The notes beneath the pieces were generated by a model, which was given only the letters and a program-made list of their open reading frames with translations, searched no databases and was not told the DNA's origin. A DNA stretch of 58,171 nucleotides, taken from NCBI GenBank assembly GCA_016191165.1, contig JACPPF010000084.1:1-58171 (forward strand), given 5' to 3'. A program made the translations under genes and the position numbers. Within the stretch, counting starts at the first letter, position 1, and the number at the start of each line of letters is the position of its first letter. This document shows, in pieces, positions 1 to 58,171 of this stretch. This stretch comes from Planctomycetota bacterium (GTDB taxonomy: Bacteria; Planctomycetota; Planctomycetia; Gemmatales; Gemmataceae).

Positions 1-2
1 AA

Positions 3-41
3 CCAATTCTCGACAAGCTCATCCCCAGCCCCGACGGCTAA
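3..41 (+). CDS. Possible 3' end of a gene cut by the window edge
   Basis: Reading from base 3 gives a short frame ending PILDKLIPSPDG and then TAA. It looks like a plausible protein C-terminus, but only 12 codons are visible. No family can be named, and the frame choice rests only on its natural-looking composition. Confidence 0.25.
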   Translation, partial: PILDKLIPSPDG

Positions 42-350
42 CGCATCGACGCCAAATTCCCCCGAGCCCCAAAAGATCACTCCGCGACCGTCCGAGACGC
101 CCGTGGCCGTATATGCTGCGCAGAGATTGGACGGCTACTTGATGCCTGGTTGTTCAATTCGGCGCAGAACAATCACGATCGGATGCAACGGGAGCCGTGG
201 GCGCGACAACTGCGCCGCGATGAGAAGGGACGGGAGTGGAAGGGAACCAGCATATCACGCCTTTCGCCATCCGGCGATGGGAAGAATGATGTCCGTTGTT
301 GAATAGGATGCGCGAACCCAAAAAAGGTTCGCGCACCAATCAAGGCAAAT
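42..350. other. Stretch without a convincing gene
   Basis: About 300 bases in which short frames on both strands overlap without ribosome binding sites or recognisable domains. The only structure seen is the hairpin at 309-335, directly downstream of the CDGSH gene. Confidence 0.5.
309..335 (-). terminator. Hairpin downstream of the CDGSH gene
   Basis: A perfect 10-bp stem (TGCGCGAACC / GGTTCGCGCA) closes a 7-base loop made mostly of A on the plus strand. It starts 16 bases after the stop of the minus-strand CDGSH gene. There is no T-run after the stem on that strand, so it may be an mRNA-stabilising hairpin or an inefficient terminator. Confidence 0.45.
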
Positions 351-584
351 TCACGACGCTGGCGGCGGCGCAGGCGCCGTCTCCGCGGCCTGGAAGCTGT
401 ACGCCTTGTGAGAACCGTCACAAAACGGCTTGTTCTTCGACGCTCCGCAGCGGCACAGCGCGACGTTCTCCTTGCCTTCCGGCAACAAGAATGCGTTGCC
501 AAGGTGATCGACGATCTGGAATTTCGCGGGCAAAACCAGAGGGCCGTTCTCGCGACAACGGATGATGAGCTTTTCGTCGGACAT
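351..584 (-). CDS. CDGSH iron-sulfur domain protein
   Basis: A 77-residue protein with a single CDGSH motif. Cys44, Cys46, Cys55 and His59 (CRCGASKNKPFCDGSH) are the 3-Cys/1-His ligands that hold a [2Fe-2S] cluster in this family. Bacterial single-CDGSH proteins are small soluble redox or cluster-transfer proteins. There is no signal peptide, and the C-terminus is a Pro/Ala tail. It lies downstream of the hydrolase gene in the same orientation, separated by a 29-nt hairpin repeat. Family assignment is secure; the physiological partner is unknown. Confidence 0.93.
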   Translation of the reverse strand: MSDEKLIIRCRENGPLVLPAKFQIVDHLGNAFLLPEGKENVALCRCGASKNKPFCDGSHKAYSFQAAETAPAPPPAS

Positions 585-608
585 TTCGGTTTCCTTTTTT
601 TAGGGTAT

Positions 609-637
609 CCCCCAGGTTCGATGCGCTCACCTGGGGG
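609..637. repeat. 29-nt hairpin with constant 13-nt loop (copy 1)
   Basis: An 8-bp stem CCCCCAGG / CCTGGGGG surrounds the loop TTCGATGCGCTCA. It is one of about ten such hairpins in the window, with nearly the same loop but different, self-complementary stems. The minus-strand loop begins TGA, and this TGA is the stop codon of the hydrolase gene at 627. Confidence 0.85.
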
Positions 638-2507
638 CTTTGGGGGTAGGCAAGATTCCAACGCGAATGCGGCTCGCCCGGTCCGGCGTCCGGTACACGC
701 GCTGGGTCGCGACCGTGAAGTCGGCGTCGTTGGCGAAGAAGATGTTGGGCACATATTTCTGCGGATTGCGATCGACCAGCGGGAACCAGGTGCTGTGAAC
801 CTGCACCATGATGCGATGCCCCTTCTTGAACGTGTGCAGCACGTCCTGCAAGGTCAGTTTGATTTTCACGGGCTCATTCGGCAGGAAGGGTTCGGGCTTC
901 GAGAAGCTGTTGCGATAGCGCCCGCGAATGACCTCGCTGCGGACGTGCATCTGATAGCCGCCCATCGGCTTGCCGAGCGCGTTTTTCGTGTAGCCGTCGG
1001 GGAAGACATCGATGACCTTGACGATCCAGTCGGAATCGGTGCCGGTGGTGGCGACGTGAATCTCCGCGTTGATCGGGCCAGCCAGCGTCACGTCGCGACC
1101 AAGCGGCGCGGTCTGGTAGGTCAAGACATCGGGCCGGGCGGAGGCGAAACGCATGTCGTCGGTCATGTACTCCTGCGGCATGCCGAAGGCGATGCGTTCC
1201 GTCGTGGGCACGGGCTTGTTCGGATCGCTGAGGTAGCTGTCAAACGCCTCCTTTTCCTTGGGGGCCTGCGTTGTCAGTCGGCCCTTCGGGGCGAAGAAAA
1301 AACTCATCGGCATGACGTTGCGTGGCGGCCAATGGTCGAACTGGCGCCATTGATTCTTGCCCGTCTCGAAGACATAGGCCTCGGGCAACTTGTGCTGGCA
1401 CTTGGCCTTGAGATGGTGGTTGAAAAACGGGAGTTCGATATTCTTCTGATAGAATTCAGCCGTATTGGAGCCGAAGTTGATGTGCCCCAGGCTCGTGGCG
1501 TCAGACCGCGACCAGGCGCCGTGGGCCCACGGACCAATCACCAGCACGTTGAAGATGCCGGGGTTCTGCTTTTCGACGGCCTGATACGTGTTGAAGATGC
1601 CATACAGGTCCTCGGCATCGAACCAGCCGCCGACCGTCATCACGGCAGGGGCGACATTTTTCAGATGGGGCAGAAGGTTACGTTCCTTCCAGAACTTGTC
1701 GTAGGTCGGATGCTCCATCATCTCATTCCAGAAGGTGATCTGGTTCTTGTAGTGCTTCGGGTTGACATTCTTCAAGGGGCCGATGTCGAGGAAGAAGCGA
1801 TAGCCGTCCACGGTTCCGTAATTCGGCGCGGTTTTGCGTTTCGTCTGTAGCACCGGCCCGCGCGGATCGCCGAAGCGATCGAAGAATGGAAAGGCATGGG
1901 ACAGAAAGAACGCGCCGTGGTGGAAAAAGTCGTCGAAAAACCAGTCGGCGATCGGCGCTTGCGGCGAGGCCGCCTTCAAGGCCGGGTGCGCGTTCACCAT
2001 GCCGGCGGCCGTGTAAAAGCCCGGGTAGGAGATGCCGAACAGCCCAACTTTGCCGTTGTTGTTCGGCACGTTTTTGACAAGCCAGTCGATGCTGTCGAAG
2101 GTGTCGGTGCTTTCGTCAATGTCCTTCGGGCCCCCCTTCTTCTGAAGCTGGGGCCGCATGTTCTGGTAGACGCCCTCTGACATGTATCGGCCGCGCACGT
2201 CCTGGTAAACGAAGATGTACCCCTCCTTGGCAAAGTATCGGTTGGGGCCCAGAGAGAAACGGTGTTTGTCCTCTTCATAGGGTGGGATGCTGTAGGGCGT
2301 GCGCGTCATGATGATGGGGAATTTTTGCGATTTGTCCTTGGGTGCGTAAACGATGGTGTAGAGGTGAATGCCGTCGCGCATTTTGATTTTATGGGTGCTG
2401 CGCGTGTAGTTGTCGCGGATATAGGACGCCGGTGTTTGGGCATGCGCCGGCGGCGCGGCGTGGACGAGAAAAACGCTAATGACGAACACGATCCAGAAAC
2501 GAGCCAT
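627..2507 (-). CDS. CocE/NonD family (X-Pro dipeptidyl-peptidase S15-like) secreted hydrolase
   Basis: A 626-residue alpha/beta hydrolase of the CocE/NonD type, acting on an unknown ester, amide or peptide substrate. The chosen ATG begins a clear signal peptide (MARFWIVFVISVFLVHA, cleaved near AHAQ); longer upstream frames run into the divergent gene. The nucleophile lies in GLFGISYPG (Ser160). A conserved Asp follows in GGWFDAEDLYG and the His in PWAHGAW, completing the triad. The C-terminal third matches the jelly-roll domain of the family (GRYRNSFSKPEPF, HRIMVQVHSTWFP). The stop codon lies inside the loop of a 29-nt hairpin repeat. It is transcribed divergently from the gene at 2652. Confidence 0.92.
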   Translation of the reverse strand: MARFWIVFVISVFLVHAAPPAHAQTPASYIRDNYTRSTHKIKMRDGIHLYTIVYAPKDKSQKFPIIMTRTPYSIPPYEEDKHRFSLGPNRYFAKEGYIFVYQDVRGRYMSEGVYQNMRPQLQKKGGPKDIDESTDTFDSIDWLVKNVPNNNGKVGLFGISYPGFYTAAGMVNAHPALKAASPQAPIADWFFDDFFHHGAFFLSHAFPFFDRFGDPRGPVLQTKRKTAPNYGTVDGYRFFLDIGPLKNVNPKHYKNQITFWNEMMEHPTYDKFWKERNLLPHLKNVAPAVMTVGGWFDAEDLYGIFNTYQAVEKQNPGIFNVLVIGPWAHGAWSRSDATSLGHINFGSNTAEFYQKNIELPFFNHHLKAKCQHKLPEAYVFETGKNQWRQFDHWPPRNVMPMSFFFAPKGRLTTQAPKEKEAFDSYLSDPNKPVPTTERIAFGMPQEYMTDDMRFASARPDVLTYQTAPLGRDVTLAGPINAEIHVATTGTDSDWIVKVIDVFPDGYTKNALGKPMGGYQMHVRSEVIRGRYRNSFSKPEPFLPNEPVKIKLTLQDVLHTFKKGHRIMVQVHSTWFPLVDRNPQKYVPNIFFANDADFTVATQRVYRTPDRASRIRVGILPTPKAPR

Positions 2508-2651
2508 GACCGTTGCCCCCGGCGGAGAATCGACGCTTGCCTCAGAGTGTTTTAACATCCGGGCGGCGAGTTGCAAGTTGCGAGTTGCAAGTAGCGAAAA
2601 ATCGACTATCCTGCCCGTACAGAATGCTGGGGATTTTCCGCGAGGGTTATC

Positions 2652-5615
2652 ATGTCCGCGTTCGCTGTGATGTGGGCGCCATTGCTGTTCGGATGCGCGT
2701 TGTTTCTCAGTGCGGCGCTTTTGTTCGTCGTCCAGCCGATGGTGGGTCGAACGTTGCTGCCTCACCTGGGAGGAACGCCGCTGGCGTGGAGCGCGTGCCT
2801 GGTGTTTTTCCAGGCGACGTTGCTGGCGGGGTACGTCTATGCCGATCTGGCCCATCGTTTCCGTGGTCTGCGCTGGCAACCCCTCATTCACCTTGTGCTG
2901 TTGCTGAGCGCGATCATCCTGTCCTTCGTGGGCGTGTTCGGCGACGGCATGTTGCTCGCCGTGGCGCCGCGCCTGGAATCGCTGGAGAGCTGGCCGATCG
3001 TGACGACGTTTTGTTTGTTGTTTGTCGTCGTCGGAGCGCCGTTCTTCGCGCTGTCGGCCGTAAGTCCGCTGGTGCAGCGCTGGTTTGCGCATCTGGACCA
3101 TCCGAAATCATCCGATCCGTATTTTCTGTTCGTGGCCAGCAATCTGGGCGCCCTGTCCGGACTGGTGATTTATGTGCTGTTGATCGAGCCGGCGGCGCCC
3201 CTGTATGCGCAATGGCTGTCGTGGAAATTGGCGGCACTTGCGCTGGCGATGCTTTTGTTCTTGACGGCCCTGGTTGCCTGGCGGTCGCCGCGCAGTCACG
3301 AACTGGAGCCCGCGGCGAAGCCGAGCGACCCGGACGCCCCGGTCGTTCCGAAGCTAATTGGGCGGGGCCCCGCGACCTGGCCGCGGCGCTTCGCCTGGTT
3401 TGTCGCTTCGGCGCTTCCGGTCGGCCTGCTGCTGGCGGTGACGGATTACCTCACGCTCGATGTCGCGCCCGCGCCGATCCTGTGGGCGGTGCCGCTGGCA
3501 CTCTACCTTCTCGCGTTTACCCAGGCGTTTGGACGGTTCGCGCCCCTGGAGCAGGGGCCGCTGGCGGTGAAGATCACCCTGCACGTGTTCTACGGCATCG
3601 CGTTCTTGATCGGTGTCGCCCTGCTGGCCGTGGCCGTGACCTTGAACCGCCCGGGCAACGCCGACGCACAGGGATTCCTGGCCGCGGCGGTGGCGATCTT
3701 CCTGGCCGCGCTGGCCCTGGCGCCGTCGACGTGGGTCTGGGTCTTGCAGCCGTTGTTCGCGCTTGCGCTGGTTTTCTCGCAGGCCAATCTATTTCAGCGC
3801 TCCACGGTCGATCCGCTCTTCATTCTTTTTTGCCTGGCGGGGTATTACCTGAGCGTGCGCGTTTGCCTGGAAGCGCTGGCGCGGGATCGCCCCGCGGCCC
3901 CGGCGCTGACGGGCTATTACGCCTGGATGGGCCTGGGCGGCGTGTGCGGCGGCCTCTTCCAGCTTATCGCCGCACCGATCCTGTTTCCGCGCAACTACCT
4001 CGAATACTCCTTCCTGGCTGCCCTGGCCTGCTCGCTGCGGGCAAACTGGATTCCGCATGGCTTGACCGATTGGGTGCTCTGCTGGCTCTTTTTTCGCCCC
4101 AAGAAAGATCAACCGGCGCCGGCGAGCACGACCGCTTGGAAGAAACGCATCGCCCTGTTTTTCGATCTGTCTTTCGTTTTGCCCGTGGCATTGATCGCGC
4201 TCCTCTTGTTTGTCTGGCGCGCTGAGCTTGAGAATAACCAGCTTTTCCGCGTCGGCCCCGTGGCGCTGCGCGACCTCGTGGGACTGTTCGGTGACTTGGC
4301 CTTGATCCTGGCCCTGGTCGCGGCCGTTTTTTTGATCCTGCGGCCCTTGCGTTTCGGGCTGGCTTTGTCGTCCATTGTTCTTCTGAGCTGGATCGGCTTC
4401 GATCGCGACCGGTCTGGCTTGACGCTGGTGCGCGAGCGCACGCCGTTCGGTCTGGTGAACGTCCGGCAGGATGTCCTCTCCGTGCGCGTCCGGGGCAACG
4501 ATCCGGAGGACCCTCTTCCGAAGTCGCTCACTGAACGCCGGCTGATGCACGCGACCACGCACCATGGCTCCTGTATCACCGAGCCGGTGGAAATGTTGCG
4601 CTACCCGACGACCTATTACCACCGCAAAGGTCCGGTCGGTCGGGTCATGCGCAATTTGGAGTGGTTCCCACTCCCGGCGTTCAATCTACGGCAAGGTGGA
4701 CCGGATGTGTGGCTTCAGCGCAATCGAGACAATGCCAAGGATGACGCCCGCATCGCCGCTTCGCTGGTTGGTTTGTCGGCGCCGCTGGGAATTGCGTCGC
4801 TGCCAATGGCACCCATCGCCGGTGGTTGGTCCGAGCCGCCGTTCGCCTGCGTCGGCCTGGGGACGGGGACGCTTTTCACTTATGCACATCCCTATCAATG
4901 GGTGGACGCCTATGAGCTCGACCCGGCGATCATTCGCCTTTCCGAGGGGGAAAGGCCGACGTTTCACTATTTTCAATCCGCCAAGAAGCGCGGCGTACAG
5001 GCGACGCTGGTCCCCGGCGACGGGCGGCGCAGCTTGACGAAGCCAAGGCGCGAGCAATTCTATCACGTGATCTTTGTCGACGCGTTCAACTCCGATGCCG
5101 TGCCGGTACACCTTCTCACGCAGGAAGCGGTGGCCGTTTACTTTCAGAACCTGGCGCCCGACGGCGTGGTCTGCTTTCACACGTCGAACCGCTATGTCGA
5201 TCTCAATCGCGTGCTGGAAAGCGTGGCGAAGAAGCTGCGCGTGGTGAGCCGGCCCCTGCAATATTCCGCTCGCCCCGATGAGGTCGAACCCTTGCTTTTC
5301 AGTTCGGAGTGGACGGTGTTGGCCCGGAATCAGCGGGCCCTGGATCGTTGGACGCGCTCCGACGCGTTTGAAAAGCTGAATCCGCCGCCCGTCACGATGA
5401 CGCCGCGCGACACGTCGCGGCTGGCCTGGAGCGACGAGCACGCCAGCCTGATGTCGGCCGTGCGCCAGGGGCAGACCTGGGTGGGGTTGATTTACGCGTT
5501 GCTCATTCTGGTTCTGTTCTTCGGCATGTTGCTCGGCTTGATCGAACTGGTGTTTGCCATGGTAAGCCGGGCTCGCACAGCCACACCTTCTTCCGGGAAA
5601 GAAAAAACACGATAG
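2652..5615 (+). CDS. Polytopic membrane protein with spermidine-synthase-like methyltransferase-fold domain
   Basis: A 987-residue protein. Roughly the first 600 residues form many hydrophobic segments, starting SAFAVMWAPLLFGCALF. A soluble part follows, with a Rossmann-type nucleotide loop (VGLGTGTLFTYAHPY, about residue 733) and an acidic residue after the next strand (YELDP), as in the SAM/dcSAM-binding fold of spermidine synthases. HVIFVDAFNSDAVPVHLLT corresponds to the catalytic-acid region. One more membrane segment lies near the C-terminus. GAGGG precedes the ATG. Such fused membrane spermidine-synthase-like proteins are common in planctomycetes and their substrate is unproven. It converges on rarA. 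Confidence 0.85.
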   Translation: MSAFAVMWAPLLFGCALFLSAALLFVVQPMVGRTLLPHLGGTPLAWSACLVFFQATLLAGYVYADLAHRFRGLRWQPLIHLVLLLSAIILSFVGVFGDGMLLAVAPRLESLESWPIVTTFCLLFVVVGAPFFALSAVSPLVQRWFAHLDHPKSSDPYFLFVASNLGALSGLVIYVLLIEPAAPLYAQWLSWKLAALALAMLLFLTALVAWRSPRSHELEPAAKPSDPDAPVVPKLIGRGPATWPRRFAWFVASALPVGLLLAVTDYLTLDVAPAPILWAVPLALYLLAFTQAFGRFAPLEQGPLAVKITLHVFYGIAFLIGVALLAVAVTLNRPGNADAQGFLAAAVAIFLAALALAPSTWVWVLQPLFALALVFSQANLFQRSTVDPLFILFCLAGYYLSVRVCLEALARDRPAAPALTGYYAWMGLGGVCGGLFQLIAAPILFPRNYLEYSFLAALACSLRANWIPHGLTDWVLCWLFFRPKKDQPAPASTTAWKKRIALFFDLSFVLPVALIALLLFVWRAELENNQLFRVGPVALRDLVGLFGDLALILALVAAVFLILRPLRFGLALSSIVLLSWIGFDRDRSGLTLVRERTPFGLVNVRQDVLSVRVRGNDPEDPLPKSLTERRLMHATTHHGSCITEPVEMLRYPTTYYHRKGPVGRVMRNLEWFPLPAFNLRQGGPDVWLQRNRDNAKDDARIAASLVGLSAPLGIASLPMAPIAGGWSEPPFACVGLGTGTLFTYAHPYQWVDAYELDPAIIRLSEGERPTFHYFQSAKKRGVQATLVPGDGRRSLTKPRREQFYHVIFVDAFNSDAVPVHLLTQEAVAVYFQNLAPDGVVCFHTSNRYVDLNRVLESVAKKLRVVSRPLQYSARPDEVEPLLFSSEWTVLARNQRALDRWTRSDAFEKLNPPPVTMTPRDTSRLAWSDEHASLMSAVRQGQTWVGLIYALLILVLFFGMLLGLIELVFAMVSRARTATPSSGKEKTR

Positions 5616-5630
5616 GTGTTTTTACCTGCA

Positions 5631-5692
5631 AGACCGCTCCCGAGCCGCGACCGTAAGGAAGCGGTTTGTCCAGACCGCTCCCTTGCGGCTCG
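5631..5692. repeat. Degenerate palindromic repeat between convergent genes
   Basis: The sequence GACCGCTCCC occurs twice, and CCGTAAGGAAGCGG lies between in the opposite sense, so a folded structure is possible. It sits in the gap between the convergent membrane protein and rarA genes and could serve as a transcription end. No T-run is seen. Confidence 0.45.
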
Positions 5693-5732
5693 TATCGATT
5701 CTCAAATCGAGCGATTATTTTCGCGCGGCTCC

Positions 5733-7094
5733 TTACTCCGTCCTTTTTGACCGCAAGGCGTTCAGCCGTTTCTTGATCTCCGCTTCGTAGCCGCGGTCGG
5801 TCGGTTCGTAGTACAGTTTTTCTTCAGGCAGATAAGCCTGATCAACCCATCCGCCCTCGAAGTTGTGGGCGTACTTGTACTCCTTGCCGTGACCGAGTTC
5901 TTTCGCACCCTCGTAGTGGCTATCCCGAAGGTGAGCCGGCACGGCCAGCGTGCGGCCGTTCTTCACGTCAGCGCGGGCCTTGCCGATGGCGAGTGTCACG
6001 GCGTTGGATTTCGCCGCGGTCGCGATATAGGTGACGGCCTGGGCCAGGGCGAGCTGGCATTCGGGCAGGCCAACGAATTCGGTCGCTTGCAGCGCCGCCG
6101 CCGCGACCATCAGCGCCCGCGGGTCGGCGTTGCCCACGTCCTCCGAGGCACAGATGACGATGCGCCGGGCAATGAAACGCGGGTCCTCGCCCGATTCGAG
6201 CATCCGCGCCAGCCAGTAGATCGCCGCATCTGGATCGCTGCCGCGCATGCTCTTGATGAAGGCGCTGGCAACATCGTAATGAGCGTCCCCGGTCGGATCG
6301 AAATCCATCGACTTGCGCTGAATCGAATCGCGTGCGACTTCGAGCGTAAAGGTACACCAGCCCGGAGCGCAAGCGACGGGGTTCGCCGGCCCCGTCGCTT
6401 GCGCTCCGGGCTGGTGTTCGAGGGACAGCACGCCGACCTCCAGCGCGGTCAACGCGCGGCGGGCGTCGCCGTCGCAAATCTCGGCCAGGAAATCGAGGGC
6501 GTCGTCGGCCGCGCGGATGGGTTTGTTGCCCAGGCCCCGTTCCTTGTCGCCCAGCGCGCGCACGAGGAGCATTTTGATTTGCTCATTCGTCAGCGGTTGA
6601 AACGTGAAGATCTGGCTGCGCGACAGAAGGGGTGAATTGATGGCGAAGAATGGGTTCTGCGTGGTCGCGCCGATCAGGATGACGCGCCCCTCTTCGACGT
6701 CGGGCAGCAATACGTCTTGCTGGGCGCGGTTGAAGCGGTGCAACTCGTCGACGAACAGAATGGTGCGCCGGCCCGAATCGGCGAGTTCGGCGCGAGCCTC
6801 TTCGAGCAACTCGCGCACCTCCTTGATGCCGACCGCGACGGCGTTGACCTGTCGAAAGATGCATTGCGTGTGCTGGGCGATCACATGCGCCAGCGCGGTC
6901 TTGCCACAGCCAGGCGGACCGTAAAAGAGGACCGAGCTGAGCCGATCCGCCTGCAAGAGCCGGCGCAGCAATTTGCCCTCGCCCAGAAAATGCTCCTGCC
7001 CGGCGAACTCGTCAAGGGTGCGCGGCCTCATCCGTGCGGCGAGCGGTTGGGCTTTTTTCAGGTTGGCTTCGTGAGCCTGGCGGAAGAGGTCGAT
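5733..7094 (-). CDS. rarA: Replication-associated recombination protein A (RarA/MgsA AAA+ ATPase)
   Basis: An AAA+ clamp-loader-like ATPase acting at stalled replication forks. The Walker A is FYGPPGCGKTALAHVIA and the Walker B is ILFVDELHRFN. The C-terminal domain is typical (GSDPDAAIYWLARMLESGEDP; VPAHLRDSHYEGAKELGHG). The first ATG in frame is at 7031, but the family-conserved segment LFRQAHEANLKKAQPLAARM is encoded upstream in the same frame without ATG, GTG or TTG. An ATC at 7094 sits 7 bases after GGGAG and begins IDLFRQ, where homologues have MDLF, so a rare AUC start is proposed. A 62-bp palindrome is inserted in frame between the ATPase and C-terminal regions, adding about 20 residues. 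Confidence 0.9.
   Translation of the reverse strand: MDLFRQAHEANLKKAQPLAARMRPRTLDEFAGQEHFLGEGKLLRRLLQADRLSSVLFYGPPGCGKTALAHVIAQHTQCIFRQVNAVAVGIKEVRELLEEARAELADSGRRTILFVDELHRFNRAQQDVLLPDVEEGRVILIGATTQNPFFAINSPLLSRSQIFTFQPLTNEQIKMLLVRALGDKERGLGNKPIRAADDALDFLAEICDGDARRALTALEVGVLSLEHQPGAQATGPANPVACAPGWCTFTLEVARDSIQRKSMDFDPTGDAHYDVASAFIKSMRGSDPDAAIYWLARMLESGEDPRFIARRIVICASEDVGNADPRALMVAAAALQATEFVGLPECQLALAQAVTYIATAAKSNAVTLAIGKARADVKNGRTLAVPAHLRDSHYEGAKELGHGKEYKYAHNFEGGWVDQAYLPEEKLYYEPTDRGYEAEIKKRLNALRSKRTE
6355..6416. repeat. Perfect 27-bp-stem palindrome inserted in frame in rarA
   Basis: An inverted repeat of 27 bp each side with an 8-base loop. The arms begin CACCAGCCCGGAGCGCAAGC. The core resembles the REP-like sequence CAGCCCGAAGCGTAAGCGAG found beside the transposase remnant at the right end of the window. 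It encodes the HQPGAQATGPANPVACAPGW segment of RarA and keeps the reading frame. Confidence 0.92.
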
Positions 7095-7114
7095 GGTGCG
7101 ACTCCCGGCTGAGA

Positions 7115-7154
7115 TCGTTTAGCGTTCGCACGGCGCCAGGCGGGCGCTAAACGA
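7115..7154. repeat. GTTTAGC-ended palindrome upstream of rarA
   Basis: TCGTTTAGCG and CGCTAAACGA form 10-bp arms around a 20-base centre containing GGCGCC. It belongs to the same family as the elements at 21853, 51592 and 35255. On the minus strand it supplies the in-frame TAA that closes the frame upstream of rarA. Confidence 0.85.
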
Positions 7155-7165
7155 AGAAGGACAAC

Positions 7166-7204
7166 AAAAAAACCGCGGGCGCGTCGTGCGTCGCCCGCGG
7201 TTTT
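7166..7204 (-). terminator. Intrinsic terminator of the exported-protein gene
   Basis: On the minus strand a GC-rich stem (AACCGCGGGCG pairing with CGCCCGCGGTT) is followed directly by a run of seven T. It begins about 20 bases after the stop of the gene at 7223-8422 and is a textbook rho-independent terminator. Confidence 0.9.
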
Positions 7205-7222
7205 CATTGTAGGCAAAATCGC

Positions 7223-8422
7223 TCACGGCAAGGCGATGTGGGTCACGCGCACCACATCGCGGCCGCCGATTTGCTCGGCCGTGCCCAGAACGCTGATGCG
7301 CTGGCCTTCATACTGCGCCAGCGTACCGCCGTCGCGGGCTACCAGGTTGATAGTGCCCAGTTGCCAGACCGTCTCACCGCCCAGTTGAAAATTGGCGCGG
7401 CGCAGCGTGCCGTACTGGCTCCAGCGCTGCGTGCCCTGGACCTTGAGCGAGGCGGTGCGGATGGTCGCGTCACGGCTGCTGGTCCCGGGCCGCCAGCCGG
7501 TTTGCAGCAGTTGTTCTTTTTGCAGCTGGCTGATGCGCAGGTCCAGCTTTTCGCCCTTGAGTTCAAAGCGAGCGGGATTGCTGTCGCTGACGTTGGTGGT
7601 GATCCGCTGAATGCGGACCTGGGCTGCGCCCTCGAGGACCAGCCGGTCTTCTTGCAGTCCGATGGCGAGGCGTTCGCACTGGCCGTTGATCGAGTCGCCG
7701 GAGATTTTCACCTTGCCTATTGCGTTGAGCGTGCCCTTGCCGGTCTGAAGGTCGAGGCTTTGGCAAACGATTTTGAATTCGTGCTTTTTGTTGACGATGG
7801 CGGTGAGCACGGTTTCCCCGTCAATCACTTCGATGTTGAACATCCAGGGGCTGGACTTGCCTGCCTTGGCCTGGTCGCCACGAAACGCCCGTAGGCCTTC
7901 AAGCACCGAGGGATCAACGGGCTTGATCTGCTGTGGCGCCAGCTGTGGCGTGGTCGGTTTTTCCACGTCCACGGATGGCTGTGCCGCTGGCTTCGGTTTT
8001 TGTGAGGGCAGAGCGGGCTTGTCGTCCACCACCGGGGCAGGCGCCGGTTCCTGGGTGGCTTGCACGACCGGTTTGGTGACCTGTACCGCCGGCTTCGTGA
8101 TCTGGAGCGGCGCGAAATCCAGTTTCTGGGTGTCCTTGCCATCCAGGACGGGCGGCAGACCAACCTGGGGTGTTGCGAACGGCTTGGTTTCGGGCTTCGC
8201 GGGCGCCGTGGGCGGCGGGAGGTCGACCGGGGGCGCGGGAAGCGGGTCCTTCTTTGCGCCCAGGTCCTTTTTCAGGATGTCGAACAGGCTGCCCTTTTTC
8301 GCGTCTGGTTCGGATTTCTTCGGCGGCTCCTGCGCGCCGCTCAGGCGGTTGAACACCAAATCGCCAGCGACGACCGTGACAACCGCGGTGAGAAAAACGC
8401 CCAGATAGAGTTTTCTTCGCAT
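7223..8422 (-). CDS. Exported or membrane-anchored protein of unknown function
   Basis: A 399-residue protein. It has an N-terminal signal or anchor (RRKLYLGVFLTAVVTVVAG), then a Pro/Lys/Val-rich linker to about residue 200 with repeated KPxVQVTKP-like strings. A folded C-terminal half follows, rich in beta-type sequence (VIDGETVLTAIVNKKHEFKI; LKLRISQLQKEQ-like; EQIGGRDVVRVTHIALP). No family was recognised. The ATG at 8422 is chosen because GGAAG precedes it at good spacing and it begins the signal sequence. It is transcribed divergently from the His-rich protein gene and ends at a strong terminator. Confidence 0.8.
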   Translation of the reverse strand: MRRKLYLGVFLTAVVTVVAGDLVFNRLSGAQEPPKKSEPDAKKGSLFDILKKDLGAKKDPLPAPPVDLPPPTAPAKPETKPFATPQVGLPPVLDGKDTQKLDFAPLQITKPAVQVTKPVVQATQEPAPAPVVDDKPALPSQKPKPAAQPSVDVEKPTTPQLAPQQIKPVDPSVLEGLRAFRGDQAKAGKSSPWMFNIEVIDGETVLTAIVNKKHEFKIVCQSLDLQTGKGTLNAIGKVKISGDSINGQCERLAIGLQEDRLVLEGAAQVRIQRITTNVSDSNPARFELKGEKLDLRISQLQKEQLLQTGWRPGTSSRDATIRTASLKVQGTQRWSQYGTLRRANFQLGGETVWQLGTINLVARDGGTLAQYEGQRISVLGTAEQIGGRDVVRVTHIALP

Positions 8423-8694
8423 CGGTACTTCCTTGCTCGGGTGAATGGGGTTCCTTCCAGTTGAGCGGGATTCTACCAGGGAGAGCTTTTTCGTGTCATC
8501 CCCAGTTTTCATTGGACACGCCAGGAAAAACCCACCGGCAATCCCTTGAAGTTGACTTTTGTCCACACCGAAACGCCGACCACGGATTACGAACTATTAA
8601 CGAAAAACACCTATAAATGGCTGGGACATATCTCAAGCTCTCGCGTCCAATGCCCAGCAACATCACTCTTGATTTGAGACAAGGAGAAAGCACC

Positions 8695-9177
8695 ATGCGT
8701 CTGTCATTTTGGTCTGCAAGCGCGTTGATCCTGGTGGGTCTGGCTGCCTGGTCGACGCCGGCGCAGACCGCGAAGAAGAAACATCCGCATCACCACTTGC
8801 ATCACGCCCTCTGGGAGTTGCGCGACGCCCGCGCGGCATTGGTGAAGTCCTCAAAGAAACTTGCGGGCGGTAAAAAAAGGGCCGTCAGCGCGATTGACGA
8901 CGCCATCCGCCATCTGGAGTTGATCCTCCAATACAAGGGCGACAACATCAAAGGCGTGCCAACCCGAGGCGACCTGGCCGTGGCCTACAAGAAATACAAG
9001 AGCCATCCCCACCTCCATCATGCTGTCCACGAGTTGCGTCACGTCCAAAAGCACCTCCAGGCTGCGTCGCACAATTTCAACGGCCATCGCAAAGCAGCGC
9101 TGAGTGCCTCCAACCACGCCATCGCGGAGATCGAGGCATTATTGAAGCCCAACGTGAAAAAGAAGAAGAAAAACTGA
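8695..9177 (+). CDS. Small secreted His-rich protein with two internal repeats
   Basis: A 160-residue protein with a signal peptide (MRLSFWSASALILVGLAAWS, cleaved near PAQ). Two similar helical segments follow: HHHLHHALWELRDARAAL near residue 25 and HLHHAVHELRHVQKHLQAA near residue 107. Each is followed by a Lys-rich stretch and a line ending in a basic tail (KKKKKN). AAGGAG lies eight bases before the ATG. The duplicated HHALWEL / HHAVHEL motif suggests an internal duplication; clustered His could bind metal, but no family was recognised. Its operon context is empty. Confidence 0.8.
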   Translation: MRLSFWSASALILVGLAAWSTPAQTAKKKHPHHHLHHALWELRDARAALVKSSKKLAGGKKRAVSAIDDAIRHLELILQYKGDNIKGVPTRGDLAVAYKKYKSHPHLHHAVHELRHVQKHLQAASHNFNGHRKAALSASNHAIAEIEALLKPNVKKKKKN

Positions 9178-9500
9178 GACCGGATGTCGAAAACCGCCAC
9201 ATGGCCGTGCATTGGAAAACGCCAGTCCATCGGGGCGGGACGGGTTTTCCTGGCTGAATCATGTCAGACAATGTCGCGTAAATCATGCAATAACAACCAG
9301 TTATGACGCGGGCCTCTCCAACGCGATGCCGTTGGCATCGCGTTTGCTCGTTTTCACTTTCTGAAAGATTTCCGAAAATTTCGCGAACCTTCTCGCCTGC
9401 CGCGTTGTCCGAGAGGAGTACGCGCCCAAGGTTCGTTTTTTTTGGAATGCCCTGTAGGGTATTGAAAAGAACCACGCCCTCAAACAAGCCGGAGGCTCCC
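9178..9500 (+). other. Intergenic stretch with one strong hairpin
   Basis: No convincing gene. At 9320-9344 an 11-bp perfect stem (AACGCGATGCC / GGCATCGCGTT) closes a 3-base loop and is followed by a T-rich stretch. This could be a distal terminator of the His-rich protein gene. The rest shows no recognised motif. Confidence 0.5.
9320..9344 (+). terminator. Possible terminator hairpin
   Basis: A perfect 11-bp stem with loop GTT, followed by T-rich sequence (TTTGCTCGTTTTC). It lies 140 bases downstream of the His-rich protein stop, farther than usual, so the role is uncertain. Confidence 0.5.
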
Positions 9501-9845
9501 ATGGCCGTCAAGAACATGCAAACCGTGGCATCGACCGTCGCCGAGAATCAAGGCGTCGAGGCGAGCGGTACGGATTGCGCGGGTTCGATGCGGACGGATG
9601 GGCGGCTCCCGGCTCCCTTCTTGTCCCTGTTTAGCCTGCCGCAACCCGGAACGTATCCGATGCTGGCGGCGCCTGATGCCGATTTACGCGCGGTGGAAAA
9701 CCCCGCCGCGGCACAGGCCGCCGAACGGACCGGTCGGTCCAGATGCGACACCGGCGCCAACCCAAGCGCAAGGCTCGTTCGCGACGAATGCGCAACCATG
9801 CTATCAACATGGTCCGCGTTCGGAACGAAACGAACGCATGGGTAA
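9501..9845 (+). CDS. Doubtful small ORF, possibly frameshifted, ahead of the sigma factor gene
   Basis: 114 residues from an ATG preceded by CCGGAGG. The first two thirds (MAVKNMQTVASTVAENQGVE...) show codon use typical of the window; after about residue 75 the codon pattern degrades. At that point a second frame looks more natural. It runs to 9957 and ends PLPV then TAG, where a GTTTAGC repeat supplies the stop, as in three other genes here. The true product may be a fusion of both frames, or the whole may be non-coding. No family was recognised. Confidence 0.3.
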   Translation: MAVKNMQTVASTVAENQGVEASGTDCAGSMRTDGRLPAPFLSLFSLPQPGTYPMLAAPDADLRAVENPAAAQAAERTGRSRCDTGANPSARLVRDECATMLSTWSAFGTKRTHG

Positions 9846-10046
9846 GCGAGATCCGTATTCCGGATCTTTGGCGTCGGCACAGGCAAACATTCCCGCGCGG
9901 GCTCGCGCCCGCACACCGTCATCCACTGCGATAACGAATTCGCCGCTCCCCGTTTAGCGCTCGCGCGACGGCGCCGTTTACCTGGCGCCATGTCGCCCGT
10001 GCCGGGCGGTCAGCGGTCGGGGAAATGGGAAAGGAAGGGTACCGCC
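9846..10046. other. Leader of the sigma factor gene with a degenerate GTTTAGC repeat
   Basis: The bases CGTTTAGCGCTCGC from 9951 match the left arm of the GTTTAGC palindrome family. The right arm is degenerate (GCGCCGTTTACCTGGCGCC). Nothing else was recognised. Confidence 0.45.
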
Positions 10047-10598
10047 ATGACCTGGGAAATCATCTCCACGTTGATCACGCGCGCCCAGACGGGCGACCGG
10101 GCCGCATTCGGCGAACTGGTCGAGCGCTTCCACCCCGCCGTTTACGCTGTGGCGCTGGCGCGCATGCGCGATCCGAACGAGGCGACGGAACTGGCGCAGG
10201 AGGTCTTCATCCACGCCATGACGAAGATCGACCAGCTGCGCGATCCGCACTGCTTCGTCGGCTGGCTGCGGCAGATCACGGTGCGCATGGCGATCAACCG
10301 CGTCACGCGCAAGGGGCCGGTCAAGGGCGTTGAGCCGGAGTACTTGCAGAACGCTCCGGGCGCCGGCGATGGCCCGCTCGACGAGATGATCCGCACGGAA
10401 GATCGCGCGGATATCTGGAAGGGTCTCGATCGGCTCAAGGATATAGATCGCGACACGCTGGTCGCTTTCTATATTCAGGGCCGCACCTTGAAGCAGATGG
10501 CCCGGCAGTTCGAGACGCCGGTTGGGACCATCAAGCGCCGGTTGCACGTCGCCCGCAACCGCCTGCGCTGCGCCATGGAAAGCAAGGCGATCGCGTAA
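10047..10598 (+). CDS. ECF-type RNA polymerase sigma-70 family factor
   Basis: A 183-residue sigma factor. Region 2 reads LVERFHPAVYAVALARMRDPNEATELAQEVFIHAMTK-like, and region 4 is a helix-turn-helix (DTLVAFYIQGRTLKQMARQF followed by TPVGTIKRRLHVARNRL). It recruits RNA polymerase to an alternative promoter set. The ATG at 10047 has AAGGAAGGG at ideal spacing; an upstream in-frame start would add an unsupported tail. No anti-sigma gene is adjacent, as is frequent for planctomycete ECF factors, and the regulon cannot be told from this window. Confidence 0.93.
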   Translation: MTWEIISTLITRAQTGDRAAFGELVERFHPAVYAVALARMRDPNEATELAQEVFIHAMTKIDQLRDPHCFVGWLRQITVRMAINRVTRKGPVKGVEPEYLQNAPGAGDGPLDEMIRTEDRADIWKGLDRLKDIDRDTLVAFYIQGRTLKQMARQFETPVGTIKRRLHVARNRLRCAMESKAIA

Positions 10599-10607
10599 AC
10601 CCCATCC

Positions 10608-10636
10608 CCCGCCATGAGCGCAGCGCTTGGCGGGGC
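10608..10636. repeat. 29-nt hairpin with constant loop
   Basis: An 8-bp stem CCCCGCCA / TGGCGGGG around TGAGCGCAGCGCT, the reverse-oriented form of the family loop. It lies just after the sigma factor stop. Confidence 0.8.
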
Positions 10637-10644
10637 TCCTTGCC

Positions 10645-10711
10645 GTAGCTCAGGCGCTCCAGCCTGGCATGTCGCGACTGCTGTCAGGCAAGAATGCCTG
10701 ACCTACTTCCA
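10645..10711. repeat. Degenerate copy of the GTAGGTCAGGC palindrome
   Basis: GTAGCTCAGGCGCTCCAGCC on the left and GTCAGGC...GCCTGACCTACTT on the right match the two arms of the palindromes at 23126 and 54675, with several mismatches. With the hairpin at 10608 it fills the gap before the next gene. Confidence 0.6.
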
Positions 10712-10881
10712 ACTGTGGCCCTACTCGCCTGAACGTAAGTTGCCAATTCCCAACCTCTCCCCTATATGTTTCTGAAGCGATCTCCATCCGGACGCTGCGA
10801 CGCGGTGACGGAAACGCCGGGGCTTTTCGCATCTTGCATTGAAACTCAGCAGCAGGAATTCAACTGCTCAGGGCCTCAACG

Positions 10882-11313
10882 ATGGAACCACTCTCCGAAC
10901 CCAGCATTTGGCAAACCCTCTTGCTGCTTTTTCACACCCTGGGCACGCTGGTGATTCAATTGGCGGCCCTGGGGTATCATCTGCTCCTGTGGATTCTCTT
11001 CGCGGCCTGGTGCCTGTGGGGCATCAACTGGAAGCGCACCCGGCATTTCCTCGCCACCGGCGCGTGGGCGCCGGCGATCCTGTTGATCGTCCTGATCGCC
11101 ATCGTCTGGTCGCGCATCGACCCGAGCCCGTGCGCCCAATGTGGTCTCCCCGCGTTCTGGTGGCAACTTGGTTACGTCTCGATGCTGGCGGCGCTGGCGA
11201 TGTTTTGCGGTTGGATTCAAAACGTCATGCACTGGACGCCGCACGACATTTCCGTCGATCCGCCGGCGCATGGCCACGGCCATGATCACGGGCACAGCCC
11301 CGGGCATCATTGA
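10882..11313 (+). CDS. Small membrane protein with His-rich tail
   Basis: 143 residues with about four hydrophobic segments (TLLLLFHTLGTLVIQLAALG; LLLWILFAAWCLWGI; APAILLIVLIAIVWS; LGYVSMLAALAMFCGW). A CxxC pair lies between them (SPCAQCG, near residue 84). The C-terminal tail HGHGHDHGHSPGHH is typical of metal-binding ends. No family was recognised. Metal handling or a respiratory accessory role would fit the tail and the CxxC, but this is inference. The ATG begins the first membrane segment region, and no other start is nearby. Confidence 0.75.
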   Translation: MEPLSEPSIWQTLLLLFHTLGTLVIQLAALGYHLLLWILFAAWCLWGINWKRTRHFLATGAWAPAILLIVLIAIVWSRIDPSPCAQCGLPAFWWQLGYVSMLAALAMFCGWIQNVMHWTPHDISVDPPAHGHGHDHGHSPGHH

Positions 11314-11326
11314 TTGAAGTCGCCGT

Positions 11327-12544
11327 TCAGCGCGAACCAAACACTTTGACCAGGAACTCCTGCGACTCCTGCCAGCGCTCCACCGCCTTGGCGAAATCCA
11401 CGCGGAGGGCGCGCACGGTCCGCGGCGTCTGGATGGGCGCGAGCGAATCGACCTTCACGTTGGGATTGAGCGGAATCTGCCGACTCGCGGATTTCGCAAG
11501 CTTCATTTCCACTTCCGGGCTCAGAAGATAGTCGATCAGCTTTTTGGCGCCGTTCGGATTGGGGCAGCCCTTGATCATCGCCACGGTGTTGGGGATGAAC
11601 AGCGTGTCGCCGTCGGTGAAGATCATTTTGACGGGGCGGCCTGCCGCGATCTCGGCCATGGCGTCATCGGTATCGGTCAGGCCGACCGCGTAATTGCCCA
11701 TGCCGACCCCGGTGGCCGACTGCTTGTTGCCTCCAACTGGGACGACGCCGTTGGCCTTGAGTTTGCGATAGAAGGCCTGAGTTTTTTCTTTGCCCCAGGA
11801 TTGAAACAAGCAGCTTGCCTGGGTCGCGGTGGTGCCGAAAAGGGGCTTGGCCAAGGCGATCTTGTTCTTCCATTTCGGATCGGTCAGGTCGAAGAGCGTT
11901 TTTGGAAAGTCCTTTTCCGCGACGAGATCCGTGTTGACCAGGAGTACACGTGCCCGGGCGGCGAAGGCGGTCCAGGTCTGGTCGCCGGCCTTGAATTCGG
12001 CAGGGAAAGCGAGGGCCGAAGGGCTTCCATAGGGCTGGAGCAGGCCCTTTTGCTGCAAGCGAATCGTCGCCAGGATTTCGTTGTTCCAGTGGACATCGCA
12101 GCGGGGCTGCGCCGCCTCGCGGATCAGGTCTTCGTAGAGTTGCACGGACTTGTTCGCCTCGGTGTCCCAGCGGACGTCCACCTTGAGACCGGACGCTTTC
12201 TCGAAATCGTTGAAGATGTCCTCGGCGAATTCGCGATCATGGGCGCAGTAGACGACCACGCGTGTCGCCGGTTCACGCTGGCAGCCTGAAAGCAACGCGG
12301 TCGAAGCGAACAACAGACAGGAAACGATAAGCCGGCCCGCGTTATATCGCGGGCGATAAGGCCTGACACGTTTGGCGGCGATACCGTTCGTCGAAGAGCA
12401 CTTGACCAGCCCCCAGCGCAAGCTGGGGGTTTGGGGAGGCTGCCCAAACCCCCACGCTTGCGCGTGGGGCTGGTATCGCTCCGCTTGACGACGCGCGGCT
12501 GCGCCCGCGCTCCCCGTCGGGTCGCGGCTAAACGAATCGGCCAT
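11327..12544 (-). CDS. Iron-type ABC transporter substrate-binding lipoprotein, N-terminus disturbed by repeats
   Basis: A family 1 extracellular solute-binding protein resembling Fe(III)-binding FbpA types: TRVVVYCAHDREFAEDI at the start of the mature part, VGLTDTDDAMAEIAAGRPVK and a C-terminal LIDYLLSPEVEMKLA. A lipoprotein signal (SCLLFASTALLSGC) is present. The only ATG in frame is at 12544, about 80 residues before the signal. The intervening codons come from palindromic repeats, and no ATG or GTG lies between repeat and signal (only a TTG inside the repeat). Either translation starts at 12544 with an unusual extension, or a non-standard start near 12350 is used, or the gene is damaged. 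No permease or ATPase gene is adjacent. Confidence 0.8.
   Translation of the reverse strand: MADSFSRDPTGSAGAAARRQAERYQPHAQAWGFGQPPQTPSLRWGLVKCSSTNGIAAKRVRPYRPRYNAGRLIVSCLLFASTALLSGCQREPATRVVVYCAHDREFAEDIFNDFEKASGLKVDVRWDTEANKSVQLYEDLIREAAQPRCDVHWNNEILATIRLQQKGLLQPYGSPSALAFPAEFKAGDQTWTAFAARARVLLVNTDLVAEKDFPKTLFDLTDPKWKNKIALAKPLFGTTATQASCLFQSWGKEKTQAFYRKLKANGVVPVGGNKQSATGVGMGNYAVGLTDTDDAMAEIAAGRPVKMIFTDGDTLFIPNTVAMIKGCPNPNGAKKLIDYLLSPEVEMKLAKSASRQIPLNPNVKVDSLAPIQTPRTVRALRVDFAKAVERWQESQEFLVKVFGSR
12369..12541. repeat. Composite palindromic element in the 5' part of the lipoprotein gene
   Basis: The left part (TTCGTCGAAGAGCACTTGAC, then an inverted pair CCAGCCCC...GGGGCTGG with inner CCCAAACCCCC) matches the element at 15527. 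The right part (GTCGGGTCGCGGCTAAACGA) is a half of the GTTTAGC family. All of it lies in the open frame of the gene. Confidence 0.8.
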
Positions 12545-12582
12545 TTTTCACCGCGTGGAGTATCGAAGTCATCATGCGTGAA

Positions 12583-13452
12583 CTAGTTGGGCTGCCCGGC
12601 CTTCTCCGCTCGCAGGCTGTCGCGTGGGGAGAAGTATTTGATCAGCTTCACTTCGTTGCCCTTGTCGTTGTAGGCCATCTCGTCCACCAGGCCGCGCGAC
12701 ATCATGATGCCAAAGCCGCCTTCGCGGATGCCCAGCGTTTCGCGAACCATCATGTGGCTGACCGGATCGTCGGGTTTGGCGGCGTGGGGCAGGTTGGCGG
12801 GGCTGAAACCCGGGCCGGTATCCTTGATGTCGATCGTGATCTTTTCCGGATCGATGCGATAATCCACGGTGACGATACGTTCGGTCTGGCGCTGGTGACC
12901 CCATTCGATGGCGTTGGTTCCCAGCTCGCGCACGGCCGTCGTGAACTGCTTGATCTGTTGCTTGGTCATGCCGCTGAACAAGAATAGCGAGCCGAGCAGG
13001 TGGTTTAGCTCTTCCAGGTAATGGGTGTCGCTTTGCAAATGAAAGCGGATTTCGCCCTCGGTGCCGTGTTCCTTGAGGTCTTCGAGCCAGTTCAGGGCGT
13101 TTTGAATCGCCTGGTTGAGTGAGTCGGCCGTGAACGGTTTGGTCAGGTAGGTGTTGGCGCCGACCTGCAAGCCATGCACGCGATCGTCGTGACCGGACAT
13201 CGCGGTGATCATGATGACGGGAATCAGATTGGTGTCGCGGTCCAGCTTCAGCGTTTCGCAGATCGAGTAGCCGTCGATGTCCGGCAGCATGAGGTCGAGC
13301 AGCACGACCTCGGGTTTGTTCTTTTGCACCCACTCGACGACGTGTTTGCCCTCGAACAGCGTCGTGGGTTCGTAGCCCCAGTGCCGCATGTGCTCGGCCA
13401 GGATGAGAGCGAGATCTTGTTCATCATCGACGATCAGAGCCGTGCGTTTCAT
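12583..13452 (-). CDS. Response regulator with C-terminal GHKL (anti-sigma-like) ATPase domain
   Basis: 289 residues. Residues 1-120 are a receiver domain: acidic pair Asp9/Asp10, phospho-acceptor Asp53 in LLDLMLPDIDG, and a TKPF lysine loop. From about residue 150 a histidine-kinase-like ATPase domain follows (TAVRELGTNAIEWGH as N box, IKDTGPGF as G1 box, EGGFGIMMSRGLVDE as G2 region), similar to RsbW/SpoIIAB-type serine kinases. There is no phospho-acceptor His domain. The ATG at 13452 is preferred because GTGAGG precedes it; a GTG four codons earlier is possible. It may control an anti-sigma partner switch, but the partners are not visible. Confidence 0.9.
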   Translation of the reverse strand: MKRTALIVDDEQDLALILAEHMRHWGYEPTTLFEGKHVVEWVQKNKPEVVLLDLMLPDIDGYSICETLKLDRDTNLIPVIMITAMSGHDDRVHGLQVGANTYLTKPFTADSLNQAIQNALNWLEDLKEHGTEGEIRFHLQSDTHYLEELNHLLGSLFLFSGMTKQQIKQFTTAVRELGTNAIEWGHQRQTERIVTVDYRIDPEKITIDIKDTGPGFSPANLPHAAKPDDPVSHMMVRETLGIREGGFGIMMSRGLVDEMAYNDKGNEVKLIKYFSPRDSLRAEKAGQPN

Positions 13453-13618
13453 GATGCGCCTCACGCCGGAACGAGACGGGACTATCCAGCGCCTATTGTT
13501 TCAGTTTTCATGGCAGCGGTCAAGGGGCTAGAATGGAGACACTGCCCTTGGCATGGACGGCGAACATCAAGCGCGGTCTGGACCGGTGATGGGTCGTTGT
13601 CGTATGACGGCGCGGCAG

Positions 13619-14443
13619 TCAGGCCTTGGAGCCTCCGGAAACGTCCGCCTTGTTTCCCTTCTGAAATGGCAAAGCCAGCATCCACGCCAGGCCCTCGGCG
13701 ACACGCTCATCGCGGACCTCTGGCAGGCCAATCGCCATTTCCGCATGGCCTTTTGCCGGCTGCGCCAAATAGGTTCCAAGCAGAAAATCCCACCAGGGCA
13801 GGCTGAAACCAAAGTTGCGGTTGGTCTCTTCCGGGTTGGTCGAGTGATGGACGCGGTGCATGTCCGGCGTGACGATCACGAGCCGAACGAAAGCATCAAG
13901 CCAGCCCGGCAGTTTGACGTTGGCGTGATTGAACAAGGAAGTGGCATTCAACATCATCTCAAAAATCAGCACGGCCAGCGCCGGAGCCCCAAGCAGCAGG
14001 ACTGCCGCCAGCTTGATGGCGTGTGAAATCACCATTTCGAGCGTGTGGAAGCGGGCGCCAGTGGTTACATCCATATCGAGGTCGGCATGATGCACGCGAT
14101 GCAGGCGCCACAGGAAGGGCAGGGCATGAAAAAGCACGTGCTGCAAGTAAACAACGAGATCGAGCAAAACCACGCAGATCAGTACGGACAACCAGAACGG
14201 CATGTCAAGACGGTTCAGGAGGCCCCAGCCTTGCGATTCCGCGAGTAGCGCCACGCCGGCGATGCCCGCTGGCGCCAGGACGCGTAGCACAAGAGAATTG
14301 ATTGCCGCCAGTCCAAGGTTGCTCAGCCAACGGCGCGGCTTGTCAGTCGTCAGCCGCCGGCGCGGCCAGGCGAACTCCGCCAGCGCCATCAGTGCGAAGA
14401 CGCCAAGGAATGCGCCCAGGCGCAATTGGATTTCATCGAACAC
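13619..14443 (-). CDS. Fatty acid hydroxylase / sterol desaturase family membrane protein
   Basis: A 274-residue integral membrane di-iron oxygenase candidate. The His boxes are HVLFH (residues 102-106), HRVHH (115-119) and DMHRVHH in the C-terminal half. NRNFGFSLPWWDFLLGTY is typical of the superfamily. A GTG start at 14443 is chosen: AGGA precedes it and VFDEIQLRLGAFLGVFALM begins the first membrane segment, while the longer frame upstream is not natural. The substrate could be a lipid or carotenoid alcohol; the family alone does not decide. Confidence 0.88.
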   Translation of the reverse strand: MFDEIQLRLGAFLGVFALMALAEFAWPRRRLTTDKPRRWLSNLGLAAINSLVLRVLAPAGIAGVALLAESQGWGLLNRLDMPFWLSVLICVVLLDLVVYLQHVLFHALPFLWRLHRVHHADLDMDVTTGARFHTLEMVISHAIKLAAVLLLGAPALAVLIFEMMLNATSLFNHANVKLPGWLDAFVRLVIVTPDMHRVHHSTNPEETNRNFGFSLPWWDFLLGTYLAQPAKGHAEMAIGLPEVRDERVAEGLAWMLALPFQKGNKADVSGGSKA

Positions 14444-14576
14444 GCTTCCTGCTCCAGGTAACGGTGACCTGTTGTCAGGATACCTGAACGGTCCGAAAAT
14501 CGCATGGTGAGCCTGGTGATAGATCGGACGGGAATCAGAAGGAACGCTAATGCGTCGCCTTTGGGTGAGCGTGTGC

Positions 14577-15494
14577 CTACGCCGCCGGCTCCACCGGTTC
14601 AAGCAGTTCGAGAAACAGCCGGGCGGGAATGGGCAGAACGCGGCGGCGATCCCAGACGACTAGCATCTCGCGCGCGAAGGACATGTTGGCGACCTGAACC
14701 ACAAAAAGTTTTTTGGCGAGAAGCTCGTTCTCGACTGCCCGGGTCGAAAGCACGGTGACGCCCAGGCCGCGTTTGACGGCTTCCTTGATCGCTTCGTTGC
14801 TACCCAGCTCCATGGCGACGCGCAAATTGCGGAGCGACTTGCCGGCTTGCAACAGGGCCTGCTCCAGACAGGACCGCGACGCCGAGCCGACCTCGCGCAC
14901 AATCAACGGCTCCGCCTCCAGCTGGGCCAGTGTGACTTGTTTGAGCTTGCACCACGGATGCTTGGCCGGGACAACCACCGCCAGCTCATCGGTGGCAAAA
15001 ACGCGGAACTCCAGATGTGTGCTGTCTCCGCGCCCCCCGACGAGGCCGAGGTGAACCTGCCCCTGCTCAACCCGTTCCAGAACCTCCGAACTGTCGGTCA
15101 CGGTGGCGCGCAACACCACATGCGGGTGCCGTTCCTGAAATCGCGCGATCAGATCGGGCAACAGATATTCGCCCGGTACCGAACTGGCCGCAAGGATCAA
15201 CTCGCCGTGCAACTTGGTTTCCCGCCCCGTGATCTCGGAAATTGCTTCCCGATGTAATTCCAAAATACGCTGCGCGTAGCCATAGAGGCTCCGCCCGGCC
15301 TCGGTGAGAAGCACATGCCCACCCTGGCGATCAAAAAGCGATTCCTTCAGCACCTTCTCCAGAGCTTGAATGCGCTGGCTTATGGCGGCCTGCGTCATGC
15401 CCAGCGCCCGGCCGGCAGCGGTGAAGCTGCTCAACTCCGCTGCCTTGGCGAAGGTTTCCAGATACGGCAGTTGCTCGGCGTCCATGACGGCCAT
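14577..15494 (-). CDS. LysR family transcriptional regulator
   Basis: 305 residues. The N-terminal winged helix-turn-helix reads LETFAKAAELSSFTAAGRAL and continues MTQAAISQRIQALEKVL. The effector domain follows (GELILAASSVPGEYLLPDLI; LGLVGGRGDSTHLEF), related to CysB/CbbR-like members. The ATG at 15494 gives the usual family length; the frame extends upstream into a repeat. A long inverted repeat (15527-15630) lies in its promoter region. The gene next downstream on the same strand encodes the fatty acid hydroxylase. The effector is unknown. Confidence 0.92.
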   Translation of the reverse strand: MAVMDAEQLPYLETFAKAAELSSFTAAGRALGMTQAAISQRIQALEKVLKESLFDRQGGHVLLTEAGRSLYGYAQRILELHREAISEITGRETKLHGELILAASSVPGEYLLPDLIARFQERHPHVVLRATVTDSSEVLERVEQGQVHLGLVGGRGDSTHLEFRVFATDELAVVVPAKHPWCKLKQVTLAQLEAEPLIVREVGSASRSCLEQALLQAGKSLRNLRVAMELGSNEAIKEAVKRGLGVTVLSTRAVENELLAKKLFVVQVANMSFAREMLVVWDRRRVLPIPARLFLELLEPVEPAA

Positions 15495-15526
15495 TTTATA
15501 CTCCGCGCGGTGAGGAATGGCACATT

Positions 15527-15630
15527 CGTTTGGCCGCAATACGGTTCGTCGAAGAGCACTTGACCAGCCCCCAGCGCAAGTTGGGGGGCTTGGGATCGCT
15601 CCGCTTGACGAACGCCATTGCGCCCAAACG
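15527..15630. repeat. Long inverted-repeat element upstream of the LysR gene
   Basis: Ends CGTTTGGCCGCAATACGGTT and CGCCATTGCGCCCAAACG are inverted repeats of about 24 bp with a few mismatches. The inside (GTCGAAGAGCACTTGACCAG) matches the element at 12369. It looks like a small non-autonomous palindromic element placed 33 bp upstream of the LysR start codon. Confidence 0.8.
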
Positions 15631-15695
15631 TTTCAAAGCCCCCTGCGAGCGGTAAACTTCGCTCGCGTAGGTCAGAGTGAAAGTTGATCGCAGTC

Positions 15696-15739
15696 AAAAA
15701 AAAAAACGCCGCCGCGCTGATCAGGATCAACGCGGCGGC
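15696..15739 (-). terminator. Strong intrinsic terminator of the thioredoxin-like (TGA-containing) gene
   Basis: On the minus strand GCCGCCGCG pairs with CGCGGCGGC around a further pairable centre (TTGATCC / TGATCAG-like). The stem is followed by a run of eleven T. It begins 34 bases after the stop codon at 15773. Confidence 0.95.
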
Positions 15740-15772
15740 ATGTCGCTCCATCCATCAGCCAATGAATGGGTT

Positions 15773-16336
15773 TCACTCGGACGCGGGCAGAATCTTCGGC
15801 ACGTCGGCCAAGATCTTCTCGATGGCCTTGGCGTTCAACTGGCCCTTCTTGAAGGCGTAGTTGGCTATGACTTTCCGCTTGTTGTAGAGAACGACCGTCA
15901 CGTCGGCGTCCTTGGCGACATGGTAGGCCTTGGGGCCAGCGGGGTTGTCGATCGACAACACGCAGGACTTGAGGCCTTGCTTGGTCGCAAGGGAACCGAG
16001 CGAATCGCTGAGCTTCTCGTCGTCAGAAAGGAACACGACGAAGCTGCCCATGCGGGCCTTCTTGTTCTTGGCGGTGATCACATCAATCTTCTTGACCAAA
16101 CTGGTCAAGCTGTCGGAGACTTCGCGTGCGAAGATCATCGCGACAGGGTTTCCACCGTTCTGTCAGACCAGGCAGTGCTTTTTACCGGCCTGACCGCCCG
16201 TCACGTTCAACGGGTGAAACGCTCCGGGAATGCCCTTGCCCACCTGAGGGCCCGATTTGAGGGCGTCACCCGCAGTTGCGCCGATGGTCATCAGCGCCGC
16301 AGCGGCGAATACGCCCGCAGCAATACGATACTTCAT
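15773..16336 (-). CDS. Candidate selenoprotein: exported thioredoxin-like protein with CxxU motif (in-frame TGA)
   Basis: Reading from the ATG at 16336 gives a signal peptide (MKYRIAAGVFAAAALMTIGA), then DALKSGPQVGKGIPGAFHPL, then GKKHCLV, TGA (16163-16165), QNGGNPVAMIFAREVSDS, and on in the same frame to the stop at 15773: 187 residues with codon 58 as TGA. Cys55 and codon 58 form C-x-x-U, exactly where a thioredoxin-type CxxC redox pair is expected; related planctomycete proteins, as I recall them, carry CxxC here. GGAGG lies at ideal spacing before the ATG, and a strong terminator follows the gene. This favours a functional selenoprotein over a decaying gene, but a nonsense mutation cannot be excluded. 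A clear bacterial SECIS was not identified. A conventional caller would start at the internal ATG 16138 and miss the motif. Confidence 0.75.
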
Positions 16337-16353
16337 GCAAAAACCTCCACATT

Positions 16354-16377
16354 AAAAAGGGGGTTTAGCCCACCCCC
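16354..16377 (-). promoter_or_regulatory. Terminator-like hairpin in the leader of the TGA-containing gene
   Basis: On the minus strand GGGGGT-GGGCTAA-ACCCCC is followed by TTTTT, 18 bases before the start codon. It may end transcripts coming from gatB or work as an attenuator for the redox gene. The GGAGG site lies just after it. Confidence 0.55.
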
Positions 16378-16491
16378 AGGCCTGCTCCGATGCAGTCCTT
16401 ATCCACACAGGGGTTAGCATAAGTATGGACGAGCGCAAAAGCAGCCGCATTCAAGTGATACTCAATGCCACATTCATAAGCAATGCTTATA

Positions 16492-16559
16492 GGTTTGGCC
16501 GCTCGCCTTGGGCGAGCGGGTCTGAGAGGCGCCGCTCGCCCAAGGCGAACGGCTAAACC
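16492..16559. repeat. GTTTAGC-family palindrome overlapping the gatB stop
   Basis: Arms GGTTTGGCCGCTCGCCTTGG and its near-complement ending GGCTAAACC, each about 28 bp, surround a 12-base centre. On the minus strand the arm reads GGTTTAGCC, and its TAG is the gatB stop codon. Confidence 0.9.
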
Positions 16560-18130
16560 TCCTGCAACGCGCGCATCACCAGTTCCTGCACCAATTCCGT
16601 CTTCGCCATCCCTTTCGTCTCCCGCATCACGAATCCCTTGATCGCATCCGCGGCCTTGACCTTGCCCTTTTTGAAATCGGCCACCGCCTTCGGATTGGCG
16701 GCGATTGCCTTGCGGACCAGTGCCAGGAGCTGCGATTCGTCGGCAACGACCTTGAAGCCGAGCTGGTCAATCGCTTGCTTCGCCGTCGTGCCATCCAGCA
16801 TTGCCGCGTAAACTTCGCGCGCACGCTGTTTATTGAGGCCCGTCGCCTTGATCTGCTGGATCAATTCGCCCAGATTGTGAGCGGAAAGGGGGCAGGTCTG
16901 AATGTCGAACTTGCGTTCGTTCAGCGTTGAAAGAAGATCGTTGATGATCCAGTTGCACGCTTCCTTCGCATCGCCACATTTTTGAACGACGACCTCGAAA
17001 TAGGCGACAAACGCCCGGCCCTGACGCGACAGCACGCCCGCGTCATAGGGCGTTAGCCCAAATTGCGCTTGCAGCCGAGCGTTCTGCGCGGCTGGCAGCT
17101 CGCCTAGCTCGGCACGCACTCGTTCCAGCGTGGCTGCATCGACGGTGACGGGGACGAGATCGGGCTCCGGGAAGTAACGGTAGTCGGAGGCCTCCTCCTT
17201 GCGGCGTTGAATTTCCGTGCGTCCGATGCGTTCGTCCCAGCCGGCGGTCGCCTTGCTGACGGGGCCGAGTCTGCCGTTCGATTTGCGTTCGACGACGGTT
17301 TTGATCTGATAATCGCGAAATGGCTTCGCTGCGGAATCGATCTGCCAAAGCCCGCTTTCGAGATTCCGCGTCAGTTCGGCAGCCTGCCTGTCCGCTTCGT
17401 ATTTGAGGGCGCGTTCGACGCCGCGAATGGTGTTGAGGTTTTTCACCTCGATGATCGGCGTCGCGACGAATGTGCCATCGGCTTGCGGCACGTGAAGGTT
17501 GACGTTGGCGTCACAGCGCATGCTGCCTTCTTGCATTTCGCAATCGGAGACGCCGATCTCGCGCAGGAGCAAGCGCAGCGATTCGAGATAGGCCTTCGCT
17601 TCCTCGGGCGTTTCCATTTCGGGTTTGGAGACGATCTCCAGCAGCGGCGTGCCGGTGCGGTTGAGATCGACCAGGGAATCGGCCAGCTTCCCCTCTTTCC
17701 CACCGGGAGAGGGGCCGGGGGTGAGGGCTTCGTCATGCAGCATCTTGCCGGCGTCTTCCTCGATATGGGCACGGATGATGCCGATCTTGCGGGCGCCAGC
17801 CGACGTTTCGATTTCCAACGAGCCTTCCGAGCTGAAAGGCAAATCGTACTGGCTGATCTGATAGTTTTTCGGCAAATCGGGATAGTAATAGTTCTTGCGA
17901 TCCCATTTCGTGAACGGCGCGATCGTGCAGTTGAGCGCAACCGCGGCCTTGAGGGCGAGTTGAAACGCTCGGGCGTTCATGACCGGTAATGTCCCCGGCA
18001 TGCCGCAGCAGACCGGGCACGTCGCCGAGTTGGGCGGCAAGCCAAACGTCGTCGCGCAACCGCAGAAGAGCTTCGTCCTGGTGAGAAGCTGCACGTGGAC
18101 TTCCAGGCCAATGATGGTGCGGTGGGTCAT
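16553..18130 (-). CDS. gatB: Aspartyl/glutamyl-tRNA amidotransferase subunit B
   Basis: 525 residues. The GatCAB subunit B converts Glu-tRNA(Gln) and/or Asp-tRNA(Asn) to the amidated forms. It starts MTHRTIIGLEVHVQLLTRTK. The zinc-site cysteines lie in FCGC (23, 25) and CPVCCG (38-42). The kinase-like core (RKNYYYPDLPKNYQISQYD) and the C-terminal YqeY-like tail (KAADAIKGFVMRETKG) are complete. Residues about 135-150 (ALTPGPSPGGKEGK) are an in-frame repeat insertion between HDE and LVDLNRTGTPLLEI, where other GatB proteins have a short loop. The stop codon comes from a GTTTAGC palindrome. gatA and gatC are not in the window. Confidence 0.97.
   Translation of the reverse strand: MTHRTIIGLEVHVQLLTRTKLFCGCATTFGLPPNSATCPVCCGMPGTLPVMNARAFQLALKAAVALNCTIAPFTKWDRKNYYYPDLPKNYQISQYDLPFSSEGSLEIETSAGARKIGIIRAHIEEDAGKMLHDEALTPGPSPGGKEGKLADSLVDLNRTGTPLLEIVSKPEMETPEEAKAYLESLRLLLREIGVSDCEMQEGSMRCDANVNLHVPQADGTFVATPIIEVKNLNTIRGVERALKYEADRQAAELTRNLESGLWQIDSAAKPFRDYQIKTVVERKSNGRLGPVSKATAGWDERIGRTEIQRRKEEASDYRYFPEPDLVPVTVDAATLERVRAELGELPAAQNARLQAQFGLTPYDAGVLSRQGRAFVAYFEVVVQKCGDAKEACNWIINDLLSTLNERKFDIQTCPLSAHNLGELIQQIKATGLNKQRAREVYAAMLDGTTAKQAIDQLGFKVVADESQLLALVRKAIAANPKAVADFKKGKVKAADAIKGFVMRETKGMAKTELVQELVMRALQEV
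17690..17727. repeat. CCCCTCTCCC-type repeat inserted in frame in gatB
   Basis: CCCCTCT and AGAGGGG form a hairpin, followed by CCGGGGGTGAGGG. It is the same type as the repeat at 36351, and both encode LTP-x-PSP-x-G-like peptides. It adds about 14 residues to GatB without breaking the frame. Confidence 0.85.
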
Positions 18131-18463
18131 TCAGATCGTTTCGTAGGGTTGAGGCAGACCGATGCGGGAGTAGGTATCCGCGAAATGCTTGGCGAGATGT
18201 TCGCGGTAGGGCGTCAGCAGGCGGGCGCGGCGTTTGTCGGCGGATCGCAAAGTTTGCACATCAAAGACCTCGGCCACTATGAAACGATCGACTTTGTCGT
18301 TCGAGATGTCGCAGGTTTGTGTGAGGATGATGCCCCGCCGAAAGTCAAGTTGCGCCTGTTCAAGACGGTCCGGCGCATGTTCGGCGACCGTCACCATTGG
18401 ACAGTCGTCGAGCAAATCGCCCTGGTCCAATGGCTCGTCGATTTTGGGATTGGAATAGATCAT
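18131..18463 (-). CDS. Hypothetical protein directly upstream of gatB
   Basis: A 110-residue soluble protein starting MIYSNPKIDEPLDQGDLLDD, with a hydrophobic strand RGIILTQTCDISND and a helical end (RARLLTPYREHLAKHFADTY). The stop is immediately next to the gatB start. Its ATG overlaps the stop of the gene at 18460 (ATGA), so it is translationally coupled to that gene. No family was recognised; DQGD and TQTCD look like conserved motifs of an uncharacterised family. Confidence 0.8.
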   Translation of the reverse strand: MIYSNPKIDEPLDQGDLLDDCPMVTVAEHAPDRLEQAQLDFRRGIILTQTCDISNDKVDRFIVAEVFDVQTLRSADKRRARLLTPYREHLAKHFADTYSRIGLPQPYETI

Positions 18464-18711
18464 TCGGGCGCCAGACCGGATTCGTCGATAACAATGGGTT
18501 TCGGAAACTCAGGCTCGCCCCGCTTGAGAACCACCGTCCGCAGACGTTCGGAAGACGGCACGTCCAGGCAGATGTCCACCATCGGCCCCTCATCGTGGAC
18601 CGCCAAACGCCGACGCCGAATTTCGACCTCGTAGCCATCCACGATTACGCTACGACAATCCCCGGGCTTCAGGTCCAGCTGCTTCAACACATCGGTCAGC
18701 AAGGCATTCAT
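18460..18711 (-). CDS. Small hypothetical protein coupled to the next gene
   Basis: 83 residues from the ATG at 18711 (MNALLTDVLKQLDLKPGDCR), which fits better than the longer frame whose first residues look random. Short beta-rich segments (VIVDGYEVEIRRR; RTVVLKRGEPEF) and an acidic end follow. Its TGA overlaps the ATG of the gene at 18131-18463. Together they may form a two-gene module of unknown function; a toxin-antitoxin-like pair is possible but without motif support. Confidence 0.7.
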   Translation of the reverse strand: MNALLTDVLKQLDLKPGDCRSVIVDGYEVEIRRRRLAVHDEGPMVDICLDVPSSERLRTVVLKRGEPEFPKPIVIDESGLAPE

Positions 18712-19278
18712 GGTTCGCCCTCCGCAGTGGCTTCTTTCTGATTGTATCACCTTGCGGCCAATCCTCGCAAACTAAAAACGGCAAAGTCCGCGCACGCAAA
18801 CGCCGGGGAGATTCCAGGGTCCCATCTGGTTTCACGGGGCGCGCAGCGGTTGCGGTTTGGGTGACCCACGAGGGCGGATTACCCCTCGTTCCGTGAACCG
18901 TCCGGCCTGATTCAAATCCATCGATTTTGGGGTAACAAACAAGCCGTGAGCCGCCGGGCTTGTCCCGGCGGTGTACCAAGGCAGATCGGGCTGCACCGCC
19001 GGGACAAGCCCGGCGGCTCGCTGTGACCTACACTTGAACCAGGCCAACAGTCCTCAAAAAAATGCTGCAAGCGAAGATATAGCAGGGAGTTGCGACGAGG
19101 GAGGGACCATTCACCTGCCGTCGGTCGCCTGAGCCGGGCCGCTCTCCGTTCTGAGGTGCTGGTGTTCGGGTCGGCATTGCAAAAAAACCTGCCAGCGGCG
19201 TACAATCCGCTCGCTGCCGGCCTCCCTCCTTCCGGTTCCGGAAAGGGCGGGGAACTTGATCCAAGGAAGGAGCCTGTC
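18712..19278. other. Gene-free stretch with one long palindrome
   Basis: About 570 bases between the divergent small gene and the glycosyltransferase. Short frames here are random. The perfect palindrome at 18948-19019 is the main structure. The parts before it contain TTTCACGGGGCGC and GTTCCGTGAACCG-like near-inverted strings. The last 20 bases hold the glycosyltransferase ribosome binding site. Confidence 0.6.
18948..19019. repeat. Long GC palindrome, copy 1
   Basis: A perfect 26-bp inverted repeat (arm GAGCCGCCGGGCTTGTCCCG plus GCGGTG) around a 20-base loop, followed by GCTGTGACCTACA. A second copy at 32926-33000 keeps the arms and the flanking GTGRCCTACA but not the loop. Confidence 0.92.
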
Positions 19279-20319
19279 TTGGCCGTTGTCCTGCCGACCA
19301 TCCATTCGCTTCCTGATACACGTTCCCCCGCCCGAATGCCGCGGCGTTTGTCGGTCGGGACGCCGCGCCTTTCGGTGGTGATCGTCAACTATCGGCAATG
19401 GGAGCAGACCGAAGACCTCGTTCGCACCTTGCAGGAATCGGCCGCGCTCAAGACGGGGGCCGCCGAGATCGTGATCGTGGATAATCACTCGCCGCGGCAT
19501 CCCGTGGTCAAGCGACTGCGGCGCTTGCCAGGGGTCTCGTTGCGTCGCTGGTCAAGTAATCGCGGTTTCGCGCGGGCCGTGAATGAGGGGTGCCGGCTCA
19601 GCCAGGGCGAATGGTTTCTCCTCCTGAACCCCGACACGACGCCAGCGGACGGATTCCTCGACGGCGTGCTGGCCAGGCTCGAAGGGCTTGAATCCAACGC
19701 GGGGATCGTCGGGTTTCATTTGCGCAATAGTGATGGTTCACGCCAACTTTCCGCGGGTCCGTTCCCAACTTTGTTGTCTACGCTGGCACGCATCGTGTTG
19801 CCCAGAAGCCGACGGAAGTACCACACCGTGCGGGCCCAGGAGCGTAGCAAGGTTGCCTGGGTGACCGGTTGTTGTATGTTGGTGCGGCGAGATTGCCTGG
19901 CCGAGCTGGGCGGACTGGACGAGGATTTTTTCCTGTATTTTGAGGATGTCGATTTGTGCCGGCGAGCCCAGGAGCGCGGCTGGTCGGTCTGGTACGATCC
20001 CACCTTGAACGTGGTGCATCACCATCCGCTCCACCAGCGCTCGGTACCGGCGGTGTTGCGGCTCGTCACCCGGCATTCGTTGATGACGTTTGCCGAGAAA
20101 CACTGGCCGAGCTGGCAGTTTCGTTTGCTGTCGCGCATCGTGCAAGCGGAGGCCAACTTGCGCCGGCTGGGGGCCTGGTGGAAAGGCGATGGCTTCGAGG
20201 CGCGCGTGTTTGCCGCGCTTGCCGATATCTGCCGCGATCTACGCCATGACGACCGCGCGTCAGCCCACCAACGGATCGATACGGCGATTCGCCATCTGGA
20301 CGTACGCATCGGGGTTTGA
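19279..20319 (+). CDS. Family 2 glycosyltransferase (rhamnosyltransferase-like)
   Basis: 346 residues. A GT-A fold starts at LSVVIVNYRQWEQTEDLV, followed by IVDNHS, the NRGFARAVNEGC motif and the DxD-like LLLNPDT. The acceptor side reads DEDFFLYFEDVDLCRRAQERGW with the EDVDLC signature of this group. It transfers a sugar, probably dTDP-rhamnose-like, to a cell-surface glycan. A TTG start at 19279 is preferred because GGAAGGAG lies six bases before it; an ATG at 19336 is the alternative. No adjacent polysaccharide cluster is seen, although a sugar nucleotidyltransferase lies 2 kb downstream. Confidence 0.88.
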   Translation: MAVVLPTIHSLPDTRSPARMPRRLSVGTPRLSVVIVNYRQWEQTEDLVRTLQESAALKTGAAEIVIVDNHSPRHPVVKRLRRLPGVSLRRWSSNRGFARAVNEGCRLSQGEWFLLLNPDTTPADGFLDGVLARLEGLESNAGIVGFHLRNSDGSRQLSAGPFPTLLSTLARIVLPRSRRKYHTVRAQERSKVAWVTGCCMLVRRDCLAELGGLDEDFFLYFEDVDLCRRAQERGWSVWYDPTLNVVHHHPLHQRSVPAVLRLVTRHSLMTFAEKHWPSWQFRLLSRIVQAEANLRRLGAWWKGDGFEARVFAALADICRDLRHDDRASAHQRIDTAIRHLDVRIGV

Positions 20320-20431
20320 GCCTGGCTTGGGCTTGACACGAAAATAATTTCCGACCACACTATGGGCGAAGTGGGTTAGGCTTTCCGGCCTGGCATTCAT
20401 TTTTTTCAGCGTATCCTGGGAAGGTACCTCC

Positions 20432-20896
20432 ATGAAACCAATCGTTCTCATCGTTGGCGCCCTTCTTTTCGCCGTGCTGATTCCCCTTCGGGCTCATTCT
20501 CAGGGCAAGGTGCTGCGTTCGGTCAGCAATGATTCCCTTGAGAAAATCCTGAAGGGCATGGACGTGAAGTATCAGAGGGGCGAACGCAAGGAAAAGGACG
20601 TGTCCACGACCTACTTCGATTTCACGCGGGGAAGCCTGCCGACGCGCATGTACAACTACGGCAATGACCTTTGGCTGGAATCCACCGTTGACAAGAAGAT
20701 GACCCTTGAAGATGTCAACCGCTGGAACGCCCAGGCGAAGTTTAGCCGGCTGGTGCTGATCGAGCAAAAGGACAAGGTCACGGTGTCGCTCGAAGCGCAG
20801 CTCGATTGCCTGGGCGGCGTCACCGAGGCGGCGATCAAACAGTTTGTCAACCGCTTTGACCAGGAAGCCACGAAGTTTTCAAAGTTCGTCAAATAG
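20432..20896 (+). CDS. Secreted YbjN-like domain protein
   Basis: 154 residues with a signal peptide (MKPIVLIVGALLFAVLIPLR, cleaved near AHSQ) and one YbjN-like domain: SNDSLEKILKGMDVKYQRG, the LEDVNRWNAQAKFSRLVLIE motif and CLGGVTEAAIKQFVNRFDQE. The VNxWN motif and a GGV/T helix are hallmarks of the YbjN family, whose function is poorly defined. AAGGTACC precedes the ATG. The next gene encodes two copies of the same domain, so the pair arose by duplication. Confidence 0.85.
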   Translation: MKPIVLIVGALLFAVLIPLRAHSQGKVLRSVSNDSLEKILKGMDVKYQRGERKEKDVSTTYFDFTRGSLPTRMYNYGNDLWLESTVDKKMTLEDVNRWNAQAKFSRLVLIEQKDKVTVSLEAQLDCLGGVTEAAIKQFVNRFDQEATKFSKFVK

Positions 20897-20904
20897 TACA
20901 AGAT

Positions 20905-20933
20905 CCCAGGGGTTCGCTTCGCTCACCCCTGGG
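20905..20933. repeat. 29-nt hairpin with constant loop
   Basis: A CCCAGGGG / CCCCTGGG stem around TTCGCTTCGCTCA. It lies between the two YbjN-like genes, 9 bases after the first stop. Confidence 0.88.
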
Positions 20934-20957
20934 CGTCAGGACTTTTTTGAGGGCGCC

Positions 20958-21842
20958 ATGGTTCACACGATTCGGTTGGTTTTGGCCGCGCTGGCCTTGT
21001 TCATTTTCATCGGCCCGCGCGCGGCTGCGCAGGACGACAAGGTTTTCCGCGCCGTCACGCCGGCAGCGGTGGAAGCGACGTTGAAGGATCTCAAGATCGA
21101 GTTCAAGAAGGCAACCTCCAAGAAGGGTGACGAGCATTACTTCGACTTTCAGCGCGAAACGTATCGCATCCGCCTGACGCATTTTTCGCCGCAGGAACTG
21201 ATGCTCGACTGCGTTTTCCGCGGTCTGCCCGTGGAAAAAGTCAACCAGTGGAACACCGTGACCAAGCTGGCCCGCGCCAGCTGGCACAAGGATTCAACCG
21301 GCGAATTCTCCATCCTCGAATATGGCCTGGACATCTCCGGCGGCGCCACCGCTGGCACGATCAAGCAATTCATCACGCGCTTTGAGGACGAATTGAAGAA
21401 ATACGACAAGTTCCTTGGCGCCAACCTGACCCAGGACGTAATTCTCGCCCAGGTGACCAACGACGCGCTCGAGAATATCTTCAAGACCCAGGGCATCAAC
21501 TACAAGAAAAAACTCAATACCGCCGGCGTCATGATGTTTGACTTCGCCGTCAACAAGCACAGCCTGCGCCTCTACAACTTCGGCGGCAAGGACCTGATGC
21601 TCGACGCGCACTTCAAGAAGATTTCGCTCGACGAAGCGAACCGCTACAACCTCAACCGCAAGTTCATCCGCGTCGTCAACTACCGCGGCAAGGATGTGGA
21701 ATATACGGCGCTGGAGTGCAACCTCGACTGCGAGGCCGGCGCCACCGAAGGAATGATCCGCCACTGGATCCTGTCCTTCGGCGAGGACGCCCGCCATTTC
21801 TCGGAATACACCCAGAAACTTCAGACGGCGGGAAAGCAGTAA
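20958..21842 (+). CDS. Secreted protein with two tandem YbjN-like domains
   Basis: 294 residues. A signal peptide (MVHTIRLVLAALALFIFIGP, cleaved near AAAQ) is followed by a first YbjN-like domain (TPAAVEATLKDLKIEFKKA; VEKVNQWNTVTKLARASW; ISGGATAGTIKQFITRFEDE) and a second (TNDALENIFKTQGINYKKK; LDEANRYNLNRKFIRVVNY; CEAGATEGMIRHWILSFGED). The start at 20958 is chosen because it begins the signal peptide; the frame continues upstream into the hairpin repeat. Its function in the envelope is unknown. Confidence 0.87.
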   Translation: MVHTIRLVLAALALFIFIGPRAAAQDDKVFRAVTPAAVEATLKDLKIEFKKATSKKGDEHYFDFQRETYRIRLTHFSPQELMLDCVFRGLPVEKVNQWNTVTKLARASWHKDSTGEFSILEYGLDISGGATAGTIKQFITRFEDELKKYDKFLGANLTQDVILAQVTNDALENIFKTQGINYKKKLNTAGVMMFDFAVNKHSLRLYNFGGKDLMLDAHFKKISLDEANRYNLNRKFIRVVNYRGKDVEYTALECNLDCEAGATEGMIRHWILSFGEDARHFSEYTQKLQTAGKQ

Positions 21843-21852
21843 GCCACCGCCT

Positions 21853-21892
21853 CGTTTAGCGCTCGCAAGGCGCCCCGCAAGCGCTAAACGAA
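21853..21892. repeat. GTTTAGC-family palindrome
   Basis: 12-bp arms TCGTTTAGCGCT / AGCGCTAAACGA around a 16-base centre containing GGCGCC. It lies between the convergent YbjN and lipoprotein genes. Confidence 0.9.
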
Positions 21893-21925
21893 TCGATCAT
21901 TTCACCAGCACCCGATCGAAACGAA

Positions 21926-22138
21926 TTACAGATCCTTCTTCTTCCCTTCGGGCAGCTTGGCGGGCGAGTCAATCGGTTCCGATTCCATCGTTGGCGGCGT
22001 CTGCCGAAGCCACGGCGACCGCGTGTAGCAGTGATTGTCCACGTCGCAATCGCATACGCCGTGCGACTGGGTGATGTGGCACCCTGCCAGCGAAACGATG
22101 AAACCAACGCCAAGAAACGAAAACAGCAAACGACGCAT
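21926..22138 (-). CDS. Small lipoprotein
   Basis: 70 residues. A signal with lipobox (MRRLLFSFLGVGFIVSLAGC) is followed by a short Cys-rich segment (HGVCDCDVDNHCYTR) and a Pro/Lys tail. The extra cysteines in C-x-C and C form may hold a disulfide or metal. The start at 22138 is chosen because it begins the signal. No family was recognised beyond a small lipoprotein. Confidence 0.75.
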   Translation of the reverse strand: MRRLLFSFLGVGFIVSLAGCHITQSHGVCDCDVDNHCYTRSPWLRQTPPTMESEPIDSPAKLPEGKKKDL

Positions 22139-22359
22139 GATGGAACCCCTTCCCTGGTTATCGAATCGAACATCGTGAACGCGAATCACGTGAACCCCAC
22201 GTCAGGACAGGCATCCCCGGCAGGATCGCGGAAAGCGTTAGATTCGTAATATCCATCGTCTGGGCATCAACGTGGGCTTGAGGAATTTCTGGCGGAAAAG
22301 GCAGGCTCGCCAACTTCCGCAATATCGTTAAAATTGATAAACTCGACTTGGGTTCCTAT

Positions 22360-22388
22360 CCCGACGGTTCGCTGCGCTCACCATCGGG
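22360..22388. repeat. 29-nt hairpin with constant loop
   Basis: CCCGACGG / CCATCGGG (one mismatch) around TTCGCTGCGCTCA, 18 bases upstream of the nucleotidyltransferase start. Confidence 0.8.
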
Positions 22389-22406
22389 CTTGGATGAGGA
22401 GTTGAC

Positions 22407-23108
22407 ATGGATGCCGTAATATTGGCCGCGGGTTTGGGGACGCGACTTCGGCCGCATACGTTGACGACGCCGAAGCCGCTCTTGCCCGTGCAGGGTCGGC
22501 CGATTCTCGACTGGACGTTTGGCGCCTTGCCCGACCAGGTGGATCGCGTCATCGTGGTCACGCACTACCTTGCGGAGAAAGTCGAGGCGTATCTTCACGA
22601 GCAGGAGCATTTCAAGGAATGGGTCGCGGTGCCGCAGGGGGACCCGCAGGGGACGGGCGATGCCTTTCGCAAATGCCGGGCCCATGTCCGTTCCGATCGC
22701 GTGATGGTCATCAACGGCGATGACCTGTTCGGCGCCGCCGACCTGGCGCGATTGGCTGAATGCCAGGCCGGCGTGATCGTGACCGAGGTCCAGGAACCCA
22801 AAAAATTCGGCATCGCGTTCCTGAAGCCGGACGGGACGCTCGAGAAGCTTCTGGAGAAGCCTGACCTGCCGGCGCCACAACTTGCGAACACCGGGGCGTA
22901 TATTTTCCCGCGCGCAGTGTTTGATATCGAAATCACCCGGTCGCCGCGCGGCGAATATGAGATTACCGATTACGTGACGAAACTCGCCGCCCGAATCCCG
23001 TTCCAGGTGGTGCGTTCCACGTTCTGGTTTCCGATCGGCACCGAAGACGCCTGGAACGCGGCCCAAACGATGGATCTGAGTGTCGTGCGGGCGGCTCGCC
23101 AGCATTAA
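22407..23108 (+). CDS. Sugar-1-phosphate nucleotidyltransferase (NDP-sugar pyrophosphorylase)
   Basis: A 233-residue GT-A fold nucleotidyltransferase. The signature loop is MDAVILAAGLGTRLRPHTLT, then PKPLLPVQGRPIL with the catalytic Lys. The metal-site Asp is in VINGDDLF, and GTGDAFRKC and NTGAYIFPRAVFDIE complete the site. The short length and missing C-terminal domain place it among RfbA/mannose-1-phosphate guanylyltransferase-like enzymes without the left-handed beta-helix. It provides an activated sugar, likely for a surface glycan; the base and sugar are not determined. Confidence 0.92.
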   Translation: MDAVILAAGLGTRLRPHTLTTPKPLLPVQGRPILDWTFGALPDQVDRVIVVTHYLAEKVEAYLHEQEHFKEWVAVPQGDPQGTGDAFRKCRAHVRSDRVMVINGDDLFGAADLARLAECQAGVIVTEVQEPKKFGIAFLKPDGTLEKLLEKPDLPAPQLANTGAYIFPRAVFDIEITRSPRGEYEITDYVTKLAARIPFQVVRSTFWFPIGTEDAWNAAQTMDLSVVRAARQH

Positions 23109-23125
23109 GTGGGTCCAAAGAAATG

Positions 23126-23178
23126 AAGTAGGTCAGGCTTTCCAGCCTGACGGTCAGGCTGGAAAGCCTGACCTACTT
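23126..23178. repeat. Perfect GTAGGTCAGGC palindrome
   Basis: 26-bp arms (AAGTAGGTCAGGCTTTCCAG plus CCTGAC and its complement) separated by a single base. A close relative lies at 54675 and degenerate copies at 10645 and near 20372. The near-zero loop means it can extrude a cruciform or form a very long mRNA hairpin. Confidence 0.93.
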
Positions 23179-23241
23179 TCATTGTTTTAGGCACTCTAAA
23201 GAAACTCGTGCAGGCGAACCGCCTGCACAACGGGACAACGC

Positions 23242-24342
23242 ATGTACTACCTTGTAATTCAGACGTGTCTCCTTGTTGCCGGCGCCGGCAACGCCCCCAC
23301 CATCATCAACACCATTGTTGGCACCGGCAAGGCCGGCTTCACGGCCGCTGGTTCGCTGGCCACCAAGGCGCAACTCAATGAGCCCTTTCATTGCGAACTT
23401 GATCACAAGGACAACCTGTACATTGCCGAGGCCGGGAACCATTGCATCCGCAAGGTCAACCTCAAAACCGGCTGGAGCACCATCGTCGCGGGCTCAGGCA
23501 GGAAAGGTTACACCGGCGACGGCGGCAAGGCGACCGACGCCACCTTCAACGAACCCTACGCCGTCGTCGTGGACAGGGACGACAATCTCTACATCGTCGA
23601 TCGGCTCAACGCTGTCATTCGCAAGGTCGATGCCAAGACCGGGATCATCACCACCGTCGCGGGCACCGGCCAGAAAGGTTTCTCCGGCGACGGCGGACAG
23701 GCAACCAAGGCGATGATGCGCGAACCGAACGATTGCATTCTCGACGGCAAGGGCGGGCTGCTCATCGCGGATGTCGCCGACTGGCGCATCCGACGCCTCG
23801 ATCTCAAGACCGGTGTCATCACCACCTTTGCGGGAACCGGGAAGGCCAAGATCGCCCTGAAAACCCGGATCGATCGCAAGGTGTGCGGCGACCGCGGCCC
23901 GGCCGACCGGGCGATCATCGTCGGCGCCAGGGCCGTGTGCGTCGATGGCAAGGGGAACACCTACATCTGCGAACGCGAGGGCAGCGCCGTTCGCAGGGTT
24001 GACGCGAAGGGCATCATTACCACCATCGCGGGCACCGGCGAATGGGGCTTCCGGGCTTTTCAGGGCAAGGCCAAACGAGCGGTCTTCGCAGGCCCCAAGG
24101 GCATCCGTTGCGATGAGGCCGGCAACGTCTACGTCGTCGATTGCGAGAACCATTGCATCCGCCGCATCGACCCAAAATCCGGGCGCGAAAAAGTCGTCGC
24201 CGGCGGACGCAAAGGCGCCGGAGGGGACAACGGCCCCGCCCTCAACGCCGGTCTGAACCGACCGCACGGCTGCATCATCGACCGCGACGGCACGATCTAC
24301 ATCGCCGACACAAACAACCACCGCATTCGCGCCGTGAAGTGA
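23242..24342 (+). CDS. NHL-repeat beta-propeller protein
   Basis: 366 residues. The N-terminus is hydrophobic (MYYLVIQTCLLVAGAG) and may be a signal peptide. At least five NHL repeats follow, marked by IxTVAGTGxxGFSGDGG and LYIADxxNHxIRxxD-like strings (GTGKAGFTAAGSLATKA; VAGSGRKGYTGDGGKATDA; VAGTGQKGFSGDGGQATKA; DRDGTIYIADTNNHRIR). Such propellers bind partners or polysaccharides and are often secreted. The downstream PQQ-type propeller in the same direction suggests a shared transcript, with a 29-nt hairpin between them. Confidence 0.9.
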   Translation: MYYLVIQTCLLVAGAGNAPTIINTIVGTGKAGFTAAGSLATKAQLNEPFHCELDHKDNLYIAEAGNHCIRKVNLKTGWSTIVAGSGRKGYTGDGGKATDATFNEPYAVVVDRDDNLYIVDRLNAVIRKVDAKTGIITTVAGTGQKGFSGDGGQATKAMMREPNDCILDGKGGLLIADVADWRIRRLDLKTGVITTFAGTGKAKIALKTRIDRKVCGDRGPADRAIIVGARAVCVDGKGNTYICEREGSAVRRVDAKGIITTIAGTGEWGFRAFQGKAKRAVFAGPKGIRCDEAGNVYVVDCENHCIRRIDPKSGREKVVAGGRKGAGGDNGPALNAGLNRPHGCIIDRDGTIYIADTNNHRIRAVK

Positions 24343-24353
24343 TCTTTTCCAAG

Positions 24354-24382
24354 CCCAGGGGCGAGCGTAGCGAACCCCTGGG
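24354..24382. repeat. 29-nt hairpin with constant loop
   Basis: A CCCAGGGG / CCCCTGGG stem around CGAGCGTAGCGAA, the reverse form of TTCGCTACGCTCG. It lies between the two propeller genes. Confidence 0.88.
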
Positions 24383-24407
24383 ATCCGACCATCATGGAGT
24401 ATTTCCG

Positions 24408-25709
24408 ATGCGTTCCATCCAAGCATTGCTCTTCGTCTTGATTGCCATGTCAACCGCGCGCGCCGACGATTGGCCCCAGTGGATGGGCCCCCAGCGCGAC
24501 AACGTCTGGCGCGAAAAAGGCATCCTTGCCGCGTTCCCGAAGGGCGGCCCAAAAGTGCTCTGGCGCGCCAAGGTCTCCAACGGCTTCTCCGGCCCCGCGG
24601 TCGCCGATGGCATGGTCTTCCTCACCGATTTCGTGTCCAGTCAGGATCTGCAAGATGACAACTTCACCAAGAAGAAATACGTCGGCAAGGAACGCGTTCT
24701 CTGCTTCGACGCCAAGACCGGCGAGTTGAAATGGAAACACGAGTACCCCTGCACCTACAGCGTCTCCTACCCCAACGGGCCTCGCGCCACCCCCAACTAC
24801 GAAGCAGGCAAACTCTACACCCTCGGAGCCGAAGGAGACCTTATCTGCTTTGACGCCAGGACGGGAAAGGTGCAATGGACCGTCGACTTCAAAAAGCAAT
24901 ACAGCGTCAAGGCGCCGCTCTGGGGCTTTGCCGCCCATCCGCTGATCGACGGCGATCGCCTCATCTGCCTGGTTGGCGGCGAAGGCAGCATTGCCGTCGC
25001 CTTTGACAAGAAAACCGGCAAGGAAATCTGGAAGTCGATGTCCGCCAAGGAACCCGGCTACAGCCCGCCGGTGATCGTCGAAGCCGGCGGCACGCGGCAG
25101 CTCCTGGTCTGGCATCCCGAAATGATCAACGGACTCAACCCCGAGACCGGCAAGGTCTACTGGTCGCGCAAGCAAGTCACCGTCAATGGCACCTCGATCA
25201 TGGCGCCGCGCGTTCTCAACAACAAGCTCTTCCTCGGCGCCTGGCAGAACAAGGGCGGCCTGTACCAGCTGGCCAGCGACAAGCCCGGCGCCAAGCTGCT
25301 CTGGAAAGGAAACCGCGATACCTCCGTCTATCCGATCAACAACACGCCGTTCCTCGAAGATGGCCATATCTACGGCGTCTGCACCGAAGGCGAACTGCGC
25401 TGCGTCAACATGAAGACCGGCGAACGTGTCTGGGAAACCTACAAGGCGGTTACTGGCGAAAAGACCGGCAGCGGCACGGCCCACCTCGTCAAACATGCCG
25501 ATCGATTCTTCATCACCACCGAAACCGGCGATCTGCTCATCGCTAAACTTAGCCCCAAGGGCTACCAAGAAATCAGCCGCTGGCACATGCAAGCCCCCAC
25601 CGCCCGCGCCTTCGGCCGCGATGTCGCCTGGAGCCATCCCGCGTTCGCGCAAAAGTGCGTGTTCGCCAGGAATGACAAGGAGTTGATCTGCGTTTCGCTG
25701 GCCCAATAA
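24408..25709 (+). CDS. PQQ-binding-like beta-propeller repeat protein
   Basis: 433 residues. The signal peptide is MRSIQALLFVLIAMSTARAD. DWPQWMGPQRDNVWREKGIL is the opening typical of planctomycete secreted propellers. Repeats such as GKERVLCFDAKTGELKWKHE, GDLICFDARTGKVQWTVDF and FDKKTGKEIWKSMSAKEPG are PQQ-like blades. Proteins of this type without catalytic dehydrogenase residues are usually binding or outer-membrane assembly-like scaffolds. GGAG lies eight bases before the ATG. A terminator follows at 25724. Confidence 0.92.
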   Translation: MRSIQALLFVLIAMSTARADDWPQWMGPQRDNVWREKGILAAFPKGGPKVLWRAKVSNGFSGPAVADGMVFLTDFVSSQDLQDDNFTKKKYVGKERVLCFDAKTGELKWKHEYPCTYSVSYPNGPRATPNYEAGKLYTLGAEGDLICFDARTGKVQWTVDFKKQYSVKAPLWGFAAHPLIDGDRLICLVGGEGSIAVAFDKKTGKEIWKSMSAKEPGYSPPVIVEAGGTRQLLVWHPEMINGLNPETGKVYWSRKQVTVNGTSIMAPRVLNNKLFLGAWQNKGGLYQLASDKPGAKLLWKGNRDTSVYPINNTPFLEDGHIYGVCTEGELRCVNMKTGERVWETYKAVTGEKTGSGTAHLVKHADRFFITTETGDLLIAKLSPKGYQEISRWHMQAPTARAFGRDVAWSHPAFAQKCVFARNDKELICVSLAQ

Positions 25710-25723
25710 TCGGCCCGCCGCGA

Positions 25724-25756
25724 AAGCCCAGGGACGGTCGAACCTGGGCTTTTGAA
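25724..25756 (+). terminator. Terminator of the PQQ-propeller gene
   Basis: A 10-bp stem AAAGCCCAGG / CCTGGGCTTT with a 10-base loop, ending in TTTT, starts 15 bases after the stop codon. It resembles the 29-nt hairpins in stem, but the loop differs. Confidence 0.75.
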
Positions 25757-25872
25757 ATCGAATCCTTTGGCATGGTTCAGGGTAGGTGACCATTTCGCAT
25801 TTCGCCGTGCAGCTGCAATTGGCCTGGACAGGGACGTCTACGTCAGGTTGGTATTACTACAGCGCTATGTTC

Positions 25873-25973
25873 GGTGGTGTCTCACTTTGCTTCGGCGCAT
25901 GGTAGACCTCACGCTCCGCGTGAGGAATTCCTCACGCGGAGCGTGAGGTCTACCATCAAAATGAGACATTACC
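25873..25973. mobile_element. 101-bp MITE, copy 1, with 8-bp target duplication
   Basis: Terminal inverted repeats GGTGGTGTCTCACTTTG and (reversed) GGTAATGTCTCATTTTG bound a perfect 54-bp internal palindrome at 25901-25954 (starting GGTAGACCTCACGCTCCGCG). Flanks CTATGTTC (25865-25872) and ATATGTTC (25974-25981) match 7 of 8. The second copy at 53390 has identical length, so this is a non-autonomous transposable element rather than a chance palindrome. No transposase is encoded. Confidence 0.88.
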
Positions 25974-26184
25974 ATATGTTCGGTTTGTTTCAAATTGCGG
26001 GGCAAGCCCGGGGGATCAATCTCTACCAAACCGCTCTGGTTTTCTAATCTTTTCGGCAGGGATACCACCCCCGTTCCGTGAGAAGTCCTCAAAAACGTCC
26101 CCGCAACCAGCTATTTGACAAGCACTTGCGATAAAAATACGACTTTTCACTTAGTACCGTTCGGCTGTGCTCGCGACCCGGTCG

Positions 26185-26679
26185 CTACGACGCCGCCGCG
26201 CCGCCGGCGTTGTTCTGGCGGTTGCGGCGTCTTTGGATCGTATGGTAGACCAGGCCGAGCATGATGAGGTCCTCGACGGTCAGGATGTCGGCGCCATCCA
26301 CAATCCAGCCGCGCTCGCACCAGCCGAGGCGATCGACCCGGGCGAGCGTTTCGTCCCCCAGCCGAAACTCGAACGCCGTTTCAAACCAGCCGGCGCTGAC
26401 GAGCTGGCCGGCGCCTTCGCTCAGCGTCACGTCCCAGGTTCTCGTGAACAGGCCGGTGTGCTGCCCGTGGCAGAGCAACTCCTCATCGCGGACATCCACC
26501 AGCTCAAACTGGCTGCCGAACCAGCCGACCTTGCGGTATTCGAGATAGCGCCGTTCGGTGAGGTGCACGTCCATCCATTCGCTGAACCACCGGGCCTCGA
26601 TCTTGCCGATGGCGCGTTCATTCGCCTTGAGGACGAAGGCGGAGGAAAAGCAGTTGGCGGACCGGGCTTCGAGGATCAT
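26185..26679 (-). CDS. Hypothetical beta-rich protein (LURP/tubby-like fold possible)
   Basis: 164 residues without signal peptide. Alternating strands with aromatic residues (AIGKIEARWFSEWMDVHLTE; RKVGWFGSQFELVD; AGWFETAFEFRLGDETLARV) resemble small beta-barrels such as LURP-one-related proteins, but no motif is decisive. The C-terminus has a helix (ILTVEDLIMLGLVYHTIQ) and a polar tail. It is transcribed divergently from queE with a short gap that contains the queE ribosome binding site. Confidence 0.72.
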   Translation of the reverse strand: MILEARSANCFSSAFVLKANERAIGKIEARWFSEWMDVHLTERRYLEYRKVGWFGSQFELVDVRDEELLCHGQHTGLFTRTWDVTLSEGAGQLVSAGWFETAFEFRLGDETLARVDRLGWCERGWIVDGADILTVEDLIMLGLVYHTIQRRRNRQNNAGGAAAS

Positions 26680-26780
26680 GGCGGCCTCACCTCCGCACGC
26701 TTCCCGGCTCGCCGGATTTGGTGTATCTGGTAAAGTAAACGATAGCCGATTCGCTCTTCGGTTGAAGAAGGAAAACGCCG

Positions 26781-27449
26781 ATGTTCGTCGTCAAAGAGAT
26801 TTTTTACACATTGCAAGGCGAAGGCGCGAACGCGGGGCGGGCGGCCGTGTTTTGCCGATTCGCGGGCTGTAACCTCTGGACCGGACTGGAGAAGGACCGC
26901 GCCGGGGCGATCTGCGACTTTTGCGACACCGATTTCGTCGGCACGGACGGCGTTGGCGGCGGTCGGTTTGAGACGGCGGAGGCCTTGGCAGAGGCGATCC
27001 AGGCAGGTTGGCCCAATTCCACTCATTTAGCCGCGGACCTTGGTCCGCGCGGGGCGATCCCGGCGGCTAAATTCGTCGTATGCACGGGCGGCGAACCCCT
27101 GCTGCAAATCACGGGCGACTTCGTGAACGCCTTGCACGCGCGCGGGTTCGAGATCGCGATCGAGACCAATGGCACCATGCTGCCGCCGCCCGGCATCGAC
27201 TGGGTCTGCGTCAGCCCGAAGGCGAAGGCAGGGCTGGTCTTGAAAACAGGCGACGAGTTGAAGTTGATCTATCCCCAACCCGGCGCCGAGCCCGAGAAGT
27301 ACACCGACCTTGCGTTCGACCATTTTTTCTTGCAGCCGATGGACGGACCCCAGGGGCTCCGCAACACGCAACTGGCCGTACGTTATTGCCTGGACCATCC
27401 CCAATGGCGGCTTAGCCTGCAAACGCAAAAAGTGTTGGGGATCAAATAA
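26781..27449 (+). CDS. queE: 7-carboxy-7-deazaguanine synthase (radical SAM), queuosine pathway
   Basis: 222 residues. It makes the 7-deazaguanine ring carboxylate from CPH4, on the route to preQ0 and queuosine. The family's unusual cluster motif C-x14-C-x2-C is seen as Cys30, Cys45 and Cys48 (AGCNLW ... CDFCDTDF). The GEG motif TLQGEGANAGR and the TGGEPLLQ loop are present. Residues about 82-98 (HLAADLGPRGAIPAAKF) come from an in-frame palindromic repeat. AAGGAAAACGCCG precedes the ATG. Other que genes are not in the window. Confidence 0.93.
   Translation: MFVVKEIFYTLQGEGANAGRAAVFCRFAGCNLWTGLEKDRAGAICDFCDTDFVGTDGVGGGRFETAEALAEAIQAGWPNSTHLAADLGPRGAIPAAKFVVCTGGEPLLQITGDFVNALHARGFEIAIETNGTMLPPPGIDWVCVSPKAKAGLVLKTGDELKLIYPQPGAEPEKYTDLAFDHFFLQPMDGPQGLRNTQLAVRYCLDHPQWRLSLQTQKVLGIK
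27025..27072. repeat. GTTTAGC-family palindrome in frame within queE
   Basis: Outer arms ATTTAGCCGC / GCGGCTAAAT with an inner hairpin CGCGGACC / GGTCCGCG. It is placed before the TGGEP loop of QueE, in a region that is variable in the family, and preserves the frame. Confidence 0.85.
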
Positions 27450-27469
27450 CTGCCGGGCCGCGGGCGGTG

Positions 27470-28261
27470 TCAGTTGGACACCATCGGCAAAGGTTTTCGG
27501 CGCGGGAAGAAGATGCGCCAGACACGCATGATCGGGTCGTAGTATTCATCGACGACGCGCTCCTTCAACGGAATGATGGCATTGTCGGTGATGGTGATGT
27601 GCTCGGGGCAGACCTTGGTGCAGCACTTGGTGATGTTGCAGTAGCCAATCCCGTTCTTGTCCTTCAAGTCTTCGAGCCGATCCGCCGTGTCGAGCGGATG
27701 CATTTCCAGCGAGGCGACATAGACCAGGAAACGCGGGCCGATGAACTCGTCGTGGAGGTGATGATCGCGCAAGACATGGCACACGTCCTGGCAAAGGAAA
27801 CATTCGATGCATTTGCGGAATTCCTGCACGCGATCGACGTCGGCCTGCCCCATGCGCCAGGTGCCGTCGGGAGCGTCGGGCTTGCGAGGCTGGAACGGCT
27901 TGAGCTTTTTCTTCACCTCGTAATTCCACGACACATCGGTCACCAGATCTTTGATCGGCGGAAACGCCTGGATCGGCTCGATGACGATCGGCTGATCGGT
28001 CGGCACATGAGCGAGCTGGGTCATGCACATGAGCCTGGGCTTGCCGTTGATCTCGGCGGAGCAGGAGCCGCACTTGCCCGCCTTGCAGTTCCAGCGGACT
28101 GCTAAGTCGGTGGCCTGGGTTGCCTGCACTTGATGGACGGCATCGAGGACGACCATGCCATGGCTGGCGGGGGTCTGGTAATCGACGAACTTGCCGCCGC
28201 CCTGGCCGTCGGTGCGCCAGATGCGAAGGGTGACGGATTGGGTGTTTGCGGTCTCGGACAT
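27470..28261 (-). CDS. sdhB: Succinate dehydrogenase/fumarate reductase iron-sulfur subunit
   Basis: 263 residues. The plant-ferredoxin-like N-terminus carries the [2Fe-2S] ligands in CKAGKCGSC with a later Cys in RLMC. The C-terminal domain has CIECFLCQDVCHVL and CNITKCCTKVCPEH for the [4Fe-4S] and [3Fe-4S] clusters. It transfers electrons from the SdhA flavin to the membrane quinone site. The ATG at 28261 is preferred, with GGAG six bases before it. It is last in the sdhC-sdhA-sdhB order, and two hairpin repeats separate it from sdhA. Confidence 0.96.
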   Translation of the reverse strand: MSETANTQSVTLRIWRTDGQGGGKFVDYQTPASHGMVVLDAVHQVQATQATDLAVRWNCKAGKCGSCSAEINGKPRLMCMTQLAHVPTDQPIVIEPIQAFPPIKDLVTDVSWNYEVKKKLKPFQPRKPDAPDGTWRMGQADVDRVQEFRKCIECFLCQDVCHVLRDHHLHDEFIGPRFLVYVASLEMHPLDTADRLEDLKDKNGIGYCNITKCCTKVCPEHITITDNAIIPLKERVVDEYYDPIMRVWRIFFPRRKPLPMVSN

Positions 28262-28274
28262 ATTCATCTCCAAG

Positions 28275-28338
28275 CCCCGCCATGAGCGCAGCGATTGGCG
28301 GGGGTTGAACCCCAGGAATCGCTGCGCTCATCCTGGGG
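28275..28338. repeat. Pair of 29-nt hairpins between sdhA and sdhB
   Basis: First: CCCCGCCA / TGGCGGGG around TGAGCGCAGCGAT (28275-28303). Second: CCCCAGGA / TCCTGGGG around ATCGCTGCGCTCA (28310-28338). The two loops are reverse complements while the stems differ, which shows the loop is conserved independently of the stem. Confidence 0.92.
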
Positions 28339-28347
28339 CTTGTGTTG

Positions 28348-30159
28348 CTACTTCATCTCCTCAATGATTTGCTTCAACTCCGCCGGCATCTCCGGGATCG
28401 GCACTTGCTCGACTTGCATCTCGCCGTCCGGGCCCTTGCGCGTCACCAGGTTGACCTTGGCCCAGGGCGCCTCTTTGTTCTGGTAGTCCTCGCGGAAGTG
28501 TCCGCCACGACTTTCCTTGCGCAGAATCGCACAGCGCGTGATCGCTTCGGAAACGGTCAGCAGGTTGTGCAGGTCGAGCGCCGTATGCCAGCCCGGGTTG
28601 TACTCGCGATTGCCGACGACCTTCGCCTTCCTGGCGCGTTCCTTCAGCTTGGCCAGCCCGTCGAGCGCTTTTTGCATTTCGTCCTCTTTGCGGACGATGC
28701 CGACGAGGTCCTGCATCATGTCTTGCAGGTCGTGTTGAATCGTGAAAGGCCCCTCGGCGCCGCCCTGACGCTCGAAGGGTTCCAGCGCCCACTTGGCGGC
28801 GTCATCGACCTGATCGTTGTTCAAGGCCGGCATCGCGTTTTCCCTGGCGTACTTGAGGGCGTACTCGCCGGCGCGTTTGCCGAAGACGATGAGGTCCGAC
28901 AGCGAGTTCCCGCCGAGGCGGTTGGCGCCGTTGATGCCGACGGCGCATTCGCCGCACGCGAACAGGCCGGGCACGCGCGACATCTGCGTGTCGGCATCGA
29001 CCTTGACGCCGCCCATCACATAGTGCGTCGTCGGTCCGACTTCCATCGGTTCGGTCGTGATGTCGATGTTGCCCAGTTCCTTGAACTGGTGATACATGCT
29101 CGGCAATTTCTTCTTGATGTGCTCCGGGGCGTTGGCGATCTTCTTCTTGATCCACTGGATGTCGAGGAAGACGCCGCCATGCGGGCTGCCGCGGCCGGCC
29201 TTGACCTCGCGCATGATGCAGCGGGCGACGTGGTCGCGCGTCAGGAGTTCCGCGGGGCGCTGGGCGTTGCGGTCGCCGGTGCAATAGCGCCAGCCTTCTT
29301 CGGGGTCCTTGGCGGTCTGGTTCTTGTACAGGTCGGGGATATCGTTGTACATGAACTGCTCACCCTTGTTGTTGAGCAGGATGCCGCCTTCGCCGCGCAC
29401 GCCCTCGGTAACCAGGATTCCCTGCACGCTCAGGGGCCAAATCATGCCGGTCGGATGGAACTGGATAAACTCCATGTCCTGGAGCTCGGCGCCGGCGTCA
29501 TAGGCGAGCGTGTGGCCGTCGCCGGTGTATTCCCAGCTATTGGAGGTGATCTTGTAGGCCTTGCCGATGCCGCCGGTCGCAAGGACGATGGCCTTTGCTT
29601 TGAACAACACGAATCGGCCGCGCTCCCGGGAATACGCCAGCGCCCCGGCGATGCGGTCGCCGTCTTTGAGGAGGCGGACGACGGTGTATTCCATGAAGAC
29701 GTTGATGCCCTTGTGGATGCCGTGATCTTGCAGGGTGCGGATCAACTCGAGCCCGGTGCGGTCGCCGACGTGGGCCAGGCGGGGATAGCGATGTCCGCCG
29801 AAGTTGCGCTGCAAGATGCGGCCATCGGGGGTGCGGTCGAAGACGGCGCCCCAGGCTTCGAGTTCGCGAACGCGGTCGGGGGCTTCCTTGGCGTGCAGCT
29901 CGGCCATGCGCCAGTTGTTGACGTACTGTCCGCCGCGCATGGTGTCGGAGAAGTGGACTTTCCAGTTGTCGCGTTCATCGACGTTGGCAAGGGCGGCCGC
30001 GATGCCTCCCTCGGCCATGACCGTGTGCGCCTTACCGAGTAGCGATTTGCAGACGAGCCCGACCGAAACACCGGCCGCAGACGCTTCAATCGCCGCTCTC
30101 AGGCCCGCGCCGCCGGCGCCGATGACGAGGACGTCGTGTTCGTGAGTTTGATAATCCAT
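28348..30159 (-). CDS. sdhA: Succinate dehydrogenase/fumarate reductase flavoprotein subunit
   Basis: 603 residues. The FAD-binding N-terminus is VLVIGAGGAGLRAAIEA. His45 in KAHTVMAEGG is the covalent FAD attachment site. The active-site region reads GGQYVNNWRMAELH, QFHPTGM and HYVMGGVKVDADT. It oxidises succinate to fumarate in the citric acid cycle at the inner face of the membrane. It is the middle gene of the sdh operon, flanked on both sides by pairs of 29-nt hairpins. Confidence 0.97.
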   Translation of the reverse strand: MDYQTHEHDVLVIGAGGAGLRAAIEASAAGVSVGLVCKSLLGKAHTVMAEGGIAAALANVDERDNWKVHFSDTMRGGQYVNNWRMAELHAKEAPDRVRELEAWGAVFDRTPDGRILQRNFGGHRYPRLAHVGDRTGLELIRTLQDHGIHKGINVFMEYTVVRLLKDGDRIAGALAYSRERGRFVLFKAKAIVLATGGIGKAYKITSNSWEYTGDGHTLAYDAGAELQDMEFIQFHPTGMIWPLSVQGILVTEGVRGEGGILLNNKGEQFMYNDIPDLYKNQTAKDPEEGWRYCTGDRNAQRPAELLTRDHVARCIMREVKAGRGSPHGGVFLDIQWIKKKIANAPEHIKKKLPSMYHQFKELGNIDITTEPMEVGPTTHYVMGGVKVDADTQMSRVPGLFACGECAVGINGANRLGGNSLSDLIVFGKRAGEYALKYARENAMPALNNDQVDDAAKWALEPFERQGGAEGPFTIQHDLQDMMQDLVGIVRKEDEMQKALDGLAKLKERARKAKVVGNREYNPGWHTALDLHNLLTVSEAITRCAILRKESRGGHFREDYQNKEAPWAKVNLVTRKGPDGEMQVEQVPIPEMPAELKQIIEEMK

Positions 30160-30170
30160 GACAGCCCAAG

Positions 30171-30245
30171 CCCCAGGATGAGCGCAGCGAATCCTGGGGG
30201 GTCAAGACGCCCCGATCCCCAGGATTCGCTGCGCTCATCCTGGGG
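30171..30245. repeat. Pair of 29-nt hairpins between sdhC and sdhA
   Basis: Both have the stem CCCCAGGA / TCCTGGGG; the loops are TGAGCGCAGCGAA (30171-30199) and TTCGCTGCGCTCA (30217-30245), in opposite orientation. The two units together can also pair with each other into one long stem. The placement between sdhC and sdhA mirrors the pair between sdhA and sdhB. Confidence 0.92.
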
Positions 30246-30252
30246 CTTGCGA

Positions 30253-31095
30253 TTAAAACACCAATCGAAAATCAGTCCACACGCCCATCGAACACATGCG
30301 GACATATACGTCGCTGAACCCGACCCAGAACAGGCTGCACCAGGCGCATGCCATGTGCCAGCGATTCAGACAACTGACGCAGTCGTAGGCTTTCTTCTGG
30401 GTGGGAGAGCCCGCCAACTCATCGCGATGCCCGCCGATGAGATGACGGAACGAATGGCAACCAAACGTGTAGCTGCCCAGCAGGAGGACGTTGAGCAGCA
30501 GCACCAGGGTGCCGACGCCGACGCCGAAATGCCAGTTGCCCGCGGCGTCCTGGAAACGCAGAGCCTGGATGAAGTCCCAGAACAGAATCACGATGAAAAT
30601 CAGCGCGAAATAAAGGGCGTAACGATGGACGTTCTGCAAGATCAGTGGCCAGCTGTTCTCACCCCAGTAGCTCTTCCGCGGTTCACCCACGCCGCAATTC
30701 AGCGGGTCGGCCCAGAATGCCTTGTAATAGGCGCCGCGGTAGTAATAGCACGTGAAGCGAAACAGGCCCGGGAACGGCAGGATCAAAAGGGCTGCTGAAA
30801 ACGGCACAAACGCCGGCCACCAGTTCGGCTTGCCGCCAAAAAGCGCGTGCGGCGAATCCCCGAACAACTCCGGTGAATAGAACGGCGACAGGTAGTTGGC
30901 GGCATACTCGTATTTGACGCCGGGGGCTTCCTTCGCCAGCCAATAGTGGTTGCCCTGGAACGCCGCCCAGGTCGAGTAAACGATGAATGCGGAGAATCCC
31001 AGAAACACCGCCAGCGGCTGCACCCACCACAGATCCTTGCGACTCGTTTCACCAACGCTCCGGACCACCGGCAAGCTCAATTTTCCCTCGGCCAT
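30253..31095 (-). CDS. sdhC: Succinate dehydrogenase membrane anchor subunit (cytochrome b type)
   Basis: 280 residues with about five membrane segments (LAVFLGFSAFIVYSTWAAF; SAALLILPFPGLFRFTCYYY; YALYFALIFIVILFWDFI; LVLLLNVLLLGSYTFGCHSF; MACAWCSLFWVGFSDVYVRM). Candidate haem ligands are histidines in NVHRYALY, GCHSFRHLIGG and NRWHMACAW. This long single-anchor form is found with sdhAB in several phyla including planctomycetes. The start at 31095 (MAEGKLSL) is chosen over an upstream ATG lacking natural composition. First gene of the operon. Confidence 0.88.
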   Translation of the reverse strand: MAEGKLSLPVVRSVGETSRKDLWWVQPLAVFLGFSAFIVYSTWAAFQGNHYWLAKEAPGVKYEYAANYLSPFYSPELFGDSPHALFGGKPNWWPAFVPFSAALLILPFPGLFRFTCYYYRGAYYKAFWADPLNCGVGEPRKSYWGENSWPLILQNVHRYALYFALIFIVILFWDFIQALRFQDAAGNWHFGVGVGTLVLLLNVLLLGSYTFGCHSFRHLIGGHRDELAGSPTQKKAYDCVSCLNRWHMACAWCSLFWVGFSDVYVRMCSMGVWTDFRLVF

Positions 31096-31228
31096 GCTCG
31101 ATTTCCCCCGCCAATATTTGGATACGATTATAAATAGACGCAGCACCGGTATTCAGCAAGTGCCGCCACAAGGTTTCCCTGGCTTCAAGCACGCAGCGCA
31201 CGTGCCGCCCGCGCGTGTTTGAGAGGAA

Positions 31229-32899
31229 TCAATCGCCCTCCAGGCGCAAACACCCCCAGGCCAACCCCAGCAAACCCGCTCCGAATCCCGTTAACACCAG
31301 GCACGCCCGACCGACGGTTTCGATCTCGGGCCGAGGATTCGTCAAGAGTTGCTTGTACGCATCCAGCGCCCAGGCGTGCGGCGTGACGCGGCTGATTTGC
31401 TGCATGTTTTCGGGCATGAGCGCGCGGTCGCCCATCATGCACCCACTCAGACCCGCCAGCACGAGGACGAGCAGCGTGCCGTAGATGGCCACCTGCGTCT
31501 CGGTCCGCGCAAGCGCTGCCACCAGCATCGCCAAACCCATGGCCGCGAAGGAGGTCGCCGACACCACGGCGAGAAGCCAAAGCGGGTCCGCGCCCCAGTT
31601 CATGCCAAACACCAGTTTGCCGGCAAGCAACAGAAAAAAGCCCTGGAAGAGCGATACGAACAAACACGGCAACATTTTTCCGATCAGAATTTCCGCCTTG
31701 GTGAGCGGCGCGACGACGAGCCGTTTCATCGTCCCCTGCCGGCGCTCGGCGACGAATAGCCAACCGACGGTGAGCACCAGGAAAAACGCGAACATCACCA
31801 GGTACGACGGCACGAGCAGCTGATAACGGCTTCCCCCGCGCCGCAGCCAGCCAATGCCATCGATGGCGTAATCGGAGTTCTTGCCCGACTTGTCGGTCGT
31901 GATCTCTCGTTCCTTCGTCAACGCGGCCCAGGTTTTTGCGGTGAGGTTGTAGCGCGGGAAGAGCCTTTGCAGGGATCGCTGCATCCCGGACGCCAACCCC
32001 TTCTTTTGGTCGGCCGGGAAGGTTTGCAGGAGGGTCGAGAGATCGACACCAAAAATCGGCACGTCCAGCTTCTTGTTGCTGAGCATATCGATGAACTGCG
32101 GCTCGCCGATCTTTTCAAAAGCGCGGCCGATCATCCAGGGCATGACGACGCGCAGGAGGCTGCCCTGCGCGACCTGATCGATGATGGCGGCAGCGGTTTC
32201 CTGCGTCGGGTCGCGCATCACCTCCACGTCGAGCGAGTGGAGATTGATGCCTTCCCGATGAAACGGATTGATGCCGTCGTGCAAATAAAGCGGGAACGCC
32301 GTCTGGGCCTCGTCGAAGGAACAGCGCATGGCCAGGGCGATCGGATTACCGGGCTGCGGGAAGCAAGCCGCGATGGTGAGGTGATCGTGCCAGCCGGAGG
32401 AAAGAAACGAGCAGCGCTCGATGCGCTTGCTGAAATTCTTGCCGAGCACGAGCACCGCGGCACGCTGCCCGCTGCGGACGAGGCGTTCGGCCTCCGCGCG
32501 GGAATGAACGAACTCGACGCGAATGTCGGCCGTCTCGTTGAGATCGCGCAGCAGCATCTGCGACCACGATTGGTGCGGGAACCAGGTCTGGTGATTCGCC
32601 GACGCCAGGCTGGCCGCCGTGAAAACCTGCGCCGAGCCCGTCGCGTGATTCGGCATGATCGTCAGCCAGCTCATTCCCTCACGCAGCATCGCCGGCCGAT
32701 CGAAGAAGCGCGGCACGCCCGCATCAAGGTTGAGCACGGTGATGCGCAAGCCCGCCGCCGATTTTTGGCCGAAGTTCTCGCCCAGGGAAACGCCCAGCAC
32801 CAGGATGAAAATGAGCGGCATGGCGAGCAAGATGATCATCGCCCGGGCGTCGCGCACCAAGAGCCGCAAGTCTTTCTTGGCAAGCGTCCAGATGACCAT
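31229..32899 (-). CDS. ABC-2 type transporter permease
   Basis: 556 residues. One N-terminal membrane segment (ARAMIILLAMPLIFILVLGV) and a long extracytoplasmic domain of about 320 residues are followed by five C-terminal segments (YLVMFAFFLVLTVGWLF; MLPCLFVSLFQGFFLLLAG; LLAVVSATSFAAMGLAMLVA; LVLVLAGLSGCMMG; LVLTGFGAGLLGLAWG). This is the layout of ABC-2/DrrB-NatB exporters (ERRQGTMKRLVVAPLTKAEI loop). GAGG precedes the chosen ATG. The ATPase partner is not adjacent on this strand, so it lies elsewhere. The cargo is unknown. Confidence 0.88.
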   Translation of the reverse strand: MVIWTLAKKDLRLLVRDARAMIILLAMPLIFILVLGVSLGENFGQKSAAGLRITVLNLDAGVPRFFDRPAMLREGMSWLTIMPNHATGSAQVFTAASLASANHQTWFPHQSWSQMLLRDLNETADIRVEFVHSRAEAERLVRSGQRAAVLVLGKNFSKRIERCSFLSSGWHDHLTIAACFPQPGNPIALAMRCSFDEAQTAFPLYLHDGINPFHREGINLHSLDVEVMRDPTQETAAAIIDQVAQGSLLRVVMPWMIGRAFEKIGEPQFIDMLSNKKLDVPIFGVDLSTLLQTFPADQKKGLASGMQRSLQRLFPRYNLTAKTWAALTKEREITTDKSGKNSDYAIDGIGWLRRGGSRYQLLVPSYLVMFAFFLVLTVGWLFVAERRQGTMKRLVVAPLTKAEILIGKMLPCLFVSLFQGFFLLLAGKLVFGMNWGADPLWLLAVVSATSFAAMGLAMLVAALARTETQVAIYGTLLVLVLAGLSGCMMGDRALMPENMQQISRVTPHAWALDAYKQLLTNPRPEIETVGRACLVLTGFGAGLLGLAWGCLRLEGD

Positions 32900-32925
32900 G
32901 GGTGCCTCGGGCATAAAACAAGCAG

Positions 32926-33000
32926 CGAGCCGCCGGGCTTGTCCCGGCGGTGAGACCCAGCCGGATTGAGTTGCACCGCCGGGACAAGCCCGGCGGCTCG
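32926..33000. repeat. Long GC palindrome, copy 2
   Basis: A perfect 27-bp inverted repeat (arm starting CGAGCCGCCGGGCTTGTCCC) around a 21-base loop unlike that of copy 1 at 18948, followed by CCGTGGCCTACA. It lies between the MFS stop and the ABC permease start on the minus strand. Confidence 0.92.
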
Positions 33001-33024
33001 CCGTGGCCTACAGCAATGCCGCGA

Positions 33025-34587
33025 TCAATGCTCGCCTTCCACCTGCCCGGACGGCAGAAAGAACGTGGCCAGCAGAGCGATCAAGTAGACCGCGCCGCCG
33101 ATGACGCCGGCGGCGTAGGCAACCTGCATCGGCGGGGTTCCCTCGAACATCTTCGACAGGATTTCCGTGTTCAGCGTGGCGGCCATTGTGCCGATCATGC
33201 GCCCGCCTAAATTCGTCGCGAAACTACCCCCGGTGCCGCGCAGGTGCATCGGAAACACCCTGGGCAAGAATTCGCTCAGGAAACTGAACTGGGCGACGGT
33301 CAACAGCCCGCAAAAGAAGATCGCAATGGCGAATATGAGATAGTCTTGTTGAACGAGCTGGAAATAGGTCACCGGGAACAGGATCACGCCGGGGATCAAA
33401 AATAGCCGGATGAGCAAGCGGCTTGGCAAGAAGATCAGCAGGACGGCGAGGGCAATACGTCCCATGAGCCCGCCGATTTCCTGCCAGAGCTGGATGTCGC
33501 CGCGCTTGGCCTTGAGGGCCTGATTGGCTTCCTTCTGGACCCGTTTCGCCGCATCCAGTTCCTTGACAGCGTCGGTGAATGCCTTCGTGTTTTTCTCAGC
33601 GTTTTCAAGTTTGGTCTCGGCATCCTCCATGCCCTTTTTGGCCGCCGCGGTCTGCGCGGCGATCTCGGGCGAGCCGGCCACGATTTGCAGGGGCGTCATC
33701 TGAATGGCGCCGAACGCGGCTGCGTAGCCGCAGGCGGACAGGACTGTGGTCACCAGGGTCGTGACGCGCAATTCCGGCGAGAAAAGATCGAAGAAGCTCG
33801 GGCGCTTGAGCGTCCCCTCTTGCTTCTTGCGCTTCCAGACCGTGGATTCCGGAACGAAGGGCATCAGGAATAAAATCAGGGCGCCGGGGATCAAGCCCGT
33901 CAGCAGCGTGTAGCGCCAGGCAACGTTGCCGGGCAGATGGCCTTCAGGAAACGGGAAATCGGGCAGGGAACCCTCGGGAACCATTTTGACGATCTGGTTA
34001 TAGGCGGCGGTGACGAGGATGCCGCCCAGCGACGCCGTGGCCAGGGTCCAGCCGATCGCGAGTTCGCGCGTGCGTTTGTCTTCAAAGAGTTCCGCCATCC
34101 AGGTGACCGCCGCCACCATTTCGACGCACACGCCCATGAAGGTCGTGCAACGAAACAGCACCAGGTGCCAGAGTTCCGTGCTGAAGGCCGCCGCGAGCGG
34201 GGAAACCGAATACGCGAGGATACTGGCGACCATGATGGTCTTGCGGCCCAGGCGATCGATCATCAAGCCGCCGAACAGGCCAAGGAGGCCCCCGCAAAGG
34301 GCCGCGGCCCAGAGCATGCGCCCGCCCCAGCTGCGCACGACCACGCTGGTCGAAGGCGCCCCGTGTTTCAGGTCCGATCCGGAGAAAAATCCCAGTTCCG
34401 CCAGCCAACCGGGCGACGTGCCATCCTGATTGACCTGAATGAGTTCAGCCACGGCGTCTGACCCGATCACGGGAAACATCAGCAGCTCATAGGTATCGAA
34501 CAAGAAGCCAATGGCGGCAATCGTAAGCACAAGAATGCGTGTGATCGGCCCAAGACTGGAGGAAGGCGCGGGATTAGGACTTGACAC
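33025..34587 (-). CDS. MFS transporter with an inserted coiled coil
   Basis: A 520-residue major facilitator of the sugar/phosphate or metabolite:H+ symporter type, with about 12 hydrophobic segments and the loop motif GGLMIDRLGRKTIM. Between the segments near residues 300 and 365 a hydrophilic stretch has regular heptads and a high Lys/Glu/Ala content (AAAKKGMEDAETKLENAEK; DAAKRVQKEANQALKAK), predicted as a coiled coil in a loop where MFS proteins normally have a few residues. It faces a periplasmic or cytoplasmic partner. The substrate is unknown. Confidence 0.9.
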   Translation of the reverse strand: MSSPNPAPSSSLGPITRILVLTIAAIGFLFDTYELLMFPVIGSDAVAELIQVNQDGTSPGWLAELGFFSGSDLKHGAPSTSVVVRSWGGRMLWAAALCGGLLGLFGGLMIDRLGRKTIMVASILAYSVSPLAAAFSTELWHLVLFRCTTFMGVCVEMVAAVTWMAELFEDKRTRELAIGWTLATASLGGILVTAAYNQIVKMVPEGSLPDFPFPEGHLPGNVAWRYTLLTGLIPGALILFLMPFVPESTVWKRKKQEGTLKRPSFFDLFSPELRVTTLVTTVLSACGYAAAFGAIQMTPLQIVAGSPEIAAQTAAAKKGMEDAETKLENAEKNTKAFTDAVKELDAAKRVQKEANQALKAKRGDIQLWQEIGGLMGRIALAVLLIFLPSRLLIRLFLIPGVILFPVTYFQLVQQDYLIFAIAIFFCGLLTVAQFSFLSEFLPRVFPMHLRGTGGSFATNLGGRMIGTMAATLNTEILSKMFEGTPPMQVAYAAGVIGGAVYLIALLATFFLPSGQVEGEH

Positions 34588-34700
34588 GAGGCTAGCTCCG
34601 AGGATGAGGGTGTGGCGTAGGTAGGCGTGCGTATTGTAGAGAAGCGCTCCGGTTCGTGTAGCCGCTTGCGGCTTGGCGTTCGCTCGGCGCCGCCCGAACC

Positions 34701-35243
34701 CTAAGCCGCAGGCGGCTCGGGCGCCACGATCTCCAACAGCTCAATCGCCGGTTTGCCGTCGCAATGAATCATCGCCAGCCGGCCATACGTGATCTCCGGC
34801 CTGCTCAGGCCGAACCACTGCATCATCTCCGGCCCCGGCGTTACCCGCAGAAACTCCGTCGGCTCGATCCGGCGCAGCACGTTATGATTGATGAGGATTC
34901 GGCCCAGCGGGGTCTTCTCGGAAAGGATTTCGTCGCGCACTTCCGGGGTGCAATAATTCAACCAGATACGCACCAGGCCGAACTGCACGATCCGGCCATC
35001 GCCTTGCAACGCGAGCAAGATCTTGCGGGAGTAAGCATCGCCGGCGTGGATTTTTTCCAGCACTTTCACGTCCACGAGGCTGCCGTGATGCGCCTCGACC
35101 GTGACGGTCATGTGATGTTCGTGTACGAGCAGATCGCGATAAGGTTTCGGAACCTGATCGGCGGGAATGATTTTGTAGTCGCGCAAGTAGGACGTGGGGG
35201 GAAAGAGGAGAAGCAGAGTATCGAGGTCGGGACCGTCCGTCAT
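34701..35243 (-). CDS. DUF98/chorismate-lyase-like protein
   Basis: 180 residues from the ATG at 35243, with GGGAGG before it. The sequence shows the UbiC-like layout: LRDYKIIPADQVPKPYRDLL, HHMTVTVEAHHGSLVDVKVL, then ILLALQGDGRIVQFGLVRIW and the loop TPLGRILINHNVLRRIEPTE with the conserved PLG and following basic residues. Enzymes of this fold release pyruvate from chorismate. Active-site residues could not be verified. Its place beside a polyprenyl synthase suggests prenylated aromatic metabolism, which is inference only. Confidence 0.65.
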   Translation of the reverse strand: MTDGPDLDTLLLLFPPTSYLRDYKIIPADQVPKPYRDLLVHEHHMTVTVEAHHGSLVDVKVLEKIHAGDAYSRKILLALQGDGRIVQFGLVRIWLNYCTPEVRDEILSEKTPLGRILINHNVLRRIEPTEFLRVTPGPEMMQWFGLSRPEITYGRLAMIHCDGKPAIELLEIVAPEPPAA

Positions 35244-35254
35244 GCCGCCTCCCT

Positions 35255-35316
35255 GTTTAGCCGCAACGCCTCGGGCGGGCGAGGGCACGCGCACGCCCGA
35301 GGCGTCGCGGCTAAAC
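35255..35316. repeat. GTTTAGC-family palindrome
   Basis: Arms GTTTAGCCGC plus ACGCCTCGGGCG and their complements enclose a 16-base centre. It lies between the DUF98-like gene and the polyprenyl synthase fusion. Confidence 0.9.
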
Positions 35317-35319
35317 GAA

Positions 35320-37155
35320 TCACACCTGCACCAGCGGCAACGTCAATGAAACAAACTGCGGCGGCGCTTCCACCTCCGCAGGCTCCGGGTGATCGAGCAC
35401 CGTGTCCACCAGGTAATAAAGCAACTCGCGCAGCTCGGTCGGCTCCACGGCGTCGGCAATCGCCTCGGTGCGGGCGCGATACTTCTCGACCAGCTTTTCC
35501 GCCTTCTCGAAAATGTCCGCCTTCGTGAACAGCTGCTTGACCCGTGGCAACAAATTCTGACTCTGGCGAGGGTGCTCGCCCTGGGCGATGGTCAAAAGCT
35601 CCTCGCGATCGCCCCCCGTCAGCGTTTCCAGCGCCAGCGCGAGCAGCAGCGTTGGCCGACCGGAGAGGACGTCCTGCCCGGCGACCAGTTTATTGTCGCT
35701 ATCGCCCTGCCAGTCCTTCAAGTCGTTGAGAATCTGAAACGCGACCCCCAGATGCCGGCTGAAATCGGTGATCATCTTCTCGTAGGCTTCCACCGGGCCG
35801 GCCAGACGAATGCCGGAATAGAGCGCGGCTTCAAACGCCGGGGAGGTCTTCAGAGCGTAGATCTTCATGGCGTCCAGCGCGGTGATTTGCTTGTCCTTCG
35901 CGTCGCGCCACAGCAACTCGGCCCCCTGTCCTTCCGACAGTTTCAGGTGCGCGTCCGCGAGTTTGTCGAGAATATCCGCGGCGGCATCGCTGCCGATGAC
36001 TTTGCGTTCCCGGCTGACCAGGCGATAGCCCAGCCCGATCAGGTAGTCGCCGACGTTGATCGCCGTGCCGATGCCGTACTGGCGATGCAGTGTCGCCTGG
36101 CCGTAGCGGTAGCTGTCGTCGTCCTCGATGTCGTCGTGGACGAGCGACGCCTTGTGAAACGTCTCGATGGCAAGGGCCGCGCGTTTCACGGGGTCGGAGA
36201 GGTCCACCCCGTCGGCGGAAAGAGTCCCTTTCCCGCCCTTGAGCGCGTCATAGGCCGCTAGCGTGATGAACGGCCGCGAACGCTTGCCGCCTTGCATCAG
36301 CCAGTCGTAGGCGATGGCTTCATGTTGTTGCAAGGGATCTAATTCGGACTCCCCTCTCCCCCTGGGAGAGGGGTTGGGCGTGAGGGGCGGTTTCGCGCGC
36401 TGCCGCGGCGCCAGCTTGTTCAACTCCGCCACTTCAAACATCTGGTTCGACGCCCGCATCAGATGCACATAGGTCTTCGTCACCCGCTCCGGCGGGGCAG
36501 TCTTCAGCCCGATCAGGTCGAACACCCAGTCGTTATCCACCGACGTGCTACGGCAATTGCTTGACAGCAAGGGCGCGGCCACGCACGGAATGCCCGCCAG
36601 CAGAATCTTGTCAATCGCCTTTTCCAGCACGTTGAGACAGGCAACGCCAACGATCGCATCGACATGGCCCGAGACGATGATTTTGAGCACGATCGGCGTG
36701 CCTTCCGAGACGAGCACCTTGTAACCCAAGTCCTCCGCCTTGGTCTTGAAGTCGGCGACCTCGCACGCGCCGCACTTGCGGCAATCGAGGCCGAACTCGT
36801 CGTAGTCGGCAGGGCAGCCTTCCGCGTTCTTCAAGCAATGAGGCAAAAGCAGCAAGCGGCGTTTGAAGTCGATGGCGCTGACCTGATCACGCCAGAACTC
36901 GTTGGAGATCGCGACCATCGCGAAGCCGAGGTATTGCTGGTCGAGACCTGTTTCGCGCAGCAAGTTCTCGCCGAGCTGTTGCAAGGCGGGCTTGGTCAGC
37001 TGCTTGGAGCGGTCGATCGACTTGGCGAATTGAAAAGCTTCCGCGCGGATGCGATCGCGCATCTCGCGCTCCTGCGGCACGGTCTTGAGGTGCGCGGTCG
37101 GGTTCGGTTTTTTGGCGTTGGCTACAGGAGGTTCGGCCACAGGTGTGATCCTCAA
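35320..37155 (-). CDS. DUF116-polyprenyl synthetase fusion protein
   Basis: 611 residues with two domains. Residues about 30-245 match DUF116: a Cys-rich strip LPHCLKNAEGCPADYDEFGL then DCRKCGACEV, and SSNCRSTSVDNDWVFDLIGL. Residues about 275-600 are a trans-isoprenyl diphosphate synthase: GGKRSRP, first Asp-rich motif LVHDDIEDDD, second ILNDLKDWQGD. It makes a polyprenyl diphosphate for hopanoid, quinone or carotenoid lipids. The linker (LTPNPSPRGRGE, about residues 256-268) is a repeat inserted exactly at the domain junction. It lies directly downstream of the squalene-cyclase-like gene on the same strand. Confidence 0.9.
   Translation of the reverse strand: MRITPVAEPPVANAKKPNPTAHLKTVPQEREMRDRIRAEAFQFAKSIDRSKQLTKPALQQLGENLLRETGLDQQYLGFAMVAISNEFWRDQVSAIDFKRRLLLLPHCLKNAEGCPADYDEFGLDCRKCGACEVADFKTKAEDLGYKVLVSEGTPIVLKIIVSGHVDAIVGVACLNVLEKAIDKILLAGIPCVAAPLLSSNCRSTSVDNDWVFDLIGLKTAPPERVTKTYVHLMRASNQMFEVAELNKLAPRQRAKPPLTPNPSPRGRGESELDPLQQHEAIAYDWLMQGGKRSRPFITLAAYDALKGGKGTLSADGVDLSDPVKRAALAIETFHKASLVHDDIEDDDSYRYGQATLHRQYGIGTAINVGDYLIGLGYRLVSRERKVIGSDAAADILDKLADAHLKLSEGQGAELLWRDAKDKQITALDAMKIYALKTSPAFEAALYSGIRLAGPVEAYEKMITDFSRHLGVAFQILNDLKDWQGDSDNKLVAGQDVLSGRPTLLLALALETLTGGDREELLTIAQGEHPRQSQNLLPRVKQLFTKADIFEKAEKLVEKYRARTEAIADAVEPTELRELLYYLVDTVLDHPEPAEVEAPPQFVSLTLPLVQV
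36351..36390. repeat. CCCCTCTCCC-type repeat in the linker of the polyprenyl synthase
   Basis: A CCCCTCTCCC / GGGAGAGGGG hairpin is followed by TTGGGCGTGAGGGG. It encodes LTPNPSPRGRGE and sits between the DUF116 and synthase domains. It is of the same type as 17690-17727. Confidence 0.9.
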
Positions 37156-37174
37156 TACGTGGGCAGGATTATTT

Positions 37175-37246
37175 CGTTTAGCCGCTCGCCTTTGGCGAGC
37201 GGGGCGGTCGCATCGAACCCGCTCGCCAAAGGCGAGCGGCTAAACG
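37175..37246. repeat. Perfect GTTTAGC-family palindrome at the end of the cyclase gene
   Basis: 29-bp arms (CGTTTAGCCGCTCGCCTTTG plus GCGAGCGGG and complement) around a 14-base loop. On the minus strand the arm reads GTTTAGCC, and its TAG is the stop codon of the cyclase. Confidence 0.94.
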
Positions 37247-39168
37247 GGGTCCGTCCGTGGAGGGATCGATTTCCGGGCACGTCCAAGGGCGGATACCGTG
37301 AAGATTATCGGGTAAAGCTTCTCGAAATACCACAACTTTGCGAAATAAAACCCGATCGGCGTGGGGTGGGAGAGGCCGCCTTGTTCAATCTTTCCGACGA
37401 GCCAGGTTAAACCTTTATTCACTGCTTCAACCAGCCCTGAGCGCGAGCGAAGGGGTTCGCGAACCCCCTCGCTTGGGCTCGGGGCTGGTATCAAGACGTC
37501 CAGCGCCAGCGCCGTTTCTTCAACACTTGACGGCGTCCCGAGGCCGCCGCCCCAGCCGCCGTCAAGATTTTGGTTCTGGAGAAGCCAGGCAATTCCTTTG
37601 CGCGCCGGTTCCGTATCCATCATATGGAGGTCGCGATATGCGGCCAGCACTCTTGCGGTCCCGTAAGTCGGATTTTCATCATCGGGCATGTGCTGGTTGC
37701 CAAACCACAAGGGGAGCCAGGAGCCATCGGGACGCTGGGTGTGGGCGAGGTAAGCGAAGCCTGGTTCATTTGGTTCGGAACCCAACTCCTTGTTTAGCGC
37801 CCGCAGGACGTGAGCGGTCAGATCACTCCCACTGCGATCAAAAGGGAGATGTCCCCAGCCGCGGCAAAATGTTGGCCAACCGCCGTCGCGATTCTGCAAT
37901 CCGCGTAACCATTCCGACCCCGAAGCGGAAGCGAGGGTTTTGGCCGAATCCTTCGCCGACGCTTCAGGCTCGGACGACAAACTCGAAAGCGCCAAAATCG
38001 CGCCCGGCGTGTCATCCGCGTCCGGCACGCCGCCGGGGAGGTCGGTCCACGCCCAGCCGCCGGGGTCGGCGCCGGTGTAGGGATGGCGCGCCTTGTATTG
38101 CTGGTTCAAGAGCCAATTCCGCAGTTCGTCTTTCTTGTCGAGCGCATCCAGCTCGCCCGCGGCAGCCAGGGCGTTGACGGAGAGCGTCGTCACCCACGTC
38201 GCGAGATTGGAGTCGATGGCCCAGCTGCCGTCGGGGCGAACCGTGTTGACGAGGAAGCGCACCGCGCTCTGGGCGACCGGGTGATTCGCGTGCCCAATCG
38301 ACGCCAGGCTCAACGTTACAAAACTTGTCAGGGGGATCGCTTCGAGGAAGCCGCCCGAGGACGGCTGAATGGCGAGCAACACGTTTAGCGCCCGCTTGCG
38401 GCTTAGCGCTCGCAGAATACGCGTAACGGGATTTCTGGGCTTGCGATGATGGTAGATGCATTGCCCAATCGCGATCAATGCCGGAAGCGCGTAGCTGACG
38501 ACATGCAAACGCACGAAGCGATACCACGATTGTGGCAACACGGCCAATTCAAAGGGCAGGGGGGGCACCTCATCCCAGGACACCAGACCGGCCAGGGCGC
38601 ACGTGGTGAGAATCGGCGTTGCAAAGGTGCGGTCCTTGCCGTAGCGCTGGCGGATGGCTTCGGGCCATTTCTCGGCGCGGCCGTAGTTTTTTTGTAACCA
38701 AGCTTCGGCGCGGGACACGGGGCTTGACACGCCCCACCAATCGCTGCGCGCATGGTGGGGCGTGTCAAGCCCCGGCATGAGCGCAGCGATCGCCGGGGGT
38801 CGCCCCACGAGATAAAACGCCGACCGGCACAGCATCGTCGTCGAGATATTGCTGAAATTCACGGTCGTGTCGCCCCAGCCGCCGTCGGCGTTCTGGTTCG
38901 CCGCCAACCAGGCGAGGCCGCCCTCGATGAGCGGAGTGAGTGCTGAGTGCTGAGTGCTGAGTGCTGAGTGCTGAGTGTTGAGTGCTGAGTGCTGAGTGCT
39001 GAGTGCCGAGTTTACCAGGTGAAGCGCCATCACGGCGGTGGCGGTGGACAGGGCGGACGTCGAGAGTTCGCCGACCCAGTGACCCGCGGGCGTGCGTTCC
39101 TTGAGGAGCGCGGCCAGCGCGGTCTGATATGCGGCTTCAAGGCGATCAGGGGTGGTGGTTGGGGTCAT
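37240..39168 (-). CDS. Squalene-hopene-cyclase-like terpene cyclase
   Basis: 642 residues. A class II terpene cyclase with QW repeats (NQNADGGWGDT; QNRDGGWPTF; TQRPDGSWLPLWFGN; NQNLDGGWGG) and the catalytic DxDDT motif VPDADDT. GSWAIDSNLATWVTTLSVNAL and GGWAWTDLPGGVPDADDT frame the active site. It likely folds squalene or a related polyprene to a hopanoid. It contains several in-frame palindromic insertions (near 37430, 37914, 38383 and 38719) and a 70-bp heptanucleotide tandem repeat, plus a repeat-supplied stop. The start at 39168 (MTPTTTPDRLEAAYQ) is the likely one; a GTG upstream is possible. Confidence 0.9.
   Translation of the reverse strand: MTPTTTPDRLEAAYQTALAALLKERTPAGHWVGELSTSALSTATAVMALHLVNSALSTQHSALNTQHSALSTQHSALTPLIEGGLAWLAANQNADGGWGDTTVNFSNISTTMLCRSAFYLVGRPPAIAALMPGLDTPHHARSDWWGVSSPVSRAEAWLQKNYGRAEKWPEAIRQRYGKDRTFATPILTTCALAGLVSWDEVPPLPFELAVLPQSWYRFVRLHVVSYALPALIAIGQCIYHHRKPRNPVTRILRALSRKRALNVLLAIQPSSGGFLEAIPLTSFVTLSLASIGHANHPVAQSAVRFLVNTVRPDGSWAIDSNLATWVTTLSVNALAAAGELDALDKKDELRNWLLNQQYKARHPYTGADPGGWAWTDLPGGVPDADDTPGAILALSSLSSEPEASAKDSAKTLASASGSEWLRGLQNRDGGWPTFCRGWGHLPFDRSGSDLTAHVLRALNKELGSEPNEPGFAYLAHTQRPDGSWLPLWFGNQHMPDDENPTYGTARVLAAYRDLHMMDTEPARKGIAWLLQNQNLDGGWGGGLGTPSSVEETALALDVLIPAPSPSEGVREPLRSRSGLVEAVNKGLTWLVGKIEQGGLSHPTPIGFYFAKLWYFEKLYPIIFTVSALGRARKSIPPRTDPV
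37430..37491. repeat. REP-like palindrome in frame in the cyclase gene
   Basis: ACCAGCCCTGAGCGCGAGCG and the complementary side ending GGGGCTGGTA surround GGGGTTCGCGAACCCC. It has the same layout as the rarA insertion. On the minus strand it encodes IPAPSPSEGVREPLRSRSGL. Confidence 0.88.
37914..37974. repeat. Degenerate REP-like element in frame in the cyclase gene
   Basis: CCCGAAGCGGAAGCGAGGGT on the left and CGACGCTTCAGGCTCGG on the right are the two arms of the same family, with more mismatches than other copies. It encodes SEPEASAKDSAKTLASASGS on the minus strand. Confidence 0.75.
38383..38415. repeat. Degenerate GTTTAGC-type repeat in the cyclase gene
   Basis: GTTTAGCGCCCGC and GGCTTAGCGCTCGC are related to the GTTTAGC family but imperfect. 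It encodes LRALSRKRALN of the cyclase. A further half element, GTTTAGCGCCCGC, lies near 37792. Confidence 0.6.
38719..38798. repeat. Two nested 13-nt-loop hairpins in frame in the cyclase gene
   Basis: First: 21-bp arms (GGGGCTTGACACGCCCCACC plus A) around ATCGCTGCGCGCA (38719-38773). Second: CCCCGGC / GCCGGGG around a loop containing TGAGCGCAGCGAT (38770-38798). Both loops belong to the same family as the intergenic hairpins. They encode AIAALMPGLDTPHHARSDWW, inserted near residue 130-155 of the cyclase. Confidence 0.9.
38941..39010. repeat. Heptanucleotide tandem repeat, ten units, in the cyclase gene
   Basis: Ten units of TGCTGAG (CTCAGCA on the coding strand), of which eight are perfect and two carry one substitution. 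Three units equal 21 bases, so the peptide repeats as STQHSAL. The run lies near residues 53-76 of the cyclase. Gain or loss of one or two units would shift the frame. Confidence 0.95.
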
Positions 39169-39395
39169 CGACGAGCAATCCTGCAGGCCGGCATTCACCG
39201 CCACTCCTCAATAACATGCACCGAGAGCGGTCTTTTCCGAACATCCAAATCGGCGGAAAATCCACCGATATGGGCAACTCGGGCGGTGGAGAGCGAACAG
39301 GCACGCCGGGTGATTAACAGCTGTTGTCCGCGTTTTGGGGCTTGCCAGAGCGTTCTTGTTGGACGGTGAATTGTCAAAGCCCCGAAAGCGTCCGG

Positions 39396-39683
39396 TCATG
39401 GCCCGGGCAGGAAACGATAGTCTTTCAGAAACACCGTTTTTTTCTGGTCGTGGACGGCCCAACAGACTACCACGAAACCTCGGATTCCGTGGCGCACCTG
39501 GACGTGGACTAGCGAGTAAAGAGGTTCACCAAATACGTCGGGCTCATTCCGAAGAAGCTGGTCGATTTCCTGAAGCACTTGAATAAAGTCGGGTTCACGG
39601 CCTTCACTCGCCGCGATCCGCTTGAGGTCCTTGAGGATTACCTTGATCCGATGGGAATATACGACCTGATAGGAATCGGCCAT
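39396..39683 (-). CDS. RelE/ParE-fold toxin-like protein
   Basis: 95 residues with the small alpha/beta fold of RelE-type proteins: YQVVYSHRIKVILKDLKRIA, helix QVLQEIDQLLRNEPDVFGEP, and a core strand ending VVCWAVHDQKKTVFLKDYRF. The catalytic basic residues could not be assigned, so a toxin activity is inference. It starts 10 bases after the upstream gene, in the usual antitoxin-toxin order. Confidence 0.7.
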   Translation of the reverse strand: MADSYQVVYSHRIKVILKDLKRIAASEGREPDFIQVLQEIDQLLRNEPDVFGEPLYSLVHVQVRHGIRGFVVVCWAVHDQKKTVFLKDYRFLPGP

Positions 39684-39693
39684 AGCGAAGGCT

Positions 39694-39990
39694 TCATGAG
39701 GATTTCGAGTTTGTCAACTCAGCCAACACGGCCGCAAAAGGCTCGCCAGTCTCCACTTCCGTGGCCCACGTTTTCAGTTGGTCTGGTGGGAAGTTATTTC
39801 GGGACCATGCATAGAGCGATTGCAGGCATTGATCGCGTTCACCCTGCAACTGGGCGATCGTGCGCTCCAGGCGCTCGATGGTCTGATGATCGGCGCGCTG
39901 GGCGCGCTGAAGCTCCTCCACGAGCCGCTGCATCGCGTGGGGATCGTCGCCCGCTGCGACTATTACCCCGTTATTTTTTGTCGAGGACAT
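39694..39990 (-). CDS. Coiled-coil protein, probable antitoxin partner
   Basis: 98 residues. A long amphipathic region (AMQRLVEELQRAQRADHQTI; ERLERTIAQLQGERDQCLQS) is followed by a short C-terminal domain (WATEVETGEPFAAVLAELTN). No DNA-binding motif is obvious. AAGGAG precedes the second of two in-frame ATGs, which is chosen. The position directly upstream of the RelE-like gene suggests an antitoxin, but this rests on order alone. Confidence 0.6.
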   Translation of the reverse strand: MSSTKNNGVIVAAGDDPHAMQRLVEELQRAQRADHQTIERLERTIAQLQGERDQCLQSLYAWSRNNFPPDQLKTWATEVETGEPFAAVLAELTNSKSS

Positions 39991-40065
39991 GCTGGCCATT
40001 CTCCTTGCCCGATTGCCGCGCCGCCGGTGTTCGCGCCTTGGCGAAACACCGTCGGCGCCGCCATT

Positions 40066-41475
40066 CTATTTCTCGCTGCCCGGCTGTTTACGCACGGTCA
40101 GCGTGTAGTTGCCGGTCTCGTTCACATTGAAGGTGGTGGCGATGATGCGGTAGGTCCCGTCGGCCGGGGCGCGAAAGACGATGCGGGCGTTGGGGAAGCC
40201 GCCGCCGTCGTCGTCCTCGGTCAGTTTTTTGCCCTTGGCATCCTGCAAGATCAGGTAGGAATCGAGGTCGCCACTGGTCATCTCGATCTCGTAAGTCTCG
40301 CCCGCCTTGAGCTTGACCTCATGGGCCCGGGCGAACCGGCCGGGGCGCACCTTGATCGCGTTATCGTTCTTGCTCAGGCTCGTCACCGTGCGCAGAAGCT
40401 GATCGGGATTCTTTACCGGGTCGATCTTGGCGTTCTCCTCCGGCGGCATCAATTTGCCCGACTTCAGCGACGGCAACAGGGCCTGCACTTCCTCGGCCGG
40501 GATGGCGTAGGTTTCGGTCCGGCCCGCGCGCGCGATGTTGATGCCCACCGTCTTGCCATCGAGGTCGACGAGCGGCCCGCCGCAATCCTCGGGGCGCACG
40601 CCAGAATCGTGCTGGATGATCGTCGGAAAGCCCCCGCGCCGCCGGCTGAGCTTGGTCCCCATCGTCTCCTGGGGGTTGCCCTTGAATTGTTTGGGACGCG
40701 GCACCAGTGTCGCTTTCAATTCCAGCTTCTCCTCGCCACGCATGATTTTCAAAACGATCCGATCGCCCGGCCTCATGCGGCCCACGGCGTTGATGAGGCT
40801 TTCCGGCCCGATGACTTTGCGGCCGGCGGCTTCGTAGATGATGTCGTTGACCTTGACGCCTGCCTTCTCGGCGGGGCTCTTGGGCTGGACGGCATTGACC
40901 TTGGCGCCTCCCTTGCCATCTTCCAGGCCAACTCCCAGGTACCCGCTATCTACATTCAGGATCTTGGGAGGTTGATCGCCGGGCTTGAGCTTGCGGGCGG
41001 CCACGCTGACGACGCCGACCGCGACCGGTTTCGCGCCATTGCCCGCGGAGGCGACCCATTTGCCGACGGTCGCGTCCTTGCTGTTGCGCCATTGCACGGT
41101 CGGCAGGCCCCTGAATTCCACCTTGATCAACGCGAGGTCATAGGCCTCCTTGCCGTCGTCCTTCACGCCGACGAGCCTGGCGGGCAGCACTTTGCCGTCC
41201 TTGAATTTGACCGTGATCTTGTCGCGGTTGCTCTCGATCTCACTCCACTTGGTGATGATCCAGCCATCGGCCTCGACGACCGTGCCGAAGGCGACTTCCT
41301 TGCCATCGACAAGGACGCGCACGGTTGCGTCGCTGGTCTTGGCGACCACGGGGCCGAAGAGCTCGATTATTTTGGGACTGTTGCGTAAATGATCCTGCTT
41401 GACGAGCTGGGCCTGGGATTGCCCGGCCCAGGCAAGCAAGAGCATCACGGCGATCATGCGGTACAGGGATTTCAT
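40066..41475 (-). CDS. HtrA-like pseudo-protease with inserted PDZ domain and PPC domain
   Basis: 469 residues, signal peptide (MKSLYRMIAVMLLLAWAGQS). A trypsin-like half (FGTVVEADGWIITKWSEI, YDLALIKV, SAGNGAKPVAVGVVSVAA) is followed by a PDZ domain (GYLGVGLEDGKGG ... VNDIIYEAAGRKVIG, residues 178-250) and only then by the second protease half (IIQHDSGVRPEDCGGPLVDL). The catalytic His is replaced by Ser78 and the Ser by Cys298, while Asp113 remains, so it is probably inactive or altered. The C-terminus is a pre-peptidase C-terminal (PPC) domain (YLILQDAKGKKLTEDDDGGG). A paralogue lies next upstream. Confidence 0.88.
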   Translation of the reverse strand: MKSLYRMIAVMLLLAWAGQSQAQLVKQDHLRNSPKIIELFGPVVAKTSDATVRVLVDGKEVAFGTVVEADGWIITKWSEIESNRDKITVKFKDGKVLPARLVGVKDDGKEAYDLALIKVEFRGLPTVQWRNSKDATVGKWVASAGNGAKPVAVGVVSVAARKLKPGDQPPKILNVDSGYLGVGLEDGKGGAKVNAVQPKSPAEKAGVKVNDIIYEAAGRKVIGPESLINAVGRMRPGDRIVLKIMRGEEKLELKATLVPRPKQFKGNPQETMGTKLSRRRGGFPTIIQHDSGVRPEDCGGPLVDLDGKTVGINIARAGRTETYAIPAEEVQALLPSLKSGKLMPPEENAKIDPVKNPDQLLRTVTSLSKNDNAIKVRPGRFARAHEVKLKAGETYEIEMTSGDLDSYLILQDAKGKKLTEDDDGGGFPNARIVFRAPADGTYRIIATTFNVNETGNYTLTVRKQPGSEK

Positions 41476-41518
41476 GGTATGCGGCTCCGGATTACGGTTT
41501 GGCTTCGGGTTTGGATGT

Positions 41519-41573
41519 CCGAGCCTGAAGCGTGAGCGAAGGAAGGCGCCCTTCGCTCACGCTTCAGGCTCGG
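41519..41573. repeat. REP-like palindrome between the two protease-like genes
   Basis: CCGAGCCTGAAGCGTGAGCG and its complement enclose a short centre (GGAAGGCGCC-like). It is the same family as the rarA and RAYT-flanking elements. Confidence 0.9.
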
Positions 41574-41583
41574 TTTTGGTGGA

Positions 41584-43473
41584 TTACTTTTTCGGCGCCG
41601 CCTTGGCGCCCGTTTCGCGAATGGTCAATCGGTAAGCCCCGAGCTGGCCTGGATCGCACGTCGTGATGACGATTCGGTAGGTCCCGTCCGCAGCCGGCGT
41701 GAAAACGATGCGGGAATTGAGGAACCCGCCGCCGTCGTCATCCTCGGCTAGTTTGCCTTTCTCGTCGTTCTCGATGCGGAGGTAGGAATCGAAGTCCTCG
41801 CTCATCAGATCGACCGTGTAGGTCTTACCGGCTTGCATCTTGAATTCCTGGACATGTCGATAGCATTTCTCGCGGTCGGCGTCGAACGGATCGCTCTTGG
41901 CGATGGCGCCGTCAACGGTCTTGACAATTTTACCGCCCGCGCTTTTGACTTTGACGATGGAGGGATCGTCTTTCATTTTCAGCCCGATTGAAGCGCCGGT
42001 CTGATCGGTCAGGGCGATCAAGGCGCGCGTGCCAGCGGGGAGATTGAGGGCCAGGTTCTTGCTCTTGTCCTTGCGGAACAGCCAGCGGACGACGCCGTCG
42101 CTGTTGCTCTTGACGGTCTCGGTCCCCTTTTCCCACTGGAAGGTGATTTCCTTGTTGGCGAGGGGTTGACCCTTGCCGTCGATCACCACGGCGTTGATGT
42201 GAACGGACTTTTTGACCTTGGCGAGTTTTTCGACCCAGTCGGTCACGGCAGGGCGAGGCAGCTTCATCGAGCGGAGAACATTCGCCTTGCCGGCCACGAG
42301 GGCGTCCACGAAATCGGCGTCGAAAATCTTGAGCGTGTAGGCCCCGGTCTGGTTGGGGGCGAACGAGGTGGCGATGACCTTGTAGTCGCCGTCGCGGATC
42401 GCCTTGTAGACTATGCGTGAATGGGGGAACCCGGCGCCGTCGTCATCCTGCGCCAGTTCCTTGCCCTCGCCATTCTCCAGACGCAGGAACGTATCGAGAT
42501 TCTTGCCGGTGCGATCGCCGCTGGTGAGGTCGATCGTGTAGGTATGGCCGGCCTTCATGCGGAAGGTGTAGATTTTGGCGTGGCAGTTTTTCTGGACGCG
42601 GTCGTGTGGGTCGTCGTTGGTGAGGTTGTCCTTCTTGTCGAAGACGAGCTTGCCCCCCGCGGACTGGACCTGCGTGATCTGCCCCAGCTGGCCGCCGAAG
42701 CTTTCGCCCTTGGCGAGGCGCACCCATTCCTTGCGATAAATATCCACGGGCACGTGCATATTTTCGGTGATGGCGAGCCCGCCGATGCGGCTATGAATGC
42801 CGACGACCCGGCCTTGCATGTCGAAGAGCGGGCCGCCTGAATCGCCGCCCACCAGCGTGCAGTCGGTGCGGATGACGAAGGCGCTGGCGAACAGAACGCG
42901 GCCCACGCGGACGACCGGGGTGCGGTTGGGGCGAAAGCCGCCGGGGTGCCCGATGGCGATGACCCACTGGCCTGGCTTGAGGTCGGCGGAGTTGCCCATC
43001 TCGATGGCGGGGAAGGTGCGGTCCGAGCCGTCCTTGGTTTTGGGCGGCGTGATCTTCATCATGCCGCTGTCGATGCCGCCGTTGCGGCCCAGCGTTTTGC
43101 CCGTGAGGGTTTCACCGCCGGTGAGAATGACCACGGCTTTTTGATTGGGATTGCCGGAGACGTGCCCCGCGGTGAGGATGGTCCCGTCCTTCTTGACGAT
43201 GACGCCCGAACCCTGTCCAAGCCCGACGCGCACTCCGACGACGGCGGGCATGATCTTCTTGAGAACTTTCTGGACGTGCGCCTCCATTGCGCGCAATTCC
43301 GCGATCGATTGCGGCGCCGCGTTTTTCTCGAAAACGATCGGAAGTTTGAACTCCGGCGTCGGCGGCGTTTTTCGCGCGCCGCCGCTTTCCTGCGCGGACA
43401 CGAAACTCAGGTAAAACCCGCCGCACAACAAAAGCATGGCGGAAAAGCGAAGCCAGGGACGCGGTGCGGCCAT
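41584..43473 (-). CDS. Secreted trypsin-like serine protease with PPC domains
   Basis: 629 residues, signal peptide (WLRFSAMLLLCGGFYLSFVS). The protease domain carries the full triad: His104 (ILTAGHVSG), Asp135 (NGGIDSGMMKI) and Ser212 (LVGGDSGGPLFD). Two PPC-type beta domains follow, near residues 290-400 and 530-625 (FLRLENGEGKELAQDDDGAG; YLRIENDEKGKLAEDDDGGG), with an Ig-like segment between them. It cleaves unknown envelope or extracellular proteins. The ATG at 43473 is chosen since it begins the signal peptide. It is a likely paralogue of the gene at 40066. Confidence 0.9.
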   Translation of the reverse strand: MAAPRPWLRFSAMLLLCGGFYLSFVSAQESGGARKTPPTPEFKLPIVFEKNAAPQSIAELRAMEAHVQKVLKKIMPAVVGVRVGLGQGSGVIVKKDGTILTAGHVSGNPNQKAVVILTGGETLTGKTLGRNGGIDSGMMKITPPKTKDGSDRTFPAIEMGNSADLKPGQWVIAIGHPGGFRPNRTPVVRVGRVLFASAFVIRTDCTLVGGDSGGPLFDMQGRVVGIHSRIGGLAITENMHVPVDIYRKEWVRLAKGESFGGQLGQITQVQSAGGKLVFDKKDNLTNDDPHDRVQKNCHAKIYTFRMKAGHTYTIDLTSGDRTGKNLDTFLRLENGEGKELAQDDDGAGFPHSRIVYKAIRDGDYKVIATSFAPNQTGAYTLKIFDADFVDALVAGKANVLRSMKLPRPAVTDWVEKLAKVKKSVHINAVVIDGKGQPLANKEITFQWEKGTETVKSNSDGVVRWLFRKDKSKNLALNLPAGTRALIALTDQTGASIGLKMKDDPSIVKVKSAGGKIVKTVDGAIAKSDPFDADREKCYRHVQEFKMQAGKTYTVDLMSEDFDSYLRIENDEKGKLAEDDDGGGFLNSRIVFTPAADGTYRIVITTCDPGQLGAYRLTIRETGAKAAPKK

Positions 43474-43647
43474 CTCGATGAACCTCAAAAGGAGTTACGC
43501 CGGTGGTGAATGTCAACGCCGATTTCTTTAGAACGAGCGAGTCGGTCGATACCAACGCGGAGTTCCAGGAGGGTCGGCGAATCGGTACTTTCTTTCTACA
43601 CCCAAAATTCATTCGGCAAAAGGGATTTTTTTCAGAATGACCCAGAA

Positions 43648-44421
43648 TTAAGAAATGGGGGACGCCGTCGTGCCGAATTCCTTGACGAAATAGTAACCCG
43701 CCAAACCAAAAGCAATCGCGATCACGATCCAGCGCACGACGACAGGCCGCAGACGCACCGAGAACCGGGCGCCCAGGTAACCGCCGCCGACCGAGGCCAC
43801 GGCCATGGCCAGGGCAAAGCGCCAGACGACCATGTCGCGCGCGATGAAAACAATCGCGGCGACGATGTTCATGCCAAACGCCAGCACCGATTTTAGTGCG
43901 TTCACTTCGTGGATATCTTTCAAGCCAAGAAACGAAAGCGAGCTCAGCATCAGGATGCCAATGCCTGCGCCGAAGTAGCCGCCGTAGATGCCGATCAGAA
44001 ACTGAATGAGGACGATGCCCGCGAGGACTCTTGGCGAGGGTTCGCGAAGGGCGGCGGCTTGCGTCCTGAGTGTCCTGGCAATTGTGGGTTGCAACAAAAA
44101 TAACACGGCGGCGGCGAGGATCAGCCACGGGACGACAAAGCGAAAGGTCTTTTCCTCCACGAGCACGGCGCCGATCGTGCCGCCGATGACGCTCGGCGCA
44201 ATCAGCAGGATGATCCAGCGCCGGCACGCCGCCAGGTGCTGGCGATAACCCACCACGCTGGCCAACGTGCCGGGAAAGAGGGAGACCGTGCTGGTGGCGT
44301 TGGCGAAATGGTAGGCGACGACCGCCGTCAAGGCCGGATAGGTCAGCAGCGTCCCGCCGCCGGCGATGGCGTTCACCGCGCCCGCGCCGATCGCCGACAG
44401 GCAGAGCCAAAGGTAATCCAT
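43648..44421 (-). CDS. TauE/SafE (TSUP) family permease
   Basis: 257 residues with about eight hydrophobic segments (LWLCLSAIGAGAVNAIAGGG; PLWLILAAAVLFLLQ-like; GIVLIQFLIGIYGGYFGAGI; WIVIAIAFGLAGYYFVKEFG). The GGG(T/S)LL signature GAVNAIAGGGTLLTYP and the central GGYFGAGIGILM motif define the TSUP family of sulfite/organosulfonate or cation exporters. The start at 44421 (MDYLWLCL) is the natural one. The substrate is unknown. Confidence 0.9.
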   Translation of the reverse strand: MDYLWLCLSAIGAGAVNAIAGGGTLLTYPALTAVVAYHFANATSTVSLFPGTLASVVGYRQHLAACRRWIILLIAPSVIGGTIGAVLVEEKTFRFVVPWLILAAAVLFLLQPTIARTLRTQAAALREPSPRVLAGIVLIQFLIGIYGGYFGAGIGILMLSSLSFLGLKDIHEVNALKSVLAFGMNIVAAIVFIARDMVVWRFALAMAVASVGGGYLGARFSVRLRPVVVRWIVIAIAFGLAGYYFVKEFGTTASPIS

Positions 44422-44444
44422 GAAAATCAGCAAGCCCTTGATCC

Positions 44445-44469
44445 CCGGGGTTCGTTGCGCTCACCCCGG
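44445..44469. repeat. Hairpin with constant 13-nt loop
   Basis: A stem CCGGGG / CCCCGG around TTCGTTGCGCTCA, in the gap before the multihaem gene's stop. Confidence 0.8.
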
Positions 44470-44480
44470 AGCTTTGGGGG

Positions 44481-46472
44481 TTATTTCTTCTTTTCTTCCA
44501 GAACCTCAATCGTGATCCGCGGCGGTTCGAGGACGGCGGGAGCGTTCCCTTTTTTTACTGGGCCCGGGATCGCGCCGCCGTTGTTGTTCCGTTTTGTGTG
44601 ATGGTACATCTTCTTGCCGATCCATTTATCGAATAGCTCATGCCCCGGGCCGCCCCAGTTGACATCGTTTTCGCTGTCGTGGCATTTCATGCAGAAGAGG
44701 TTTAGCCCGCGCTTCTGGTTCGTGAACAAATTACGAAGCGCATCCTTCGCCTTGGCGTCCTTCGGGCTCTTCTCAATGGCGGCAACCAGCTGGCGCTCCT
44801 CGGCGCTGGCCCGAAACGGATTAATCAAATCGCGAACGTCCTTGTTGTCGGGATTCTTGACATGCTCGCTGCCCGGCCCGTGGCAAGTCTCGCATCCTAC
44901 ACCGCGTAGAACCTTGTTGTGTTCTTTGATCTTGTCGGCGCGCGGCGCTTTCTTGGGCCGGTTCGGCCAATCGGCGAGTTTGGGCACGAAGTCATTATAC
45001 CCGCCCGGATGCGTGAAACCCGTCGTATGGCATTTCATGCACTCCGGATCGTACTGCCGGCCCGCCGGTGCTTTCAGCTTCTCAAGCGTCTCGGTCGCCA
45101 GGGCGTGGTGCTTTTTGTCTTTGCTTTTTTCTCGCTTCCATACTTCCCCGGCATGTTCGTGGCAATCAATGCAGCGATTGGAGCCGACATACGTCGCCTT
45201 CAGGCCCTTTTGATTGAGCGCCGGCAGCTGATTGAAGTGCAACGTACGCGGATACTTCGCCAACATGTTCTCGCGTTGCAAGTGCTGGTGATACTCCTCG
45301 AACAGGGCGATCACCGGATGGCCTTTCTCCTTCTCCTTGGTCGTCTTCCATTCCGGGCCCATCGGCACCGGCTGGTAGGCCAAGCGAAAACCCTTGCCGT
45401 CCCGGTAGACGCCGACCAGGCCCACGCTCTTGCCCTTGTGACCCACTTCGACAAGCTTCGTCGGCAAGTCGTCGGACTCGCCAAGCGGTCGCAGGATCGA
45501 CGACGCGTCGGAGGATTCCGTAAGGATCACCATCAGGACGATCGGCGGGACCTTCGGATTCTTCTTGCGCGCGGCCGCGCAGAACTCGGCGCATTTCGTC
45601 GCTTGCTGGCGGCGCACTTTCTCGATTTCGGTGAGCCGTTTGATGGTTCCTTCGGGAAACGTCTTAACATCGAGTTTGGGATTCTCGTGATGCAGGATGA
45701 TGCCAAACTCGACATTGGCTTTCGCCAGGGCGTTCAGCGCGTCGGGAAGCGCCTTGAGGTTGGTTAGAAACTTGTCGCGGTTGGCGAGTTCGTCGCGTAG
45801 GTCTTGCCCCAGCAGGTTGATTACGCCAATCCTCGGCGTCGTGTCGATGAGCTCAAAGGGCCGAACGTTGAGTTCGTGATAAAACTCCCCCTTCGCGGTC
45901 TGCGCCAGCGTCGTATTGATGGGCCGGGGGTAAGGACGCTTCTTGTCCCAGACCAGGGCCAGGGCGTCCGGCAGCGGCATGAGGATTTCGCCGCGGCCCA
46001 GACCGAAGGCGCGATAATTCATCGCGGCCAGCGACTTGACGCTCAATTCAAACTTGCGCAGGCTTTGCGCCTGAATCCCCTTGGGCTGGGGCAACTCGCC
46101 CAGGTCGATGCCGACGACGTTCCATTTCCTGGCGTTCAACGACTGGATGAAATTGTAGCGCCGAATGAGGCCGCCATATTGAGGCTCCGAGCAACCGCAC
46201 GGATCGGTGTAGCCAAACATCTGGCCGGTGAGCACCAGCGTGACCGCGGGTTTGGGCCATTTGTGGTAATCGCCCAGCTGATGGTCGCCAGGCGGGGCTT
46301 CCGATTCCTCGTAGCCCCCCCAGCACGTCGGCCCGGCCCCGGCGCGCCAGGCATAAATCCCGACCGCGGCGAACATGCAGATGAACAAGACGGCGCCGAA
46401 TAGGGCTGCCAGATTGATTGACGAAGTCGAAGTTTCTGGTGCTGGCGGAGAATTCGATTGATTCGGCAACAT
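44481..46472 (-). CDS. Membrane-anchored protein: phosphoesterase-like domain plus four-haem cytochrome c
   Basis: 663 residues. An N-terminal anchor (LAALFGAVLFICMFAAVGIY) is followed by a metallophosphoesterase-like domain (FGYTDPCGCSEPQYGGLIRRY; VVGIDLGELPQPKG; INLLGQDLRDELANRDKFL). About residues 380-640 carry four CxxCH haem sites (CIDCH, CMKCH, CETCH, CMKCH) with extra His ligand candidates. It resembles cytochrome c554-like proteins fused to a UshA-type domain. It is likely exported and membrane-bound, with a redox role not determined here. Confidence 0.88.
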   Translation of the reverse strand: MLPNQSNSPPAPETSTSSINLAALFGAVLFICMFAAVGIYAWRAGAGPTCWGGYEESEAPPGDHQLGDYHKWPKPAVTLVLTGQMFGYTDPCGCSEPQYGGLIRRYNFIQSLNARKWNVVGIDLGELPQPKGIQAQSLRKFELSVKSLAAMNYRAFGLGRGEILMPLPDALALVWDKKRPYPRPINTTLAQTAKGEFYHELNVRPFELIDTTPRIGVINLLGQDLRDELANRDKFLTNLKALPDALNALAKANVEFGIILHHENPKLDVKTFPEGTIKRLTEIEKVRRQQATKCAEFCAAARKKNPKVPPIVLMVILTESSDASSILRPLGESDDLPTKLVEVGHKGKSVGLVGVYRDGKGFRLAYQPVPMGPEWKTTKEKEKGHPVIALFEEYHQHLQRENMLAKYPRTLHFNQLPALNQKGLKATYVGSNRCIDCHEHAGEVWKREKSKDKKHHALATETLEKLKAPAGRQYDPECMKCHTTGFTHPGGYNDFVPKLADWPNRPKKAPRADKIKEHNKVLRGVGCETCHGPGSEHVKNPDNKDVRDLINPFRASAEERQLVAAIEKSPKDAKAKDALRNLFTNQKRGLNLFCMKCHDSENDVNWGGPGHELFDKWIGKKMYHHTKRNNNGGAIPGPVKKGNAPAVLEPPRITIEVLEEKKK

Positions 46473-46708
46473 GCGTCATCCTCGATCGGCGTCGGTGGGA
46501 GGTGCGCGCGACGCACCGGTTTGACGTTTTCGATGGTTCCTTCATCGCCTTTTTCGCGCCGCGTGTCAACCGCGCCTGTTCGCAAAAGGCACGCCGAGGG
46601 GGTTTGGCGAAACCTGGCAATGCGGCGAAAGAGCGAGGCGCCTGGCGGGAAACCGTCCAGCGGTATTCCCAACGGATCCACCTTTCGCGCGGCGAAACGC
46701 CGCCGCCG

Positions 46709-47113
46709 TCATCCCAGATTCGCCAGCAGATCGCGAACCTTGAGCGCGATCAACTCGCGCACCTTGCGAAACTCTTCCATCGGCAGATGCTTCGGATCGG
46801 GAATGCCCCAGTCGAGACGCACCCTGGCTTGCAGATGCGGGCATTCGTCGCCGCAGCCCATGGTGACGGCGTAGTCGAACTCGACCCTCGGCAAGTCGTC
46901 CAGACTTTTCGAGCCATGCGCGGATAGATCGTAGCCGATCTCCGCCATTGATGCGATCGCCTTGGGATTCACCTGCCCGGAGGGTCTGGAGCCTGCGCTA
47001 AAGACGTCGACGTTCGGCCCCGCGTACATCTTGCCAAACGCTTCCGCGATCTGGCTGCGGCACGAGTTTTCGACGCACACAAAAACGATGCGGCGGTTGG
47101 TGGTGATTGACAT
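46709..47113 (-). CDS. arsC: Low-molecular-weight phosphatase-type arsenate reductase
   Basis: 134 residues. The P-loop CVENSCR (Cys13 nucleophile, Arg19) and the resolving cysteines Cys87 and Cys91 (MGCGDECP) match the thioredoxin-coupled ArsC type. It reduces arsenate to arsenite for export. No arsenite efflux or ArsR gene is adjacent, so it stands alone. The ATG at 47113 begins the family-typical N-terminus; the upstream frame is filled by a palindrome. Confidence 0.92.
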   Translation of the reverse strand: MSITTNRRIVFVCVENSCRSQIAEAFGKMYAGPNVDVFSAGSRPSGQVNPKAIASMAEIGYDLSAHGSKSLDDLPRVEFDYAVTMGCGDECPHLQARVRLDWGIPDPKHLPMEEFRKVRELIALKVRDLLANLG

Positions 47114-47127
47114 CGCAAAGTTCCTTT

Positions 47128-47189
47128 CCGAGCCTGAGCGGAAGCGAAGGCGCCGCCGCACGAGGCCTTTCGCTGGCGCTCAGGCTCGG
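47128..47189. repeat. REP-like palindrome upstream of arsC
   Basis: CCGAGCCTGAGCGGAAGCGA and CGCTGGCGCTCAGGCTCGG are inverted around GGCGCCGCCGC. It is of the RAYT-associated type and lies just upstream of the arsC start. Confidence 0.85.
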
Positions 47190-47206
47190 ACGACTGGGGC
47201 ACGGCC

Positions 47207-47887
47207 CTAGGGTTGCGGCGCCGATGGGCGCCCGCCTACGCGCGCCAGCGCCTGATCGCACCACGGCGCCCAGCGCTGGGCCAGCACCGAGGCATACAGC
47301 GCGACCACCGCGCCGGTGAATACATCCATCGTATAGTGGGCGCGCAAGGCCAGGACCGTGAACGACTCAAAGACCGCGATGAAAAGGCTCACGCCGATCC
47401 ACCCCCGGCCGCCGATACGCACCAATTCCACCGCGCCGAGAACCGCCATCGCCGTGTGGCCGGAGAAGAACATGTCGTTGGCCACGCCATAGGTCACCAG
47501 CAAGCTGGGAAACCCGGGATCATGCCAGATCATCCCCTCGGGCGGCCGCAGCGGACACAGCGACTGGCAGATTTGCCTCATCGCGAATAAAAGCAGCAGC
47601 CCCAAAAACGGCCGCACCGTTTTCCCGAAAATCGAGATGCCAAGCAGGAAGACGCCAAGAACATCGATGATGGCCGAGCTGACGATCAACAGGCCATTGG
47701 CGACGTTTGGATGATCGGTCAGGTATTGATGCAGGCCGGTCAGCCAATCGTGCATGGCATCGCCGATCACCCCCGGCGGATCAGGCCGCCTGCCCAGCAT
47801 CGCCTGTGTCGAAAACCACGCTGCCAGGCCGAGAGCGACGAAGATCGCACGCAGCCACCAGGAAGACGCCGCGGGAGATGGGTTCAT
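47207..47887 (-). CDS. PAP2-type membrane phosphatase / sphingomyelin-synthase-like protein
   Basis: 226 residues with about six membrane segments. The C-terminal half carries the lipid-phosphatase motifs: FFSGHTAMAVL (motif with SGHT) and LALRAHYTMDVFTG (HYTxDV). A first motif is less clear, in the WHDPGFPSLL region. This is the PAP2_C/sphingomyelin synthase-like pattern. Its ATG overlaps the TGA of the upstream acyltransferase gene (ATGA), so both are translated together and likely act in phospholipid metabolism. Confidence 0.85.
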   Translation of the reverse strand: MNPSPAASSWWLRAIFVALGLAAWFSTQAMLGRRPDPPGVIGDAMHDWLTGLHQYLTDHPNVANGLLIVSSAIIDVLGVFLLGISIFGKTVRPFLGLLLLFAMRQICQSLCPLRPPEGMIWHDPGFPSLLVTYGVANDMFFSGHTAMAVLGAVELVRIGGRGWIGVSLFIAVFESFTVLALRAHYTMDVFTGAVVALYASVLAQRWAPWCDQALARVGGRPSAPQP

Positions 47888-49068
47888 GTGGCGATCCCCA
47901 GCATGGTTTTCAATTGTCTTTCGAGGTCCACCAGCACCGGATCCGCTGCACCGCGCTCGCGCGCCGGGTTCACGACGATGGCGTCTCCAACCGTGACAAA
48001 TGCGCGCAACGGAAAGCGCGGCCTACAGCCATCGGTCAGGTCCTCCTCGAAGCGATCGACGGTCTCCAGGAGTCGATCCGGAGTCGGGGATGCTGCCAGG
48101 TAATCAGGCGGATAACACGCCAGCTGCTGGACCAGGTACAAATCAGCCAGTTGGCTCCAGCGCCGGGCGCGCTCGGGTTCAGGCAAATCGCCCTTGGTCA
48201 TGTCCGGCAAGATGGCCGCCCGCAGCTTCATGACCCGCGCCACCGTGTGCGGCTCGCGCTTCCCCTTGGTCCATTCCTTTTCCAGCGGGTCGAGCAGGCT
48301 ATTGATGAGTCCGTGCAAACGCTCAGCAACGGTCCCCGACTGGGGTTGCCCAAGGTAGTCGATCTCCTTGAGCGCGAGCAGCGCCGAGGCAACCTTGGCG
48401 ATGCGTTCCTCCAGGCTCAGGTGCTTTTGCGAACGCCAGGCCAGGCGCGTCTCGATCTCGGTGAGCACCGGCTCGGCCACTTGTCGAACGTCGCCCTCGT
48501 AGCGGTAACGCAACGCGACCGGATGCACGACGACCTGCCCCGGCGGCGTCGCGCCGGCGCGCTTCTTGGCGGCGCTGCGGGCCATGAACGCGATGCCCTC
48601 GTTGAGCGGGTTCAACAGATCGTTGTGCCGCGAGACGTAGCCTTCCGGGAAGATGATGACGGGCCGCGATTCCTGTTCGAGAAGCTCGGTCGTCATGTTG
48701 AGGGCGAAGCGATCCATCCCCTCGCGGTAGATGCTGTAGCTCCCCAGTCGGCGGATGAGGAACCCCTGGAGCCGGCTTTGCATGAACAGATGCCAGCTCG
48801 CCAGGAAATAGGGCAAAACTCCTATCTGCCGGCACATCTCGTTTACGGTTTCTGGATCGAACGGTCGGCAGTGGTTGGGCGCCAGCACGATGCCATGCCC
48901 CGCTGCCACCGATGCGAGCAGTTTCTCGGTCCCGTGGCACTCCACCGATGCGATGCCGTGGAGTTTTCGTAAACGCCGCGGCAGATTATAGCGCAGGAGC
49001 CAGGGCCACCAGGTCCCGCGATGCGGCGGCACGAAGACGTAGGGCTGGTCGATGATGATTCTTTGCAT
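47884..49068 (-). CDS. PlsC-like 1-acylglycerol-phosphate acyltransferase
   Basis: 394 residues. The acyltransferase signature is HGIVLAPNHCRPFD (NHx4D), followed by a GSYSIYREGMDRFALNM region and FPEGYVSRHN (FPEG). The C-terminal 150 residues are an unassigned helical extension. It acylates a lysophospholipid acceptor at the membrane. Its stop overlaps the PAP2 start by ATGA, so the two form a lipid operon. The start at 49068 is the only well-placed ATG. Confidence 0.9.
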   Translation of the reverse strand: MQRIIIDQPYVFVPPHRGTWWPWLLRYNLPRRLRKLHGIASVECHGTEKLLASVAAGHGIVLAPNHCRPFDPETVNEMCRQIGVLPYFLASWHLFMQSRLQGFLIRRLGSYSIYREGMDRFALNMTTELLEQESRPVIIFPEGYVSRHNDLLNPLNEGIAFMARSAAKKRAGATPPGQVVVHPVALRYRYEGDVRQVAEPVLTEIETRLAWRSQKHLSLEERIAKVASALLALKEIDYLGQPQSGTVAERLHGLINSLLDPLEKEWTKGKREPHTVARVMKLRAAILPDMTKGDLPEPERARRWSQLADLYLVQQLACYPPDYLAASPTPDRLLETVDRFEEDLTDGCRPRFPLRAFVTVGDAIVVNPARERGAADPVLVDLERQLKTMLGIAT

Positions 49069-49233
49069 GGGCGGAGCGTTCCACGTTGGCGCGGTTCGAC
49101 TTTCGTTTCCACTTTTTTAGACAGGTCCGGCGCGCAGAGCCATGCTGAAATGCGAAAGGGGTGAAATATCTCGGCGTTGCGCCGGCGAGGCGCAAAACTC
49201 GTAGCCCATGCTTACACGTTTTGGTTAGAAACG

Positions 49234-49644
49234 TCACGGTGCGACTTCCAGCGCCGAGCCATCGGCCAGTCGGTAGACCAGGAAATCGCCATCGAGGGTA
49301 AAGACTCGCTTCATGCCGAACCGCTCGGCGGCGACGATTAGCGAAGCGTCGGCGAGGTCCATCGGCGTGTCACGGTATTTTTCCATAAGGATAATCATTC
49401 TGACGATTTCGCCCGCGCTGAGTTCAAGCAACACCAAGCGCCCAGCCTGATACAACTGCCAAAGCGATGCCTGGCCTGCGTGTCCCAAATTTCGGTCCAG
49501 CAGGTACATCGCCTCGGTGAAACATGGCCAGGTAGTGAGAAGCGGTTCCTTGGGGAACTGTTTGGTTGCCTCCAGACATTTCGTGTGGTGTGGGTCGCTA
49601 CCATCGATGAGAGCGACCAGTGGGCCGGCGTCGGTCAACGTCAT
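49234..49644 (-). CDS. PIN-domain (VapC-like) toxin
   Basis: A 136-residue PIN domain. The acidic residues expected for the metal site are visible: Asp5 (LTDAGPLVAL), Glu44 (CFTEAMYLL), Asp96/Asp99 (PMDLADASLI) and FTLDGDF. It is a probable RNA-cleaving toxin. Its ATG overlaps the stop of the upstream small gene (TGA within ATGA), the standard antitoxin-toxin arrangement. Confidence 0.88.
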   Translation of the reverse strand: MTLTDAGPLVALIDGSDPHHTKCLEATKQFPKEPLLTTWPCFTEAMYLLDRNLGHAGQASLWQLYQAGRLVLLELSAGEIVRMIILMEKYRDTPMDLADASLIVAAERFGMKRVFTLDGDFLVYRLADGSALEVAP

Positions 49645-49919
49645 AACCGGCCCGCCTTTTTCTTTTCGACCAGATAATCCGTAAACCGCTCACCGCAATT
49701 CTCGGAAAAGGATTCCCCCGAACCGGACAGGGTTCCCACGTAGCCCTTGAGGAAATCATAAAGCGTCTCCGCAGGCTTTTCTGGTGGCGCTCCATTCGCC
49801 TTTGGCGCGAACGACGTGCGCAAAGTTTGCAACGCCAGTTGTTCCGGCGTGATTCCTTGCTCGCATGCGGCTTCCGCGAGTGGGATTTCGATTTCGGGCG
49901 GGAGCGTGATGGTGGTCAT
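49641..49919 (-). CDS. Probable antitoxin of the PIN-domain toxin
   Basis: 92 residues from the ATG at 49919. It opens MTTITLPPEIEIPLAEAACE, like a short ribbon-helix-helix or VapB/CopG-like DNA-binding end. The Pro/Ala middle and a polar C-terminus (YDFLKGYVGTLSGSGESFSE) would contact the toxin. Function is assigned from order and overlap; the helix pattern was not proven. Confidence 0.75.
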   Translation of the reverse strand: MTTITLPPEIEIPLAEAACEQGITPEQLALQTLRTSFAPKANGAPPEKPAETLYDFLKGYVGTLSGSGESFSENCGERFTDYLVEKKKAGRL

Positions 49920-49932
49920 GGATGGATAGCTC

Positions 49933-50262
49933 CTAATGATCCGACATTCCCATTCTACCCGAGATTTCTCCACTTACCTCGTCAATCCAAACAATGACGC
50001 ATTGCTCGGGGGTCTCCGCGTCGCGTGCTTCCGGATTGAAAACCGTTAACCAGCCGTGGCTGAGCGAATAGGTGGGTAAAACAAAAAGCTCTCCGCCAAA
50101 TGGGCTTGGCACAAAGGTCAGGCGACCCACCTGGCGATCACATGCCAATTCCAAACCAGAGCGAAAATCCCACATGTAACGGCAGTATCTCAACGAACCA
50201 ATTGCAAATCGCCGTTCATTCAGCCAGGCCGTGGCGTTCGCAATGGCCTCAGCCTTGGTCAT
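49933..50262 (-). CDS. Hypothetical protein next to the toxin-antitoxin pair
   Basis: 109 residues from the ATG at 50262 (MTKAEAIANATAWLNERRF), soluble, with aromatic-rich strands (YCRYMWDFRSGLELACD; LFVLPTYSLSHGWLTVFN; EQCVIVWIDEVSGEISGR). No family was recognised; the pattern is loosely that of small immunity-like or NTF2-like proteins. Longer upstream frames lack sense. Confidence 0.65.
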   Translation of the reverse strand: MTKAEAIANATAWLNERRFAIGSLRYCRYMWDFRSGLELACDRQVGRLTFVPSPFGGELFVLPTYSLSHGWLTVFNPEARDAETPEQCVIVWIDEVSGEISGRMGMSDH

Positions 50263-50284
50263 TGTTCTTTCTCTGCCGGAAAAA

Positions 50285-51556
50285 TCAGGCCAGCAACCCC
50301 CGCACCGGCCGCGAGCCCTCCGGCGTTGCCCAGATCGGGCGGGTGCCAACGTAATGCCGGACGCGCGGGTTCATGCCGAGCGCGGTGTAGATGGTCGAAA
50401 ACAGATCGCCTTCGCTGACGGGGTTGTCGGCGACATCGCGGCCATCGCGGTCGGTGGCGCCGTAGAGTTGCCCGCCGCGGATGCCGCCGCCTGACAGCAC
50501 GATCGTCCACGCGCGGATGTAATGATCGCGGCCCGCGCGGTTATTGATGTACGGCGTGCGGCCCACTTCGCCCATCCACACCACCAGCGTGTTGGCAAGC
50601 AGGTTGCGTTCTGCCAGATCGGTCAACAGGCCCGACCACGCTGGGTCAAGGACATCCATGTTGGCCTTGTGAACGATGAAGTTGTCGGCATGGCTGTCGT
50701 AGTTCTCCTGCCCGACTTCGACGAACGGGACGCCGTTTTCGATTAGTTTCCTCGCCATGAAGCAGCTGCGGCCAAAATCGGTGTTGCCATAGCGCGCTTG
50801 CGCGGCGGGCCATTCGTTTTGGATGTTGAACACCTGGCGGGCGCGCATCAGGCGCAGCGCGCGTTGCTCGGCTTGCCGGTGCGATTCGTAGGCTTCCGCC
50901 CGATGGTCCTTCGCATGTTGCTGTTCCATGAAGCTGAGCAAATCGGTGCGGCGCTGGCGAGCTTGCGGAGTGCCGCCCGGATCGGAGAAGTACGGCAACC
51001 GCCCATCGCGGCCGATGTGGAACGGCTCATAGCGCGGCCCAAGATACCCGGCCCCGGCGTTGCCCACCGAACCCATGCGCACGAAGCTCGGCAGGTCCGC
51101 ATCGGGGTTGCCCAGGTATTTGGCGATCATCGCGCCAATTTCCGGGTGCGGCATCCGCTCGTTCTGCCGATAGCAAGTGTGCATGTGATAGATGCCATCC
51201 GGATGATCCGGCGACTGGGTTCGCATCGAGCGAATGACCGCGAGCTTGTCCGCTTGCCTGGCCATCAGCGGCAGGTACTCGCAAATTTGAATGCCATTGA
51301 CGTTGGTCTGAATCGGGCGAAACGGCCCGCCGGTCGGCCGCCCGGGTTTCATGTCGAAGGTATCGATCTGCGATGCGCCGCCGTTCATCCAAAGCAGGAT
51401 ACAGCGCTTGTTGGATCGCCGCGCTTCCTGGGCGATGGTCTCGCTGTTGAAAAGCGACCCCCAGTTGGCGACGGCCATGCCGCCCGCGGTGGCGAGCGTC
51501 GCCTTGAGGAAGGCGCGGCGGGTGTGGTGGTTATTGGTGATGTTGGTGGAAAGCAT
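50285..51556 (-). CDS. DUF1501 family protein
   Basis: 423 residues. A Tat-type start (HTRRAFLKATLATAGGMAVA) and the DUF1501 core (CILLWMNGGASQIDTFDMKP; SFVRMGSVGNAGAGYLGPRY; LVVWMGEVGRTPYINNRAGR DHY-like) place it in this planctomycete-abundant, alkaline-phosphatase-fold family. In planctomycetes it is nearly always encoded beside a DUF1549/DUF1553 protein, as here (the next gene upstream). Function unproven, probably in the periplasm. Confidence 0.94.
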   Translation of the reverse strand: MLSTNITNNHHTRRAFLKATLATAGGMAVANWGSLFNSETIAQEARRSNKRCILLWMNGGASQIDTFDMKPGRPTGGPFRPIQTNVNGIQICEYLPLMARQADKLAVIRSMRTQSPDHPDGIYHMHTCYRQNERMPHPEIGAMIAKYLGNPDADLPSFVRMGSVGNAGAGYLGPRYEPFHIGRDGRLPYFSDPGGTPQARQRRTDLLSFMEQQHAKDHRAEAYESHRQAEQRALRLMRARQVFNIQNEWPAAQARYGNTDFGRSCFMARKLIENGVPFVEVGQENYDSHADNFIVHKANMDVLDPAWSGLLTDLAERNLLANTLVVWMGEVGRTPYINNRAGRDHYIRAWTIVLSGGGIRGGQLYGATDRDGRDVADNPVSEGDLFSTIYTALGMNPRVRHYVGTRPIWATPEGSRPVRGLLA

Positions 51557-51591
51557 GGTAATCCCCCCTGATAGAACACTATTTGTTATTG

Positions 51592-51637
51592 TATTCGTTT
51601 AGCGCCCGCATGGCGCCACGCGGGCGCTAAACGAATA
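51592..51637. repeat. Perfect GTTTAGC-family palindrome between DUF1501 and DUF1553 genes
   Basis: 18-bp arms TATTCGTTTAGCGCCCGC and complement around a 10-base centre containing GGCGCC. Confidence 0.93.
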
Positions 51638-51640
51638 GGG

Positions 51641-53245
51641 CTAATGATTAAATCGAAACTCCGAGCAACTCAGCAACACCCAAATCGCGTCTTCCACCAG
51701 CTGGGGCATCATCTTCGCGTCGCCCGACAGGTGCTTGACGAACCGCTCGCGCTCAACCGCGGTTGGGGTGCGGCTTAACACCGACAGAAACAGGCGATCG
51801 ACTTTCTCCTCGGGCGGGGTCTTCATCGTCAGAAGGACGTCCGCGAGATTTCCCTTGCGCTGCTGGGCGTATTGCCGAATCATCGGCGCGTTGTTCAGGA
51901 ACAGATGTTCCGACAGGCTTCCCTGGAATCGGCCTTGTCCGTCCGTTGGCTCGCCGAAATAGCGCATGAAATATTCGCTGTAGTCGCCCGTGCTCTTCGC
52001 CCAGGCCGGGTTGTAATAGGTGGCGACGCGCAGCGATTTCATCAACTCCTCGGCACTGATGGGCCGGACGCGAGCGCGTTCGTATTTGGTCGGCAATGTC
52101 TCAACCACGGCGCCGACATCGCCGAGTTGATACGCCTCACTGTTGACAATCTCGCGGATCAGCCATTTCGCGTCGAACTTGTGCACGATCAGCTCTTCGG
52201 CGAGCGCCTTGAGCAAGGCGGGATGGCTCGGCTGGTTTTTTTCACGCAGGTCGTCCACCGGATGCACGATCCCCCGGCCCATAAACTGCGCCCAGACGCG
52301 ATTCGCCAGCGCCTTCGCAAAGTACGGGTTGTCCTTCGCGGCGATCCACTCCACCAGCTTTTCCTTGCGCGAAAATTTGGGCTTCGGCGGCGCCTGCTTC
52401 GGCTTGAGCTTGGGCTCCTTGTAACCCTTGGGCATTACGGGTTCGTCGAGATCGGCCTTGCTGCCGAGGAAGCGAGGCTTTACCGGGTCGCCTTTTTGTC
52501 CTGGCTTCAGGTCCTTGACGGAGCCGGCGAAGAGGACGTCGCCGGTGCTTTTCTCCCCGATCAAGAATTTCTTGTTGTTCGGCGTGCCGCCGCCATCGAC
52601 GACGACCAGCCGGACGAAGAAACCCGCCATGCCGAAGAAGTCCTTCTGCGTCCAGTGCTCGAACGGATGATCGTGGCAGCGAGCGCATTGCAACTGCGTG
52701 CCCAGGAAAATTCGCGAGACGGCGGTGGCCGCCTCCTCCGGCGCGTTGCGATACTGCACGTAAAACATCTGCGAACCTTCTTCCTCTGCCGTGAGGATCT
52801 TCCTTACGATCTGATCGTAGGGCTCATTCTTCGCGAACTTCTCGGCCATCCACTTCGTGAAGCTATCATGTTTTCGCGTGTCGAAGATATTCTGCGGCCG
52901 ACGGCCAAAAAGGATCAGGTCCCACACGTGAGCTTGCTGGGTGGCGTAGCGCGGGTCGGCGAGCAGCTTGTCGATCACCTTGGCGCGTTTCGTCGGATCG
53001 GTATCCTTGAGGAATGATGTTGTCTCCTCATAGGATGGGATGACGCCGACGAGGTCAAGGTAAACGCGGCGCAGGAACACCGAATCGCTCGCGCGCGGCG
53101 CCGGGGTGAGCTTGTCGGCTTGCCAGCCTTTCTTGATCTCGGCGTCGATCGTTTGTCGCAACGGCGTTTGCGCCGAGGCCAGGGCTGGACAAAAAAGGCA
53201 CAAAACCATGAAAAGACTGCGTGCGCAGGTGCGATAGCGAGGCAT
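51641..53245 (-). CDS. DUF1549/DUF1553 domain protein
   Basis: 534 residues, signal peptide (SLFMVLCLFCPALASAQ). The N-terminal DUF1549 part shows DSVFLRRVYLDLVGVIPSYE and HVWDLILFGRRPQN. QLQCARCHDHPFEHW is a single CxxCH site, as in cytochrome-like planctomycete proteins. The C-terminal DUF1553 part has ANRVWAQFMGRGIVHPVDDL and NAPMIRQYAQQRKGNLADVL. It works with the DUF1501 partner in an unresolved planctomycete envelope process. The ATG at 53245 begins the signal peptide. Confidence 0.93.
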   Translation of the reverse strand: MPRYRTCARSLFMVLCLFCPALASAQTPLRQTIDAEIKKGWQADKLTPAPRASDSVFLRRVYLDLVGVIPSYEETTSFLKDTDPTKRAKVIDKLLADPRYATQQAHVWDLILFGRRPQNIFDTRKHDSFTKWMAEKFAKNEPYDQIVRKILTAEEEGSQMFYVQYRNAPEEAATAVSRIFLGTQLQCARCHDHPFEHWTQKDFFGMAGFFVRLVVVDGGGTPNNKKFLIGEKSTGDVLFAGSVKDLKPGQKGDPVKPRFLGSKADLDEPVMPKGYKEPKLKPKQAPPKPKFSRKEKLVEWIAAKDNPYFAKALANRVWAQFMGRGIVHPVDDLREKNQPSHPALLKALAEELIVHKFDAKWLIREIVNSEAYQLGDVGAVVETLPTKYERARVRPISAEELMKSLRVATYYNPAWAKSTGDYSEYFMRYFGEPTDGQGRFQGSLSEHLFLNNAPMIRQYAQQRKGNLADVLLTMKTPPEEKVDRLFLSVLSRTPTAVERERFVKHLSGDAKMMPQLVEDAIWVLLSCSEFRFNH

Positions 53246-53389
53246 CGTGCATCTCCGGGAGACTAGCAAGGAACCGAGGAGCCGTCGCCGTGGCGACGAT
53301 TCGGGTGGGTAGGTAAAGGCGCCACGTTCGGGGGGCGCCCTTGTGGTGATATTGTCGCCGGCGCATGGATGGGTGTCAATCGAAAAAAC

Positions 53390-53490
53390 GGTGGTGTCTC
53401 ACTTTGCTTCGGCGCATGGTAGACCTCACGCTGCGCGTGAGGAATTCCTCACGCGCAGCGTGAGGTCTACCGTCAAACTGAGACACTACC
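53390..53490. mobile_element. 101-bp MITE, copy 2, with perfect 8-bp target duplication
   Basis: The same length and arrangement as the element at 25873. Flanks GAAAAAAC (53382-53389) and GAAAAAAC (53491-53498) are identical. Differences from copy 1 include paired C-to-G/G-to-C changes that keep the central stem complementary (CTGCGCG / CGCGCAG against CTCCGCG / CGCGGAG). It lies just upstream of the FGE-like gene. Confidence 0.93.
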
Positions 53491-53531
53491 GAAAAAACCG
53501 GCGGCCGACCGATTCGCGATCGAGGTGCGGC

Positions 53532-54647
53532 ATGTTTTGTACCCGCGTTTTTTTGCCCGCGTTTTTCGTGACGCTCGGCCTGTTGCCCTTTTCGATCGCA
53601 CCGGCCTCAGCCCAGGCGAAAAAAACGCCCGCGAACCTGCGTGATTTGCTGAGACAGGTGGATGCCGCGAAAGCCAAGAAAGCTTCCAAACCCGCGCCAC
53701 CCGCGCCGAGTTTCCCTTTCACCCTCGAGGCCGCCCGCGCGTATCAAAAAGCCTACGCCGACTGGCTCGACTTGCCCCTGGAGTGGACCAACGATCTGGG
53801 GATGACTTTCATTCTCGTGCCGCCGGGCAGGTTTCTGATGGGTTCGCCAAAGGAGGAGCCGGGGCACAATCTGAGCGGATATGATGAATCGCCGCGGCAT
53901 CCCGTTACGCTCACACGGGCGTTCTATTTGTGCATCACGGAAACCACGGCCGGGCAGTTCCGCAACTTCGTCGTCAGAACCAAGTTCACCACCGACATCG
54001 AAAAGACCGGCGGCGGCAACGCCCATGACGCCAGAGCTGTCTGGAAGCATCGCCCCGGAACGAACTGGAAGAAGCCCGGCTACGCTGCCCCTTTTGAGTT
54101 GAAGGACCATCATCCAGTCGTCCATGTCAGCCACACCGATGCCCGGGCGTTTTGCCAATGGCTGCAAAAGCAAGCGGGCAGTCAGGTCGTAAAATTCGAT
54201 CTGCCCACGGAGGCCCAGTGGGAATGGGCTTGCCGCGCGGGCAGCGGCGACCGCTTCTGGTGGGGCCCCGATGAGGACAGGACCGGCAAGGTCGCCAACG
54301 TCGGCGATCGCAGCCTGAAGAAAGCGCAGCCAGCCTGGCCGCGAACCATCATGCCGATGGACGATGGCCATGCCTTCCTCGCCCCCGTCGCCAGTTACCG
54401 CGCCAACGGCTTCGGCTTGCACGACATGCTCGGCAACGTCTGGGAATTCTGCTCGACGCGCTTCGGCAAGTATCCAAAGGGGCCGCGCACCGATCCCACC
54501 GACGGAGACCCGAAGCGCGGCTCCGCGGTGCGCGGCGGCGGCTGGAGCAACATCGCCGCAGACGTTCGCTGCGCCAGCCGCAACGCCGACCCGCCCCATT
54601 TCGGGCACTCGAACCTGGGCTTCCGCGTCGCGGTGTATGTGCCCTGA
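53532..54647 (+). CDS. Formylglycine-generating-enzyme-like (SUMF1/FGE-sulfatase) protein
   Basis: 371 residues, signal peptide (VFLPAFFVTLGLLPFSIAPA). A short Lys-rich linker precedes the FGE domain: MTFILVPPGRFLMGSPKEEP, DESPRHPVTLTRAFYLCITE, DLPTEAQWEWACRAG, and the end DVRCASRNADPPHFGHSNLG with GFRVAVY. This fold covers sulfatase-activating enzymes and many planctomycete proteins of other function; catalytic cysteines were not verified. The ATG has GAGG before it. The MITE sits 42 bases upstream. Confidence 0.9.
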   Translation: MFCTRVFLPAFFVTLGLLPFSIAPASAQAKKTPANLRDLLRQVDAAKAKKASKPAPPAPSFPFTLEAARAYQKAYADWLDLPLEWTNDLGMTFILVPPGRFLMGSPKEEPGHNLSGYDESPRHPVTLTRAFYLCITETTAGQFRNFVVRTKFTTDIEKTGGGNAHDARAVWKHRPGTNWKKPGYAAPFELKDHHPVVHVSHTDARAFCQWLQKQAGSQVVKFDLPTEAQWEWACRAGSGDRFWWGPDEDRTGKVANVGDRSLKKAQPAWPRTIMPMDDGHAFLAPVASYRANGFGLHDMLGNVWEFCSTRFGKYPKGPRTDPTDGDPKRGSAVRGGGWSNIAADVRCASRNADPPHFGHSNLGFRVAVYVP

Positions 54648-54674
54648 CCAGCCGCTTGCGGCTTAACAATGAAA

Positions 54675-54722
54675 GTAGGTCAGGCTTTCAGCCTGACTGT
54701 CAGGCTGGAAAGCCTGACCTAC
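54675..54722. repeat. GTAGGTCAGGC palindrome, near-perfect
   Basis: Arms GTAGGTCAGGCTTTCAGCCT and the complement (one base longer, GGAAAGCC) with a one-base centre. It is a relative of the element at 23126 and lies in the leader of the methyltransferase gene. Confidence 0.9.
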
Positions 54723-54757
54723 GAATGTGGCGCCGCCCAACGGCAAGGAGTATCGAC

Positions 54758-56047
54758 TTGGCCACCGTCATGCAAAACACCGACATCCAGGTCGGCGTCC
54801 AGGTTTCCATCCTGCAAGATTTGACGCGCACCTACGGCCCGCGCGACTTCACGGTACGCTTCTGGGACGGCACGACCTGGGACGCCGACGCGGGACAGCC
54901 GACGCTCTTCACGCTCGTCCTGAATCACGTCGGCGCGATGCGCAAAATGTTCTTCCCGCCCGGCGTGCTGGCGCTCACGCAGGCCTACCTTTACAATGAC
55001 TTCAACATCAAAGGCGACCTGGTCGCCTTTGGCCGACTGTGCGACTACCTCGATGCGCTCAAGCCTACCCTCTCAATCCTGCAACAGCTGAGCCTCGGGT
55101 ACCGCCTGTGGAAGTTGCCGAAAGTCGATCGCCCGCACGTCGGCAGGCAATCGGCGCAGCTCGACGGCGCGGTCCATTCCCGCCAGCGCGATCGCCAGGC
55201 CATCAGTTACCACTACGATCTCTCCAACGAATACTTCGCGTTCATCCTCGGCCCCCAGATGGTTTACACCAGCGCAATCTTTGATAGCCCCGACGAGGAC
55301 CTGGAGGTCGCGCAAACGCGCAAGCTCGATATCCTGTGCCGAAAGCTCAGGCTTCAGCCGGGCGAGCGCCTCCTCGACATCGGCTGCGGCTGGGGCGGGC
55401 TGGTCATGCACGCCGCCAAACATTACGGCGTGAACGCCCTGGGCATCACGATCAGCGAACGGCAAGCGGAATGGGCGCGCGCCAAAATCCAGGCCGCCGG
55501 CCTGGCGGATCGTTGCCGCGTCGAGCTGGTCGATTATCGCGACGTGGACGAGCGCCAATCGTTTGACAAAATTGTGACCGTTGAGGTGATCGAACACTTC
55601 GGCGCGAAGCAGTTCCCCGTCTTCTTTCAGAAGTGCTGGCGCCTTTTGCGTCCGCAAGGCTCGCTGTTGATCCAGCAGATCACGCAGGCTGACCATTCGC
55701 GCATGACCGGCGCGCTGGAGTTCAACCAGCATTACATCTTTCCCGATGGCGAGCTGGTGTCGATGGGCTTCACGCAGAGTGTGGCCGAGAAGACAGGCTT
55801 TGAAGTGCGCGACATGGAAGGCATCCGCGAGCATTATTGTTTGACGCTGCAGCGCTGGCTGCAAAACGTCGATGCCCACCATGACGAGCTGGTGCGCCTT
55901 ACCGACGAGGCGACTTATCGGGTCTTCCGCCTGCACTACTCGGGCTCGTGGCGCGGGTTCCTCAACAACGTTTACAGCTTACACCAGACGCTGTACGTCA
56001 AACCCGACGGCGGCGCCAGCGGCTACCCGCTGCGCCGCGATGTTTAG
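54758..56047 (+). CDS. Cyclopropane-fatty-acid-phospholipid synthase-like methyltransferase
   Basis: 429 residues. The SAM-binding motif is LLDIGCGWGGLVMHAAKHYG. GITISERQAEWARAKIQAAG and VEVIEHFGAKQFPVFFQKCW are the CFA-family signature strings; SYHYDLSNEYFAFILGPQMV lies just before. It adds a methylene group to unsaturated phospholipid acyl chains. A TTG start at 54758 is preferred, since AAGGAG lies seven bases upstream; ATG at 54770 is the alternative. The stop is the TAG of a GTTTAGC palindrome. Confidence 0.93.
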   Translation: MATVMQNTDIQVGVQVSILQDLTRTYGPRDFTVRFWDGTTWDADAGQPTLFTLVLNHVGAMRKMFFPPGVLALTQAYLYNDFNIKGDLVAFGRLCDYLDALKPTLSILQQLSLGYRLWKLPKVDRPHVGRQSAQLDGAVHSRQRDRQAISYHYDLSNEYFAFILGPQMVYTSAIFDSPDEDLEVAQTRKLDILCRKLRLQPGERLLDIGCGWGGLVMHAAKHYGVNALGITISERQAEWARAKIQAAGLADRCRVELVDYRDVDERQSFDKIVTVEVIEHFGAKQFPVFFQKCWRLLRPQGSLLIQQITQADHSRMTGALEFNQHYIFPDGELVSMGFTQSVAEKTGFEVRDMEGIREHYCLTLQRWLQNVDAHHDELVRLTDEATYRVFRLHYSGSWRGFLNNVYSLHQTLYVKPDGGASGYPLRRDV

Positions 56048-56131
56048 CCGCGATCCGAAGGGGAGCGCGGACCATATCCGCCGCGACGGCAAGGCGTTTA
56101 TCCCGCGCTCCCCTGCGGGTCGCGGCTAAAC
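56042..56131. repeat. GTTTAGC-family palindrome at the end of the methyltransferase gene
   Basis: GTTTAGCCGCGA...CCG and its complement CGG...TCGCGGCTAAAC enclose an inner pair GGGGAGCGCGG / CCGCGCTCCCC. Its GTTTAG contains the gene's stop codon. Confidence 0.9.
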
Positions 56132-56141
56132 GGAGCACGCT

Positions 56142-57404
56142 TCATTTGCGTTTCAGGTGCTTGTCCGCGAAATCCAAGAACACCCGCCAGTCCTCGCGGT
56201 TCATCGAGTGTTTGCCGTCGCGGATCCAGTAGCCGAGCGGGCTATTCATCAACCTGCCAACGGCGGGCATTTTCTTTGACGCGACGCCCTTCGAGCCAAG
56301 TAGCTTGTAAACCGGATCGGCCGCGACCACCATGTTGAACTGCCCGTCCGGGTTGGCCCATTTGTCTTCCACTGCGTTTGAAAGCAACACCGGCCTGGGG
56401 GCGCACAGGGCAATCAGGCAGTGCTGATCGAAGGGTAAGCGCTCCACATCGTCGTTGAACTTTTTGAAGTTGGCGTTGAACCAGTGCGGGAAGCTGGTGT
56501 TGATGCGTTTGACCGACTCGGCCCCCTTGTTGCCGAAGGCCGCCCGATTCGGTCCCGTGCCACCGCATCCGGCTTGATGCGGGATGGCGATGGCGATGCG
56601 TTCGTCAAACGCCGCCGCCAGCAGGGTTGTTTTGCCAAGGCGCGAATGGCCGACGGCGATGATCTTCGATGCGTCGATGTCGGCATCGGTGACAAGGTAG
56701 TCGATGACGCGCGAATAGCCCCAGGCCCAGGCGCGGATCGTTGCCCAGTCGTATTCCGTGCCGAAGTTTTTCTGGATGCCGCGCTGATCGGGCCGGTCCG
56801 GGTCGATGTCGCCGGAGTAGAAGGTGGCGATGGCGTAGCCGCGATCGATGATGTCCTCCACATTCCACACATCGACATCCGTGCCGCGGCTCGCATCGGT
56901 GACGCGATTCCCCTTGACGCCCTTGCGGTTGCCGTACATCCAGTTCGGGTTGAGTCGAATCTTCGGATCGGCGAGCACCGACTGATTGCCGCAGAAGTTC
57001 ATGCCGACGAACACCGGGGCCGGGCCCTTGCGTTTGTTGGGGATGACGAGGAGCACGTGAATCTTCACGCCGTCGCCACGTCCGAACGACAGCGTGATTT
57101 CCTTGAGGGTCGCCTTGCCGCCGAGGGCGTTTTTGTCGATGCGTTCGATCTTGGCGATGACTTTCGGCGCCTTGGGAGCATGGCCGTACATGTAGTGTTC
57201 GAAGAGCTTCTTGAGTTCGGGCCGGCGCGACTTGAGCCACTGCTCCTTGGTGATAACCTTCTTGCCATTGAACATCACGAGCGGATCGGGCAAGTCGGCC
57301 TTGAGGGGCAGCTTGGCGGGGTCGGGATAGTCGCCGCTCTGGGCAGTGCCCGCGATGGCCAGGGCCATGAGGAGAACTCCGCGGATTACGATTGGATTTG
57401 ACAT
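56142..57404 (-). CDS. CE15-like (glucuronoyl-esterase-like) secreted alpha/beta hydrolase
   Basis: 420 residues, signal peptide (VIRGVLLMALAIAGTAQS). The nucleophile is Ser254 in VGHSRLGKT, with GxSRxGK as in CE15 esterases. HQAGCGGTGPNRAAF and HCLIALCAPRPVLLSNAVED continue the fold, and the catalytic His is in the DGKHSMNREDW region. These enzymes cut glucuronate esters in plant polysaccharides; the substrate here is inferred from family only. The ATG at 57404 has AGGA before it; longer frames run into transposase sequence. Confidence 0.9.
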   Translation of the reverse strand: MSNPIVIRGVLLMALAIAGTAQSGDYPDPAKLPLKADLPDPLVMFNGKKVITKEQWLKSRRPELKKLFEHYMYGHAPKAPKVIAKIERIDKNALGGKATLKEITLSFGRGDGVKIHVLLVIPNKRKGPAPVFVGMNFCGNQSVLADPKIRLNPNWMYGNRKGVKGNRVTDASRGTDVDVWNVEDIIDRGYAIATFYSGDIDPDRPDQRGIQKNFGTEYDWATIRAWAWGYSRVIDYLVTDADIDASKIIAVGHSRLGKTTLLAAAFDERIAIAIPHQAGCGGTGPNRAAFGNKGAESVKRINTSFPHWFNANFKKFNDDVERLPFDQHCLIALCAPRPVLLSNAVEDKWANPDGQFNMVVAADPVYKLLGSKGVASKKMPAVGRLMNSPLGYWIRDGKHSMNREDWRVFLDFADKHLKRK

Positions 57405-57424
57405 GAGTTCCTTTCTATTGGTGT

Positions 57425-57530
57425 CCCTCGCTTTCGCTTCGGGCTTTTGTTGCATACAAGCCCGAAGCGTGAGCGAGGGAAGAGTTTGTGGCGGTTCGTC
57501 CCGTGCCTCGCTTACGCTTCGGGCTGGTAT
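57425..57530. repeat. Three REP-like half elements beside the transposase remnant
   Basis: CCCTCGCTTTCGCTTCGGGC (57425), AAGCCCGAAGCGTGAGCGAG (57458) and CCTCGCTTACGCTTCGGGCT (57506) are the same REP in alternating orientation. The third lies over the C-terminal codons of the transposase frame. Confidence 0.9.
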
Positions 57531-58033
57531 AGGTAGTCCTGACCGTCGCGAACGTATTGAATCGTGGCCTCCAATTGCTCCTGTTTGTTGATAAACCGCT
57601 GGCTGCCGCGTTCGGTCCACTAGTTTTCGCGAACTGGAATGCGGCGACGTGCTGTTTCCAGTTCTTTGAGGCGGCGCGTGCACCATGCCTTCAAGTCGTT
57701 GCGAACGGCCTTGGGGTCTTTGTCCGCCGTGACAACGACGTGTACATGATTCGACCGACAGTTCACCGCATGCAATTCCCAGCCTCGAAACCGGCAGGTT
57801 TCTGCGATTTGCCTCTCGACAAGCTGACGCTGTTCGTGGTCCAGCAGACACGCATCTTCGGTCATTCTCCCGGCCGCTTCCAGTTTTCGAACCGGGTCCG
57901 GGGGCCGCCAACCGTGTCTGTATTCAACCCAGCCGCGGTCGTCGCCCGGAAGCCAAGTGCCGTAGCTAGACCATGTCAAGAAATACGCCAACGGTTCCGG
58001 CATCGGCGGTTCATTCTCTCGATCCTGTTCCAT
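57512..58033 (-). pseudogene. REP-associated tyrosine transposase (RAYT/IS200-like), interrupted by an amber codon
   Basis: The N-terminal two thirds encode an IS200/RAYT-like HUH protein: YFLTWSSYGTWLPGDDRGW and CRSNHVHVVVTADKDPKAV (HUH motif). At 57620-57622 the frame has TAG, followed in the same frame by TGG and WTERGSQRFINKQEQL, ATIQYVRDGQDYLYQPEA and a stop at 57512. Homologues usually have two Trp here, so a TGG-to-TAG change explains the break. The C-terminus, with the likely catalytic tyrosine, is therefore not made unless the amber is read. GGAGG precedes the start at 58033. It lies directly beside its probable REP elements. Confidence 0.87.
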
Positions 58034-58048
58034 ATCGCCCCTCCACAC

Positions 58049-58171
58049 AAGCCCGAAGCGTAAGCGAGGGTCAGGCTAATCGCTAGCTGACGCTTCGGGC
58101 TTGTATCACATTGACCCGAAGCGTAAGCGAGGGTCAGTCTAATCGCTAGCTTACGCTTCGGGCTTGTATCA
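58049..58171. repeat. Tandem REP/BIME-like pair running off the right edge
   Basis: Two units with a 63-bp period. Each has AAGCCCGAAGCGTAAGCGAG (second unit: ACCCGAAGCGTAAGCGAGGG) on the left and GACGCTTCGGGCTTGTATCA or TTACGCTTCGGGCTTGTATC on the right, around TCAGNCTAATCGCTAGC. The array probably continues beyond the window. Confidence 0.92.

Follow-up and report, generated by a model that had tools for sequence, protein, structure and literature searches.

The gene studied here lies on the minus strand of the window (the whole stretch of 58,171 nucleotides of planctomycete DNA that was analysed), where an open reading frame of 405 aa with an ATG start (11327-12544) encodes a predicted substrate-binding lipoprotein. 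The frame is open from the ATG at 12544 through repeat DNA up to a lipobox cysteine at residue 88, and the DNA between the stop codon of the upstream response-regulator gene (12583) and the signal is mostly repeat. At the 3' end, 13 bases (11314-11326) separate the gene from a convergent gene for a small His-rich membrane protein (10882-11313). No ABC permease was found among the ORFs beside the lipoprotein gene that were given to Pfam. The features of the locus are the following:

12583-13464, minus strand: upstream gene with a response regulator receiver and a HATPase_c_2 domain (Pfam PF00072, PF13581), a conserved neighbour in relatives
12528-12575, minus strand: probable relic of the native start, ATGATG, inferred, now opening a 15-codon dead-end frame (MMTSILHAVKNGRFV and a stop)
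12345-12562, minus strand: composite repeat insertion, bounded by TA on either side (from copies L027 and L062-L069)
12492-12562, minus strand: left part of the outer element B, which includes a single REP-like hairpin arm (from copies elsewhere in the genome)
12542-12544, minus strand: ATG start codon supplied by element B within the motif AAATGGC (from copy comparison)
12365-12491, minus strand: REPIN-like element A, a pair of inverted REP arms, core at 12405-12474 (from dispersed copies; the arms match RAYT-flanking REPs)
12281-12334, minus strand: what is left of the native lipoprotein signal, namely R71, LIVSCLLFASTALL, SG and Cys 88 (hydropathy maximum and lipobox; aligns with the signals of relatives)
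11327-12283, minus strand: mature periplasmic substrate-binding domain from Cys 88 (Pfam PF13343, PF13531, PF13416, PF01547)
15498-15627, no strand assigned: second element of the A/B group, directly upstream of a LysR gene (L098, 1472-1601)

Within the first 114 residues the hydropathy maximum is the 14-mer LIVSCLLFASTALL at residue 72, which is followed by SGC. The putative lipoprotein signal, as read from the sequence, consists of a basic n-region (AAKRVRPYRPRYNAGR), this h-region and the lipobox SGC; the basic stretch AAKRVRPYRPR in front of the hydrophobic region is partly encoded by the repeat. The initial annotation had described a signal pushed about 80 residues from the start, which is a fair account. 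From the cysteine onwards 318 mature codons follow without a stop or a frameshift, and PF13343 matches the protein with an E value of 5.8e-22. The closest solved structures by sequence are ferric iron-binding proteins, for example 7w3w (E 3.1e-21) and 3wae, and the earlier label 'iron-type' fits these structures. The best NCBIfam names, however, are those of 2-aminoethylphosphonate-binding (PhnS) models below threshold, and the ligand is putative.

The insert is a composite of two elements that are dispersed in the genome. Comparison of genome copies indicates that element B begins with TACTCCGCGCG..AAATGGC..CGTTTAGCCGCGACCC, ends with ..AACGTGTCAAACCC..GTGGTA and has TA at both ends, while in element A the two REP-like arms are enclosed by inverted ends (ATACCGTTCGTC..GACGAACGGTAT). 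By eye, TA is read at both ends in the window copy and in L027, L064, L067 and L069; the right end of L092 is AA, and several other B copies are truncated at one end. In the window the left part of B is joined to the right part of A at 12491/12492, an unusual junction, and the homology with another copy (C47:50199-50253) ends at 12347. The palindrome of A has arms of 32 nt (12405-12436 and 12443-12474) that are 81% complementary, which bears out the earlier observation of a palindromic repeat in the frame. Each arm is by eye also a small palindrome of its own; in the predicted whole fold the arms pair with each other, and the hairpin predicted to span the whole insert has a free energy of -126.5 kcal/mol. 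The annotation's two palindromic elements before the signal are better described as one composite that ends at about 12345 and contains the ATG at 12544.

Elements B and A are both located after the upstream stop codon and before the hydrophobic part of the signal, and the composite is free of stops in that frame. The ATG and roughly the first 66 residues of the lipoprotein frame are repeat DNA. The core of A is stop-free in all six frames, B copy L064 has the ATG and a frame that is open throughout (MALSFSGDPKGSAGAPVRYLARAPLRVAAKRVKPSRKWY), and L062 is open with the ATG but truncated; a frame that runs through the repeats is thus to be expected and is not in itself evidence for coding. Many other ORFs beside A or B copies are open through the element as well. 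The ATG is identical in B copies L062, L063, L064 and L027 and altered in L065 and L067; methionine occupies the matching place of the B peptide also in L191, L193 and L211. Stops interrupt the frame in L063 and L069/L191.

The window copy of A differs from the consensus of 30 copies at 1 of 113 positions (the others at 0 to 11), a closeness that is partly built in because the 30 were chosen as best matches to the window copy, and it is 99% identical over 105 nt to a copy on another contig (C118). Judged by its sequence, the inner element A looks young. For B the window part differs at 6 of 61 positions from a consensus of seven other anchored copies, from which the window and L063 (shifted by indels) were left out. 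These seven themselves differ at 1 to 11 positions, so that the age of B can hardly be read from this value. The order of arrival may have been B, then A, which is a weak suggestion since the A copies were picked by their similarity to the window.

Searches of the source genome with 12395-12485 gave 159 first-look candidates, of which 40 were scored and yielded 51 matches, 11 of them the same palindromes read in reverse. With 12483-12554, 40 of 147 candidates were scored and 58 matches were obtained, many of them only to the REP arm of about 30 nt. The 127-nt stretch of A had matches in four of 41 genomes, the source genome included; three of these four belong to the same genus, and the matches outside the source genome are weak. 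Two transposase families, PF13358 and Y1_Tnp (PF01797), were searched. An IS630-type mobiliser was considered for the TA-ended element B and discarded: PF13358 (IS630-like DDE_3) had no match in the source draft, while the control matched in 3 of 14. Y1_Tnp had 11 matches, and one of the ten loci examined is flanked by arms of A. This gene (C104:11668-11886, L219; 151 residues from the codon after the ATG) scores above the Pfam cut-off. Five matches to the arms of A surround it within about 700 nt: two, as an inverted pair, immediately precede its start, and the other three immediately follow its stop. REPs on both sides are the usual arrangement of a RAYT gene, and the L219 RAYT is the probable mobiliser of element A. 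Of the other loci, L221 has B-type REPs about 1.4 kb away and L216 a single 13-nt match; the remaining seven have no A or B REP match nearby. The window itself contains a clean, REPIN-like inverted pair of B-type REPs at 56042-56132. A region from 57548 to 57844, plus flanks to 58171, contains what remains of a Y1_Tnp (RAYT) gene, with a TAG in its frame, next to a further repeat (gaagcgtaagcgaggg / cttacgcttcgggctt) that is perhaps a REP family of its own.

A match to the binding protein was present in 66 of the 99 genomes searched, including the source genome, where 18 of 193 candidates were scored in the homologue search. The nearest named relative found is the Gemmataceae metagenome-assembled genome Baikal-deep-G160, with 76% identity to the binding protein. 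In the five closest relatives (G006, G001, G003, G005 and G010) the homologue starts with an ATG, behind which comes a short signal in four and a membrane segment in G010, and the long leader is absent from all five. The ATG of G006 lies 12 nt past the stop of the neighbouring gene; in G003 and G005 the gap is about 100 nt. By tblastn the response-regulator gene was found beside the homologue in L033-L036, with 72-78% identity over nearly the full length, and at L032/L111 (G006, Baikal-deep-G160) the match covers only the C-terminal 76 residues, as if the gene were truncated or replaced upstream. The insertion-free copy for which the initial annotation had suggested a search is therefore present in relatives behind the same response-regulator gene, and the long N-terminus without repeats that it had named as counter-evidence occurs in none of the five.

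The conserved neighbourhood bears on the reading in which the locus is an assembly artefact, where short reads from two loci would have been fused at a repeat of high copy number, or part of this repeat collapsed. The source genome is a 7.2-Mb draft of 183 contigs, the near-identity of the inner repeat to another copy over 105 nt would permit such a join, and the B/A junction is the kind of oddity that it could leave. Against this, the response-regulator gene (in G006 its C-terminal part) adjoins the homologue in all five closest relatives, so that the two flanks belong together, and we regard an artefact as highly improbable.

Where translation could begin is restricted. The starts of table 11 in frame before Cys 88 are ATG 12544 and three TTGs (12421, 12313 and 12295). 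Apart from ATG 12544 the lipoprotein frame has no ATG or GTG before the cysteine; the first GTG, 12259 (residue 96), comes after it, one residue before the first Pfam stretch. It had been claimed that neither codon lies between the repeat and the signal, which proved correct, and there is no ATG or GTG near 12350, where a usable start would have spoken against the annotation's reading. The codon at 12544 is preceded by GGTGA and has an unpaired probability of 0.59 in the predicted fold, whereas the three TTGs, at 0.00-0.03, are predicted to be buried in structure. A start at a non-ATG codon in or after the insert, TTG 12421 or a rarer codon, would shorten the leader. TTG is a legal start in table 11, and 12421 (residue 42) would give a stretch of 47 residues through Cys 88; this codon, however, sits in the REP hairpin with an unpaired probability of 0.00, the 18 bases before it have no clear ribosome-binding site, and with the two later TTGs the stretch through the cysteine would shrink to 11 or 5 residues. 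The non-standard start offered by the initial annotation is thus weakly possible, and we consider it improbable. The odd N-terminal extension is the best supported of its three options, since the ATG and the following residues to about 66 are repeat DNA.

The native start was probably the ATGATG at 12575, which would be its relic. It sits 7 nt past the stop of the response-regulator gene, close to where the genes of G006 and G001 start, and the G001 homologue likewise has an ATGATG near its signal. Mean unpaired probabilities from -20 to +12 are 0.58 and 0.61 for the ATGs at 12575 and 12572 vs 0.42 for ATG 12544; the region around these two codons is the more open one, the distance to the preceding stop is shorter, and they may therefore capture ribosomes. 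A simple history of clean insertion does not close and was rejected, and with it any claim to the ancestral sequence: when 216 nt are excised from TA to TA, the ATGATG and the signal are in different frames, and the frame of the signal has no start codon left ahead of it. Either an additional small indel or a different native start is needed.

The lipoprotein gene is unusual among genes beside copies of these elements. At 63 element places examined, a score of at least 55 was reached by 46 ORFs that lead out of an element. Of these, 40 were sent to Pfam (the lipoprotein and five others were left out), and 28 had a match above the cut-off. All 28 have an ATG or GTG between the element and the domain, although the rule for leaving admits frames that are open to within 200 nt and not all 28 are truly adjacent. 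The lipoprotein passes the same rule only by GTG 12259, beyond its lipobox; a gene with no ATG or GTG of its own before the signal is therefore exceptional in this set. With the B peptide as query 26 matches were obtained, and 16 of them were looked at more closely. Many of these frames end within about 60 codons, and among the 16 no gene was shown to need the B peptide, the long continuations L196, L197, L199 and L207 aside. The only other examined match with an ATG and a long continuation, L193 (486 codons), was dismissed as a shadow frame: the other strand carries a DUF1501 gene (PF07394, E 9.4e-144), which scores 143 vs 88. L198 had been considered as another gene starting at the element's ATG and was likewise set aside, as its frame runs on into a gene that has an ATG of its own immediately beyond the element. 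Nor did the idea hold that A lies inside many genes: in an informal reading of coding scores at 30 copies the coding part was mostly on one side of the element. Within the window the LysR gene (14577-15539) keeps its own ATG just outside the element at 15498-15627; its listed TTG start (MRPNECAIPHRAEYKMAVMDAEQ) is probably false, this ATG being the likely true start.

We assume that a small non-autonomous palindromic element entered the lipoprotein gene at its first codons, and that translation, if any, starts at the repeat's ATG 12544; on the evidence above we hold this to be moderately probable. The inner element would have been moved by the L219 RAYT, whose gene has the same REPs on both sides. 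The insertion would have cut the native start, probably the ATGATG at 12575, off from the signal, and any product would begin at ATG 12544 with a leader of about 66 repeat-encoded residues, which places about 70 extra residues before the hydrophobic part of a signal that is otherwise normal for a lipoprotein. Leaders of such length are rare in signal peptides. In lipoprotein maturation signal peptidase II removes everything before the lipobox cysteine, a leader included. If the enzyme cuts before Cys 88, the leader would be lost together with the signal peptide, leaving the mature lipoprotein as it was; lower expression or slower export would be the likely price of the leader. The case is an uncommon but explainable accident and not a new kind of gene. 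In a stronger version the outer element B would be a portable gene start: an intact copy, with its ATG and a frame that stays open to the far end, could take the place of a lost start if it arrives at a 5' end in the proper orientation and frame, and would here have rescued the lipoprotein, leaving the mature protein unharmed. This can be put forward only tentatively, and the other B copies that have lost the ATG or hold stops make it slightly less probable.

Alternatively, the gene may be dead or nearly so, its native start removed and its product unmade or unexported, with decay that is not yet visible. The only ATG or GTG before the signal is the repeat's own, the hairpin predicted over the whole insert is strong, and the near-identity of A to its consensus and to the C118 copy means that the insertion event may be young. 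The protein sequence points the other way. In a comparison that used 19 of 29 relative loci as homologues, 66 of 68 near-invariant columns are kept in the window protein, and its specific substitutions against those of G006, with five outgroups, number 27:23 (with G001), 24:22, 24:22, 22:13 and 17:20. Against G006, NG86 gives a dN of 0.19 and a dS of 1.47, the latter near saturation. For the response regulator the corresponding values are 2 window-specific substitutions vs 18 and 2 vs 13, G006 being the faster, over the C-terminal 76 residues of G006 only. The domain is intact, its 318 mature codons are uninterrupted, and judging from the substitutions in the lipoprotein it is not clearly accelerated relative to its sister. 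Decay is not visible, but most of this record, including the conserved columns and the substitution ratios, may predate the insert. The earlier suggestion that the gene is losing function thus finds no echo in the sequence of the domain and some in the youthful look of the inner repeat; a dead gene is, in our opinion, possible but doubtful.

Under the preferred explanation, insertion of an element with translation from its ATG, a REPIN-type element at the 5' end appears to supply the start of a gene. The locus is a concrete, testable case of a REPIN- or MITE-type element taking over a start codon. A secreted protein might tolerate a junk leader because signal peptidase removes it, and this, if shown, would help to explain how 'extragenic' repeats survive on top of gene starts. 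Automatic annotation may also wrongly extend the N-termini of such proteins by a long stretch. In the open-access literature we found neither a description of these repeats in planctomycetes nor a paper on REPs that provide an N-terminal extension.

Several known systems invite comparison. The binding protein resembles periplasmic iron-binding proteins of the FbpA type, with 7w3w and 3wae as closest structures by sequence only, and differs from them in its best NCBIfam names, the sub-threshold PhnS models. Element A resembles the REPIN/RAYT system in its two inverted REP arms with a spacer, its many copies and the arms that flank a Y1_Tnp gene; REPs, for which end-tag families such as GTAG and CGTC are described in part of one account (PMC3733652), are named as extragenic, whereas this copy of A lies inside the only long open frame at the 5' end of a gene. 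Rickettsia palindromic elements are described, in the portion of the source that bears on them, as in-frame insertions in genomic ORFs with a conserved peptide (PMC10969869), and the present element is similar in being small, palindromic and open in frame and in adding residues to an unrelated gene. Recurrent in-frame insertion with a conserved peptide was not seen here, as all 28 Pfam-supported ORFs have an ATG or GTG outside the element; in our case the element occupies the 5' end and provides the start codon, an effect found in one gene among the copies examined. The QMITE1 and QMITE2 elements of Coxiella burnetii overlap genes, some with short open frames, and do not appear, in the part of the study that treats this, to affect the 5' ends of genes of known function (PMC5896051). 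In the lipoprotein gene described here, it is the 5' end that is affected.

Follow-up and report, generated by a model that had tools for sequence, protein, structure and literature searches.

We identified a gene for an exported thioredoxin-like protein in a bacterium of the Planctomycetota in which an in-frame UGA (UGA58) is most probably read as selenocysteine (Sec). The whole reading, i.e. an exported CxxU selenoprotein with Sec at codon 58, a downstream hairpin (P2) recruiting SelB and, less certainly, an intervening hairpin (P1) shortening the distance between UGA and P2, is given a probability of about 0.9. Nucleotide sequences show the conserved UGA/Cys pair, the Sec machinery and the covarying structures of P1 and P2, whereas SelB binding by P2, the spacer role of P1, export and redox activity are inferences. 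All coordinates refer to the window, i.e. the whole stretch of 58,171 nucleotides that was analysed.

A complete gene interrupted by a single UGA

The following features define the gene:

15773 to 16336, minus strand: candidate selenoprotein gene (exported thioredoxin-like protein) of 187 codons with codon 58 as Sec, supported by the reading frame, homologues and an AlphaFold2 model
16163 to 16165, minus strand: in-frame UGA, codon 58, proposed to be read as Sec; all TGA homologues have their TGA at this codon, and most of the remainder have TGC
16172 to 16174, minus strand: codon TGC for Cys55 of the CxxU motif, invariant in the protein alignment
16344 to 16348, minus strand: Shine-Dalgarno sequence GGAGG, 7 nt upstream of the ATG, assigned by sequence
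15706 to 15741, minus strand: intrinsic terminator 3' of the gene, strong, with 16 pairs followed by 10 T

The frame runs from the ATG at 16336-16334 to a terminal TGA at 15773-15775, and the TGA at 16163-16165 is its sole internal one. The motif reads C-L-V-U, with Cys55 and Sec58 three residues apart. This confirms the preliminary description of this DNA, which had reported one TGA within an otherwise complete frame three residues after a cysteine, and also its strong GGAGG site and strong terminator. TGA is thus used twice in the same gene, as the Sec candidate codon and as the terminal stop, and other genes in the window also end in TGA. The neighbouring genes, among them gatB and a gene for a LysR regulator, suggest no common function.

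Two further elements were observed around the gene. A minus-strand hairpin followed by five T (16359-16377) lies upstream of the ribosome site and resembles a leader terminator; attenuation is possible. On the plus strand, a 246-aa open reading frame (15677-16417) runs antisense across the entire gene, being probably a chance frame of the GC-rich reverse strand.

Homologues carry UGA or a cysteine codon at position 58

Members of the family were found in 88 of 99 related genomes, the own genome included, and the TGA form in 45 of the 99 once divergent members were added. Among close relatives with a name, most belong to the Gemmataceae or are unclassified metagenome-assembled genomes (MAGs) of Planctomycetota, several of them from lakes by isolate name. 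A covariance model of P1 and P2 recovered further members from several other planctomycete families and classes. In every TGA member the TGA stands at the codon equivalent to 58, and the remaining members examined mostly have TGC, so that the proposed alignment of homologues indeed returned Cys or TGA at this position. Since this is the only internal TGA of every TGA homologue examined, with TGC mostly taking its place elsewhere, the internal TGA is not a chance occurrence. TAG or TAA codons in some homologues were considered as further Sec codons and rejected, being terminal stops or, once, the result of a frameshift.

A quick tree requires only four changes between Sec and Cys, suggesting that the two forms mostly represent paralogues that separated long ago. 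Close relatives compared over the part beyond the UGA give dN/dS values of 0.05-0.32, showing that coding constraint persists, and strong conservation is also seen in the residues that precede the TGA. These observations bear on two other readings. The TGA might be a nonsense mutation in a Cys gene or a sequencing error: the window derives from a MAG, and a paralogue of the Cys clade (L055, G001:C17) has this very pattern, with a TGA (CLY-TGA) that may be a nonsense mutation or an assembly error and with P2 absent. However, the identical TGA occurs in dozens of genomes from separate assemblies, purifying selection continues beyond it, and the gene has a strong ribosome site, a terminator and a conserved RNA structure, making decay or error highly improbable. 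Even less credible is a shorter functional product starting at an ATG after the TGA; the corresponding frame of 121 aa (15773-16138) exists, but its product would have neither the signal peptide nor the conserved CxxC/U motif, and the part of the protein before the TGA is strongly conserved.

Several unusual members were noted. L254 is a divergent, apparently two-domain relative with the motif C-E-T-C-U, in which Sec directly follows a CxxC, and with a P2-type hairpin. L052 (G000:C171) is spread over two frames and apparently frameshifted. Cys members L193 and L202 stem from records labelled Bacteroidales and Armatimonadetes, which may reflect mislabelled or misbinned MAGs or gene transfer.

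The selenocysteine machinery is present and follows the UGA form

The genome itself encodes a tRNA-Sec with anticodon TCA (73 bits), SelB (362 bits) and SelA (560 bits), each above the cut-off. Of the four genes that the preliminary description proposed to look for (selA, selB, selC and selD), only SelD was not found in this MAG assembly, its best match there being a ThiL-type kinase by the look of its sequence. As SelD is present in six of six congeners searched, its absence is likely a gap in the assembly.

Across the 99 genomes, SelA or tRNA-Sec was found in 44 of 45 genomes with the TGA form versus 30 of 54 without it (p = 4e-7); the single exception (G022) has the TGA form, yet neither SelA nor tRNA-Sec was found. 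A clear tRNA-Sec is present in 19 of 21 genomes picked from carriers of divergent or distant members, and the other two are MAGs that are 80% and 62% complete. Together with the Cys/TGA homologues and the hairpin tracking the TGA described below, the presence of tRNA-Sec, SelA and SelB strongly supports the earlier proposal that this organism decodes UGA as Sec. An earlier paper describes selenoproteins from other planctomycetes and, for Gemmata obscuriglobus, genes for Sec insertion (PMC4807772).

Decoding of UGA as an ordinary amino acid, by a reassigned code or leaky readthrough, would equally leave the frame open, which by itself is no proof of Sec. Against this, TGA terminates other genes of the window and the present gene itself, the aligned residue is Cys, the genome encodes Sec machinery whose occurrence tracks the TGA, and both the stem and the loop of P2 are like those of a bacterial SECIS, so that we regard such decoding as very unlikely.

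In one relative (L101, 1779-3895), tRNA-Sec lies directly upstream of a Sec family member, followed by a TlpA-like gene in which an in-frame TGA gives W-U-G-P-C, with a GGUC-loop hairpin about 31 nt past this TGA. SelD is itself a UGA gene (UAGK) in many Gemmataceae (L118, L120, L122-L140); elsewhere it lies within a long open reading frame of >600 aa, which is perhaps a fusion.

P2, a candidate SECIS hairpin restricted to the UGA form

16091 to 16109, minus strand: P2, candidate SECIS hairpin, in 60 of 61 TGA versus 0 of 49 TGC homologues; supported by covariation and protein-preserving z scores

The preliminary description had found no clear bacterial SECIS. It missed P2, which is situated beyond the stretch that the canonical model covers; with this hairpin, which tracks the TGA, the weak point is resolved. 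In the homologues P2 has the form CUUGACCA-GUY-UGGUCAAG, with an 8-bp stem CUUGACCA/UGGUCAAG and a small loop, which here is GUU (16099-16101) and lies 61 nt from the UGA. The association of P2 with the TGA form yields p = 1e-30, a value that is too small because related sequences are not independent. P2 is also absent from Cys forms placed among or beside Sec forms (L167, L058 pair). In Sec genes, TTGACCAGTYTGGTCAAG, which starts 57 nt from the first base of the TGA, is conserved almost to the letter, synonymous sites included: a serine codon within it is AGT in 32 of 32 genes having Ser there, whereas Cys genes have no such conservation.

P2 is supported by covariation and by a protein-preserving control. 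Within 60 sequences, 98.5% of the P2 cells are paired, 14 cells are doubly changed compared to 2.7 in shuffles, and five pairs are altered on both sides, while the loop G is invariant (60/60). Compensatory stem changes are found in other classes of Planctomycetota, e.g. CUUCACC/GGUGAAG and CCUGGCC/GGUCAGG. In a control in which synonymous codons were resampled with the protein sequence held constant, the mean z score of P2 was -2.96 in 52 Sec genes versus -0.02 in 48 Cys genes.

Among the genome-wide matches to the P2 pattern that were examined, only this gene and one paralogue have a TGA at 57 nt. This second Sec paralogue of the own genome (contig C45, 51333-51410; L071, L109) has the motif CPVU and a P1/P2-type element with the same 57-nt spacing.

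The data suggest that P2 recruits SelB. This assignment is supported by the SelD genes of the same clade, since SelD, an unrelated family, has a GU-loop hairpin at 33 nt. In most of these SelD genes the hairpin resembles P2 in having a stem of 6-8 bp or more and a GUN loop; the difference lies in the spacing, which is canonical in SelD and 58-70 nt for P2.

P1, a hairpin between UGA and P2

16111 to 16145, minus strand: P1, intervening hairpin and proposed spacer, supported by covariation, protein-preserving z scores and the native fold

In P1, 67 cells are doubly changed, compared to 35 in shuffles, and its covariation score greatly exceeds the scores of slid versions, whereas the P1/P2 structure imposed on the Cys genes gives no excess of covariation. 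Its mean z score is -0.91 in Sec genes compared to -0.05 in Cys genes (p = 3e-4), and the native sequence folds by itself into P1 and P2 (z = -3.6). Support for P1 is clear, yet weaker than that for P2. Two hairpins named in the preliminary description can be placed on this background. Homologues do not retain the one that begins at the TGA (16142-16164). The other (16118-16136) is the distal part of the covarying P1 but not the best SECIS candidate, which is P2. A short hairpin directly after the UGA (alignment columns 10-19) was also considered and rejected, being weak and partly broken.

The distance from the UGA to the P2 loop is 58, 61 and 70 nt in 3, 61 and 4 of 68 genes, respectively. 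With P1 left out, it is 22-28 nt in most genes, with a full range of 13-42 nt; as the predicted P1 boundaries vary in several genes, this effective distance is not uniform. Four genes have nine extra bases, and in three of these P1 is predicted to be longer; P2 is retained in the three genes that are short of three bases. We therefore lean towards P1 being a spacer that shortens the effective distance, as suggested by the mostly 22-28 nt remaining without it and by the longer P1 in three of the four longer genes.

P1 could instead be the SelB-binding SECIS itself, its loop lying about 34 nt past the UGA, with P2 as an accessory element acting as pause or stabiliser. The P1 apical loop falls inside the 16-37 nt that the published model gives as canonical, and P1 covaries. 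However, its loop sequence tracks Ala-Arg codons and is replaced in several genes, and the published model wants a G within the first two loop positions, which the loop CACG of this gene does not have. It is the loop G of P2 that is invariant and P2 that follows the TGA almost perfectly, and the SelD loop is of the P2 type, not the P1 type. We consider this assignment unlikely and favour P2 as the SelB site.

A search of Rfam found no known RNA element. The strong matches of the P1/P2 covariance model that were examined all belong to this one protein family, which makes the extended element look specific to it.

A thioredoxin-like protein with a putative signal peptide

16270 to 16336, minus strand: putative signal peptide region, residues 1 to about 22, MKYRIAAGVFAAAALMTIGATAG, with a basic start and a hydrophobic core

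The AlphaFold2 model (pLDDT 89.7; residues 1-23 of low confidence) predicts a thioredoxin-like fold, in agreement with the thioredoxin-type factor postulated before. The nearest folds are thiol-disulfide oxidoreductases of the TlpA/ResA type and the thiol peroxidases Tpx, Bcp and AhpE (Z up to 16.4, rmsd 2.2-3.4 over 134-153 residues, identity 9-20%). The overall fold is shared with these enzymes but a sequence match is absent: Pfam and NCBIfam models, those of the TlpA/ResA family among them, did not match the selenoprotein, a profile comparison with a TlpA-like neighbour was negative, and a profile-sequence search of the PDB returned no credible relative. A phage homologue was looked for and not found. 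In ResA the CxxC comes after a strand, whereas by predicted secondary structure the CxxU of the selenoprotein sits before the corresponding strand, suggesting that the redox site is shifted relative to ResA.

The N-terminus suggests that the protein is exported via a signal peptide, and it is probably a periplasmic thiol-disulfide oxidoreductase or peroxidase. In having Sec as the second residue of a CxxC-type motif it resembles the known CxxU selenoproteins (SelW-like, AhpD-like, GrdA; PMC13188914), which belong to different families. A 2026 inventory lists 119 prokaryotic selenoprotein families (PMC13188914); comparison with those of them that have a Pfam or NCBIfam model gave no match.

Discussion

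In bacteria, the spacing of UGA and SECIS is regarded as near-fixed, and gene finders filter by it. The bacterial SECIS model (bSECISearch) describes a hairpin in the coding region after the UGA with a stem of 4-16 bp and a small apical loop having G first and then usually U, the loop lying 16-37 nt from the UGA for most elements, and some putative bacterial elements fall outside the model (PMC13188914). P2 agrees with the rules for stem and loop (8 bp, GUU) but not with the spacing, which is 61 nt here and 58-70 nt in the family, with a second conserved hairpin lying in between. P2 is thus found at about double the distance permitted by the textbook model, the apparent reason being that P1 folds away the extra length.

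This supports a model according to which the ribosome would read UGA58 as Sec using SelA, SelB and tRNA-Sec and would stop normally at the terminal UGA. P2, with its GU loop 61 nt after the UGA, would recruit SelB, and P1 would fold away about 35 nt, leaving an effective distance of about 26 nt, which is within the standard SECIS range.

We think it likely that the Planctomycetota possess a new two-hairpin class of SECIS, in which a SelB hairpin lies at 58-70 nt and P1 sets the distance, and that this element is used by a widespread and undescribed family of exported selenoproteins resembling thioredoxin. None of the open-access papers found describes the family, the supplementary selenoprotein table of PMC4807772 lying outside this comparison. 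As a selenoprotein, the protein represents a new family within a known kind, and the long-distance two-hairpin candidate SECIS is the more surprising part.

It is likely that genes of this family are annotated as truncated, and the family adds a selenoprotein to the Planctomycetota, a phylum with little-studied selenium use. The element breaks the linear distance rule and may keep a spatial one, raising the question whether SelB measures nucleotides or three-dimensional distance.
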